Assembly (NCBI GenBank): GCA_025093555.1
Contig: JAIWNF010000008.1
Coordinates: forward strand, 310,001-374,000
Length of the DNA: 64,000 nt
Direction: 5' to 3'
Source of the DNA: Circinella umbellata
Taxonomy: Eukaryota > Mucoromycota > Mucoromycetes > Mucorales > Lichtheimiaceae
Shown: positions 1-64,000 of the stretch, piece after piece
Numbering within the stretch: the stretch's first letter is position 1
How the letters are laid out: the number at the start of each line of letters is the position of its first letter
Notes under the pieces: generated by a model
What the model was told of the DNA's origin: nothing
What the model saw: only the letters and a program-made list of their open reading frames with translations
Database searches by the model: none
Position numbers and translations under genes: made by a program

Positions 1-1972
1 TCTTTGGTAATAAGTTCGGACCCAAGAAGTATCTCCCATAACCTTTCCCTTTTGGACTTAGTAAGCGTGTGGTTTCAATTGTGCAGATCCTACAACCAAA
101 ATTACTCGAGTGTCCCGAATGGTTGCAAAGATCAGTAACACCAACAATATTGCCTGAAGCAATAAGAAGATGTGCTTTTACTGTTAATTCTACATCATCT
201 GAACCAATGATATGCATTCCAGAAGATTTTAACTGTTTCAATTCCTTGATAAGAGGTGAAAGAAGATGATGAAGTGCTGCCTTCTTTGGATTGCATGGAA
301 GGATAGCCACTTGGATCATATTGCTTTCTAAATATCTATAATAATTAGTAATAAAAATAGAATCATTGATATTATGAACCAAACAATGTTGAGTAATGTG
401 TTATTTTTTGATCTCAAAAACCTATAAGTTACCTGATTTCTCTTGGTAGGTTCAAGATGATAAGATGTACAATAGTCAATGATATTTTGGTTCTTTTAAA
501 AGGTCTGAAGGCATCTACGAAAAGAGATAAACTTATATCTAAGGGCGAATCAAAAAGTTTTTCTTGATACTTGTTAAAGGATACACCATCAAAAATATCA
601 GTTTTAATGGATGAAAAAAATGGGCCTTCTTCAGTTGAAGTGCTTTTGTTGGTATCACTTGAACGATCATCATCATTGCTTGAGCTGTGTTCTTTATCCA
701 TGTCATTATTGTCGGCTGTCGTAGATGAATTATCAATAGGAGTGGATGAGCTATCAATATCCATATTGTTGGTATATTCCAGCACATCCTCAGTAGGTGT
801 TATATCATCATTCCTACTACTGTCACTGGTTGTATTGCTAACATTACTACCATCGTCTGACATTTCTGCACAATAACGTAACGTTTCACGGCTTTTTGAT
901 CGCCCAAGTAAAGATGCAAGCTGTCCAGCTAATGGGAAATAGCGCATGGAAGCCGTAGGCTTTGTATTGCTACTGTCTCTGTATCTTGGTTCATCACAAC
1001 CGGCACAAGATATATCACCTTCAGAAAAAATTTTGTAGCATTTTGAACATATGTGAAGATCTACTGCTTGCACAGGCATAAGGCTAAGTAACAGTTTTTC
1101 TGATAATTCAGGTGACAATAGTGGACAAGGTTCTACAACGTTCGAATAAGATTAATATCGTGTTTCACAAAAAAATACCAAAAAGGGAAAAAACGTACCG
1201 AACTCCTCATCCGTTATCCAGTCATTAAAAAAAGATAAGAATGCACGAAAAGTTTCTCTTGGGACACCTTTTGATAGCGCAAGTGACAATAAATCGAGGC
1301 TTTTTTCCTGGACTTTAGTCAATTTCTTGGGAGGAGGAATAATGAATTTTGGTGGTGTACTAGTATCACTATTCATATTACTATTGTTATTTTGACTATC
1401 TATGGCGGTGTTGTATTGTTGTTGATTCTCAGTACTTGTGATCGCCGCTTCATCATTAAATAGATTATCACCAAAGTCTGAATCATCAGTCTCTTCATCA
1501 CCAGAAGAAGTGGTTTGTATATAATCGTCTTGCTCATCTGTGAAATAATAATAATCCATATAGTGGTCCGGTGAATAACTTCTAAGGCTAGCAGCTATAG
1601 TCGCCGATTCCATGTAATTAACAGTTTGATCATCATGAGCTGGTTGGTCAGTTTCACCACTACTGGGATTTGTTTCATCAACATCAGACAACTGCTGCAT
1701 TCCTTCATCAACATGAACACTTTCGTGAGATGGATTTTGATCTGAAGATAAAGTGGGGCTATTGATATATAATAATATTTATTAATATGCTTTTTACAGT
1801 CCAATGACAGCATTAAAAATAAAAGTAGTATATACTTTAAATCGTTGTTATCTTCTTTCTCACGTTGCTGATTTTCACGTCGTCATTGTCTCCATTTTTC
1901 AAAGCATCGATCAACATGAGCCTCATATCTTGAAAACCGAATATCACAATCACAGAAATCACAGTGCTTCAT
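1..1972 (-). pseudogene. Plavaka/Tnp2 (CACTA-type) transposase, N-terminal part, broken and cut by window edge
   Basis: DDE transposase of the Plavaka/Tnp2 group, a DNA transposon protein. The start at 1972 gives a short zinc-finger-like N-terminus (CDFCDCD, then HVDRC). Four exons fit: about 1972-1837, about 1758-1199, 1132-433 and 335 to the window edge. The introns are GT-AG and keep one frame across the joins. Exon 3 carries the C-x2-C pairs (ICSKCYK, CAGCDEP), the DIFDG box, DAFRPFKR and HLIILNLP. The last exon reads HLLIASGNIVGVTDL and GHSSNFGCRIC, the typical Tnp2 core. An in-frame TGA at 1883-1885 breaks the first exon, so this copy is probably dead unless translation starts downstream. 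Family assignment is from motif recognition; the rest of the protein lies beyond position 1. Confidence 0.8.
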
Positions 1973-2287
1973 TGTTTTTAATTAATGTTGATTATATAAA
2001 AGAGGTTGTTGCTTATATTTTAATAATAATAAAAAGAGAAATTCGAATAGGTTAAAAAAGTGGAGTAAATAAAGTTTGGGTAAAAGAATAATAAAAAAGT
2101 GAAATTGACAGCATAGCATGAAATCGCCTTTAGTCTGTCTGTTACATTTTTTGGTTAAATACATTTCCGACGCTGCCTCCTAATAAAATTCCACAAAATA
2201 CTTAGAGTATCGAACGTCTCGCATATGCGCAGCAGACGAATTTTTAGAATCGCGTCTTAACGTCTCTTATTTTATTCTTTCAAAAGA
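1973..2287. other. Intergenic, divergent 5' regions
   Basis: A short AT-rich gap between two divergently oriented element genes. No ORF, promoter box or terminal repeat could be identified in it with any confidence. Confidence 0.4.
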
Positions 2288-3789
2288 ATGTCAGAAAATA
2301 CATTGCAACGTTTGGCGGATTCTTTGTTTGCTAAATTACAGCGACAAATGAACACGGGTGCAGCAATAACAACAACAACAGTGTCAAACAATCAAGCGAA
2401 CACCGAACGATTATCGCAGCCAGTACTAACAGAACGACGAAAAAAAAAACTATTCAAAGACCTCATCAGAAACGTCCAGGTCAAAAAACATATTCCTTAC
2501 TATAAACAAGGCTGCCATTATTCAGATCATCAATCACAACAATTCCCTAGATGAGGATAAGTGTGAAGCTAAATATAATAACATCGAGGGACTCGCGAAC
2601 AGAATAATTTCTACCCTTGCCAAATTGTACAGCCAAGATGAATCTACAAAAGTATATCCTGATTATTGGGCCAATCTTCATGACAACAAAAAACAGAACG
2701 CTATTGATGATCTAAATGCAATTGTTCGTCAAAAATACAATATTCCATTTGATGAATGTGAAGTAGATTGGTGCTCGAATCATATGCTCATGGAGTGATG
2801 GAATAATCGTTACAAACACTGGATAAAATCACACACTGTGTCTACTCAAGAGTAAGCTTAATGACATTATGATCATTATCGTGTAATAGATTATTACATT
2901 TGAATTAACAAAGAAAATACTATTTTGCTTTATATATATATATATATTGATAGTGACCCTGAATCTCTTCCCACGTCATCCACTGATAATCCAATTAAGT
3001 AATTATATGGGTTCAATAATGCAGAAAGTGTGTGTGTGTGGTAATAAATTACTGTATGTGGACTATATTATCAACTAACAAAAATATAATTAATAGTAAA
3101 TCTGTATCTAACCTTGCTTCATCCGCTAGTAATACAATTAAGTATATGGGTTCAGTAACAAAATATATTTGAGCGTGGTAATACATTATTTTATTTGGAT
3201 TATTAACCAGCAACCCTTTTCTTGGAAAAATATAAACTGATAGTGAGTCTGATGAGCCTAATCCTGCTTTTTTCTTTCCCCGTGAAACCATGTAAGTATA
3301 TGTTTTCAATAATTGTATAAGCGTGATTGTGGTGGTAGATGATAATGTTTGTATAATAAACAATATTTCACTAAAAATATAGTGCAGCTGTACCTGAGAT
3401 AGTGCCTACTTCATCTTTATCTGATCGAACCAAGTAAGTTTAGTAATGACATAATTGTTATTTACTGCAACAGTACTAACTAATCTTTATGCTAAAAATA
3501 TATTTATAGTTTATCTGTTACCTTGCCTAATAATCCAGCTATAACGTAAGTTTGTAACATTATATTTATTACATATTTATGCGAAACAACAAGTTATAAT
3601 AAAAACAAATTGTTAACCTATTAATTAAATTGAACAAGTCAACCAACAAACATTGGTACTGCTTCAGGATCCAGCAATGGTGGCCGTGGTCGCGGCCGTG
3701 GTCGAGGAAGAAAAAGGGCAACAAGATTAGTTGAATCAATTACAGCTCATCAAGACACCATTAACCCACAACAAAAACGTCCAAAATGA
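2288..3789 (+). pseudogene. Uncharacterised element-associated protein with micro-exon array and Arg/Gly tail
   Basis: Not a family I can name. Exon 1 (2288-2851) encodes a Gln/Thr-rich N-terminus and a core (YPDYWANLHDNKKQNAI, VDWCSNH) that aligns with the gene at 5887-6780. It is followed by five tiny exons: 2954-2998, 3097-3141, 3244-3291, 3383-3433 and 3510-3545 (45, 45, 48, 51 and 36 bases). Every one is a multiple of three, flanked by GT-AG and begins and ends in phase 2. The last exon (3639-3789) ends in an Arg/Gly-rich basic tail (NGGRGRGRGRGRKRATR), suggesting nucleic-acid binding. Two lesions: a frame change that a single indel in the ten-A run at 2440-2449 would repair, and an in-frame TGA at 2796-2798. 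Splicing is inferred from frame consistency only. Confidence 0.6.
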
Positions 3790-3924
3790 GCAAAGCGAAC
3801 AAAGAATTAATACTATAGTAGCTTAATAACTATAATTGATAGCGTATAACAAAAAATAAAAATATACATTGACTGTTATATATTGTTATAATTGGTTATT
3901 TTATGTGAATTACTATGTTTAAAG

Positions 3925-4043
3925 TTTGGTGAATTCGGGTTATTTTATGTTATTGTTACTTTTTGTTAATCTAGGTGAAATCGCCAAATTAACAAGAACA
4001 AAAAGTAACAAAGATTCACAATATATAACATAAAGTCACCAAA
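3925..4043. repeat. Short foldback (inverted repeat) element
   Basis: A 119-base segment whose ends are TTTGGTGA and TCACCAAA. Inside, TTATGTTAT pairs with ATAACATAA and TTGTTACTTTTTGTT pairs with AACAAAAAGTAACAA, so most of it can fold into one hairpin with a loop around TCTAGGTGAAATCGCC. It lies 135 bases past the stop of the micro-exon gene. It could be a tiny MITE or a 3'-end structure of that gene; no clear target duplication is visible. Confidence 0.55.
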
Positions 4044-4584
4044 TATTTTACCGTGGTGTAGTGTTTGATAATATTAATAATGTTAGTCGTTATACGTACT
4101 GAATAATATGGTGGTGACTGATTCTTTATTTTTACTGTATACTTCTTGTAATGCTCAATAACTTCTGCTTGGTATTTTTATATGATATTGTTTTTTGTCA
4201 TCAAACTAGCAATTAAAAGTGAAAAGGGAAAATGTAATCAAGATATAAAAAAGATAAACGTTTCGAAATTTGTTTTCTTTATTTATGTTCAGAAGAGCAT
4301 ATATATAAGATTGCCTCTTTACACTTTATTAAACTAAATACTGTATTTTTATATTTTATACTACTGTAAGTAGGTGCTACATACCAAAAAAGCCAGTATA
4401 ATACGCATATAGTACATAAATCAAATCAAAATGGTTTCACTATGTAAAAAGATTCTATATTGCACATTAAGAAAGAGTGTAATTGTACATAATACCGATA
4501 TAGAAAATTATTATCTTACCTACAAAGGCCAACAATAAGAAGTGAAAGTTCGCATTATATTCCTAGGCGCCGGCATAGTGAGCA
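4044..4584. other. AT-rich intergenic, nothing recognised
   Basis: Stop codons are dense in all frames and no repeat was found. The block AGGCGCCGGC near 4565-4574 stands out as GC-rich against its surroundings, but I cannot assign it a role. Confidence 0.35.
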
Positions 4585-4800
4585 CTATTCCATTCCATTG
4601 ATTACACCATGAATAATGAGTAAAACATTCACAGTCAGTTCAAAAGCAGGGAATCCATTAAGCGTACTGTATGGATTTTGTAGCTCATATGGTCTGACTT
4701 TGACGTTTTGAAGTTCATGTACGTAAGTAATCCTCATTTGTTTATGTAAGAACCACACACACACCCGTGGTCGTTTTAACGTGATGTGTAGAATAAGAAT
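4585..4800 (-). pseudogene. Possible coding relic, unknown protein
   Basis: An open minus-strand stretch of about 70 codons ending at TAG (4585-4587). It includes VRPYELQNPYSTLNGFPAFE, which has composition unlike random AT-rich translation. There is no convincing start or splice context and I do not recognise the family. It could be an exon of a decayed mobile-element gene, given the neighbourhood, or chance. Confidence 0.2.
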
Positions 4801-5880
4801 ATAATTTGATTCGGGAAGATAATAATATTTGTTTTAAGAAAATATATATACATGAGTATAATAATGGACACGTAATAGATCTTTGATATAATATATAAAG
4901 TGAAACTAATAATAATAAATATGAGGTGATGATATAATGATTTTTGTGATTTCTTATGAGCTATATACATATTATTAACAGCACATATAAGAGTTTTGAT
5001 GCCACTTCCTTGGTGGGTTTTCTCTTGGTTGATATTATCCTCCTTCCGCGCTGCGTCTACTTGATCCCCTATCAAGTTTCTCTCTATTCTACGTTACTTC
5101 TCCTATGAGTGCCACAAAGGCGTTAATTCGATAAATACTACCAGCAAATATCTACGTAGCTTAATGTCGTTCATTATTTCATTCATCTTGTATTGTATAC
5201 TTTTTCTTGTAATCTCAATCAAAGTACCGCATATAGCCAGCCAATTTGCTTATAAGAGACAGACCACTCCGTGCTATAAAAATAAAGAATGTTTGAACTA
5301 TATACATATTACACTGCGGGAAATAATTGGGATAAAATGGGTTAAAAAAAAGTGAATTTTTTTAACCTGTCATGGTGGGGTAATCGCAACATTTTAACCA
5401 AATTTCTTTTACCCTGTTTTACACCTTTTGTAACTGATTTCTAACCTACATTTTTACCAGTATTTCATTTATTTCCTCGTTATTTCCTCACTTTTTTCAC
5501 CAAATTTACTCCATTTTCCACTCTGATTTTATTATATATATACGCATACGTACTGCCCTCTATTTATCATAATAATATATAAAACAATTTTATTATGAAA
5601 CCTTTTGTTTAGAATTGATAAAAGTAAACTAATTTTAAATTGTAAAGTATAGGTAATTGATACAATATGGGTGAAGCAATATCAATTTTTAAATTTAGAA
5701 AGATAATAACAATATCGTTTGTAAAATGTGCAAAACTATTAAGAAGAGTGATAATGTAATGTGCTTTGTTCATGATAAGGTGCTTAATATAGTTTGAATT
5801 CCTATTGATAATTATCACATTAGTGTTTTTTTTATATCAATAACATCTACTCCTTTATTTATCGTTACGATCGCTTAATA
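4801..5880. other. AT-rich stretch without a supported gene
   Basis: Only short, low-complexity or hydrophobic ORFs occur here. A GC-richer segment around 5000-5110 and the sequence ACTGCGGGAAATAATTGGG near 5311 may be edges of further repeats, but no partner copies were found in the window. Confidence 0.3.
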
Positions 5881-5886
5881 GTTTAC

Positions 5887-6780
5887 CTGTTTTAAGCTTC
5901 TGTATTCTTTGACTGTTTTTTTTTCTTGTTCTTTTTGTTCTTTTTGTTCTTTCTTTGTTCTAGTAAAATGAAAGATCTTATCATTGAGTATAAAAAGCAC
6001 ATAAAATAACTCACTATTTTTTTTATACTGCACCTTCGAACCATCAATGTTATTACTATTTTCCGTATTGCTTTGAAAATATAACCATTAGATTAAAAAA
6101 CATATAATTTAAATTCGATAAAAAAGTTCAATGTACCTGTTTGTCAGTTTTTGCTTGATCTTCTTGTTTCGATACTTGGCCTTGTTATGCCAACAATTAT
6201 AAACTAAGTGATGAATAAACCAATTCCCTTGACATCTGTGACATGGCAATCCTCTCTTTTGCACTTCTTCAGTCACCGAATTTAGCATAAGTTTTTTATT
6301 ATCGGAAGAAAGCCTTTTCCACGTAGGTAATTTTTTGTTTTTATCGCCGTGTACAATAGTTTCTTCAACATCATTACATGTCCATCGAACAATTTTGAGA
6401 ATATCTTGTTTCAATTTACGTTCTTTTTTTTCATCGTAAAGCTCACTGTAGTCATGGATAAAATTAATCACGCTTTCATGATTCAAAACATCATCTTTAC
6501 CATCCTCGTTTTGCGGATGCATGATCCAGTCGATAGTATTTCCTTCATCCAATCTTTCTATATCTTGAACTGCGGGTATGTCTTTCAATTGATTCAAGTT
6601 TTTAATTTCCATATCCAATAGTTCAATTTTTTCTTCAATATTATAAAGACATTCATGTAGGTTTTGCGACTCTTTTGTTAGTTTTGTTGACAGCATTTCA
6701 ATTGATGAAAGTATTGCTTCGTGGTTAGCATTCATGACAGCTAAAGTGGTCGAGATTCCTGAAGAACCTTTGGGTGGCAT
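5887..6780 (-). CDS. Uncharacterised coiled-coil/basic-tail protein, second member of the 2288-3789 family
   Basis: Starts at ATG 6780 (MPPKGSSG). Residues 20-65 form a likely coiled coil (SSIEMLSTKLTKESQNLHE onward). The C-terminal core, WKRLSSDNKKLMLNSV, LPCHRCQGNWFIHHL and NCWHNKAKYRNKKIK, lines up with the core at 2660-2830: W-x-x-L, DNKK, a Cys before the second W, then H-x8-W. Exon 1 ends at 6137 (donor GTACATTG). A 22-base exon near 6034-6055 and an exon at 5887-5961 encoding a Lys/Arg-rich tail (KERTKRTKRTRKK) are plausible continuations, parallel to the micro-exons and basic tail of the other copy. Exon 1 has no lesion. Function unknown; a DNA-binding accessory protein of a transposon is a guess. 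The 3' exons are uncertain. Confidence 0.5.
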
Positions 6781-6927
6781 CTATTATATATATACATATA
6801 TAAAGCAATCATAAAAATCAGTGTAACAATATCAAAAAAAATACTTGGAAAAAAAAGAGGTGTCAATACTCTTTAAATCTTTTTCCAAATCAAAGATCAA
6901 TTAATAAAAATAAAAAGTTGTGATCCA

Positions 6928-8270
6928 GATCAGCTGCTTGAAATAGTGGAACCTTACCAAGATTACGAAAAACATCCTCGTTTAGAAAAGGTTCCAGAAA
7001 GGTAGTATCTAAATCAGACCAGACAGTTCGCTTTTGTTTATTTTAGAGCTACAATAAATTTGTAATAACTCGATGTATGCTTTGTATTAGAAACGTGGGT
7101 TAAAAAAAGCTACGCCAATCGCAAAATTAAAATCATTCACTACACCATACCATTTCATTATCGATGAACTACATATGTTGGGACATAACATTGCTCATCA
7201 GGTTTGGGAAATGCTCGCAGGCAAATATGGAAAAAATGATATATTGGCTTTAAAGAACAAGTATAGAAAGCAACTCGGTCTGGCATTAGTGGAGGCAAAT
7301 CGAGATGTACCAGGGACATTTGATGGATCATTTATTAGTTAGTATCAATTCATGATCTTATGTATTTCATTGATCCTGACTCATGGGGTATGTTATATAC
7401 TGTATAGACCTGGAAAAGCAAACAAAATATGCTCGAGCAGTGGATTGGATTATGTTTATGAGATATGTGGTTCCAACATTAGTAATTGAATTGCTTGACA
7501 AACAGCAACAACAAGCAAAAGAAGAAAAGAAGAAAAATCCACAGCATTTACAAGAGGCAAAAAAAGGACTAGTAGCTTTGTCGAAGGCTTATGATTTGAT
7601 ATTACAATATGAAATTACAGTAGATGATATTGCAGATATTAAAAGGCACATGTTCTGGTATAGTTAGGAGAAAGTTTTATATGGTTACTAATTAATCGGC
7701 TTAATTTATAGTTCTATAGAAATATGGCATAAGTTTCTTGCATCACATCTACCTGTGAATGCCTTCACCATCAATCAACACTATTTGACACATGTACCTG
7801 CATTAATCGAACTCTATGGACCTCTGAGGTTATTTAGCGCACGCCCAAATGAAAGGCTGAATGGATTATTGAAAGCACGTATACGATCCACATCAAAACC
7901 TGCAGCTAGCGCATGTAATGCTATGATTGATATGACACTTACATCCCAATTTTATCGGCAACAATATGTATCGATGGAAAATCAGCAAAGTGATGATTCA
8001 ATACCAGCATCAACTACAGAACCTGAATCAATTATGATACAAACGGATGATGAAAATGAAAATATGTTTCTTTCAAATAACTACCGTACTTCTATTGGGA
8101 GACTTGATGTTGGCGATTATATAGGACTAAAGGAGCAGATTATTGCATTTTATGCACGACATGATGTTAATTGTACCGAACTTGAGGATGAGATACAGGT
8201 TGGATCAGAATTGACAGTACGAGGTCATATTTTTTCAACCAAAACACGTCAAGGATCAAAGGATAATTAC
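6928..8270 (+). pseudogene. Plavaka/Tnp2 transposase, C-terminal half (fragment)
   Basis: Second Tnp2-type copy, on the opposite strand to the one at 1-1972, so not the missing half of that gene. Exonic pieces run about 6928-7009, 7092-7339, 7408-7650 and 7712-8270. They encode TTPYHFIIDELHMLGHNIAH, then TKYARAVDWIMFMRYVVP, then FTINQHYLTHVPALIELYGP followed by LFSARPNERLNGLLK. These are the distal blocks of Tnp2 transposases (the HYLTH...YGP...ER-NG segment). Most pieces join in frame by GT-AG introns. The first junction is one base out, and the N-terminal two thirds are missing. The 3' end runs directly into a Tc1/mariner relic on the other strand near 8265-8275. Confidence 0.7.
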
Positions 8271-9107
8271 AGATATTGCTCCCAAGATAGTATGTGATAT
8301 AGCACGAGTTGTTGGTGTTTCAACAATTGCTGGCATGCCACTAATTGAGCAAGCATAGGGTTGCCTCATATTGATATTGAAGCCAGTTTCGTCAACAAAC
8401 ATGCAATTTTGTAGGTAATTCATATCTGTATTAATATATTTCTTCACCCAATCATATTGTTTTTCAAGATTATGAGAACTGTTTCTCGATAAAGGATGCA
8501 AGGTTACCCTCTTTACAGTCAGATTACACTCATGAAGAATAAAATTTCCAATAGAGGTTGTCTTCAAATTGAAATTTTGGAATGGTTCTGTTAAACTATC
8601 TACTGCATTTTGTCTTGTTGCTTAGGGGTACTCGTCAAAAGATTCAATAAGATACTGTTTATGCTCTTCCTGAAGCTGCTGTTGTTTTCAGTTAACCTTA
8701 TTTGTCTGTTTTTCATAAATATTCCAATTAGGTTCTTCTTTGAGACGTTTTGCCCACATTTGTCCCGTACGAACTTCCACCTGTACTTTACGAGCAGCAG
8801 GAGCAGCTTTTCAAAGTTTAACTCTATTGAAATACCAAAAAACAGCTTTATACTTGTCAGTATAAACATTGTATTTTCTACCTTTCGCTGTTTCTGTTAC
8901 TAATTCTTTGGATGCTTCTTCCATTCTTGTATTAAGCTTTTCTGTAGGTTTAGTAGGAAAGCAATCCCAAAAAGAACGATATTGAGTTAAGGTCATCAAA
9001 GTTCTAAGGTTATAAGGGTCGATGTCCTCCTCAATGTCCATTGCTTCATTTCCTTCCTCATCAACAATCTTTCCTTGACCATCTTCATAAAAAAAATCGC
9101 TGCTCAT
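8271..9107 (-). pseudogene. Tc1/mariner-type transposase relic
   Basis: One reading frame on the minus strand from ATG 9107, interrupted by TGA (8811-8813), TGA (8688-8690) and TAA (8622-8624). The acidic N-terminus (MSSDFFYEDGQGK) leads to a basic segment, then a DDE_3-like region with the first catalytic aspartate in QNCMFVDETGFNI and the following TRAISHTILGAIS. The second Asp and final Asp/Glu are lost where the frame abuts the Plavaka fragment. All three stops lie at otherwise in-frame positions, so this is one decayed gene and not several. Superfamily call rests on the VDETGFN motif and its spacing to the downstream block. Confidence 0.65.
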
Positions 9108-9139
9108 TTGTGTACTTCATTGATAGTAAAGATAAAAGA

Positions 9140-9285
9140 TGCAAAAGTTAAAAACAAAAATTGAACTAATGCAAATGCGAACTTTGGGAATAGTAAAAAC
9201 GAAAATTGAGCTAGTGCAAAACGAACTTTGGAAATTGCAAAAGTGAAAATTAGACTAGTAGAAAAGCGAAGATTGGGCAGAGAAC
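9140..9285. repeat. Degenerate tandem repeat upstream of the Tc1-type relic
   Basis: Three imperfect units of about 45-50 bases share the order AAAAAC(A/G)AAAATTGA, CTA(A/G)TGCAAA and GCGAACTTTGG. They lie directly upstream of the transposase start. Subterminal repeats of this kind often bind the transposase, which is the inference here; no terminal inverted repeat was located. Confidence 0.4.
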
Positions 9286-9334
9286 AAAACGAATTTCATT
9301 TGTAAGTTTACGAAATTTGGGAGTGGAGCCACTA

Positions 9335-9554
9335 TATAAATATAAAATTACTATTTATAGAATTGTGGAGTTTAAAATTAATAAAAAATTATAAATGTTA
9401 TATAGAAATATAAATATATATTAAGTAAATTATAAAATTTAAATAAAAAATGATTATATGATTATAATTTTTTGTGAAAATATAATAAAAAAGTGGTTTT
9501 AAATAAATAAAAATGTAAAATAATTTAAATTCTGAATAATTATATACGTTTCTC
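9335..9554. repeat. Direct repeat, left copy (flanks chromodomain transposon)
   Basis: Begins TATAAATATAAAATTAC and ends at TATACGTTTCTC. A near-identical copy lies at 11628-11814, lacking about 32 bases in the middle. The right-hand dozen bases coincide with the terminal repeat of the transposon at 9543. The repeat lacks TG...CA ends, so I do not call it an LTR. Confidence 0.7.
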
Positions 9555-11270
9555 TTATTTATTAATTGTTATTATAATAAAATTAGAATATCTATAAAAA
9601 AAATTGTCCATCACGTTATTTCATGTTGAGACATTTTTTTAATAAATTATTATTTTTATTTTAAATTTTAAAATTGAATTTTTTATATTAAATAAAAAGT
9701 ATTCTTAAATATGGAAGGTGATATTAAAGATGCATTAAATATAGAATATGAAAAATTATATAATAAAATTTGGAAAAATATTATGGAAAAAGGATATATG
9801 CTGCTACCATTTGTAAAATACCATCGTACTGTAATAAAAAAAATTATAAATATTGAAAAAATAAAAAAAAAATATATATGATAAATTAGGACCAATTGTA
9901 CCTTATGTTTTTATGACACAATTCTGTAATGATATTTATATACCAGGACCATATAATAATATTGAAAAAGTATTGTTAATTATTGAATACTTATTAAATG
10001 GATTTTCTATTCATGATATGGAATGTTATTTACCTGACTCAACTTTTTATAAAATGTATGAAACTATATATATTAAAAATTATGATAAATTAAATTTATG
10101 GATTGATGATATGTTAGAAAATTGTTTTTCAAATGGAAATATAAGACTATTATCAAGTATGTTAAATAATCCAGGTTATATAAAACATGCAACTTTATTA
10201 TTAGATGGACACCATAATAAAATAGTATATGAAAATATTAATATAAAAAAATCAGAATTATATTCTTGAAAACTAAAAAAAACCTGGGATAAATACGCAA
10301 TTTGTTTTAGATTCAAATAATATAGTATTATATGTTTCTATAAGTTTACCATGTAAAAATAATAATGATGATGTTATGTTTATAAATAATATTAATTTAA
10401 ATAAATTTTTTAAAGTTACAGATTGCATGTGTTTTGATGGTCTTTATCTTAATACATTAGATGAAGTTATTGAAAAGTATAAAATTAAAAATTTAAATAT
10501 TAATGATGATAATTTTATTTATCCAATTAGAAAACAAAAAAATATAGATTTAACAGATAATGAAAAAATTTTTAATGAACAACTTGGTTCATATCGTTCT
10601 AAAATTGAGACATATTTTGCATCTTTATCAAATACATTTAAAAGATTTCATCCACAAAGTAGTATTCGTATAACAAGATTAAAAACATTTAATATACAAA
10701 TAAAATTAGCATGCTTATTTTTAAATATTAAAAGATATAGTGATATAACTGAAATTGTTCCAAATGATTATTGTATCAAATGGCTTAATGAAAGCTTTGA
10801 TTATCCAAATAATTTAGAAAAAAATAAAAATTTATCCTCTACTATTTCATATAATATAAATAAAATTAAACGTGTTCAAGATTTTCAAAAGAATAATGCA
10901 TTAAAATTAACTTATGATAATAAAGATAATAATAATGATATTCAAATGGAAGAGATAAATATTAATAATAATATAGAAAAAAATATATATGAAGTAGCAT
11001 ATATTATTAAACATAAGAAAGTTAATAATAAGTTTGAATATTTTGTCAAATGGAGAGGATATAATAAAAACTATAATTCATGGGTAAAAGAAGAAAATTT
11101 TAATGGAAATGAATTAATTGAGAACTATTGGAATTATAATAATAATAATAGTGAAGATGACTTATAAATATTATAAAAAAAATAATTAAGAATATTAAGT
11201 TACTACATATCATCTATACAAAGTCTTGACTTTTTCTCTTCATTTCATAAATTAATAAGAGAAACGTATA
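9543..11270 (+). mobile_element. AT-rich DDE transposon with chromodomain
   Basis: Bounded by inverted repeats TATACGTTTCTCTTATT (9543-9559) and its complement at 11254-11270, 17 bases identical. TA at both outer ends would suit a TA target duplication, but this is not proven. The element is about 1.73 kb, more AT-rich than its surroundings, and carries a single transposase ORF (9711-11167). The adjoining direct repeats (9335-9554, 11628-11814) suggest it sits inside, or helped create, a duplicated segment. Confidence 0.6.
9711..11167 (+). pseudogene. DDE_Tnp_4-like transposase with C-terminal chromodomain
   Basis: Start ATG 9711 (MEGDIKDALN). Catalytic candidates are Asp in LLLDGHHN (about 10200), Asp in CMCFDGLY (about 10430) and Glu in FNEQLGSYRSKIETYF (about 10600), the pattern of the IS5/Harbinger-like DDE_Tnp_4 family. 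Residues encoded at about 10985-11130 form a chromodomain (EVAYIIKHKK, YFVKWRGYNKNYNSWV), presumably a chromatin-reading targeting module as in chromoviruses. Lesions: a frame change in the A-run near 9862-9872, an in-frame TGA at 10267-10269 (probably a former Trp) and a one-base excess in the A-run at 10275-10282. Codon use is extremely AT-rich compared with host genes, suggesting a separate mutational history or origin. Confidence 0.7.
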
Positions 11271-11352
11271 CTAAATGGGTAGTATATTAAGGGTGTATAA
11301 ACATCTATAATTAGAAATTAATTTATAGCTAAAAAAGGAAATATATAATAAT

Positions 11353-11627
11353 GCAGTGTTTTGCGTTTAAAAATATAAAAATTGGAAGGGCCCAATATAA
11401 TTTTTAGTTTCGCTAATATAAAAAAAACCTATCGATGAAATTTTTTGATGGTTGGTATAAATTTTGGTTGTTCAATGTCAATTTTTCAGTGCTTAATAAT
11501 CATACTGACCATCAAAAAATTGTACTGATTATTAAGAAATTTCATTGTTGAAAAGAAATTTATATTGGGAAAACTAAAAATTATATTTGACCCTCCCAAT
11601 TTTTATATTTTTAAACGCAAAACACTG
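11353..11627. mobile_element. Foldback MITE, 275 bases
   Basis: Ends are CAGTGTTTTGCGTTTAAA and its complement (CGCAAAACACTG), identical for about 32 bases. Pairing continues imperfectly inward for a further 40 bases or more (AATATAATTTTTAG with CTAAAAATTATATT). There is no ORF. The CAGTG ends resemble Tc1/mariner-type termini. It abuts the right-hand direct repeat at 11628 exactly. No convincing target duplication was seen. Confidence 0.65.
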
Positions 11628-11814
11628 TATAAATATAAAATTACTATTTATAGAATTGTGGAGTTTAAAATTAATAAAAAATTATAAATGTTATAAAATT
11701 TAAATAAAAAATGATTATATGGTTATACTTTTTTGTGAAAATATAATAAAAAAGTGGTTTTAAATAAATAAAAATGTAAAATAATTTAAATTCTGAATAA
11801 TTATATACGTTTCT
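11628..11814. repeat. Direct repeat, right copy
   Basis: Matches 9335-9554 from TATAAATATAAAATTAC through TATACGTTTCTC with an internal deletion of about 32 bases. It is followed immediately by the truncated 5' end of the multicopy gene (intron acceptor at 11847), so the repeat-bearing insertion marks where upstream exons of that gene are missing. Confidence 0.7.
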
Positions 11815-11847
11815 CCTTATAATAATGTCATTGCTTTTTTTACAGTC

Positions 11848-13832
11848 CTTAAGGCTTTTATTACATCCAATAAAGAATCAAAAGAACTTACTCTTGCTAA
11901 TTTCGTTATGAAGCATACAGAAACAATTGCCAATACTATCCAGCCAGGCGAAGATTTTCGCACTCACTGGTCATTGCTGTATAGCAATATAATGAGAAAA
12001 CACAGAAAAACCGTCATATGCTTTGAATCGAACGATTTATTTTATGAGTTTTTATATAAGATATAATAATTTATATTATAATTTTCTAATATATTTGTAT
12101 AGATCTCCTCCAACCCCAACTGGGATAGTGTTTCTCTTCTGTATGTCAAGAACATCATCTCAACAACAGAACCTACCCGCAAGGGTCTGTATCTAGGAGT
12201 GTGCAGCAGCAGCAGCAGCAGCAGCAGCGGTAGTATTAGTAGTAATAGTAGTAGTAACAATGGATCTTATTCATTACAACCCAAAGACAAGAATAAGATC
12301 AGTGAAACCTATGCAACATGGTTGAAAGATGAAAATAAGCTTTGGCACTTGAAGAATAGTAACACAGTTGTTGAAAAAAAAATAAAGGAATATGCAGTAA
12401 AATGTAATTTTGAACAGTAAGTACTTTATTGTTTGCTTTTTCCTATTCCGCCAAACAAAATTTATTTTGGTAACTATACTTTGACAATAGCTTCATTACT
12501 AATTGTTGTTCTTTTTCACGTGTGTATTTTAGCCCATGCTACTCTTTTATCATGGATTCTTGGGATCAAACATGGAATGATTTGTTTACAGAAGGAGAGT
12601 TAAACGAAATCATGGCTGAAAATGCACCTACAATTCTTCCATTGCCTGCACCATTACAACACTATATCGATAAATTTTCTATTGCTGTATGTATTCGTTG
12701 GATAATGAATGCAAACTTTTGTCTGTTTATAGATAAAGAAATATACTAATCAACTATTGTATTATTTATAATACATTACTTTAGATCAGTTATGGGAGGT
12801 TGCTATTGCTAATCCATTTCTCCCGTTAGAAAATCCACAACTACATTGGATGGAAGGATCCATATTTAAAGCATTAGATTTATTATATTACGATATTGTC
12901 AATAAATATAAAAGCGAGGCTGATTTGATGAAATGCATATGGTGTTTTATCGATTGCACTTTTGACGTTGGCGATGTGGATGTAATTGCGTAAGTTATTA
13001 TTATATTATACTGGGTGGAGCATTTGGATATGGAATTAACGGGATAATCTGTGTGCATTTATTTTTATAGTGGAGAGTATGTCAGTAAGTCTTCGTCAGC
13101 AAGAATCAACAGTAGTCGTACATTGTCAGGAGTTAAAGCATTAGAAGGGAAGAAAACTAGTGCCAAAGTTGACCTTTTATTTACCACTGCTATTAATGAA
13201 ATGGGTACTGCTGAAGCTGGTAAGAGTACGGACACAGACACAACTAAAGCCGCTGTCGAATATGGAATGAAGACTCCAAAAGTTATGAAGGATATGATAT
13301 ACGAGATGGTAATGAAAAATAAGGCATCATTATGTGAAATAAAAACATTTGGGTTTATCATTTCTGGTAAATTATGTCATCAATATAAACACGAAAAAAA
13401 AGAAGCAACATAGTATTTTTTGAGATCTTATAACAAATGTTTTTTTCAAATTTCTTTATTATATTAGGATTACAAATATTACCTATGATTATGGATTGCC
13501 CAGATAGGATTATATACCGAATTAGTAGACCTGAGCAATACTTATGTTTTCCAACAAGTGCAAAAAATTTCAAGAGTCGAATGGAAGCACTATTTTGTAT
13601 GGTTATATAGCAAAAAGAAGCATGGAAAAAGTTTTGGATCATTTGGACATACAGCCAGTGGATATATCATTTGTACGAACCGGTCTGCCTATCCCACCAT
13701 CCTTCACACATATTCCCGATCCTTCAAAAAAAAATGTCCAACAACAAATCTAGTTCAACAAAACCATCTTCTTCTTCATAAATTCGTTTGCTTCACAAAC
13801 CGTTTTACTATCTTTTTTTTCCAAACAACTGT
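11848..13832 (+). pseudogene. Multicopy uncharacterised fungal protein, copy A (left arm of inverted duplication)
   Basis: Exons run from an acceptor at 11847 (AFITSNKESKELTLANF) through 12103-12416, about 12533-12685, about 12786-12990, about 13074-13412 and about 13470-13753. Recognisable blocks are WDQTWNDLFTEGELNEIM, LHWMEGSIFKALDLLYYDIV, SSRTLSGVKALEGKKTSAKVD, then LLFTTAINEMGTAEAGK, AVEYGMKTPKVMKDMIYEM and KTFGFIISGK. I recognise the type as a common, unnamed multicopy family in such fungi. The KVDLLF...EMGTAEAGK stretch loosely recalls a PD-(D/E)XK nuclease core, which is speculation. The 5' exons are absent (replaced by the 9.3-11.8 kb insertions). One missing base near 13603, compared with copy C, shifts the frame to a stop. 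A CAG/AGC run at 12201-12231 encodes a serine tract. Confidence 0.65.
12201..12231. repeat. CAG/AGC trinucleotide run
   Basis: Nine consecutive AGC-type units inside copy A encode a serine tract. The run is reduced to a few units in copy B, so it has expanded in one arm or contracted in the other. Confidence 0.7.
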
Positions 13833-15385
13833 AGGGACAAATCGGCATCATCTGGATTTTGATATTTCTGATAATTTTCATAATAATTAAATATATTATA
13901 ATACCTGACTGAACAAAAAGTTTTTATTTGGAATTTTAAATAAAAAAATAAATATCTTATATAAAATTAAAAATATAATAATTATTTTATAGAACAAGTT
14001 TTTCCTTTTATCAGATTTTAGAACTTTTTGTTTTTTAAAATAAATAAAGTATAATATGGCGAATATCTGATATTTTTAAATAGTTTGATTTTTTTATATT
14101 TCTATATTATATTTCGAATGTATTAATTTTTATTTGATTTTATATTTTATTTAAATTTTTGTTATCATATTTAAGATGTCAAGGATTAATTTTTAAATAT
14201 TTATATTTATCTATTTCATTTTCTTTATTTCCAATTAACATTTCATTAAATTTATAAAAATATAGGGAATAAATGGAATTGTCTTGAATAAAGATAATTT
14301 TATTTATGAAACAGAAAATAATATTTAAAAAAGATTAATACTAAATATATTAGTGTATTTAAGAAATATGAATAATTTAATCTTATAAATCTTTTTGTCG
14401 ACAATTTTGAACCCAATAAAAATTCTAATTCACATTGATTAAAAATATTAAAAAAATTAACAGGTTAAAGCTAAAAACATAGAACAGAAATAATAAAAAT
14501 TAAATGTGAAACATTTATTTTTCAGTTATTTCCTAAAAAGGAAATAAATTCCTTTTATAAAATATAAGATTAAAAATATAAACAAAGTTTATTTTTTAAC
14601 TTATTATTTTATGTTCTATGTATTTAACAATATCCGAATTAACATAATAAAGAGAACAATTTAAAATAGATATAAAATTTTCGATACTCTACCCTATATA
14701 TTTAAAAAGGTTAAACACCTTTATTTTTTTGATGTGTATAACATAGTCCTACTATAATATCATCTTGCTTATAATATCAGCAAAGTTAAGTATACCACCA
14801 TTACAAACATAAACTTTTTTTATTTTACTTTTTTTAATTTTTTTTTTTCATCTTTTTTACAACCACCTTTATTAATAATACAAGGTAATTCTATTTTTTC
14901 TCTTTTTCTTGGAATATGTAATTTACTATGAACTGAACAAAGATAGTCAGGTTTATGTCCATTAAGATTAGTTTTAATTTTTCGATGACACATGTGACCT
15001 TCTTTTTTCCCTCGTTTAAATATATGTGTACAAACAGTATCACTACTATTAATATACCAGAAATGATTAGATTTCATATCATCAATTTTTTCATTTATTT
15101 TTTTTTTTCATAATTTTTTTTTTTATTTTCTTTGTCTTTAGCAAGAATTTCATCATCAAAATATTCCAACATAACTTGATCCATTAATTCTTTAACTGAC
15201 TGGATGAGTTTATTTTGACATATAAGAATATCTGTATTGAGAATAACCATTTTTGTTCTTGAATTTTGATAATATTATATTTATATATTAAAAAAATTCA
15301 ATTTTGATTTTTTAATTTTTAAAATATTACCAATAATTGAAAGTCAGCAAACAAAAACTTGTATAGAACCATGTCGATAAACCCT
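13833..15385. mobile_element. Inserted element, 1,553 bases, 4-bp target duplication
   Basis: Delimited by comparison with the other arm of the inverted duplication. The uninterrupted site reads CAAACAACTGTCATCTCC at 18225-18242 (complement). Here CTGT occurs at 13829-13832 and again at 15386-15389. The ends are related inverted repeats: AGGGACAAATCGGCAT on the left and, read inward on the other strand, AGGGTTTATCGACAT on the right. The interior is extremely AT-rich and carries one recognisable ORF (14820-15252, minus). A 4-bp duplication fits few known superfamilies, so no superfamily is assigned. Confidence 0.7.
14820..15252 (-). pseudogene. Small Cys/His (zinc-knuckle-like) protein inside the inserted element
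   Basis: Starts at ATG 15252 (MVILNTDILICQNK). A frame change in the long T-run (A-run on the coding strand) near 15098-15108 separates an N-terminal helical part from the C-terminal part beginning near 15080. The latter has Cys at CTHIFKRGKK, Cys at HMCHRK and C-x2-H at YLCSVHSK, followed by a Lys-rich tail with one more Cys pair (LPCIINKGGCKK). This C...C...C-x2-H arrangement with a Gly/Lys-rich loop is a generic zinc-ribbon pattern seen in element and large-DNA-virus proteins; I cannot name the family. Function unknown, possibly DNA binding for the element. Confidence 0.4.
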
Positions 15386-15632
15386 CTGTCATCTCCATTT
15401 GACATACAACTCACAATTTTTTTTCAAACATAACACTACATATTTCGTATTATTATCTACTTATTCTCTTTTTTTTACAACTTTTATTCTTATCATATAT
15501 CAAAATCTTATTTTACCCCTTCTCATTTATATTTTTATTTCTTTAGTATGTACACTAACTTACACATTTATTTCACAAGCATACTTCATTTATATAATCA
15601 CAGCAAAATATACACATCTTTTTTTTTCTAAA
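15386..15632 (+). repeat. Left arm of inverted duplication, distal part
   Basis: CTGTCATCTCCATTTGACAT onward matches the complement of 17990-18235 nearly base for base up to about 15632. It is the 3' flank of copy A, displaced by the 13833-15385 insertion. Similarity is lost after the T-run at about 15620. Confidence 0.75.
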
Positions 15633-17989
15633 TACGTTTGAATTTTTATTATAGGATTATATTTTTTCTGAAATAGCAAACGTCTATTATCTTTTGTTAA
15701 CATCCTTTTTTTTGCTATTTTGACTAGTAGAAGGGGTATACGGGACCGATTATATACATAGCCATATGAGAGCTTCAAAATACATAGTAGGTGTAACTAA
15801 TATTGGGTAGTTCTGCCTATCTGTGCAATTTTTTTTCTCGCGGATTCCCAATTACAATGCACAGCGCCGACAGCCATAGCCAATCCTCTTGCACGATTTC
15901 ACTAAGAAACTATATGATTCATTTAATTTTCTTTATATAATAATAACTTTTTATATTTGATATTCGTTTTGATTAAATTTAGACTATTGAAAGCATTCTA
16001 ATAATATAAAGTATATCAATTTTTACTGAACATTAGCACCAACTTGTTCGAATATTATCCGCAAAAAGTGATAATACTCTTAGATTATTTGATTCAGATA
16101 GCTTTATTGGTGCAATTTTTTTTTGTGTGGCATTAAAGTGAGAAGTGACTTCTATGGTTACACGGATTTCCCATTACTATACGTACCCCATTATCTGTGG
16201 AATTTTTTTCGGATATATAACTCAATATTTTCCATGTCTCATACAGGTGTAATGTTCAGACCCAAAATTATATAAAGGGATAAGTTGATGGTATCTATCA
16301 ATTCATTTCATTTTCATAAGAAAACTGTTGATATATATATTTGGGTGATGTAAAAAGTATTAAGAGCGAAATATAAAAATGGATAGTAGGGAAACAAAGG
16401 AAATTAAATAGATAGATAGTAAAATGAAACATTTATAATATAATGGAAATAAAAGGAATACCAAAAAATTAAGTGATGATAAATATAGGGTAAAAATGAA
16501 AAGAGTCTTTAACTATTGTTATTTTTGAGTACATAATTTTGCTCCAAAGGCGATTTTCCTCATTCGTAGTTGTGGTGGTGTATATACTCCAAAAGCCTTT
16601 TTGTCTTTTATATGTTCTATCTGAGTCATCGTTAAGTCAATCATGTTTCCATTGCTTCAATCATCTTTTATATCTTTACGCATTAACCATTGGCCTATTC
16701 CGAGAGTGAGACTTTGCTGGATACATGAGATAGGTACTGTGAAGAAAAAAAACTGTGACACTTACAAGATCCCCAACAACCTCCGATAAAAAAAGACTCA
16801 AAGACCAGCATCTTAATATTCATTAATTTCAGTAGTCTCCATGTGCATTGGTCATGTTTGATGGATGATTAATCACTTGCAACATATATATATATTAAGC
16901 ATAGTCTTGCCCGATTGGAAAAGTATGTTTTGTGGTGTTCACGACACTCAGTTGGCACAGATTTCTGTCTTAGGTTAAGATTGTCAAAGCGGACTAAGGA
17001 TCTTTCATTTTGATGTTCAATAAGTAGTGTTGCAATTGTATAAAAACAGAGTTCGTTATTAGTCCTACTATCTACGTACTTTTGAATGTAATTTTATAAC
17101 GTACAGCACTGAACTTCATCTATTATGGAAAGTTTGTAGCAGATTTATTTAATTCAGGAGCATCAAATATAGTACGTAACACTAATTAACAATAATAGAG
17201 AATGTCATATAATAATATTTTCTTCTTAGGCAGCATGACTGTTGGTACAATAGTACTTCGAACTACATTTGGCCGGCCGTGGATTTAGTACATGATTGGC
17301 ATAAAAGTGGTCAGTAAATTTGGTAGAAACTTCTATAGTTGTGTCGCTAGTAACTATATCAATACCTATCAAACAGTAGATTCTTGATCGTTGGCAGAAA
17401 GAACAAGTTGTAAAACAAACGGATATTGGAAAAGCTCTGCTATAATTCTATATATAGTGAGACATTTGGTAGTCAATATTGTCTTACGAATTGACGAGTA
17501 TCGTTAATTCGTCGATCAGAAAATTCGAGAACATTTCAAACGAAGATATGGTGTTGATAAATAATTATAGGTATATTGTAGTCGGCTTTCAATGCTGTTT
17601 TCTATTTATTCTATTACAGAAATTAATCATTTTTAAAGTCACCTATGGATATCTCTTAGCCTCTAATCCAACTAATACGTGATGTTTTGATCACATGTCC
17701 ATGTCCATTAACAGTACTTTAAATAAGAGCGATAGGATTATATTTATGCTGTTGCTTCATGTACGTATCTCATATCTACAGTGATTCAACTGTTTTCTGA
17801 CGTAGTATGAAAAATGCTTTATTCTAATCACAGTAGTATATATATTGCTATATTTAGATCATGTTATTATTGTTGATAAGTTAAAGTGAACAATTATCGA
17901 AATGTCGAATGATCAGACGTTTTAATTCTGCCAAATTTATCGTTAATAAGATAACTGTGCTGGTAAACAATTAACGAGCCAGCGAGATA
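15633..17989. other. Spacer of the inverted duplication, no gene recognised
   Basis: About 2.36 kb between the two arms. Short ORFs occur but none has family motifs or consistent splice sites. A few GC-richer patches (near 15860-15890 and GGCCGGCC near 17270) break the AT-rich background. I see no repeats shared with the rest of the window. Confidence 0.4.
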
Positions 17990-18376
17990 GAAAAAAGCCG
18001 AGTATATTTTGCTGTGATTATATAAATGAAGCATGCTTGTGAAATAAACGTGCAAGTCAGTGTACGTACTAAAGAGATAAAAATACAAATGAGAAGGGGT
18101 AAAATAAGTTTTTGATATATGATGAGAATAAAAGTTGTACAAAAAAAAGAAGAAGTGGATGATAATACGAAATATGTAGTGTTATGTTCGAAAAAAAAAT
18201 TGTGAGTTGTATGTCAAATGGAGATGACAGTTGTTTGGGAAAAAAAATAGTAAAACGGCTCGTGAAGCAAACGAATTTATGAAGAAGATGATGATAATGG
18301 TTCTGATGAACTTGGTTTATTGTTGGATATCTTTCTCTTTTTTGAAGGATCGGAAATATGTGGGAAGGATGGTGGG

Positions 18377-18836
18377 TGTTGTATTATAAGAACATTATCT
18401 CTTTATCCCAGATGAAATAAGAAATCATATTTAAAATATTTAAAATACAGACGTGAACAGAACTCAATTCTAAAAAGGAAACTGAGTAAAATCGCATAAC
18501 GATCTCCTGCGCCTCGTCAACTTAAATTAAAGAATAAAAGAGAGTATCATGGCTAAGCCCAATATACTTCAGAACAGTAGCTATAGTAACCTTCTCAATA
18601 TTAATGACTAATATCAAGTACCCGACTTTACTATCAATCACCCACATCATTCTATTAACTAAGCCCCATAACTCATAGAATAGAAATCATATAAATACGG
18701 TTTGTAAATATTATTTTAAAGAAATAACTTTATTCTAGTTTCTAAATTATTATTAAAGATATATAACAAAGTCTCAAAGGATTTATACCTTGTCTGTTTT
18801 TATTTCCTACTTTTATTAAAATAACCAAATATCACA
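18377..18836. mobile_element. Solo LTR, 460 bases, 5-bp target duplication
   Basis: Begins TGTTGTATTATAAG and ends AATATCACA, i.e. TG...CA. It is flanked by GTGGG at 18372-18376 and 18837-18841. The uninterrupted site is preserved in the left arm (GGATGGTGGGATAGG, complement of 13686-13700), which fixes both ends. There is no internal coding region, so it is most simply the recombination product of an LTR retrotransposon. Family cannot be told from the LTR alone. Confidence 0.8.
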
Positions 18837-20972
18837 GTGGGATAGGAAAACCGGTTCGTACAAATGATATATCCACTGGCTGTGTGTCAAAATGATCCAA
18901 AAAAATTTCCATGCTTCTTTTTGTTGTATGAACCATACGAAATAGTGCTTCCATTCGACTCTTGAAATTTTTTGCGCTTGTTGGAAAACATAAGTATTGC
19001 TCACGTCTACTAATTCGGCATACAATCCCATCTGGGCAGTCCATAATCACAGGTAAATTTTGTAGTCCTAATATAATAAAGAAGTTTGAAAAAAAAAACA
19101 TTTGTTATAAGGTCTCAAAAAAAAAGAAAAAGATGACAACATGTTTCTTTTCTTTTTTCTTATGGGTAGGTATTGATAGCATAATTTACCATAAGTAATT
19201 AATCCAAATGCTTTTATTTCAGGTAGAGAGACGTCATATTTGAAATATTAAAAAAAACAGAAGAAAGCGAAAGAAAGCGAAAGAAAGGGAAAGAAAGGGA
19301 AAGCGAAATTCGCGGAGAAACACGCGAAGGCATCAGGGACACTCATCCTCCATCAGGGGGTTTTTCTTGCGGAGAGTCAGGTGGTCTATTGTAGTTCAGT
19401 ATCATTAACTCATCTTTATATATACGTTTTTTATATTTTCGCTGTGTGGGTTCTGCGTGATATATAATCATTGTACGTTCTTATATGTATATACACAAAT
19501 ATGTATGGTTTTTTTTTCTTGTAAAAGAGCTCTTAATTCAGCTTCGTATTGGTAATAATTTCATAGCAAAAAACTTGTTTGTGTTCTAAGCGGCCGATGG
19601 ATTATTGTTGTATAATAATGCTCACTCTTCTCTCTTGACCATGAGCATCATCACGTGTACCTCCCCCCCCTTTTTTTTTTCGCATTGTAAGTTATTTAAA
19701 AAAACTATGGCGTCATAGAATGGAATCTTTGTCTTCCGTCGGGGCTTGTGCATAGACATGAGAGCTGAAACACATAACAAAATCTCTAGCGGATCACAAC
19801 TCACCGTTTTTTTTGTGAGTATCATGTATATTCGCTTGTATATCCTTGTCAGCTTTATGAATATATAAATGTTTCGCCTGAATTACTGCCAGAATTATCA
19901 TCAGCATCACTAATACATATGGGGTGTATTTTGATCTTTAGAATATTTTCCCACTGCTGCATTATTCCGCTTCGTCACCCCGCCTTTTTTTTCAACTTTA
20001 ATGGCTATTGCTTCTAGCCGTTTTTATTCCTCCAACAATTAGTTGAAAGGGAGAAAGGAATGCGTGATTGTACGGCGTATACATGTAATATTTATCAAAA
20101 CAATAACTTTTTTTATTAACTCGATTTCCACTCTATTCACTTTTTACTGTATATGTATATCAACCATAATAGAGATATTCATTACGAAGTGCTCGGCTCT
20201 TTTCTTCTTCTCAGCTTACAGTTTCTTTATAAGAAATCAATTGCTAACAAACAAAAAGAAAAGATATATTGTTTAATCAATGTTTTATTTAAAGAATACC
20301 TGTCGATTATTTACAATAAAAAATAAATATGTGATTTGTACTGTTAAAGTACGTATCTTCAAAATAATAGAAAGATCCATTATGAAACACATAATACATA
20401 TAGTAATAGTAAGGTCTTTCTGGTGATGAATATAAGGCCATGGAAACAATAGCAACAAAAAGGTAAAGTGGGTAGAAACAAATCGTTTTTGGAGTTCATA
20501 CGTAGGTAACTGATTTTAAAATGCAATCTTTTCCCGACGACATACTTCTTTACAACCTTGTGTTGTTGGGAGTTTATCGACCTACGTACTATCGCAAAAA
20601 TCGAATAATTGGCGTACTACTTTTTCCACTTCTTCATTTTGTGAATAATTCTCTCTACCTCCTCCATTATATATACCTGCCTCTATAATAATAATAATAA
20701 AACTACCTATTACCAATAATGTTTCTTCTTTTCTCTAGTTATATATAAACATAATATACAATATCGTATAATATAGTGTGTAAAAAATCATACTGTAACG
20801 CAATTAAACAAAACAGAAAGTCGAAAACAAGGGAGAGCGGACGAGACGACAAGTCAATAATATTTTTATATATTCAGAACGGCTTCGATTTTGTCTCTTT
20901 TGCTTACCACAATAGCATTTATATATATATATATCGAGATAAATATACATATCAAATATTAATAGTAATAAC

Positions 20973-21252
20973 AATACGAACCAGCAATCACAGCCACCAC
21001 AGCAACAGACGCCGCGTCAATCGTTGTCATCGTTAGAGATAGAGACAGAACCATTATTAACCGAGCCCGTCAATTTTGAAAGTCGATCTGCCGTTCATAT
21101 ACAAAGTAGCCATGATGCACAAAGATTACGCCGATCAACTATATACGATGCACAACAAAATATTATACAGGAAGGCGACGCTGATTCACAAAGCCAACAA
21201 CATCAACCGCAGACAAAAGGCGACTTGCCAGAATCCGAACCTACTATGCAAA
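20973..21252 (+). pseudogene. Isolated exon: acidic/Gln-rich segment with EPLL motif
   Basis: An open frame lies between an acceptor (TTAATAG at 20966-20972) and a donor (GTATGTTC at 21253). It encodes a Gln/Pro-rich start, then SSLEIETEPLLTEPVNFES and RLRRSTIYDAQQNI. The ETEPLL dileucine-type motif is typical of cytosolic tails of vacuolar or endosomal membrane proteins, but no membrane segment follows. No partner exons could be joined, so I treat it as a fragment of unknown origin inside the 3.39-kb insertion. Confidence 0.3.
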
Positions 21253-21631
21253 GTATGTTCTTATTAAAATATTTTTCATGCATAACGCCACCCAAGTATA
21301 ACTTTATTATTATACGATTTTCCTTTTTCTATCATCCAATAAAGACCATTATATAGTGAAAGAGTGTCTCTGAAGAATTCGACGCTAAAATGTATGCGCC
21401 TTATTCCGAGAAACTAAAGAAATTAGTCACTTCGTTCAATCTATGTATTTACTGCTGAAATGTTACATATTTATTTCTAAAAAATAAATTAACACTTATC
21501 TATGTAAAGCTTTTATATACTTTTATTCGTTTATTTTAAGCTTATAATACAACTCCCAAAAGTAGCTTTATTATATAAAAGTAAAGGACTACGCTAACTA
21601 TCATATAGCTAATACAAAGTTATGTATAGAT

Positions 21632-22525
21632 TTATTCATTATTGTCTTTTATAATATCCTTTCCATGTACTGATGAAATCGCCGTATATCCACCGCGTCT
21701 CCTTCTGTATTTGATAAAGCCACATAATAATTGAAAATCTCGATCAGCTATAGGTGAGGTATAATTAAATAAACTTGTAAGAGTTGCGAGCATGGATAAA
21801 AACCATAAACCAACGTCTCCCCAGTATTCGAACGGGAAACCGCATGAAATGCTCGTAAACCAGAACCTACTCCTTAATACATTGTACCAAGAAGCCCTTG
21901 TGGCCGAGCCTGTAAAGAGATAGGGCTGCAATACTATCTGCTTTTACAACAGCAGCCCTCCATGAAAATGAATAAGCGATGCCTAAAAAAATATTATTGA
22001 TGTGTGAGCCAATAGAACAGCATGTATATATATTGAAAAGAGGACATGATACCATGAAAAAAAATCTTTGAGTATAGATAACTTACCATGCAAATGTTGA
22101 CCTGCTGCTGTCAAGTATGTGCCATATGAAATGATTGATGTCAGCATGTAATAACAAAGTCAACAGCTAATACAGTATGTGCAATAATAATCAATTTTTT
22201 TTCGGTCCAGTACATTTGAAAATCTATATGTAGTTGTATGTATACAGAACCAATGTTTTAGGTCACTTGATCATCTAATTCACACAATACTAATTTTGAA
22301 AAAGATATATATATATATTTTAAAAAAAAGCTTACATTTTTCGTAAACAATTCCTGTGTAACTGGTAAGCGGTCCAAAAAGTCCCACAAGTTCCGTTTCA
22401 TTAATTTTATTGTCGTTATGATCTTCGGCATTATCAATAGTAACCTCGGCGCCGTCATTTCGGTTATGTGGTATTATCATGAAAGTCCAAGAATAAAAAG
22501 ATAAATCGGTGACAACAAACAAATG
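21632..22525 (-). pseudogene. Decayed multi-pass membrane protein fragment
   Basis: Minus-strand exons run about 22525-22336 (DLSFYSWTFMIIPHN, ETELVGLFGPLTSYTGI), about 22220-22087 (TEKKLIIIAHTVLAVDF, then SYGTYLTAAGQHLH in another frame) and about 21990-21632 (AYSFSWRAAVVKADSIAAL, YWGDVGLWFLSMLATL). It ends in a basic GGYTAIS tail. Hydrophobic segments alternate with charged loops, and donor/acceptor sites are plausible (GTAAGC, GTAAGT, TTTTTTAG). A frame break near 22143 and another near 21925 indicate decay. I do not recognise the family. Confidence 0.35.
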
Positions 22526-23694
22526 TCAAAACACATAGCAAATGTGTCGAATACTGCATAACTCTATACAGAGCCTTGTCAGAATACAGAAGATGCAAAA
22601 ACCCAAGTGATGATTTATTTTTCGTTACCATCTCATACATCATATCCTTCATAACTTTTGGTGTCTTCATTCCATATTCGACAGCGGCTTTGGTTGTGTC
22701 CATGTCCGTACTCTTGTCAGCTTCAGCAGTACCCATTTCGTTGATAGCATCAGTAAATAAAAAGTCAAGTTTGGCACCGGTTCTCTTCCTTTCTAACGCT
22801 TCAACTCCTGACGACGTACGACTACTGTTGATTCTTGCTGCTGAAGACTTGCTGGCATACTATCCACTATAAAGATAAATACACACAGATTATCCCGTTA
22901 ATTCCATATTCAAATGATGCACCCAGTATAATTATATATAATAATAGCTTACGCATTACATTCACATCACCAACGTCGAAAGCGCAATCGATAAAACACC
23001 ATATGCGTTTCATCAAATTCGCCTCACTTTTATATTTATGGACAATATCGTAATATAATAAATCAAATACTTTTAATATGGATCCTTCCATCCAATGTAG
23101 TCGTGGGTTGTCTAGTGAATGGAATGGATTAGCAAGAGCAATCTCTCTTAATTGATCCAAAGTAGTCTAGTATAAATAATATAATAGATAATTAGCATAT
23201 TTCTTTATTTACAGACAAACAAGTAATCGTATCCATTATCCAACGAATACATACAGCATCAGAAAATTTATCCATATAGTGTTGTAATGGTGCAGGCAAT
23301 GGAAGAACTGTAGGTGCATTTTCAGTCATGATTTCGTTTAACTCTCCTTCTGTAAACAAATCATTCCATGTTTGATCCGAAGGATCCATGATAAAAGAGT
23401 GGCATGGGCTAAAATACACACGTGAAAAAGAACAACCATTAGTAATGAAGCTATTGTCAAAGTATCGTTACCAAAATAAATTTTGTTTGGCGGAACAGGA
23501 AAAAGCAAACAATAAAGTACTTACTGTTCAAAATTACATTTTACTGCATATTCCTTCATTTTTTTTCAACAACTGTGTTACTATTCTTCAAGTACCAAAG
23601 CTTATTTTCATCTTTCAACCATGTTGCATAGGTTATTCTTGCCGTTAGGTTGTGATGAATGAGATCCACTGTTGCTACTACTGTTACTACTGTA

Positions 23695-23948
23695 GTCAAC
23701 CTCCGTTTTTCCATCTCCCACTTTTGCAACCTCTCAGTTAGGCACGGTTTGTTTTTGGGAATGTTAAAAATACTTTCTGAATTCGCAACTTGCAACTTGG
23801 ATCGAAGTTTTTTGGTGAGTTCTTCTTATCGGGAGTAAATTATACAATCGTGTATAGTATTCTTATGAATCAATATCCAAATGGGAAAATACCAAAATGC
23901 CAGCAAAGCATATTAATTCTCGCTTGTTGCAAAACCCTGGGGGTTGGC
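23695..23948. mobile_element. 254-bp MITE, absent from the other arm
   Basis: TGTA at 23691-23694 is repeated at 23949-23952. The ends are GTCAACCTCCG and, inward from the other side, GCCAACCCCCA, an imperfect inverted repeat. The left arm lacks the segment at the equivalent place in the serine-tract exon. There is no ORF. The target duplication may be TA or TGTA; the GTCAACCTCCG-type end resembles pogo/mariner-like elements. Confidence 0.55.
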
Positions 23949-24672
23949 TGTAATACTACTAATGCTGCTGCGCGATGTTAGATACGAACCCGGGGTAGGC
24001 TCTGTTGTTGAAATTTGATTAGAGATGATGTTCTTGATGTACATAACAGAAACACTATTCCAGTCAGGATCAGAGCAGATCTATACAAAAATATTAATAC
24101 TAGTAACCATATCTTATATAAAAACTCATAAATAAATAGTTCATTTCAATACATACAAGGTTTTTTCCGTGTTTTCTCATTATACTGCGATACAACAAGG
24201 ACCAATGAGTGTGAAAATCTTCGCCTGGTTTGATACTACTGGCAATTGTTTCTTTGTGTTTCATAACGAAATTACCAAGTGTAAGATCTTTGAATTTTTA
24301 TTTAATGTGAAGAGCCTTGTCACCTTCGCAGCTCCATGAGTCGCGTCGCCTTGTGTCGATCCGTCCGGGGCTACAGTTTGGGGACTAAGTTTTAAAAATA
24401 AAAACTTTCAAGTATATAAAGTGCAAGCACAACACAACAAAATAAATTTTTTTGTAGTTGGTTCAAAAAGAAAGCCTAATCCATACAAAAATAAATATTA
24501 GTGGTGTTTTATCATACAAATGTTGTTTATATATCTCCTATACACTAATAGTCTACCACGTCTGCTCATAATGGAAGATCTAGTAATATGCAATCAATAC
24601 AAGTTTCAACATAAGAGAAAGGCTCCTAATCTTTACCGCTTGCACACCACGCCACCAACATCATAATCTAGC

Positions 24673-24890
24673 AGTGTTTTTCAACTTAACTACCTGCTTT
24701 ATGCTGACGATATTGTTGTAGTTGGAACAGTCGATGAAGTTCACCATCTTCTTACTCTCTGCGAAAAATATAGTTACAAACTTGGATATTCTGTTAGGAC
24801 CCACTTAAATGCGTTATTGTTCAAAATCTTCATTTGATGGAACAGTTTAAACTATATAATATATCACCATTTCAACACCATTTTACTTAC
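24673..24890 (+). pseudogene. LINE-type reverse transcriptase fragment
   Basis: Reads SSVFQLNYLLYADDIVVVGT then EVHHLLTLCEKYSYKLGY. The YADD box is the catalytic core of reverse transcriptases, and its spacing to the following helix suits non-LTR retrotransposons. A one-base shift near 24808 then gives PLKCVIVQN, matching the usual NP-x-KC segment that follows. About 70 codons survive and nothing else of the element was recognised with confidence. Confidence 0.65.
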
Positions 24891-25079
24891 TAAGAATATG
24901 AATAAATTATAGTGGTAATATCGATGGCAAACAGCCAGCATCAGTAGAAACTAGTATGACGTATAGCTTATATTGTTCTCAACTCCCACGTCTATACTTT
25001 TCTCCAAACTTTGATCTATTGTGGCTACCCACGCAGTACATTTATCAGTACAATAATGTGATGAATATAATGATGGCCT

Positions 25080-26499
25080 TATTGAAAGGGAATGACTACG
25101 GGCGCGCCAAAAATTGATAGTCAGACGAGGGGCGCGCCAATTCTGAGCCGGCACTTTAGTAACATGGCGCGCCCTTCGTCTGTTTTACTTTGCTTGCTCT
25201 TGTTCAAGTTTGCTATATGAAACATATCTTATTTAAACTGAATTTTCTCTACTTTAAATAAAAGAATTACGAATAAAAATATGACAGTCCGGTTGAATCA
25301 TCATCATTCTTCAGTTGAATACTTTACGATAATAAAAATATTAAGCCATTTGGAAAACTATTATTAAAATATATATATTAATTTCTTTTTAATATATTAT
25401 ATCCAATGGGTCAAATCAAATTAAGAATTAATTCATACGTATAAAGTAAAAAATCATATTCAATTTTTATTTTTACTTTCAAAGGCTTTAGTAATAACAT
25501 ATTGAAATATTTATGCAATGGAAATATTGTACAAATATTAATAATAGGTGTTGTACATATTAATATAAGCTTGCTATTATGGGATCCATGGACCAACAGA
25601 ATTCTTTAACATAGGTTCATTACAAAAAACAATAACATTTGAAGACTATGCCGCTATCTTTCATACAAAGTGTTCTTGTTCTTGACTCATTCAACAAGAC
25701 TACACCAATATTTCATATGAGGATGCAATAGAATTCTTGTTTAAAAACCAAAATCTTGACTCTTGAGTTTACGATCAGCCACAAGACAAAAATTATGCCT
25801 TTAAGAGAGATTTCTAGAAGCTATTGTTATTCATATTAAATATTATTGCTTTGATTTTTTTTATCGTTTTGTATTATTATATTTATGTCATCTTTTTTCT
25901 TCGTTATACTACGTATGACCCAATTTCTTTCTTCTTCCCTATTTATATGGTACGCTCTTACTTGGTAATTTATATTATACAGATTATTCTTTTATCCTAC
26001 ATAATAAATGTTGACACGTGATCTTTTTTGAGCTGCTCCTATTAGCTCACTCATTCTATATTATAATTCATATGTCCTTTTCTTGTAATTTCGTTTATTT
26101 ATAGCACAAGCATTATATAGTACGTATTATAGTTCTATGCCTACAATTAGTGCCATTTTTGATCTATGTCATATTGCTTCGCTTCTTTGCTATTGGCTTC
26201 TTTGTATAGTTGCAGAAGTATACGTATTGCATTATTTTATAACTTTTTGCTTCAGTGATTTTTGAGTATATTTTATGGCGTAGAAATAAAAATAAACTCT
26301 ATGTTCAATTGGCACAATACGTTAAATATATTGGTAATAAGTATTGTTGAGATTGTGAATATTGTGAATAAGTGAAGAAAAAGAATAGATGAAGGGTAGA
26401 CGAAGGGCGCGCCATGTTACTAAGATGTCTGTTCAAAATTGGCGCGCCCCTCGTCTGACTGTAAATTTTTGGCGCGCCCGTAGTCCTTCCCTATTGAAA
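25080..26499. mobile_element. 1,404-bp element with GGCGCGCC-bearing terminal inverted repeats and 8-bp target duplication
   Basis: TATTGAAA at 25080-25087 recurs at 26492-26499. Between them the ends are inverted repeats of about 95 bases (25088-25180 and 26399-26491) starting GGGAATGACTACGGGCGCGC / GGGAAGGACTACGGGCGCGC. Each end holds three GGCGCGCC palindromes in the same order and spacing (near 25110, 25131 and 25167; mirrored near 26405, 26441 and 26471), an extreme contrast with the AT-rich surroundings. The 1.2-kb interior has no credible transposase ORF, so the element is probably non-autonomous. An 8-bp duplication suits hAT or some Mutator-like elements; which one is unresolved. Confidence 0.75.
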
Positions 26500-27357
26500 A
26501 AATTAAAATAGGTTGTAAACTATTCCTTTCGACATTTGTCTCTTAGGAGGTACGCCATCATTCTTGATGTCCTGTTACTCTGTTCTTTGTGACATGCTTT
26601 ACATTTACTTCCTTTCATTCTTTAATCTTTTTTTTAACTCTATTCGTTCTATTTGTCTCTCCTTTCTAAATCACAACATGTTTGTAAAGTTTCTTTTGAA
26701 CCTTTTTTCTACTTCATATCTCTCTATTTTTCATCCTTCAATTTACCAATTAGACTTACAAATTGCTGGCTCACTCTATTATATTACCCTTCTGACAAAT
26801 AATATTCAAATTTTACTCATCTCTGACTTGTCCATCTTCTTGGTGATAGTTGTTCTCCACATGACCTTTTATTATTCTTAATCTTTTCTTTACTTTTTTC
26901 AATTAATGTTTTTTTATAAAGTCTGTTAACTGTTAACAACCATACTTTTGTCGTGTGTGATCTTCAAGGGATCTGGAGTGCACATTGGCGGTTTCTTTTG
27001 ATGTAGTTCTTTTTGACAGTGATACGACACGGGCTAATATTTATTACCTACTTTTCAAATTTCGAATTTTAATGAGTTATGAACCACCACCCTTCGGAAA
27101 AAAAAACGAAACAAAACAACTCAAAATCTATTGTTCAACCGGACCCAGTCTTGTCAAAGCTAAGGTGTTCCTTTTGACGTTATCTTATTTTATTAACCTT
27201 CCTGTATAAATCTAGATTTATTTTCTTTTATTTCTTTGATATCCTCGGTTGGTTAGTTACAGCCCCCTTAAATCCCGACGCGTGATTAATTAAAAAGACT
27301 CTTTAGTCTCCTACAAAAATAAATAAAAAAACCTCTTTTTTTCCTTGCTAAAAAATT
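26500..27357. other. Upstream region of the DUF155 gene
   Basis: A hydrophobic ORF of 105 codons (26564-26881) is probably a by-product of T-rich sequence. No other gene or repeat is seen. A C-rich patch (AGCCCCCTTAAATCCCGACG near 27261) lies about 90 bases before the DUF155 start. Confidence 0.35.
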
Positions 27358-28784
27358 ATGCAACGATTTACTACCGCGCGTTTTGGCCTATTACGTCCAA
27401 GCCGTCTACGTGGTATCAAGAACAGTAGTATTGACAGCAGCACTTGCTGCTGTCATAGTCGTCCCTCAGCTATCACCCATGTTACTAGTATTATTCGTTC
27501 AAGACAACAGTTTTATTCTACACGCCGTTCTATACGTCATGTAGGACAAGTTCAAGATTCAAGTGCATTGCAAAACTTAATGCGACGAGTCATGGAAATC
27601 GATGCAGAAATCAACAATGCCACTCCAAAGGAAGATTTTCAACCTAATGTAAGAAAAAAAATATATTCTGTTTTGTTCTTTTTTATAAGCTATATCAAGT
27701 AATATAAATTTAACTAAACTGTTCTTTATATTATTCTTTCTTTTAAAAAAAAAGAATTTGATTTGTAAAGCATATTGCACGGCTGAGTCCTATGATTTTT
27801 CTGCACTCAAAGAATATGTTACCACATCACCCAAAGATATAGAAGGTAGCAGTAGTGCTAATGATGAAAGTCATGATATGATGCATGTGGATATACCTCA
27901 GGGCGGTGAAGCATATGTATTTGCCAATGGTACGTGTGTTACATGGGCAGCTCAAGATAATGAAGCATTTATACATGAAACTCTGGGACCTGTATGTGTC
28001 AAACCAATTGGTCAAGTCACAACAGAGACAACTCATTTTGCTTATGATCAAGACGAGTAAGTTCATCTATGGAGTTTGAATCAATCAAAGGAAATAGATA
28101 ATAGAGTACTAATACTATAAATAGACCTACAGGTCTTCGAGGAGGATTAATTCTATTAAATCCTGACTCTTCACCACAATTAGCGAAAGCAGCTTTTTCA
28201 TATGGTTTAGCAAGATCTGTTAAGTTGGCTTCTTTAGAAGATATGTTCGATCGCTATTTAGAGCGTGCACAAACTCTCAGAGCGTCACGAAGGGACCTTC
28301 AAGATGTTTCTGGTGACCTTGCAGAATTTCATCAGCAAATGATGGGCAATGCTCGTGACGGGTTCTTGGATACACCTGAACTACATTGGAGTAGATCTGA
28401 ACTTGAAGGTAATGTATGCATACACAAAAGGAAAACAGAGCAAGCAGAAAAATAATTATTTAATCTAATTCTAAATATACATATACATTCACAGGCTATT
28501 ATACTTCTGTCTCACAGGCCTTTGATGTTAGATCACGTATTGCCATCCTCAACAAGAAGGTAGAGCATGCAGATTCCCAAATTTCTGCTTTGAGACAAAA
28601 TTTAATAGAGAAAAGCTCTTACAACTTACAATGGATTATGGGCCTTGTGTTGTTTTCTATAATTGGATGTAAGATATTCGATCATTCCAAAGAACAGAGG
28701 GCGGCAGCTGCAGCAGAATTAGCAGAAGCGGAAGAACAAGTTGAAGATGTTTATAGTGTTCATACACCCACTGTTGTAAAGTAG
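27358..28784 (+). CDS. Mitochondrial DUF155 (RMND1/Rmd1/Mrx10-type) protein
   Basis: Four exons: 27358-27648, 27755-28056, 28125-28408 and 28495-28784, all joined in frame by GT-AG introns of 68-106 bases. The N-terminus (MQRFTTARFGLLRPSRLRG) is Arg/Ser-rich without acids, a typical mitochondrial presequence. The DUF155 hallmarks follow: AYVFANGTCVTWAAQDNEAF, AAFSYGLARSVKLASLED, the FLDTPELHW block and FDVRSRIAILNKKV. A C-terminal membrane anchor follows (LQWIMGLVLFSIIGCKIF). In yeast and animals the mitochondrial members are inner-membrane proteins tied to mitochondrial translation, so that role is inferred here. The gene converges on kinesin, with 421 bases between the stops. Confidence 0.85.
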
Positions 28785-29205
28785 TATAATTAGTACTATT
28801 TTTGCTGCTTAAAAGTGTTGTTTTAATAATAATAATAATATAAAATGATAAAAATATATATAAAATATAAAGAATACCAACAAATAAAGAGAGAATAAAA
28901 TAATATTGGTAAACACAAGAAGATAAAAAAAAAAGACTTGTATGTAATATGAGTGGGATAAGTTTAGATACAAATTATTTATGTATAAAGAGTTTCATTT
29001 CAAAGAAAAAAAATTATAAAGTGATTTTTTTTTTTGGGGGGGGGGAGGGGGAGCAGGGGAGGAGGAAAAAGTTTGAAGATAAAAAAAGAAACAAGAAAGG
29101 GTATATAATATATATATATTTATATAGACACACGTATAACGACAAAATATATTGAAAGGGAGTTAAAAGAGATAAAAAAAGTTCTAAAGAAGAAAAAAAA
29201 AGAGT
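28785..29205. other. Convergent 3' intergenic region with a G-tract
   Basis: Lies between the stops of the DUF155 gene and kinesin. It contains AAT repeats near 28825 and, at 29036-29068, a run of ten Gs followed by G-rich steps, preceded by eleven Ts. There is no ORF of note. Confidence 0.5.
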
Positions 29206-32200
29206 TTATCGGAAAGATGGAATCCACGATGAACGTTTATCACGAGCAGCCATAGCAACCTTTTCATCAACATCTAGTGTTTTGATATCTTCAACTGCAC
29301 CACGGCCTCTCAAAGGTTTCGCAATTTTACTAAAGTTTAATCCTGCCATACCGCCCTGCGATTTGGCCGAACGAGCTTGCTCCAAACGTTCTCTCACTGT
29401 ATGAAGCTGTGCCTCAAACCTGTTTGCATAAATATTATTATCATAATTAATATAAACATACATCACACATTAAACATTTATAATCCTGTTAATTACAAGC
29501 ACTTACTTTTCATTTTGAGAAAGTAATCGTTGTTTCGCTTCTTGCAACAACGTTTCCAGGTTTTGAATTCGTTCATTACGTGCAACAAGTTTACGATCAG
29601 CCAATGCAGCTTCTTTTTTCAATTGAGAATTCTGTTCAACCAACTAAATATTTATTTATGAAAAAAATAAATGTATCAGATTATTGTTATCCAGATTATG
29701 TGAGAACAAAGATACATCATAAGAAATAAATGAATAAAATTTACCTGTTTCTGTACGTTAGTCAACTGTTCAAGGTTCCTTTCTAAGAAGGACATTTTCT
29801 TCTGTTGGGCTTTGTTGTTGGTAGCTCTGAGCACATTGTTGTATTGCTCTCGTGTCTCGTCCAGCGAAATCTCCAACTCGACCACCTTTTCACAACGATT
29901 TTGAAGATCACGCATCAAAGCCTTCTTCATGATTTCAAAATCAGCAAGTTGTTGAACCATCGATTTACGCATGTTTTCCAAGTCTTTTTCTTTTTCTTCG
30001 TAAGTCATTGTGCTACCACCATTTGCAGCAGGTTTGGGTTGTGATTTAGGAAGGGCAGCAGCAGCAGCTTGAAGCTCATCATGCGTTTCTTGAAGTTCTT
30101 TTATTGCGCTGTTGAGTTGTTGTTCTTCTTCATTTCTTTGCTCAATATCTCGTTTGAGTTCTTCAATTTCACGTTCTTGCATCTCTTTCTTCGTTGCATA
30201 TTGTGCTTCAATCTTCGCCTAAGTTAACATTATTATATAATATAAAACGTTAACATTTAATAAGATCATAATAATAAACAATAAACAAAACAAAACAAAC
30301 CTTTAATTCTGAGATAGTATCTTGAACGTTTGCATCATGTTCTTCATCAGCAATAGATTTTTCAAGCAATTCTTCATATTCTATTTCCAAAGTTGCAATG
30401 CGTTTTTCCAAGTCAGTGCGTTTGTTCGATAAACCATCATTATTTTGATTCAAAATGCGAATAGTTTCTTGATGTTTCTCAACCAATGCCTTGGATTCGC
30501 CAAGTTGTTGCTTTAAGACAGCAAATTCTTCTGGTGTCATTGTATATTCTTCAGAATTTACATCTCCCAAATTGTTAAGTGTATTTGATAATTGTTTTTG
30601 TTTTTCATCAATTTCACCCTATAATTATTCATTATTTGGTTTCAAATGAAAAAAAAATTCAGCAAAACCATATCAATATGTCATAATTAATCTCTCCCCC
30701 CCCAAAAAAAAAAGAATACTTACGGAAGCATTACGTAACAACTCAGACGCCTTTTGTTCTTCTTGTTGTTCTTTCTCGACTGATTCACGGATTTGAGCTA
30801 ACGTTTTGCGTAATTCTTGAAGTTCAACAGTTAATTCTTCGTTGGCTTCCTTAAGCGAATCAACAGTAATAGCACTTTCCTTGCTATCATAAGAAACCTT
30901 TTCAAGTTCAACTTTGACTTCACTTAATTCAGCAGTCATTTGTTGATTATCGCTCGATTGGATCTTTTCTGCCTCTTTAAGTTGGTTGAGTTCCTCTTGG
31001 ATTTCATGCACTTGTTTTTCTCGACTTGAAAGTTCGGTTTCCTTTAATTTTTAAATATCGTGATGGATATGCACAAATAATGAGCTTCATTATAACAATA
31101 ATGTAAATGACATAAACAAAAAAAAAAGAAAACATTGTCATTATATTTCTATTTCCATTATTATTACCTTTTCCTTGATTAGCTCAACCAGTTCATTTTC
31201 ACGTTTAACCAATTCTTCACGCTCATCTTTATCAAGAACAGGGATAGGTGTAGAAGGTCTTGAATCAACAGCAGGAATGCTTTCAGCAATAGCACGAGCA
31301 GCAGCAGGAGATTGTTTTGGTGCGTTACTGACAGTGTTATTTTTTTTATCCAATGCAGCCCATTTCATTTCGGGTACTTTACCACCTGAACGCCAAACCG
31401 AGATTTCACCCTCTAATGCAATAATGTATTGTTGATATGAAACTGTATCACTCTTGACCTTTTTCAAAAGAGCCTTCAATTCAGCAGGTGATAAGTCAGC
31501 GTTAACCTTGGCCTTGTTCTTGATGGTCTTTGCACGAACACCAAATCTTAATGTTGATATAGTTTCGGCTTCATTGTAAGAAGAAGGAGAACAATTGATG
31601 ATCAAGGTGGTACGTGAGTTACCACCCAAAGATTCTTGAAGAATACGAGTCAATTTTGAATCTCTGTATGGGATATGGCTCGACTATAATTATTATAGCA
31701 TAGCAACATGTTAGTAATAAATAACTACATGTATTTCATTATCTTTTTTTTTCTCAGTCTATTATTACCTTGCCATCCGTTAATGAGTTAATAACCATAC
31801 CCAAGGCGGTCAATGACTTATTGATCTTTTTGGCTTCTTCTAATGTTTGCCCTGAAGCACCTGTTTTGCCAACCTTTTCGGAACCGGCCAAATCGACAAG
31901 GTAGAGCTTACCACTTTTGGCAGCGCCAGTATCGAGATTCTTTTGCGTAATCGTAATCATCACCATCGAGTGAGATCGAGAACTTTCAGCATTCATGTCT
32001 ATTGATTTTTTTTTACATTGTATTTGTTAGGATGCTTTTTTTTTTATCAAAATGAAACAATGTGTGTTTTTTTAACTTACTTGTAGAAGCGACGACACGA
32101 TTATTACCACCACGACGCATAACTTCATATACTTCTTCAGTAGTTGAAACATAAACTTCAAGTACACCTTTAACATAAACACCTTTCACTTTATCTTCAT

Positions 32201-32952
32201 GGATCGGCAAATTATCGTGCTGAGCTATATAAGGTAATTAAAATACAGGTTTCAGTTTTTTTTAAAGTCGATGAAAGAAGTTATGTGTAGTATAATAAAG
32301 CCACTTACGGTTCAATAAATCCTTCACTTTTTCCATATAAATTTCCATATAGGATACCTTTACAGTAAATTCCATATTGGCAGGTGATTCCATGATATTG
32401 GCGAAAATTTGTTCCACGATACGTGGAATGATACCTTTGTTTTCGGCATCATCAATGCTTGAACCCATCATAGTAAATGTTTTACCTGAACCTGTTTGAC
32501 CATAAGCAAACACAGTTCCGTTATAACCAGCAACGACATCTATAGTAAAAATAATAATAGCATGAATCGTTAGTATGTTGTTGTGGAGTTGTTACATGAA
32601 GCCTCTTTCTAGACAAAAATATAAAATAATTTATTACCATCAACAATCGGTTTAATCGAGTAGTTGAAAATATCTTCTTGTTTGGTACTCATACCAAAGA
32701 CTTTATCAAAAGCATAGTTTGCTTTGTTTTCAGAAGCCTATATCGTTATAAAAGTTTTGTGAGTCTTCTAATATATGTGTTATATGTACAAAGACAAAAA
32801 AAAGAAAAAGAAAAAAAAAATAAGGGACATACACCAAGTCTAACAGCTGTCCCTTCATCATTAATGGCAATGATGGGTTTACCGCCTTCTTTAATCTCGA
32901 GTTTATTTTGAGGTCGAAAACGACACACAACCTTAATATTAGTGCCTGACAT
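29206..32952 (-). CDS. Kinesin-1 heavy chain (conventional kinesin)
   Basis: Microtubule plus-end-directed motor. Start ATG 32952 ([14 protein letters not shown]), stop TAA 29206-29208, about a dozen exons with short introns. The motor domain has the P-loop [14 protein letters not shown] (32500-32460 region), switch I in NAESSRSHS, switch II in LVDLAGSEK and the microtubule-binding [38 protein letters not shown] marks the neck. Long heptad coiled coils follow (about 31.0 to 29.7 kb). The tail ends in [15 protein letters not shown], equivalent to the IAK autoinhibitory motif of kinesin-1, which secures the subfamily. No light-chain gene is nearby. The next gene upstream, on the same strand, is p150Glued. 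Confidence 0.95.
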
Positions 32953-34463
32953 TTGAGTTATCTAAATTTCAATACATCCAGTATATATTTACAGAGATTA
33001 GAATATGAAATCTCTCTTTTTTTATTTTTGCCACTTTATTTTCTTTTGCTTCCCCCCTAATTTGATGGTTCGTATATTGTTTTGCATAAATAAAAGTCTT
33101 GAGTTAATGCGTACCTGTTGTCTCAGAAATAATTAATAGAAAAAAAAAAGACTTGGATATAAAATATGGAAAAAGGAAGGGACGCGAAAACAACCTTTTC
33201 TTGTTTCCTTGATAATAGAAAAGTATATTACGTTTGTTGTTGTATTAAAAAAAAACGTTCTTAAAATTAACGCACAACTTTAATGGAAAGAAGAACGAAA
33301 AGTCAAAATAAAGAACCAAAAAAAAAAAAAAAGCAAGGCGGAGGGAAAAGAGACAGAGCTTTTTTTTTTTGTTTTTTGAAAGTGGAAAAGTTAAAAAAGC
33401 TATTATATACACTTGAAAAAGCACCAAGTTTTTTTTTTGGTTCCGTCAATAGTGTCACAGGCAGTTACTATCGAGCCAGGTCTCTCATTATTTGTGCCTG
33501 GGCTAGGTGCATGATTTTGGAAGATGGAATGATTTCAAGTTTACGGAGTTTGTTTCCGTTTGGTTGTACAAACACTATCTTTTTTTTTTTTCATCACTTC
33601 TGTTTTTAAAGGTAGTGTGAACATTGTTTACTTCACTTTCAATGAATGAGATTATCATTAACTATCCAGACGAATTAATAGCTAGAATACATTCTTTTAT
33701 AACACATATAACATCATTATAAGCTTGTAGGTATTTTTTATCTTTTATATTTAATATAAAATATTGTATGTATATTTTGTTATAAGATTAAATATAACTA
33801 TAAAAGAGAAGATAATCATTGATAAAGAAAAGCAACTATTAGTGTGAATAAAACTAAAAGTAAAAAATAAAAATAAAAAGAAGAAATACGGAATTGTAGG
33901 CGAGGATAACCATCTAGATCACTACCAAGAAAAGTGAAGGATTTATGGGATATGACGAAGATGTAAATTGGTAAAGAGATCTTTTACTTTTTGGATGATG
34001 ATAATGGTGGTACGTAAGCTTGGATTCCTTTCAAATTACGTCAATTACCCCCTCTTATTATCCTTTCTATTCGAGCCGATCTGTTTGCTAATTGGCATGA
34101 ATTAGCCTTGCTGCACAGCACCACAATATGAACGGAGCTTGATCATAAAGATAACAGTAAAACCGATATATACAACTTACATTGTGAAGCAAAGAAAAAT
34201 AAAAAATAAAAATCAATTTCAATTTCAAATTGGTAGCATCGACAAACATTTAATCAGTTTATTCATATGTTCAAAATATAACTCGTAATATCCTATTATA
34301 TTTATTGCAATTATTAAAAACAGTATAAAACTAAAGGATATCGATAACTTTGGAAAAGTACGTAATATAGTACAAATGAAAAAATAGTAAGAAATGTAGT
34401 AGGGCCCTACAATAGTTTCGTCGTCTGTGTCTTTCGCTAAACCGTTTACCTTTTGTTTTTTCA
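32953..34463. other. Upstream region of kinesin, no gene recognised
   Basis: Pyrimidine- and purine-rich tracts near 33020-33450 probably belong to the kinesin promoter and 5' UTR. ORFs here are short and repeat-like. No element signature was found. Confidence 0.4.
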
Positions 34464-34673
34464 CGAGTCTACCAATTCCAACTTCCAGCGAACATGCTAT
34501 ACAAATAAAAAAAATAGCTTTTCTAAATGAAATAATTTATAATGCTAACTAATATGACCTTGATAACGTTATATATATATGTTACTACCTCCCACACATC
34601 CTTGGCCATACATACTGCTGCGCCAAATGTCTGTTTTGCATTTAAAAATGTTATTGGCGGATGTGCCTAAGAA
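34464..34673 (-). CDS. Possible small gene, C-terminal exons only
   Basis: The exon from acceptor ATTCTTAG (just above 34673) encodes AHPPITFLNAKQTFGAAVCM then AKDVWE and ends at a GTAGTAAC donor near 34593. After an intron ending TTTGTATAG near 34500 the frame continues EHVRWKLELVDS and stops at TGA (about 34464-34466). The two pieces have non-random composition and consistent splice sites. Upstream, a start such as MDQYHKKAIDIPSSGSS near 34913 is possible but could not be joined in frame. The protein is short and I do not recognise it. Confidence 0.35.
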
Positions 34674-35417
34674 TATATCTGCAAATAACGATCATCAAAT
34701 GAACTATTTTATGTGGTTTTAAGTTCATCAACGTGTACATAGTAATATTCATTATGTTATGTTCAAACTATTGAATTTTTATCTTAACAGAGAGATAACA
34801 GTATAAAGTTTTTTTTAGTACATATCAAAAATATGATGCTCTTAATAATTTAGTTGCTTAGATGATCCAGACGATGGTATATCAATCGCTTTCTTATGAT
34901 ATTGATCCATTATACCGCAGAACCTATCTTTTCCCTAATTAAATTCTACATCTTTTTTTTTAAACAACGTCTGTTTATCAAATAGTACAAACACCATGTA
35001 TTTTTGATGAAAGCAGTGTTGTGTCATTACAGATAATAATAATCAAGTACGTAATGAAATAATATCTTTTCCCATATACTTAATATTATAGCTTTTATAG
35101 GATATTTAAAATAATCTGTTTGCAAAGTCATGATACGAAAACAATATCAAAAGCTAAGCTTATATGATATCTTATTGTCGATTATCATAATCGAAATCAT
35201 CCACAGGTTCAATTGTGTTATGTAAAGTGTTTATAAAAGAAAGAGTTGTTATTCATATAAAGGGAAAAAATATTCTACATATGTATATATAAAAAATAAG
35301 GTGTGGGTCGTAAAATGGAATTTGAAAAGTAGGTGTTTGTTGTCAATAAGAATAATAATAAGAATAATAATAATAAAAAAAGGGGAAAAATCATAGTAGA
35401 TGATGCAATAATAAAAA
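34674..35417. other. Intergenic 3' of the p150Glued gene
   Basis: AT-rich. An ATG-initiated 22-codon stretch near 34913 could be a 5' exon of the small gene below it. AAT/AAG microsatellite-like runs lie near 35350-35385. Nothing else is supported. Confidence 0.35.
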
Positions 35418-38400
35418 TCAACGAATAAAAATGCTATGGATGCGCTCGAATTCAGCGGCACTTGTTAATTGAATGCAGTGACGACGACTGCTACTTGTGT
35501 TGATGACGTTACTCGACAAGCGGGGTATCTTGACTTGAGCGATCGATTGCGTCAAGTAATTTAATGGACGTTGTAATGGCTATTATATTATACAGAGCAT
35601 AAATTAATTAGATCCGTTATAGTTTTTTTTAAAGTAGTATGAACAGTTAGTATCATTATTACCTGTATTGCTCCATGTATCATCGTCTCATTGTCAGTTG
35701 TTGCTGTACTGTATTGAAGTTGCTTCAATTTGTTCTTGAGCTGTTCACTACGTTGCTTAAGCGTGTACAACACTGACTGTTGTGTTTGGTATTGATAATT
35801 GGGAGTCTTTTTCATGCTACGCCATTCTCCAGAAGTACCACACTCATTTAGAGCGACAACCTTAGGTGTTGAAGAAGCGGTTCTTAAATCCTTTAATAAG
35901 ACTCGAGTTTCTGTTGCAAGCGAACGCATCATATCGCGTGCTTCGGGTTGTTTATTTTCTTTTTCTTCTTCGTCATCAGCGCTATTTTCCTCATCTTGTT
36001 CTTCTTCTTCATCAGCACTATATTTAGATAACGATGCTCGTTGTACAGGAGGTAACTGTTCTAGTTTAAGTGAACGAGCAAGATCACAACCCTTAAGATG
36101 CGCGTTTTCAGCTCGAAGATATCGAATACCAGCTTTGAGAATCTCCATCTATGCATAAAATTTATTTGTTGTGTAAGATATAAGTAAGCGCAATTTCAGA
36201 GGAATTTATGTTTTGATATCCATAAGATTCAGTTTGTCGTGCGACACCTTTTTTTTTTGTACTTACATGATGATGCATATCAGCATATTCAGCAGCATCA
36301 GATAAATCTCCCACAATAGAATCTTCTTCCATACTAGTTTCAAATGGACTTGGTTTTCGAGGCATAGAAAGTCGTTTATCTTCTTTTTGTACAGCTGCTG
36401 CTTTCTTAAGTTGAATATTTTCTTGTTCAAGTCCTTCATACTCAGTTTGCAAGTTCTCCATAGCTTCACTATACATTTGTGTTTGAGCCTTGGCTTTTTC
36501 AAGACTTTCTTCAAGTGCATGGAATTGATCTGTGTCTTTTTTAGCAGCTTCCATACGTCGTTCGAGTACTTCGACTCGAATATTAGCTTCTTGTAATGCT
36601 TGATCCTAGAAAACCCCCCCAAAAAAAAGGTTTGTAACAAATAAAAATTTGGTTCCCATTCGCATATATACACTGTAGTGTCTGTGTGGATGTGATTTTT
36701 TCAAAGGTTTACCTTTGCTTTGATATCCTTAATCAATTTAAAGATTTCTTCACTATGTTGTTGAAGCTTTCGTTCCATGTCGTGATTAATAACGACCTCT
36801 GCTTTCATATCTGAAGCACGTTGGACCCACGGTGGAATACCCGTAGCAACTAGTTATTTTTTTTTAAAAGAAAAAGAACAGCTGTTAGTCCATTTCCGTC
36901 CTATATTTTCAATCCTATACAGGAATAATAGAAATGAAGGTGTTTTTATAACCATTGTACTTACTCTTGTCCATACGATTATCATGTTCAATTCTCTTTA
37001 ACGTGGTACCGAGTTCGCTTGAAAGTGATTTAAGCATCTTTAAGCAACCATCCCACATGGTAGTTTCGGAAATATCGAGAATATCATCACTTTTGTTATA
37101 AATAAGACGTTGAATTTCATCCAAACTAATTTCTCCCCGATTGGTGCGCTTATTGTCAAGGTAACCAAGTATTTGTTTCAATGTCTAATTATATATTATC
37201 ATTGTATGTTAATTCATATAATCATCATCCCGAACAAGTAAAAGATATGTGATGATTTCCACTATTATTTTATATTTACCTCAAAACAGAATTGACTCAA
37301 TTTAGCACTCAATGCATACATGGTTCTGAATCGGTGTAAATGTTCTGCCTTGGGAGTTAATGCTTGTTCTGCAAGATCATCTAATTGACGTAATAATTTT
37401 CTAACAAAGCAAAATGAAATAAGTCTTCCTATATACAGCGTTCGCAAAGATGAGTAGAGAAAAATAAAGAATAATAGACTTACTTGGCAACCATCTTACA
37501 GCTCTTAGTTTCAGACACAAGACGTCCAAGAGGTTCCATATAATCATAGTCAAGACGTTCTTGGCCTTCAACAATATTCATGCCTAAAAATGAATCATTT
37601 TAGTGATTTGAATTCTCAGTCACCATATAATCACAAATAGGGAAAGCCCAATAAATCATTTCTTACCACCAGTTTTGAATGCATTGTAAACAATTTGTTT
37701 CACAAATGTCAGCTCAACCATCATCTTGTCAGAATTCATATCAAATGCTCTGGTCAAACTAAAGAATAAATCAGCATTGCCAGTATCACTACTTTGTACG
37801 AGATGAATTTCTGCTAAATGTTCCAAATGGGCAATAATTCTATATAATTATGCAAGAATGAGTTAAAAGAATGAATTTATCGAGGACATTATTTTTTTTA
37901 AGAAAGTACATATGGTATTATTTTTTACCTTTGAAGATCCATTACAGATTCAGCATCGTTGGATTCTTCAGTTCTAAAGAACTCAACAAGAGCATTTAAT
38001 CTATATATGTATATATATATTAAAAACATTAATAACGAGTTTAAACACCTTTGAATGAAATATACGTTATAATATCCTGTTTTTGTTTACCTTCGTTCAG
38101 AACCAACCAAGTCATGATATACGCGTGCCATCTTTGAGAATTCTTCTGGTGTACAATGTTTAACGAATGTAACAAATCGTTTAGCCAAATCACCCATCCA
38201 TGCTGCTTTTTGTCGTAACTAGAATGATAATGATAATAATAATAATAATATATGATTGATCGCCATCAGTTAATAAGCTCATTTTTTATTGCATTTAATA
38301 AGTTGTTTTCATATGGATACATTACCTCACAGACGGAAACCAAGCTTTCAGATACATTATCCATTATCTTTTCACTGATTGGATGTGTTTGATCAAGATG

Positions 38401-41400
38401 TTTGATAATAATTTCAGACTTGTATGCCAAACGTTTGAATAATAACAAACATGAGATGGGATCATTTTCAGTCTTGAAGAAAGCATCTGGTAAATAGGGC
38501 TAGTAAAAAAAAAATAGCAATTAATATTGGTATGAATCTGTCTATTAGTTGGGTCACTTGAAATCATTAATAAATATTTACTTGTGTGTAACTAAGACGA
38601 TCGTTTGCTTGAGCTGCTTCAAGTTTACGGAGTTCTAAATCAATAGCCTTTGCTTGAGCTTTCATTACAGTTGATTGTAATTGCATATTAAGTGACATCA
38701 TTGTTTGTGATTGACTAGCTAAACTGTGGTTTTCAGATTGTTGGTCTTTCTCTCTTTGGCGTAGATGGTCTAGATCACTGCGTAATTTAATTTTACCCAG
38801 GATAATTAGTGTTATATGTCGGTCATTCTATTTTTAATAAATATCATGAATTACATTATTTACCTTTGTAAATGCTGAACAAGTTCTCTAAACTGTTGGA
38901 TGGTTGTCTCATAATCTGCATTTGTTTCTTCAGAAGAGCGTAATCTTTCAAGTTGTTCACGTAAAAGCATATCACGATGATCTACAAAAATATAATTTAA
39001 TATTGCTTTTTTTTTCTGTTCTCTTCTCCTATCCTGTTGCCTCCAAGTTTTACATACCAATTTCGGCTTGGAGTTGTTTTTCGGTCTCGACATGGTTTTC
39101 TTCAAGTTCATCGGCAAGTTCTTTGAGTGCTTCAAGATCTTCATTACCAGCTTGAATTTCTTCCAATTGTTCTGTAAGAGCTAGGTTCTTTTCTGTAAGT
39201 TGTTCAACCATTTCTTCAGCACCCAAAGCATCATCCAGTCGTTGACGTAAATCTTCAATTTGACTTTCGGCAGTATCCAATTTTTCCTTGACTTTATCAT
39301 ATTGGACTGATGTAATTTTTGTTAAATGTATAAGTGAAGAAAAAATAAAATAAAGTAGAATAGATTAAATATAAGATATTTTTCTATATTATATAAATGC
39401 ATGGATAACAAGTAGTTTTTTTTTTACCTTTAATTTCGGCGAGTTCATAGTTTTCATTTTCAAGTTCCTTGATTTGTAAATTCAAATCAATTTCTTGTTC
39501 ATTTGTTGCGTCTCTCAAACTAATAATTTTGATAGCAATATAAAATTAATAAAATGCTAGGATACTACTATTTTCGTCTTCTATTTTTTTTTTACCGAAT
39601 TAATGCCTCTCTCAATCGTTCGTTATGTCGTTCAAGCTGAACAATTTCCAAAGAGTTTCGTGCTTGGTCATCACCATCACCATCAGGATTAGGTGGTCGA
39701 TTCAAAATGTCTATTGGATAAAATTAATATCATTATAAATCAATTATTCAATATATATATATATATATATATATATTTGGTCATCATCCACTAAATAATA
39801 AGAAAGTATAATATACCAGCTTCACGTTTCAAGACATCCAAATCAACGCTAATTTCCTCAATCTTATCTTTAAGAATATCGACTTCTTGTTGTAATACTT
39901 CAGCACGTTCTTCAGCAACTTCTTTATCCAATGTCATCATTTCTAATGAATCTGCCATTTCATTGTATTTTGATTCTAATGATTCTTTATCAGATGCTGT
40001 ATCTTTTAACTCGCGTTTGGTATCTCGAAGATCTTTTTGTAATTCTGCAATTTTATCTATAAGAAGAAAAGAAAGAGAACTGTCAGACAAAATTAAAATT
40101 AAACTATAACAATAACTTTATATACCTTGAAGTTTATTGCGTAATGTTAAAAATTGTTGAGCTTCTTCTTTGATTTTTTCATGTTCACGGTATCGTTCAC
40201 GATCTTCTTGTCGTTTTGTTTCCAAGATTTTCAATTTGAACCGCAACTCCTCATAATCTTTAAGAGGAACAACCTGAATATAAAATAATAGTAACGATGT
40301 TTTTCTTTTTAATTTAGTTATGAAAAAAAGAAGAATTTGGATAAAAAAAACGAGCCATGTGGTTAGTTATTAAGTTTTTTTTTTTTTCAATATTTACCTG
40401 GTCGGATTTACTGATGGGCATAGTAGCAGCAAGAGCACCATAAGCAGGTTGATGTCTTTGTGGTTGTGAGTGACCAGGATTACAATCTTTTACCATTCTT
40501 TCATCAGCATCTTGATCTGCTGGTGTTGCAGGTGTGTCTTTATCTGATGAATCCTCTTCTGTATCAATTTGAGATGGAGTACGATTATCGTCGTCGTCAT
40601 CGTCGTCATCATCGTCGATATCTCCATGATGACTCATACTTTCACTACTGTCATCATCATCCTCATCATATTCATCACCATCGTCTGCTGATTCTTGTTC
40701 TTCCTCTTGTTGCTGTTGTTGTTGTTGTTGTTGTCTTTGAACTCGCAATAACATTTCTTGCCGTTGACGAACTCGAAGTTGTTCTAATTGTCGTTCACGT
40801 TCTGCTCTTAATGCAAGTTCTTTTGCTTCTTGTTCTTCTGCTGCCCGTTTAGCTTCTTCCTCAGCTTGTTTACGAGCTTTTTCTTCTGCCACACGAGCTT
40901 CTTCTGCTTCTCTAGCTGCCTTTTCGCGAGCAGCTGCTTTTGCAGCCGCTGACTGTTCACGTATAGATGTTGCTCCTATAGTACCAGATCGTGGTCGTGT
41001 TGGTGCATCTTTACTATTGGCATACATACTTTTTCGTCTCACTGGGGCACTACCGGTTGTAGCAGCTCTAGAAAGAGTTCCACTCGTCTTTGTAGCAGTT
41101 GGTGTAGCTGTTGCACGACTTGTTCCAGGAACAGCCGTTGCACGACTCGTTAGTGTTCGTGCAGTAGCTGTAGATTTTGCAGAAGTAGGTGATACATAAG
41201 ATGAGGGTCTACGTCCAGTTGTTGTTGTTGTTGTCGTCGTCGTAGATTGTTTTGTTTGCTGTGCAGGAACTCGTGTAGCTCGTGATGAAGGTGCTGTTGT
41301 TTGACGAGATTCTATACTAGAAGCTGCCATGGAAGCACGTCGTTTTGCAAGAGTAGTTTGTTGTGTTGGTGGTTGTGTCATTGAACGACGAGCAGCTGCT

Positions 41401-41986
41401 TTGACAGCACGACCTGGATCCTGTTGTTGTGGTTTTTGAGGTGAATCACTATTTCGATCCGATCGAGGTGATGCTGGTCCATCCTAAATATATAAATTAA
41501 TATAAATTGTGAATTCCACCCATTCCCTTTTAAATTTAAATATGACAGCATTCTTTTCTTCACTCGCCAATTTTTTTTTAAAAAAAAACATATATAAATA
41601 TATATTTGCATAAACATGAGTGAATTAGATACCTTTTTAGAAGAAGGTGGTAATATTTTAATATGTGCAGGACGAACAAAAACGCCATGGTTTGAGCGGC
41701 ATTCAAAGTATCGTTTCCCCTGAACTACACCGTTGTTTTTACCCAACTGGTCATCAAGTTCGACACCAACCCATTTGCCTGTTTGAAAACTCGTCGTACC
41801 AGCATAACGAATAGTGCCAAGATTTTCACCATGAACAAGTACTCGAGCCCCGACCTGAACATCGGAAGGTAATATATTATTGCTACTAGGTGTCGATACT
41901 CCATTGTTAATCACATTACTATGAAGACTACTTCGGCGTGCTCCGAGGGCAACAGATTGACGTCTGTGCCTGTCGACTGCGGACAT
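35418..41986 (-). CDS. Dynactin subunit p150Glued (CAP-Gly protein)
   Basis: Dynein-dynactin adaptor. Start ATG 41986 (MSAVDRHRRQSVALG), stop TGA 35418-35420 in a last exon I add at 35418-35566 (PLQRPLNYLTQSIAQVKIPR). The CAP-Gly domain is clear: VLVHGENLGTIRYAGTT, GKWVGVELD, GKNNGVVQGKRYFEC and NHGVFVRPAHI. Exon 2 (about 41485-40398) is a Ser/Thr/Ala- and Arg-rich basic region, then polyQ (TTG runs near 40712-40732) and an acidic polyD stretch. From about 40.3 kb down lie long coiled coils (IAELQKDLRDTKRELKD) split by many short introns. The C-terminal half has the dynactin-domain region (YKSEIIIKHLDQTHPISEKI). Homologues are DCTN1, NIP100 and ro-3. A (TA)n run at about 39750-39775 lies in an intron. 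Confidence 0.93.
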
Positions 41987-43747
41987 GACTCAAGCTGTTT
42001 TTTTAAAAAATGATTGTCTAGGAAAAAGAAGTGTAAAATGTATGTGTTGAGGTTGTTGTGTTGAGTGTTATAAGTGTTATGTGTAGATATGTGTGTTTGT
42101 GTGAGTGAGAGAGAGAGAGAGAGCGGAGAAGAAGAGAAGAGAAAGGTTGGTTTTTTATGGGTACAGTTAAAGGTAGAAATATTATATGAATATATATATA
42201 TATGTATGAAAGAAAGAATAAACTGCTTAAATAATAACAATAAACAGTAATAAATAGTAACGATAAATGAATTTATGTGTGTATATATAAATATATAATA
42301 ATATATATTATGTATATACAATCAAAATAAGTATAAAATAGTTTGTATAAATGATTTTATAACAAATCTATTTCAAATAAATAATATTGAAGAAGAAGTG
42401 TCCCCACAATAAAAACACAACAAACAACAGAAACAACACAAAGGTTTTTTTTAGAAAAAAAAAAAAAAAAGAAAAGAGTTTGGTTAAAGAAGAAAACACA
42501 TTTTTTTAAAGGGAAAGTGAGTGTGCACTTTTGGCGGAGCCCACATAGCATTGTAACACAAAGTACTTTTATAACATGGCCAGAGAGAAAAAGCACCCCG
42601 ATAAAATAATTTTTTTTATTATTATTATTTTTAATTATGCTTTGTTAAAAAAAAAATACACTGCCAAAAAGGTATTGTTTGTTCAGGGACGCACACGAGG
42701 GTTAACTTGAAAGAAATTATATTAACTATCATTTTTAACCCCCTTTACCCCCCCCCAAAAAGAAATATTCAATATTATATTTACGTAACCCTGGAAACAT
42801 CAAATCCCTTTGCTTGTGATGATAATTTCAAAAATTACTACTTTTAGCTGATCACGATTTTTAATTGTTTATATTTAATGCTTATTATTGTAACGTAGTT
42901 CTTTATGAGGAGGGCTAAAACGAATACAAAACTGTGTTTGAATCAATTAACTGTTATATGCATTAAAAGGTGTGTGTATGTTTATCTGTGTGTGAGAATA
43001 TAATAGAGCAACACGTTTGTTCTTGCTACTATACTTTATTATGTGAATATGTGTACAGCAATTTTGAACTAAAAAAAAGAAAATTGTTATTATTTTTAGT
43101 GAAACCCAAGCAGAATACGTATAAATGCAACAATAAAAAATAAAAGGTTAATAACAATAACAATAATAATGCCGATATTATTGTATTCAGATATTTTCAT
43201 GCAGCTGTCAATATTTTTTTGGTTTTTCAATCACTCGTTTTTACTCTCTGTCACAAAATAAGAAAACTGATATCATCAAAAAAAGAGAAGAATTAATATA
43301 TTAGATGATCAAATGATGTGTTCCTTATTATGATCAAAACCTTGTATTCAATACAGTCAGATTGTAATGATATTAATAAGTTATAGAGAATACGATACAT
43401 CTTTTGTCTTTTCTTTTTCCTTCCCATAAGATTTAAATTATATAATAAAACTGTTTCTTATTATTCATTATACCTGGTTTTTTTTTGTTTGTGTGATGAT
43501 TTTGTACATAGTCGTGCTGGGTAGTAAGTGAAAAAAAAAACAAAGAAATGTAGTATAATATGGTATGTAATGTAATAGCGAAAAAAAAAAGTGAGAGAAA
43601 AAGGGAGATAATCGTAAGTCATATATATATATAAATATATATAATGAAAAAATAAGTTTGGGTTTGTCTATATAATATATATATATACTTATTTCTTTTA
43701 AGAGGTGGGTGGGGGGTGGAAGGAGTTTGTCGTTCCTTTTTTCTTTC
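41987..43747. other. Intergenic between p150Glued and NIPA genes
   Basis: A (GA)n run (42109-42122) lies in the likely 5' UTR of p150Glued. Several homopolymer tracts (A16 near 42457, C9 near 42749) and a CA/TG-rich stretch follow. No gene is supported. Confidence 0.45.
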
Positions 43748-45409
43748 TCACCGAGGAGAACGTGGAGAAGATGGTGTATTATGACCACTTAATCGTGCTG
43801 TATTATGATGATTAATATTATTACTATTATTTGAATCATTGAATTCTGTCAATCCAAGTGCTTCTTCGTTATCCATCAAAGTTGCTTCACTCAATAATAA
43901 ACGTTCGTCTTCGTCGTATATCTCTTCGTCATTATGACGCCCTGATCGTTCGTGAGATCCAGAATTATTCCCACGTGCGATCGAATCTAATAAATAAACA
44001 CCAGCAAAAATAATAACAAATCCACAAATCAAAGATGCTGTATTAACTGGATCATCTGTATTGAAGCCTTGAAACAAAATTGCTGATGCTGTAATGGTTG
44101 CAGTTGAGAAACAAACGAAATAGATCGGATTAACGCTATTGTACCGAAAAAAATAACGACAGTATATTAGTTAAACACTCGTTTGAACAGTAATTATTAC
44201 AGTGATTTGAAACATACACGTTGGTTGAAAAAGTTTCCAATGCCTTGTTAAAATAATTCATTTGAGTAATAATACAAACTACTACAACGATACCAAATGC
44301 ATATGTTGATGGATGAGTGAACTGGTTGTTGCCAGCAAATGTAAGTTTCACTGCAATACCAAATGCCTTGATAGCCATGACTGAAACCGAACCGACCAAC
44401 GAACAAATCGAAATATAAACGAATGGATTTCGTGTACCATATCGTGGTACCATTTTATAGATCATAAAGAATGTGACAACAATAACAAATGTACAATACA
44501 TCAAAAATGCTACGATAATAAATAATTAAATGAATTTATATAAGTTTTTGCGTAAAATTATCTTCAATACCAATTCATAGATATATCGTATAGTGATTAT
44601 CGTGTGATAATAATATTACCTGGTTGTAAAGCATAAAAGAGTAGTTCATCAATATTTTTCACATCAGGATCTTGAGGAGCATGAAGAACAATAACGACAG
44701 CTCCTACAACTGATAATAAACATCCAATTTTTCCAATAGCATCCAATTTCTCGTTTAGAAGGAAAGATGCAAATATTGCTCTAGAAATCAAGTTATGTAT
44801 GTGAGCCTTAGGAAGGGGTGTATTTCCTTATCCCTACTATCATTTTATCATCCATTGCCCTTGCTCCCCTCCCCCCCTTTCCCCCTTTCTTTCCTTACCC
44901 CAGGATAACACTCAAGGAACCAAGTGGGGTAACAAGAATAGCGGGTGCAAATGAATATGCCGAGAAGTTCAATACTTCACCAACAGCCACTGTTTCATTT
45001 TGATATTTTTTTTTAAATAGTGAAGAGAAATTAATAAAAATGCTATGGCATAAATAGCATAAACTTCCTTTTTATTCCAATTTATCTCAATACGAGCCAT
45101 ACTATTCATACTACTTACTTGTCCCCATCCCTGCCCACCAAGTCCAATTACGAAGGTAATGATGTTGTCCATCGGTAGCTGATGAACCTTTTATTTTTTT
45201 TAATAGTAGTGGTTAATTGTTGTTAGGGGGGGAAATCAACCACCAAAAAAGAAAAAAAAAATACGAAAAAAAAAGGATTATATATAAATAAAGTTACCAT
45301 GACGTCGTTTTGCATTCATAAGTCCTTTTTTTGTAATGATAAAAGAGAGGCCAATAAATAAACTGGAACTCATGGCCAAAATCAGGCCAATGTATTTGTC
45401 TGCCAACAT
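43748..45409 (-). CDS. NIPA-type magnesium transporter
   Basis: Multi-pass membrane protein of the NIPA family (related to the EamA/DMT fold), thought to carry Mg2+. I choose ATG 45409 (MLADKYIGLILAMSSSLFIG) over upstream in-frame codons because NIPA proteins begin just before the first helix. Family signatures: FIITKKGLMNA, then GEVLNFSAYSFAPAILVTPL and GSLSVI, AIFASFLLNEKLDAIGKIGC, VVGAVVIVLHAPQD and ICGFVIIFAGVYLLD. Six or so exons are joined by short introns. The tail is long, Asn/Ser-rich and acidic (DEDERLLLSEATLMDNEEAL) with dileucine-type signals, suggesting endosomal or vacuolar sorting. Stop TGA at 43748-43750. Confidence 0.9.
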
Positions 45410-48400
45410 GGTCGTTTCTTGTTGGTGTTGGAAACAAAGGGAGTGAAAAAAAGTAAGTTGCCGACTTTTTTCATGAAATTTTAAGGTTATTCTAACCAAT
45501 CCAATGAGTGAAAAAACTCCTCAAATAATTGAAAAAAAAAAAGTCATGGGCCTTCTTTCTCTTTCTTTTTAAACTTGACAACCTTATAATAGTTTCCACA
45601 GCAAGAACATCATAGTATCAGAGACCATGTCCATTGTGAAAACTATACTGTTTGTGCAATATTTCAACATAAATTTCACCGCATTTTTAGATTCTTACAA
45701 ATATTACTACGCCTACTTTATTTTTGTCCTATCCATTTCAAATAATGAATCATAATGCTCCTATCAACTACAACTTGCGTTATAAAGGCTCATCACCACT
45801 TTTTCTCTATAATGGCGGCAATGGTTTATATATCTAAACTGATCAGGACATAATAAGAGTAGTGCGATCCACGTTATCGACAATGACACGTTCATGTTAC
45901 TAATGCTACGTAAAAGTTGCCATATTAATTAAACGCGATGCAACAATACAACACCAAGGCCTTATGGTTGCCAAGTGGATACGGATAAAAACAACGCTGC
46001 TTTCACTCATTCATTATGAGGTATAGTATTAAGTAAATTTATAAGATAGATTGTATATCAAGACCAAACAACTGGACTAGGTTTAATGGAAACAGAAGAA
46101 AACGATATATTTTGCACTCCTTCAAGAATAAAAAGTGTGATATCGTAGGGTTGAATTCTACTACATAATCGCACCATTCATACTTCTTATGTATATTATG
46201 TTGGTAAGATTTTGGTTATCGCTACTATGATATAGAAGTAACATTGATAGCTCACCACTGTCTTGCTTAACATATTAAATACATCTAATAACATATTTAA
46301 CAATTACTATCTCTTTGTAAAAATCCATGCTTACCGCCTTTATAAAAAAAGTTATTAATGCGATAATTATTATCAAAAGTATATATGTTACACAACATCG
46401 TCATTATCATCACCAGGCTGCCATTGATAAAAAAAAATTAGAGAAAATGTTAAACCAATTTTTGCTGTCAAGAATGCAAAGTAGTACAATTCCTTGTACA
46501 CAGAATTAAGTTATATGGAACATATTTTAATACAAACTCTATTCATTAACGAATGCTTTTTCCTTACAGCATGGAATCAAATTGATAACTAAAGACTAAA
46601 TGATACACTCCTGTTGAATTGATATATATCTCGGATGATGAATAATGATAAAAATAGTGACCCACTTCTACTGACTTTTTTTTTCCCAACAAGTGTGCTC
46701 AACATAGAAAGAGCATATTTATTATTATAAAACAGAGAGTCAATTTTAGTAACCTCGGACCGAAAAGATGAGGTTTTTACGTTTTTTTATATAAACTAAA
46801 CACTGTTACGAACAGCTACTGATGCTATTATTAATATATTAAAATGCCAAGAACTGGATGATGTGACACGAATTGCTAAGATGTTCTTGATTCCAGCACT
46901 AGAATATTTATAAATTCTCTAGTTTTTGTACCTAGAACAATTGGGTTTGTTATAGATATATATAATGTAATTAATGTTCTTTTTCAAAGCAAGTATCTTG
47001 TGAAAGCTGTTTAGGAACAATCACAAACAAGACTTTGAAAGACGAATAATAGTCAGATAGCCAAAAAGAAAATGGGATAATTGTGTATATAAAAAATTAG
47101 AAAACGTTTGTACCGATTTATTTAGCTTCTGTACCAGGAGCCTCCGAATTGTATAACACTATATATGCTAAGAATACACACAAAGCATATGTAAATATAT
47201 AGATGAGTAACTAGTACAGTTTTCACAATTACTACGCCACTTCAGAGGAACTTACTTTTCCACTCCCAACAAAATTAAAAGTCCATGCTGTTATGTTAGT
47301 CAATAACATTAGGTGGATTTTTTTTTTGTATAATAATTCGAAACAAACCAAGCAGAAAGAACGTTTACGCATTGCATAAAACTTATTAGCTGCATAATAA
47401 ATAAAGGAGACAATTGTTTCTGATTCTTTTCTCGTCAACCAACAGCTATCTGATGCGCATACGTAGCATTCGTTTCTTCCTAATGTTGTAGTACATTCTA
47501 TTATTTTGTGCATATATGTCATGGGTGATCAAATGTGGTAATTCAACAATGATTACTATAAGAGCACATATAACCGAGCTATGCTAAGTTATATTAATCA
47601 TCAAATAGAACATAATCAAAATAAAGTTATTTGTTTTTCTGCATGCAAGCAACAACAACAACAACATCGAAAACCACACGACTTCCGCATTAGTTACTCT
47701 TTACTTAGTTTAATTGAATGATACTTAGTATGTATCTTTAAATAATAGTCCGTTTTATATTTTTGTTAAAAAAAAACGCAGTAAACAAGTAACACGCTGA
47801 CTGAAGATGGATATTTAAACTATACACAGAAAAGTTAGTTTATCTTTTTACATTTTGCGGGAAATCGGCAAGAGCAACCGGAGATTCGTATCACATAGTA
47901 CAAACAATGTGTGTAATATAAATGACTCTATACTTGCCAATTTTGGCTCTTTATATGAAAAGCCATCTAAATAATGGAACTATACCAACCTTGGTTGAAA
48001 CCTGGAAAAAGCGTCAGAAAATAAGAAAGATTTTTTTTAAGGAGGAGATAAGTTCTTCTTTATCTGCATATGATTCAGCAGAAAGCTGACAACTCTGGTT
48101 TCCCTTCCGCACTTGAATCTACAGTTAAATAAAAGAGATAATAATACTACAAATGTATTTTTTTTATAAAGCCGCCGTTTTCCATTGAGAATCATGGTGT
48201 TGGTTATAACAGCGACAAAAATAGAAAGCGAGAGTGTTGTTCTTATAACAACAAGGACGCATGAATTTTTAAGTGACAAGCTTGAACTGTTGTGATAGTA
48301 GAAGACCGCTCTTGTTATGTTGCTATGTTACACTGCACAAGATTGTTTATAGTTGTGCGTCGTCCGCGCTTTTTTTTTTTCTTGACTTTTTTTTCTTCGG

Positions 48401-48469
48401 ATCAACGCCTCCTTTTTTCTCCTTTCTTTCTCTTTTTGTTAATCTTTTTTCAAAACCTTCGAAACAAAA
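45410..48469. other. Large divergent intergenic region
   Basis: About 3 kb between the NIPA gene (-) and phospholipase D (+). Pyrimidine-rich sequence just before 48470 is probably the PLD promoter or 5' UTR. A minus-strand ATG ORF at 47232-47522 (96 codons, with CYVC and CLVC pairs) is the only candidate coding stretch and is weak. No element ends were recognised. Confidence 0.4.
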
Positions 48470-51400
48470 ATGGCGTGCGCTTCTGGTATGGTTTCGTTCT
48501 TTAATAGCTTCACTCATAAAGTAGAGAATAAGGTGAAGAATATATTCCACAAAGAGGTAACTGAAGAAGAACGGGAACATAATTATCAAACAACAACGCA
48601 TCGTTATGGATCTTTTGCTCCTGTTCGTCATGATACCAGTGTAAAGTTCTTTATTGATGGACATGATTACTGCTGGTATGACTTTCTATTTACCTAATCA
48701 CTGAATAACGTTGGTTTTTCAATCATTAATATTATACAACATCGTCTTAATCCAAATAAATGTTATTTCTAATTTCAATGATAGGGCTGTTGCAGAAGCT
48801 CTTGAAAATGCAAAGCACGTTATTTTCATTGAAGATTGGTGGTTGGTAAGAAATAGCTATTGGCAAAATAGGAGATGGGTGGGAAATGGGCGTTTTTTTT
48901 TTTTTTGGACTTCGAGTGGTGTGAAATGTTGATAATAGACTAATGTAGATCACATAACTTTTTCACTTTATTGAACATTATAGACACCCGAACTAGTAAT
49001 TATCACCATATATTTCTTTTTTTAAACAATTTATTCTATATATGTGATTTCCTGTATGAGTTAATATCTGAAATTTAATTAATTTTTTATGGTGGTATAT
49101 AGTATCTTCGCCGTCCAGCATCCAAATATCCTGAATACCGTATTGATGCTTTGTTGAAACGAAAGGCAGAACAAGGTGTCAAAATCTATATTGTCGTATA
49201 CAAGGTATTAAAGATAATTGAAATAGAACTTTTTTTTAGAAGAGCTGTCTTACATTTGGGTTTTTTTTCCTGAAATCCAATTGATGTTTTTTTAGGAAGT
49301 GAATCTTGCAATGACATTAGATAGTAGACACACAAAGGATTGGCTTCAAAACTTGCATGAAAACATTGTCGGTGCGTAATATTTTTTTTCTCACCTGTCG
49401 CATCGCATTCCCTCTTTCTTTTTTTTTCATTCTCCTTTGACGCATGCATTTGTGTTTGTTGATTTATACTGATGATTCCTTCTTTGCATAATTACCATTT
49501 TAGTTCAAAGACATCCTGATCATGCCATAGGAGGAACTTTCTTTTGGAGTCATCACGAAAAATTTGTAGTTGTTGATCAAAAAATTGCATTTTTGGGTGG
49601 TATTGATTTATGTTTTGGGTAAACATTTTATTTTTATATTTGAATAATTGTGTGTTTGATAGTTTAATTTTTTCGATTTCTGACTGATCCTCATTTCTAT
49701 TTTCTTTTTCAAGCCGTTGGGATACTCATAACCATCAACTTGCCGATTTCCAAGGCCCTGAAATTGGTTTGAACATGTTCCCAGGTTAATATCATTTAAA
49801 AGGACTATATGAAAAGAAGCGGAGTTCTGTATAAGAAATGTTTTTTTTGCTAAAATACGAATATAATATAGGTCAAGATTATAGTGATGCTCGAGTATGT
49901 GACTTTAAGGATGGTAAGATAATTGGGCTTTTATTTATATACGTACTATATGTCGAGATGAAGATAAAAAGCAACAGACAGTGTGATGCTAAAAAGATTT
50001 ATGACTTGTATCGGGCTAATTCTATTTTAATCTACTATTAGTCAAAAATTGGGACATGATGCTTATTGATAAAACAACAATGCCTCGTATGCCTTGGCAT
50101 GATATTTCCCTTTGTATGGTAATGTATATAATATAATTTTTTTTATCATCATATAAAAAAAATTATATGGCTTTTAATCCTATAACTTTTTACAATATAT
50201 TAGTTGGGTGGTCCTGTTTTGGATGTTAGTCGTCATTTTTGCGAACGTTGGAACTATGTTAAACATGAAAAAGCATTAGAGAAAGAACGTGTTCCATATA
50301 TCCAACCCCCACTCGGTGGCTTCACGGAACAGCAACGCTTCCAGATTCCAGAGAAAGAAGAATCGCATGATATTCGTCGTCGTTTTGAACCAGAAACTCG
50401 GGGACACCATGGTACTTGCCGTACTCAAGTTCTTCGAAGTATTGGTCAATGGAGTTTGGGTCTTGATACTGAGGTATGTATAAAAATTAACTGGCAATTC
50501 AGAAGTGGTTTATTATAAAAGTTGGTATTGATTGGTCCTGTTTATTTCTGTTATAATTATTTAATTAGCATTCTATCCAAAACGCTTATATTGCTACTAT
50601 TTACGAAGCTAAGCACTATGTATACATTGAAAATCAATTCTTTAGTAAGTCTTTTATTGATTAAAATGTTCACTTTTATGGGTTTATGAATTACAACAAA
50701 AGAAAGACCCCGATTATTAACCATAACAAAATGAATGGGGAAAATTTAATTAGTTACTGCTACCGAAGAAAATGAAAATTTCATTCTCAAAAACCAAATT
50801 GGCCAAGCTATCTTCAAACGTATTATTCGTGCCCATGAAGAACGTGACGAAAACTTCAAGGTTATTGTCTTGATGCCACTCATGCCTGCTTTCCCAGCTG
50901 ATCTTAGTACCAAAGAAGCTGCTAGTGCTCGGTAAGAAATGAACGATAAACAAGTAGAAAAAAAAATTATATCAACGAGAATTTATAGTAATCATCATTT
51001 TCCTGCCCAATATAAACTTCTTAGTATGATTATGCATTATCAATATATTTCTATTTGTCGTGGTAACAAAAGTATTGTTCAAAAACTTAAAGCATCAGGT
51101 ATTGACCCTGATAAATATATCCGATTTTTCAGTCTTCGAAGTTATGATCGTATTAACCGTAGAAAGGTAAAAGAAACAAAAAGAAGAAAATTTTCTTTTC
51201 TTTTTTAGTCCTGTCAACGTGATTTTCAACTAACAATATTTATAATGACCTCAGACGGAAGAGATGCTTGCACGTGCTGCTGGTTATTCTTCGGATGTCG
51301 CTGTACCGCTCGAAGAGCAAGTAGAATCAACTGCAGTGGCAGGTGATGGTACTGAAAAGATTAAATGGTCAGAAGAAGTATATGATGCTGATGCTTGTAT

Positions 51401-52490
51401 TGCCAAGGATTCCATTGCTCATTATGCAATGAAAGATGGAGGTAACTTGGCAGATGAGCCTTGGGTTACAGACACCAAGGATTCTCAGCCTAGAGATGCT
51501 GGTGCTGAGCACGAAGAGCGCAGCAGTTATGTTTCCGAGGAATCATATATTCACGCCAAGCTATTAATCGCTGATGGTAAATGCGGGAAAAAAAAATGAA
51601 AAATGAAAAATTACAGCCTCACTGGCCTCCTCAACAAGTTATGTCCATAAGCTAATAATGTAAAATATAATAATATAGATCGTGTGGTGATTATGGGTTC
51701 TGCCAATCTTAATGATCGTTCACAATGCGGTGATCGTGATTCTGAAATAGCATTATTAGTTGAAGATCAAGAAACAATTCCATCCCGTATGAATGGTCGT
51801 TACGTAAGAAAAAAAATTTTTTTTTGTATTAAATTAAAAGTCCAGCTCGTTCTTGGAAAATAAAAGTAACTAATAAATGGTTTCTTTATGTAGTATGAAG
51901 CTTCTAAATTCGCAGCAACATTACGTCGTCAATTGTGGAAGGAGCACTTGGGTTTGTTGCCAGATCAACCCTTGGATGAAGTAACCAACGCTATGCTTCC
52001 GTTACCTGTTCCCCAAATCGATTCTACCCATTCCGAGGAAGATCGGTTAGTCATGGACCCATGCCACCCGGATACACTTGCTTTGTGGAACAATACAGCA
52101 AGCATAAACACTAGTGCATTCCGAAACGTGTTCCATTGTGTTCCTGATGATAACGGTAAATAAAAAAAAATACAGAATTGAAATTATAGTTTTCGCGTGG
52201 AAAACAATCGCCGATCATAATACAAGCACAAAACGCATTGACTCACTGACTCATTCTTATTCCATTTAGTGACCAACTGGGAACAATACCATTCATTCTA
52301 CCCAGATCAAGAAAAAATCAACATTGGCCATGTTTACGATAATACCATGTCCGTGTCGGTGATTCGTGAGGAGTTAAGTAAAATCCGTGGACATTTGGTT
52401 GAATTCCCACACAAATTCCTTGAAGAGATTGATATGCAGGGAGAATCCATTCCATTCATTACCGATGCGGTCCAAGAACTTTATACCTAA
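48470..52490 (+). CDS. Phospholipase D (two HKD motifs, short PX/PH-less form)
   Basis: Hydrolyses phosphatidylcholine to phosphatidic acid. Sixteen exons fit exactly: 48470-48675, 48785-48845, 49103-49204, 49296-49371, 49504-49618, 49714-49784, 49872-49913, 50042-50118, 50204-50473, 50569-50644, 50754-50931, 51025-51166, 51255-51576, 51679-51803, 51894-52155 and 52270-52490. First [23 protein letters not shown]; second: [20 protein letters not shown]. Between them are [16 protein letters not shown] and YIENQFF, all canonical eukaryotic PLD. The N-terminus is short and starts [20 protein letters not shown]; the PX and PH domains of Spo14/PLD1 are absent in what precedes the first HKD. The start is supported by the A-rich context before ATG and dense stops upstream. 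Confidence 0.93.
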
Positions 52491-52910
52491 AATATAGTTA
52501 TTCTTTTTTCTATAAATAAAAAAAAATAAGTAAAGATAACAAACACATGGGGATAACAATAAATTATTACTTGCGTACCTTATTTTTAAATGGTACCATG
52601 AGAAATATTTATAAAGGAAAAGGGGAAGAATAATGACGACAGCCTGCGTTGCATTACCATTTGAGGATTCCGAGACTTTTGACTCACATCGGGATGTCTG
52701 AAAAATCTTTTTCCGATTTTCCCGTGTTGTATATTGCACTTCCCTCCCTCCTGCTGTGGGGACTTTCGGACCTTTTCTCTTTTTCTTCATTCGCTCCTCT
52801 CTTCGATTAATTTTTTTTCAAAGAAATATAACACGCAACAAAAAATCAAACAGTTGTTTTTATCATCCCATTCCTTATTATTCTGTCAAATTATCTTTAC
52901 CTAAACAAAT
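52491..52910. other. Intergenic between PLD and the Ser-rich gene
   Basis: PLD 3' end followed by a pyrimidine-rich tract (52730-52810), probably the promoter of the gene starting at 52911. Nothing else is seen. Confidence 0.4.
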
Positions 52911-53438
52911 ATGGTGATTCTTGCAACTGGTAGACATTTATCCTCCGTCGCAACGGCTGCGGCCTTCAACGTCCGAACTCAAAGCAGTCGACAACATAAC
53001 AAGAATACAACTTCAAATATTTCAACGACACTTGGCAAGATCCGTCAACAACAGACGACTTCATTTTCAAGTACTACTTCTCCTCGTGCATCACATTATC
53101 AAGAGCCATCAAAGACTGCTTCATCTGCAGGTCCCCGTTATTATGATAATCCAAGTCCTCGTAGTGACACCAGCAGCAGTAGCAGCAGCAGTAGCAGCCA
53201 AAGTAATTACAACTACTACAGTAATGCATCATCTGAAGGAGGTGCCAGTAGTAGTAGCAGTGGACCAACCATCACAGAACAATCGATTCTTGGTGCATTC
53301 CCTCGACCTAACTTGAGCCCCACCTTACACTTTTCTATTTTTACAAGTCATTTCGATGGCAAGTCAAGTCCTCTCAAAGATGATAGCAAGTGTGCCAATT
53401 GTTCCGGTCCTCATTCTACCGACTTTTGTCCCTGTTAA
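52911..53438 (+). CDS. Small serine-rich protein with C-terminal Cys/His motif
   Basis: Intronless ORF of 175 residues, ATG in an A-rich context (ACAAATATGG). It is mostly Ser/Thr/Gln low complexity, with a nine-Ser run encoded by AGC/AGT repeats (53170-53196). The only conserved-looking part is the end: LGAFPRPNLSPTLHFSIFTS, then KCANCSGPHSTDFCPC, a C-x2-C...H...C knuckle-like pattern. The Thr/Arg-rich N-terminus (MVILATGRHLSSVATAAAF) could be a weak mitochondrial presequence. I do not recognise a family. It lies between PLD and a long gene-poor stretch. Confidence 0.6.
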   Translation: MVILATGRHLSSVATAAAFNVRTQSSRQHNKNTTSNISTTLGKIRQQQTTSFSSTTSPRASHYQEPSKTASSAGPRYYDNPSPRSDTSSSSSSSSSQSNYNYYSNASSEGGASSSSSGPTITEQSILGAFPRPNLSPTLHFSIFTSHFDGKSSPLKDDSKCANCSGPHSTDFCPC

Positions 53439-56400
53439 AGAAATTATTACTATCATCATTGACAACAACAAGATCAAGATCAACAACCTTCGAAAAGAAC
53501 ATTAATTCTTTTGTTTCCTCCTAGTCATAAGTCACATATTCCAATGAAAGTATACACCTTACCACCGAATCAATCCAAAATGCTATACTCCGCTAAAGTA
53601 AACAAACAACCCACCTTCGCTTTCTTCGAATTCCACAAAACTTTCGCACGCACAAACACATTTCTTCGCTTCTATAAATATTCTCTTGACCTATAATTAT
53701 ATCACCACGAACCCCTTATTTTTACTCCTACGCTTATTCAAACAAACATATATATATATATCACCCACCCCGTATATAGAATTTCTCTTTGCTTTTTGGT
53801 TTATTCATTTCGCTGTTATTTTATTGTTCTTCATTTTTTTTCTTTTATTATATCATGAATATCATATATGTTGTTTTTTTTTTCACGATCTTCTTTTTCT
53901 TTTAAATCTTGGTTTTTTTTTATTGATTCCTTGGCAACAATCTTTTTATTTGCATTAATCGAAGTTATAATTTGTAATACACCAGTTTGTGTTACATTAG
54001 TTTGAAACATAAATATTGTTAGAGTCGCATTTTGTTTATTGTTATCTGACGTTTAAGTTGTCCATGACAAATTAAAAAATGTGGCAACTCAATAGCACTT
54101 ACTGCATTATTAAATAGGGACATTTATCTTACCAAATAGCATGGTGTTTATTAAGAAAAATCCCACTTTTTGATTTCCGTTTAAAGTATTATTCATTTTA
54201 TGTAAAACTAATTGGTAGTGTCTTACCTACCCAGTTCAAGTATTAGCCGTCTTTTTAACCCTGCTACAATCTTCTATTTTCTTCCACTTCCCTACTGTGA
54301 ATTTTGCTGCTCTGGGCTTTTGTGGAAGTCAGATTCAAAATCTTAATATTTTGATCTTTTTCTTGTTACTCTTACAAATAACATGAAGTGAGCATTAAAT
54401 TAAAGAACCGTAGACAAATTTGATACGTACAGTACCCTATCAATTCATGTAACGACCCCTTCAGAATATTATTCACTACGTAATTTAGCAGAGTTAATTA
54501 CCCATTTGAATCCAAAATCGTCGTCTGCACCTGCTCGCCCACACGTCGTACAGATCAAATAATAAATTAGATCATCAGCATATGATAGAATCTCCCAAGA
54601 CATTTTTTTTTGTCTGCTATTTTATCACTACTAATTAATAACATAATACACTATATACAATTAGTTTGTACTATAAAGTTGCATGGATCTTTCTTCTATT
54701 AAAAAACCAACACGAAAAAACTTATTGTTTACTGTTTAGGTTCAACATATTCACTTAGGGAATATATATTCCACAAAAGCTCCAAGTTTTTCCAAAAAAA
54801 GTTCAACTCCAGAATAGCTAATCAGTTGGATATTTTTTGGAAGTTAGTTTGGAAGCTTTCTAGAAATTTTTTAGAAAAAAATGGAAATACGTAATATATA
54901 CTAGTAATCAAACATAGAATAGTGATATAAAATAGGTAACTGAATAGATTATAATAGATTAATTTTATTGCGTATGGATATCATGCCAAAATTTAATTTA
55001 TTTGATATATAAAAATATAGCAACAGTAATAAAAGAAAAACAATAATCTTTTTGCACCGATGTTGAAGCTTGATATCATAATCAGCACTTGTGTAATGAT
55101 GTACTAAAACCATTACGATGATATATTCAGCTATGAGGTTGTTGATCTGCGGAATACCAAGGATGGACGATAGCATAGCTGAGCGCATGGTTGGATATAG
55201 AGATACTGAGATAGATATTCTATGTAGAAATGCTGATCATTGATATTAGACTTATACTAGTTAGATGTTAATTAGCTCCTGATATTTCGACGTATATAAA
55301 TAGACGGTTTCCTGACAACCAGGAAATAGTAATCGTTTTTATTCATGTATTCTCGAGCTCCCTTTCTTTTATTCTACCAATCTACTTATAACTAAGCTTT
55401 CTTCAATTGACCGATCAAACCCTGTTGTAAGTATACAATAACTGCTCATGCGCTATTACAACTTGGTTTATCGATATAATCTCTACCTGGTGAAATACTA
55501 TAATTCTCGATCAATTCCTTGAAATATCTCTTTTGTTTTAAATTTCTGACTGTATTCTTTAACATTGTCTTGTTTTTTTCTTTTTGCTTGATACTTGTAT
55601 TGATATTATTATTATTATCATTTACTGACAGCTCTTCAGACGCGCTGACAATAGGTGGAGGAAAATAGAAGTTGAAGTATAGTGAAAATGAAGGAAGCTG
55701 AGGTAAAAAATACTGTTTTTTGTTGCTGTTGTTCCTGTTGAAAAAGAGTATTGTAAAAATTAATATGGATTAAAGTTATATTTTGACACATTTTAATGAT
55801 ATTTTATTTTCGATCAGTTGAATAAAACTTTGGTGGGTTGACACGAAAATGGACTCTTATTTATGCCAGTTACTTCATGATTGGATTTTCATTTTCCGCC
55901 CATGTTTATTTCTAGTTATATTAGTAACCGAGAATTTGTAGCTTTTCCTTCTTTTCCTTGATTCAAGAAAATTGATTAATCAATTTAGGAGTTTTTTCTT
56001 TCAAAGAGTAGTTGATAAAGTGGATACAATAAAAAAAAAGAAGAATGATGATGCGTCAAAATACAAGAAATAAAAATTTATAATAGGTATTAATATGTTT
56101 ACCATCAATCATATCTATTGATCATCAATTACAATAACAATTAATGTATATAATATATTGCCAAAAAGAATAGACAAATGACGCTACTAGTGTAATTTTG
56201 ACGAATTATAAATACGTACGTACTGTAAAGCTTTTAAATAAAAGATCGTTCGGTAATCATTATAAGCCTAATAATACTGTATCTTCAAGACCTAGTATAA
56301 TTACTACAAGTTTTTAGTCTATACGTAACAGTAAAATAAATAATTTGATCATTGCTGCACCAATCAAACCTTGTGGATCGTGTGGCAATTCTATTTTTCT

Positions 56401-56971
56401 TTTTGCATCATAAAGAAAATAAAAGAGAGAGCTAAGAATTATGCTTCAATTTGTTTTAAGCTACAAATAGTAGAAGCAACAACATCTTTGGCCAAAAAGT
56501 TTCTTGCTCAATTTGGGTGGAATTGGCTAAAGTGATTCTTGAAACCCAACTCCATATACCCAAACTAATGAATGTATTTACAATCAAGAGGCGTACCTAA
56601 AGTTGGGATTGATTTAAATTCGCTTAGAAGTTTCAAGTAGTTCGATTTACCATACTTGTAAATGAAAAACAAATAAACCAGAATAGTATTTGATTATTAA
56701 AAGTGTTGAATTGACAATAGATATGTCGATAGGCTTTAGGGTGAGACTCAATATGGAGTGGTATGAAGATTACGAGAATCCGGAGAATACGGAATTCCAT
56801 GACGCGGATCTCTCGTTATACTGAAATCATTTCTGTTATTGAACCAACGTTGGTGACAAAGGTAAATAATAATGATTCAATTTATTGGCTAAGCCTATTT
56901 CTATAAAGCAATAAACCAACAGGTGCGTATAAGATGACTGTAGTAAAGTATGTGTCACTTACGGAGTAATA

Positions 56972-57173
56972 TGGAATCAAGAGGGCATTTTCAAAACCTG
57001 TTTTCAAATACCAAGGACCATCAAAAAGAAAAACCATTAAGATTCCATCTTATTTTACATTTACTCCAAACGAAAAAGTTGAATTAAGTTTATCATTATT
57101 CAAATCATCATCTTCTGAAGTAGTATCTTCTAAATTATCAACATCGAGGACATCATCAAATGATACAGAATGA
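56972..57173 (+). pseudogene. Possible coding relic, unknown
   Basis: About 66 open codons from after a stop, containing KYQGPSKRKTIKIPSYFTFT and a Ser-rich end (LFKSSSSEVVSSKLSTSRTS), closing with TGA. There is no start codon and no clear splice acceptor. Composition looks protein-like, but the call is weak. Confidence 0.2.
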
Positions 57174-57394
57174 TGGCCGTCCACCAAATTCTTTTAACTG
57201 GCTAGCATTTATGAAATGCCCTTATTTATCCTACACTTAACTTCATTACGTGTGAACTATTTTCATTCACATAGCTGAATATGAAAATTTTAGGGTACGT
57301 AAATAAAGACATTCGCTTTTGAATACTTTTATTATAGGCGCCAGCCATATTAGTCTTTCACTTCAATAAACATTAATTTTAAACCATATATCCC

Positions 57395-57610
57395 ATTCTC
57401 TTTTCTATCAAAGCGCTCCATTTTATATCTTTAACTTGTTATTAGTAGCAAGTAATTCATAACTATGCATTTATACATTTTCCCTCTTTTACGGCATCAA
57501 AGCAGCTTTGTCTATATACGCATTAACTTGTTCTGGTAGCAAGTATTTATTATACACCCTTTTTTTTCTATCAAAACACTTTGTTGTTATGCTTTTTATT
57601 ATATGTACAA
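57395..57610. repeat. Degenerate tandem repeat
   Basis: Two and a half imperfect units of about 95 bases share CTATCAAA/GCATCAAAG, (T)TAACTTGTT and AGTAGCAAGTA / GGTAGCAAGTA. Units are heavily diverged. No function suggested. Confidence 0.4.
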
Positions 57611-58654
57611 TTAATATCTACTCTTCTGTCGTCTAGATGTCATATAAAATAAGTACTTTCAAAGTGTATTATTTAGTTGTAATAGTAGAATCGTGATTTA
57701 TCTGCGTGAAATGAGTGAGTAATGTTGCACCCCATTTTTATTTTTATATATAATTTTATTGGCAAAGGTAGATAAAGTATGATAATAAGATTATCAAGAA
57801 AAGAAACCAACTGATAGAAGTTTTGTAAGTCGTTATTGCATCCGTTTATGAAACCATGTTAAGTTCAAAGCTACATTTTTGATTTTTTTTAATGGAAATA
57901 AAGATTATTATGCGAACTAGGATAGGTGTATTTGATGACTTTTTAAAAGCAGATTAGTATGAAAGAGATATTGGAGATGTACACACCACCTATAATACTA
58001 TTTGTTCTTTTGTGTGCTGAATAAAATACATTTTACGGCTTGCAAAGGAGTGCAAACGACTCCACATGTGTTTTGCTGGTAGTACAATTAAAAAATGTTT
58101 GTTTTTGTCGAGAATGAAAGGTTCTGATAGATTTTAGCAGGAAAGGAATAACGCCTTTCTAATATCATGACGTTATTGGTCTGTTGCTTATTTTGTGTTT
58201 TTGCAAAGAAAAAAACCATATTTTCGCGGTGGCAAAAGACCTAATTTCGAATTACAGTGCTCACGGTACCAATTTGCGTGATTTTAAATGTTTTTGCGTA
58301 CTTTTAATTATCAATTTGCGTAAAATTGATTGGTCAATTTGGGTTGAATAAAAAATCAATTCACGGAAAATGAGCATCAGAAGTGACACTCTTACCTGTG
58401 TCACACACTGTGGCATAAATTATTACTATTTTAATTACATTTGGAAATACACATTGTATAGATTGGCTCTAAGCTTTAAGTTGGTAGATGGATATCTTCT
58501 TACATATGTTAACATGATGATTTACTAGCTGTATCACTACAGTTCTTATGAAAATAAAAGTAAACTAAACGTAATAATGGTGTGCTCGATTTTTTATTCA
58601 ATTTATACTTATTTTTTTTTTTTTTGGAAACACCCTGTATATGAGTTGGGAACC

Positions 58655-59452
58655 TTACACAAGATATTTAAGTTCGTTAAATGTACTCTTCAGTATTTTG
58701 TAGTTTTTATATCTTGAAAAATAACCTTCAGCTAAGCCTTTGTCATAGCAAACTTTCCAATTCATTTGTTTATGTGTTTTCAAGTATTCTTCCTTGAACT
58801 CTCTAGCATATTTCATGTCATCGAGTTGTGGTTCAGATGGCATTTGTGGTAAGATGCCAATGTGTGTACTTCGTTTTGGGGGCTGAACATTAGGTGGCAA
58901 ATCCAATGGTAATGGCATCATGTCGGAGTCGTCTAGAACTGGCCACTGGTACTTGTGTAAGCAAGTCTCTGCATATAGTACACCTGCACTTGCCAAACTT
59001 TTCATTTTTTTTATGCCTACATTGCCTTCATCAGACACCTCCAGTATCCTCTTGAATTGCTTTTTTGTTTCAGTGGCAACGTCAATTAATCGCTCCACCG
59101 TCGAATTGTGGTCCTGTATTTGATGGTCCAGTGCTTCCTTTGCAATTTGGTATAATAATATAACAGTAGGATCCTTCTTATACTCTAATCCAAACAATGA
59201 ACATTTTTGTTCAATCAGTACATATCCAACTGCTGCCAGAGGAGGAAGAGGCTTGCTATTAATAATGGTATCATTATCACTGTTGCTGTTGTTGTTGTTG
59301 CTGTTGTTGTTGATATTGATGTTACTGGTTTTACTGCTATTGCTGCTGTCTTTATCATTATTGTCATCATTATTGCTATCTTTGTTGTTATAATTATCAT
59401 TAAAATCTGCGATAGTTTTAGGGGTTATAATTAAGTGCTCTCTGGCCCAAAA
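58655..59452 (-). CDS. Unrecognised protein, Asn-rich N-terminal part
   Basis: A continuous minus-strand frame from just after a stop (near 59453) to TAA at 58655. It reads YFWAREHLIITPKTIADFN, a long Asn/Ser/Asp-rich tract (59400-59270), then LAAVGYVLIEQKCSLFGLEY, a helical charged segment (EALDHQIQDHNSTVERLIDV), a Pro-rich stretch and KQMNWKVCYDKGLAEGYFSR. No ATG is near the 5' end, so an upstream exon or a lost start is likely. It lies just inside a mariner-like terminus (58625-58641) and beside a minisatellite, so it may belong to a mobile element. No family recognised. Confidence 0.4.
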   Translation of the reverse strand, partial: FWAREHLIITPKTIADFNDNYNNKDSNNDDNNDKDSSNSSKTSNININNNSNNNNSNSDNDTIINSKPLPPLAAVGYVLIEQKCSLFGLEYKKDPTVILLYQIAKEALDHQIQDHNSTVERLIDVATETKKQFKRILEVSDEGNVGIKKMKSLASAGVLYAETCLHKYQWPVLDDSDMMPLPLDLPPNVQPPKRSTHIGILPQMPSEPQLDDMKYAREFKEEYLKTHKQMNWKVCYDKGLAEGYFSRYKNYKILKSTFNELKYLV

Positions 59453-59588
59453 GTATCATGGAAGTAGCTTTAAGTATGAAACTTTAGGGCTATCATAAAA
59501 CATATTGGAAATTTCTACCCTCACATTCTTAATACAAATTGTAGGGTGCACTAAATTTTTGGGTAGTAAACCTTCCTAATTTGGATTT

Positions 59589-59893
59589 TTGGGTACTTCT
59601 GCCACTGAAAATTTGGGTACTTCTGCCACTGAAAATTTGGGTACTTCGCCACTGAAGGAGCCCAAAACTACCCAAAACTACAGAAAACTACAGAAAACTA
59701 CACAAAACTACCAAAAATTACTCAAAAACTACACAAAAACTATACAAAAACTGCTCAAAACTACTCAAAAACTACTCAAAAACTACTCAAAAACTACTCA
59801 AAAACTACTCAAAAACTACTCAAAACTATACAAAAACTACTCAAAACTATACAAAACTATACAAAAACTACTCAAAACTACTCAAAACTACCT
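59589..59893. repeat. Minisatellite, two successive repeat types
   Basis: First about two and a half units of GGGTACTTCTGCCACTGAAA (24-base period, 59589-59655), then about twenty units of AAAACTAC(T/A)C-type 10-12-base repeats to 59893. In the plus frame the second block translates to repeated KLLKNYTK-like units, a property of the repeat and not evidence for a gene. Confidence 0.75.
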
Positions 59894-61308
59894 GAAGGAA
59901 GGTGTCTTTTTTTTCAGATTTTGGTTACTTTTGAATACTACGATCGATCTCGGTCAACTTGATAGTACCCCATACTCTAGTCAACATTATTAGTTACAAG
60001 TTTTATATACGTATTATGTTAAAATGTGATAAAAAAAACGATAGCGAAAATAAGAGTGAAGCTATAATGACCAAAAGAACTTAAATTGACTTCCTCCATT
60101 AAATAATTTCTCGAAATATTTTATGACTATGTAATGTTCTACTAGAATGAATAGAACGAATTGAAAGAAATACCATCAAATATTATTATTATATATATGT
60201 ATGTTTTTTATTTTGCTACTATATGGAACTAGTGATGACTAGCTTTTTTTTATTAGGTTCATTATCCTGTTTAAACAATCAGACCCTTGTTTCATTTTTT
60301 TCTTTGATATTCTCTTAGTTAAGTGCCACCAATAATGTATCGATTACAATATACGTAGTAACTAATTATATCAACACTTATAATTTACTTTCAGTTACAG
60401 AATTGCTAGCCCATTTGTATCTAGATGAATAATTATATTTCATTGTATCAATCTAGTTCGCAAGAATTGGATACTGAAGTATATAAATAGTCAATAAGCG
60501 TAATCAATCAACACCACTTTGTCCTTTTCATTAAGAAACCTATAACAAATTTTGCAATATTTATTACCATATCCTATATATATTTACCTATATTATTTTA
60601 TTTATCTTTTACAACATTGACATTACGTACATATAGTTAAATCTGTACATAAAGGGAAAAAATTACAATAAAAACTTAGAGTTATTGTATTACTCACAAG
60701 TAAATCAAATATCGAAATAATAGAAAAAGTAAACACTTCTTTGTATTTTCTATATGAACGTATAATCATCTTTGTAAAAGTTGTTATAGTTGAGATACTT
60801 ATAATTATAAGCGTTAATTTAAACAAGATAAGAAAAAATCGAGAACAGAATAGCTCGGATCATATCAATTTAATAAGGGATAAAGAAAGTTATGTCAAAT
60901 ACGTAACTTATTTAACAAAGAGAAGAATAAATAGAAGGGCGGTTTTTATAACTAGTAAATTCGACCGATCAAATAGTCAGGAAAGGGAATGTATTTAAAT
61001 AAAATGAAGAAAAAGTGAACTAACTGTTATATTGCAGAGAAAGAAAGAAGCTATTCTACGTATTCTAAATAATTGACTATCTGTTTCCTTGGATGTAAAC
61101 TTGACTACGTATTATTCATTGTAAAAAAAACTTCTGGTACTGCTTTATCTAAATTTATACGTAAAAGAAATGTGATAATGATAACGATAATATTAAAAAG
61201 TATTTATAATACTTAAAGAGAAAAAAAATTAAGATAAAAAAATATAATAGAAAGAGGAAGAGAAAAGAGAAAAGAGGAGAAAAACCCAGAAAGAGGGATA
61301 ATACTACG
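59894..61308. other. AT-rich intergenic, nothing recognised
   Basis: Short ORFs only. A purine-rich tract at about 61215-61300 lies immediately downstream (3') of the MULE gene on its strand. No repeat partner was found. Confidence 0.35.
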
Positions 61309-64000
61309 TTATTTTTCTTGAAGCTCCTGATCAAGTGTCAATTGACGATATATGACTAATCCTGTATATTTAATCTTGCCATCAATCCGTTTTACTTTCT
61401 TAGGAGAAGATTTCATGTTGTCGAATTCGTACACATCTCCATTAGGAATTGTGCACATGGCTTTAAAGTGAAAACCAGTCGATCTAGTAGCTAATACACG
61501 TCCACAGAGCTGATATTCGGCTTTTTCAATTTTAATTTTCAGTGGGTAATAAGTTATGCTTCTTGATAGCTCCCCATGTTTCTCTCGTCATTCTACACCA
61601 TGCCCCTGGGATCTGTCTACCACAATAATAAATTTAGCGTACTCAACAATCTGGCGTTGCATAAGTAGTGAATCATCAAGTGAAACTTTGCAGTCCATAA
61701 TGCTTTCCTCCAACAGTCCACCCAAATTTACTAATCGCCAATCGCCTGAATCTTCTTCAACAAAATTTTCATCGTTCAAATAAAACATGGCTCGTTTTGT
61801 TCTGATCTTGTTTGATTTTTGAGTATCTTCTGTTATCCATGCTTTTAATTCATTTTTTGTAGGAGCTGAGATTTTATGGACTTCAGCTTTAGTGTGAAAC
61901 TGAAAGTGTCCAAGAAATGAATTGATACAGCGAGGGTCAAGAATACATTCACAGACATCTATTGGGTCGCCAAGGATCCTCTCTCTCTTAATCCGTATTT
62001 TCCTTTATTATCCCATATAAACTCCCGTGCTGACAATATACCACTTGTAAAGTCATGCTTCTGTACAGCTTTCCAAAGGTTAGCAAAAAGCTGAGCTCTT
62101 GTGTCATCGTCGATTCTGGGAGGCTCAGGAATATAGGGCATAACTGATCTTGATATAATATTGAAGATACGATCAATAAAACAAGCGTTTTCTCTATTTG
62201 GAACAATATTACGTGGATAATCAACCTCAAGCTGATCATTAACAGATCTACATAATAATGGGTCAGTAAAAATTATTAAACAGATGTAGTGCCTTCTTTT
62301 AATTTACATACATTATTTTTGCTTGCTTTTTGTCTCGATACTCTTGTTTCTTTTCCTTTTGAAATTGATCACGGACCTCAGACTGTCTCATTGCACGGGC
62401 TTCACGTGCATCAATAATCGTAGTCGTGTCTTCTTTATCGGGGCTGTTTTCATGTTGATGATTTTCTACTGTATCTATACGTATTTCCAAATAAATATTT
62501 GTATTATGAATTTTAATAATGGTAAACAAATAACTATTTAAACACTTAATGACGTACTTCCTAAATTTTTTCTCAATCTTTTTTTTGGTAGACAACTTTC
62601 ATCATTGTTTGATTTTGGGGTTGTTTTAGTAGAAAGCTTTCTTTTAGGCAACAGCAGCTTCAAGGTATCTGGAGCACGTCCATCATTGACAAATTTTTTC
62701 TTAGGTTTACGGTGGCTATTATTATACATAGTGTTTTAGCAAAGCGATTAATGAAACGAACTTGGATAACTGTAATAGTATAACTGTATTAGTAAAACTT
62801 ACGTTGGTGACGCTTTTTTATAATTAACATTCCTGCCTGAAAGAACGCGTTGGATATTAAATGTTCTTCAGTACGCAAATAGTTAAACAGTTGGGGGAGT
62901 GTGGTGAGGATTGGCTTGTCTTTTTGTATAAGACGATATATGTTACGATGAAAAGCTTCTACACCATTTGTTGTTTTGGTTGAATTCCAAAGAAGTTGGT
63001 CTCGCATTAATGACTTAGATCGGAATATCATGCTACTGATTTCTGGCTTCAGACACCATGATACCTCTTTGATACTTGGAAAATCTTTCAATAGTCCTTC
63101 AACAACGGCATCAAAAATTCCTGGAAAATTTGCTTCATACATTGTTTTAGTATACTCTAGGAAAGAATTAACTTGATCTGTAGAAATCAATTGAGCATTT
63201 TTCGACATTCTTTCAACGGAATTTTTCCAATGATAGTAGCATCCTTTAAGATATACCTCTGGTTTTATTCTTGAAAAAGGAAATGATGATGTAAAAGCTT
63301 GAAAAAGCCCAGCTCTCTGAGCTTGTGAGAAGTCCATCATGATACCACACATACACGGATCTCCGTCTTCATTCGTGGGTATTTTTAATTCTTTAAACAT
63401 AGCAATGAAGTATGCATTGAAATGCATTGTAGTCAAACCACCAATGACAGCTTGGAAAACAGGTACATATTTTTCCAATTCTTCCATAAAGATGACAGAA
63501 TTACACAAGTAGTAGTCATCGTTGAAGCAAGCATATGTGACGTCTGTGATGATTGGATGATCGTGGAAATTTGCATGATGAACAATGATGGGAGATCCAA
63601 ATGGTATGCAAAATGTTTTTGGATTAATATCCATTGGTGATTTTAAATATTCGGGAAACTCAGTGTTAAGCTTATCAATTGGATCTTTAAGTGATTCAAT
63701 GTGAGCAACCCCATTAACAGTAAATCCATATGTTGCAAGGACATTGCGTCTGTGGTACCCTATCTTTCCTAAGTGCTGAAAGTCTTTGTCAATGCCACGT
63801 ACAGGCTGCGGTGGATTCAATGGTCTATCAATGCTAGTTCCGTGAAGAAGTCCCATTGGTTTCTCTGAGGGACATTCGAGTACTCTTTGAGTAAACTTCA
63901 GAATAGACTCTTTATTTTTATGTACTGCTTCATATTTTCCATGCGTGTGTTTCCCTTTATGTTCTAAAAAACCGATGTTGTCTATGAACTTAAAATTGAC
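61309..64000 (-). pseudogene. Mutator-like (MULE) transposase with C-terminal USP-like protease domain, 5' end beyond window
   Basis: Enters from the right edge. Exon 64000 to about 62807 is MULE-like: Asp in IITDVTYACFNDDYYL (63542-63544), Asp in GIMMDFSQAQRAGL (63332-63334) and Glu in NGVEAFHRNIY (62957-62959), with GCYYHWKNSVER between. The same strand continues with a Lys-rich linker (HRKPKKKFVNDGRAPDTLKL), introns near 62575-62489 and 62293-62233, then a region with ubiquitin-specific-protease hallmarks. These are Cys in NRENACFIDRIFNII (62181-62183), a DPIDVCECIL box, FIIVVDRSQ, YQLCGRVLATRSTGFHFKAM with His at 61468-61470, and DVYEFDN. It stops at TAA 61309. Lesions: a frame change in the GA run at 61979-61988 and an in-frame TGA at 61588-61590. 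The join between transposase and linker is not resolved in frame. Confidence 0.6.

Follow-up and report, generated by a model that had tools for sequence, protein, structure and literature searches.

A Mutator-like transposon of the fungus Circinella umbellata with a putative C19-like cysteine protease behind its transposase

Proteases of the Ulp1, OTU and VTD classes occur in several unrelated classes of transposons, and the reason for their presence is under discussion (PMC2836005, PMC9741609); a role in repair (PMC2836005) and protection from degradation (PMC9741609) have both been proposed for such domains. The Mutator elements of plants, hydra and lancelet that carry Ulp1 (PMC2836005) unite a Mutator-type transposon and a protease of ubiquitin-like modifiers in one element, as the element described here probably does; their protease belongs to C48, whereas ours is C19-like, with its boxes in the order Cys, His, Asp. 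Ginger1 elements, too, have a transposase with a C-terminal deconjugating protease that is either OTU or Ulp1, but this transposase is Gypsy-integrase-like and C19 does not occur in the elements listed in that source (PMC2836005). The ubiquitin-specific proteases (USPs) form the largest deubiquitinase family in humans (PMC8983731).

The locus reported here lies in a window of 64,000 nucleotides (the whole stretch of DNA that was analysed), placed at C189:310001-374000 in a Mucorales genome that matches Circinella umbellata (Lichtheimiaceae) and of which 50.8 Mb in 210 contigs were searched. It is probably a copy, now decayed, of a cut-and-paste Mutator-like DNA transposon of this fungus, with a single gene for a DDE transposase that is followed by a charged linker and, at the C-terminus, by a cysteine protease of the C19 (USP) superfamily of peptidases. 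A preliminary description had drawn the feature from 61309 to 64000; the feature is present there, but these borders are too narrow, the mobile unit extending from 59,544 to 497 bases past the window end (Table 1).

Table 1. Features of the element, of its predicted gene and of OTU-like frames in sister elements; positions are those of the window unless a locus is named.
Feature	Position	Strand	Remark
Mutator-like element	59544..64000, last 497 bp beyond window	-	~4,954 bp; GGGTGC imperfect terminal inverted repeats
9-bp target-site duplication (caaattgta on +)	59535..59543	.	partner C189:374498-374506, just past the other end, outside the window
Exon 1 (window part), DDE transposase core	62803..64000	-	frame broken near 62,861
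Predicted intron 1, GTAAGT...TAG	62716..62802	-	splice dinucleotides common to C120
Predicted exon 2, Lys-rich linker with NDGRAPD motif	62558..62715	-	motif recognisable in sister elements
Predicted intron 2, GTACGT...TAG	62475..62557	-	splice dinucleotides common to C120
Predicted exon 3, charged linker	62312..62474	-	
Predicted intron 3, GTATGT...TAG	62248..62311	-	splice dinucleotides common to C120; agrees with P0007
Predicted exon 4, C19 (USP)-like cysteine protease domain	61309..62247	-	one frame break near 61,974 and one in-frame TGA
Predicted catalytic Cys codon	62181..62183	-	
Predicted catalytic His codon	61468..61470	-	
Predicted catalytic Asp codon, in VYEFDN	61420..61422	-	16 residues after His
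OTU-like protease frame downstream of sister transposase, in place of C19-like domain	L038 126-806	-	
OTU-like protease frame downstream of sister transposase, in place of C19-like domain	L015 3-1166	-	
OTU-like protease frame downstream of sister transposase, in place of C19-like domain	L020 3304-3966	+	

Comparison of the copies by blastn gives a 3' border common to the window copy, C120, C97 and C182 and a 5' border common to the window copy, C120 and C182, and direct duplications stand at the element borders of the window copy (9 bp), of C120 (10 bp) and of the C182 copy (9 bp), the last of which is interrupted by an insertion. Shared borders, GGGTGC ends and direct duplications therefore place the transposase and the C-terminal domain inside one mobile unit. 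The window copy and C120 agree in 4,614 of 4,733 aligned bases (97.5% identity), and no gene was recognised in the ~1.8 kb 3' of the element's gene. A 97% palindrome of ~970 bp abuts the transposase-side end of the element beyond the window (L039 5498-6466, corresponding to C189:374498-375466), and an inverted near-copy (89%) flanks the element on both sides (window 59001-59399 and L039 7466-7859); together they suggest a larger inverted arrangement around the insertion. Window positions 58658-59455 (-) hold a 266-codon open frame, Asn/Ser-rich and with a sub-threshold match to DUF2540, of which a diverged second copy lies beyond the window.

At C120, four exons are joined in phase by three predicted introns with canonical ends, and the spliced frame of 2,799 nt, or 933 codons with the stop (932 open), contains no internal stop. 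All six splice dinucleotides of this model are kept in the window copy, and the sequence QAKIISVNDQ in a public protein of C. umbellata (P0007) is the one expected from the predicted third splice. The damage to the window copy consists of two coding frame breaks, near 62,861 and near 61,974, and an in-frame TGA at 61,588-61,590. The TGA had already been noticed in the preliminary description together with a shift at a GA run; the break near 61,974 aligns a few bases from that run, and the break near 62,861 was not listed there. The same description had supposed that intact relatives may exist, and relatives with open frames, such as C120, were indeed found: L070 (C133) has the transposase, an acidic linker and the C19 domain in one 909-codon frame, and at L059 (C190) both halves are included in a 798-codon part of an 856-codon frame. 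Its view of a transposase joined to a protease on the same strand through a Lys-rich linker is borne out by the frame of L070 and by the in-phase predicted introns of C120. The NDGRAPD motif, which directly follows the transposase, can also be recognised, with no more than three changed residues, in sister subfamilies and in proteins of Mucor and Phascolomyces.

The transposase frame (62,792-64,000, minus strand) presents D153, D223, C-x2-H at 254-257 and E348, the catalytic residues and C254-x2-H257 being assigned by eye and box coordinates being counted by hand from the frames. T152-T155 are invariant in the transposase alignment A6, and the spacing between the two D residues is 70, against 71 in the PF10551-positive L071. 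Target duplications of Mutator elements range from 8 to 11 bp; the elements studied here have duplications of 9, 10 and 9 bp, terminal inverted repeats and a DDE core with C-x2-H between the second D and the E. We use the name Mutator-like because no window-type locus matches the Pfam models MULE (PF10551) or Transposase_mut (PF00872); one of nine relatives matches PF00872 below its cut-off, and IS256 appears far below its own. The MULE-type D...D...E core of the preliminary description lacks a match to a Pfam MULE model; motifs, target duplication and weak fold evidence point to a Mutator-like transposase. Comparison of the window transposase family with the PF10551-type MULE (L071) by hmmsearch and hhalign gave nothing above shuffles, and one common transposase lineage is therefore not claimed. 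No relative of the window transposase was found in phages.

For the C-terminal domain, a chance open reading frame was rejected in view of eight further genome matches to the middle part of the window domain and of homology to sister domains, since hhalign aligns the window-type domain with five of them at a probability of 98.1 (E 1.1e-13, 251 columns). Searched with the open C120 domain, the genome returned its own subfamily and weak matches behind other transposases (C156, C190 and C147 at E 7e-5 to 1e-4, others weaker). In the Pfam UCH check proposed in the preliminary description, sister domains homologous to the window domain exceed the cut-off of 23.9 bits at six element loci (C13, C146, C169, C158, C167 and C133, with 24.3 to 32.5 bits), whereas no Pfam family reaches its cut-off with the window-type domain by itself. 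A lack of any C19 match, which that description had named as speaking against its reading, was not observed. At C101 and C143 the UCH match is below cut-off. In direct Pfam scans, UCH reached 28.3 bits (E 1.6e-6) in L068, 24.8 bits in the L070 domain and 17.7 bits, below cut-off, in L059; no UCH match was present in L067, L066 or L071, UCH was not reported for the whole 909-residue L070, and four of the ten members of alignment A7 match it at E 1. Sequence profile searches of the PDB with sister C19 domains gave no USP at E 10, the best match being the unrelated SRP receptor beta (E 0.0057); the USP7 sequence scored marginally against the sister profiles (rank 3 and rank 1 against 500 shuffles), USPL1 gave no score beyond the shuffled range, and AlphaFold2 modelled the window C-terminal piece at pLDDT 31. 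Because of these results, we consider that the domain is best called C19-like.

Protein database searches returned nothing at E 1 among 3,333 candidates for the C19 part of L070 and two Circinella proteins at E 10 for the L041 domain, and no relative of the C19 profile was found in viral contigs. A Circinella minor protein (P0006), annotated with 260 residues and a start after the Cys box, contains the same C19-like domain (61% identity). An assignment to C48/ULP1 was dropped: no domain scanned has a Pfam C48 match at E 1 or 10, and the catalytic-residue order is wrong, that of C48 being different from the one found here. The preliminary description used the name Kaonashi for ULP1-bearing plant MULEs.

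On the minus strand, the Cys box NACFIDRIFNII (62,154-62,189), the D-x-x-E-like box DPIDVCECIL (61,939-61,968), the His box STGFHFKAM (61,456-61,482) and the acidic block follow one another in USP order, all of them located where they had first been reported. Alignments of window-type and sister domains give the box order Cys, D-x-x-E-like, His, Asp, which is the order of peptidase C19. In alignment A7, His and Asp are kept in all ten members and the Cys box in all eight whose frame reaches it, L063 and L064 starting after it; few columns are near-invariant across subfamilies, and those of the triad are among them. The spacing from His to Asp is 16 in the window subfamily and up to 19 in sisters. 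The oxyanion Asn of USPs stands five residues before the Cys, a position that is not conserved across the subfamilies of A7. The zinc-binding CxxC finger pairs, which are absent in some USPs, are not present in the window subfamily, and several sisters have one CxxC and further Cys residues.

How widely are such proteases associated with transposases in this genome? The search yielded 153 transposase loci (merged from 106 and 83 matches, 14 of the 83 below the Pfam cut-off), 43 C19-like loci (merged from 41 matches of the L068-domain search and 12 of the 24 rows of the C120-domain search) and 98 OTU-like loci (merged from 106 matches, many of them short and broken), counts from which Pfam UCH genome matches and matches to the C19 domain of the PF10551-type MULE were left out. 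A transposase stands at most 4 kb upstream on the same strand at 33 of 43 C19-like and 46 of 98 OTU-like loci, and the control, on the wrong side or the wrong strand, gave 3 of 43 and 4 of 98. Among the best candidates scored, 33 of the 153 transposase loci have C19 only, 46 OTU only, 74 neither and none both, versus ~10 expected with both under independence (33 x 46 / 153), a figure that is not a probability because copies of one family are not independent. Ten C19-like loci have no transposase upstream. Of these, C97 is located at a contig end, insertions separate two C124 pieces and one C182 piece from the transposase, the C1 locus (L067) has a transposase tail within its own frame, and for C155, C176, C2, C22 and C35 no cause was found. 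Seven C19-like loci stand behind PF10551-type MULEs; at L071 the C19-like domain and the MULE are in separate open frames. The OTU-like frames have a D-G-x-C box and homology to OTU structures of the PDB (A5 profile of three frames: OTUD5 E 5.1e-7, VCPIP1 9.3e-5, OTUD1 0.0025). The Pfam OTU match of L038 is below cut-off, and PF02338 matched the genome in two places, both away from the OTU-like element loci. Elsewhere in the window, positions 16971-17438 (-) hold a decayed fragment, 43% similar to the C19 domain of the PF10551-type MULE and one of several dispersed degenerate copies.

The transposase tree, built from 21 rows of the 153 loci, places OTU carriers and C19 carriers in interleaved clades, with support of 0.94 to 1.00 at the relevant nodes and 0.75 for one C19 grouping. 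The label changes between C19 and OTU number two, against a shuffled mean of 7.2 and a minimum of 4; on this tree, the protease module passes down within clades, with at least two replacements. In eight usable pairs, dN/dS ranges from 0.10 to 0.66, the C19 and transposase parts behaving alike; dS is close to saturation in one of these pairs, decay following loss of function contributes to the values of the window pairs, and the C97 row (7 codons, misaligned) and the two most divergent pairs, which gave no dS value, were left out. At somewhat under even chances, we propose as a wider rule for Mutator-like transposons of this fungal lineage that the transposase gene has exactly one deconjugating protease at its C-terminal end, of either the C19-like fold or the unrelated OTU-like fold. 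One fold would have taken the place of the other at least twice in a single transposase lineage, and PF10551-type MULEs, too, are followed by the one or the other; transposition of this class would then have a core need, independent of fold, for deubiquitination (or deSUMOylation) encoded in cis.

Other explanations of the locus have to be weighed against a single gene with a working protease. The two halves could be neighbouring, separately transcribed genes, a possibility that the preliminary description had itself held against its reading, and the window halves do lie in different frames with stops between them; the single 909-codon frame of L070 and the three in-phase predicted introns of C120 nevertheless make such an arrangement very improbable. 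Plant MULEs are known to capture pieces of host genes (PMC6431247), and the protease might be a host gene fragment of this Pack-MULE type, captured by chance and without function for the element. We give this hardly any weight, since at least six divergent transposase subfamilies (five tree clades and the PF10551 type of L071) carry the domain downstream, dN/dS is below 1, and the L068 domain, used as a query against the genome, brought up mainly loci linked to elements.

The nature of the activity leaves more room for doubt. The window subfamily is strongly diverged (19% identity to L068) and its finger cysteines are missing, as might be expected of a catalytically dead or non-enzymatic USP-like domain that merely binds ubiquitin-like proteins or tethers the transposase; this seems improbable to us in view of a triad that is near-invariant across subfamilies. 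That the domain resembles USPL1 (peptidase C98, of USP fold) in being a SUMO isopeptidase is unlikely, if less remote; the element would then deconjugate SUMO and converge with the ULP1-bearing plant MULEs. The resemblances are of several kinds: an Asp three residues after the Cys of the Cys box, as in USPL1 CWLD; a His box with H-F and without the H-x-G of USP7; an hhalign alignment, at low probability (~3.5), of USPL1 CNNCNS and YQITSVIQ...HF with the sister motifs; and in the window subfamily a His-Asp spacing equal to that of USPL1 (456 to 472, PMC8983731). Against them stand the score of USPL1, which lies inside the shuffled range (rank 7 and 8), whereas the Pfam match is UCH; Pfam C98 was not among the matches of the domains scanned. 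The SUMO preference of USPL1 goes with missing blocking loops (PMC8983731); the Tyr-to-His length counted by hand is 15 here, nearer to USP7 (16) than to USPL1 (13), which makes it probable that the second blocking loop has been retained. A C19-like protease of the USP superfamily is the reading that we prefer.

What could a transposon gain from such a C19-like protease? We hypothesize that the protease enters the nucleus together with the transposase and there strips ubiquitin or a ubiquitin-like modifier off the transposase, or off host proteins at excision and insertion sites, such as repair and chromatin factors; deconjugation might then stabilise the transposase or steer gap repair. Sister elements have an OTU-like protease in the same place, and no element with both was observed, which accords with a need for deconjugation as such, whichever fold provides it. 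Judged from sequence, this suggests that the elements may depend on interfering with the cell's protein-tagging system. Related elements that differ in which of two unrelated protease folds they have at one and the same position, all within a single genome, offer themselves for comparison; this suggests that the shared activity matters and lets the modifier and its target be tested. It would also add the USP class to the proteases of Mutator-like elements.

Deubiquitinase domains in transposons, with one class sometimes replacing another, are also described for Helitrons and Helentrons with VTD and/or OTU (PMC9741609); these are rolling-circle elements, some have both deubiquitinases, and the activity of VTD was studied biochemically in that work. 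USPL1 (PMC8983731), a remote enzyme of USP fold, has Cys and His boxes and a His-Asp spacing similar to those of the element domain, but it is a host gene without a transposase and has no significant sequence match to the element domain. A literature search on the species C. umbellata gave no match; no Mutator-type transposase with a C19 protease was recognised among the literature matches listed, and an earlier description may exist. Among these matches, the closest prior record is the Trichomonas vaginalis protein XP_001314237.1, in which Transposase_11 is combined with Peptidase C19 (PMC2836005). It is alike in joining a transposase and a C19 domain and differs in its transposase family, being a single record for which the passage in that source describes no element. 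Transposons with ULP1, OTU or VTD proteases are already known, and a Mutator-like element with a C19-like protease may be new among them.
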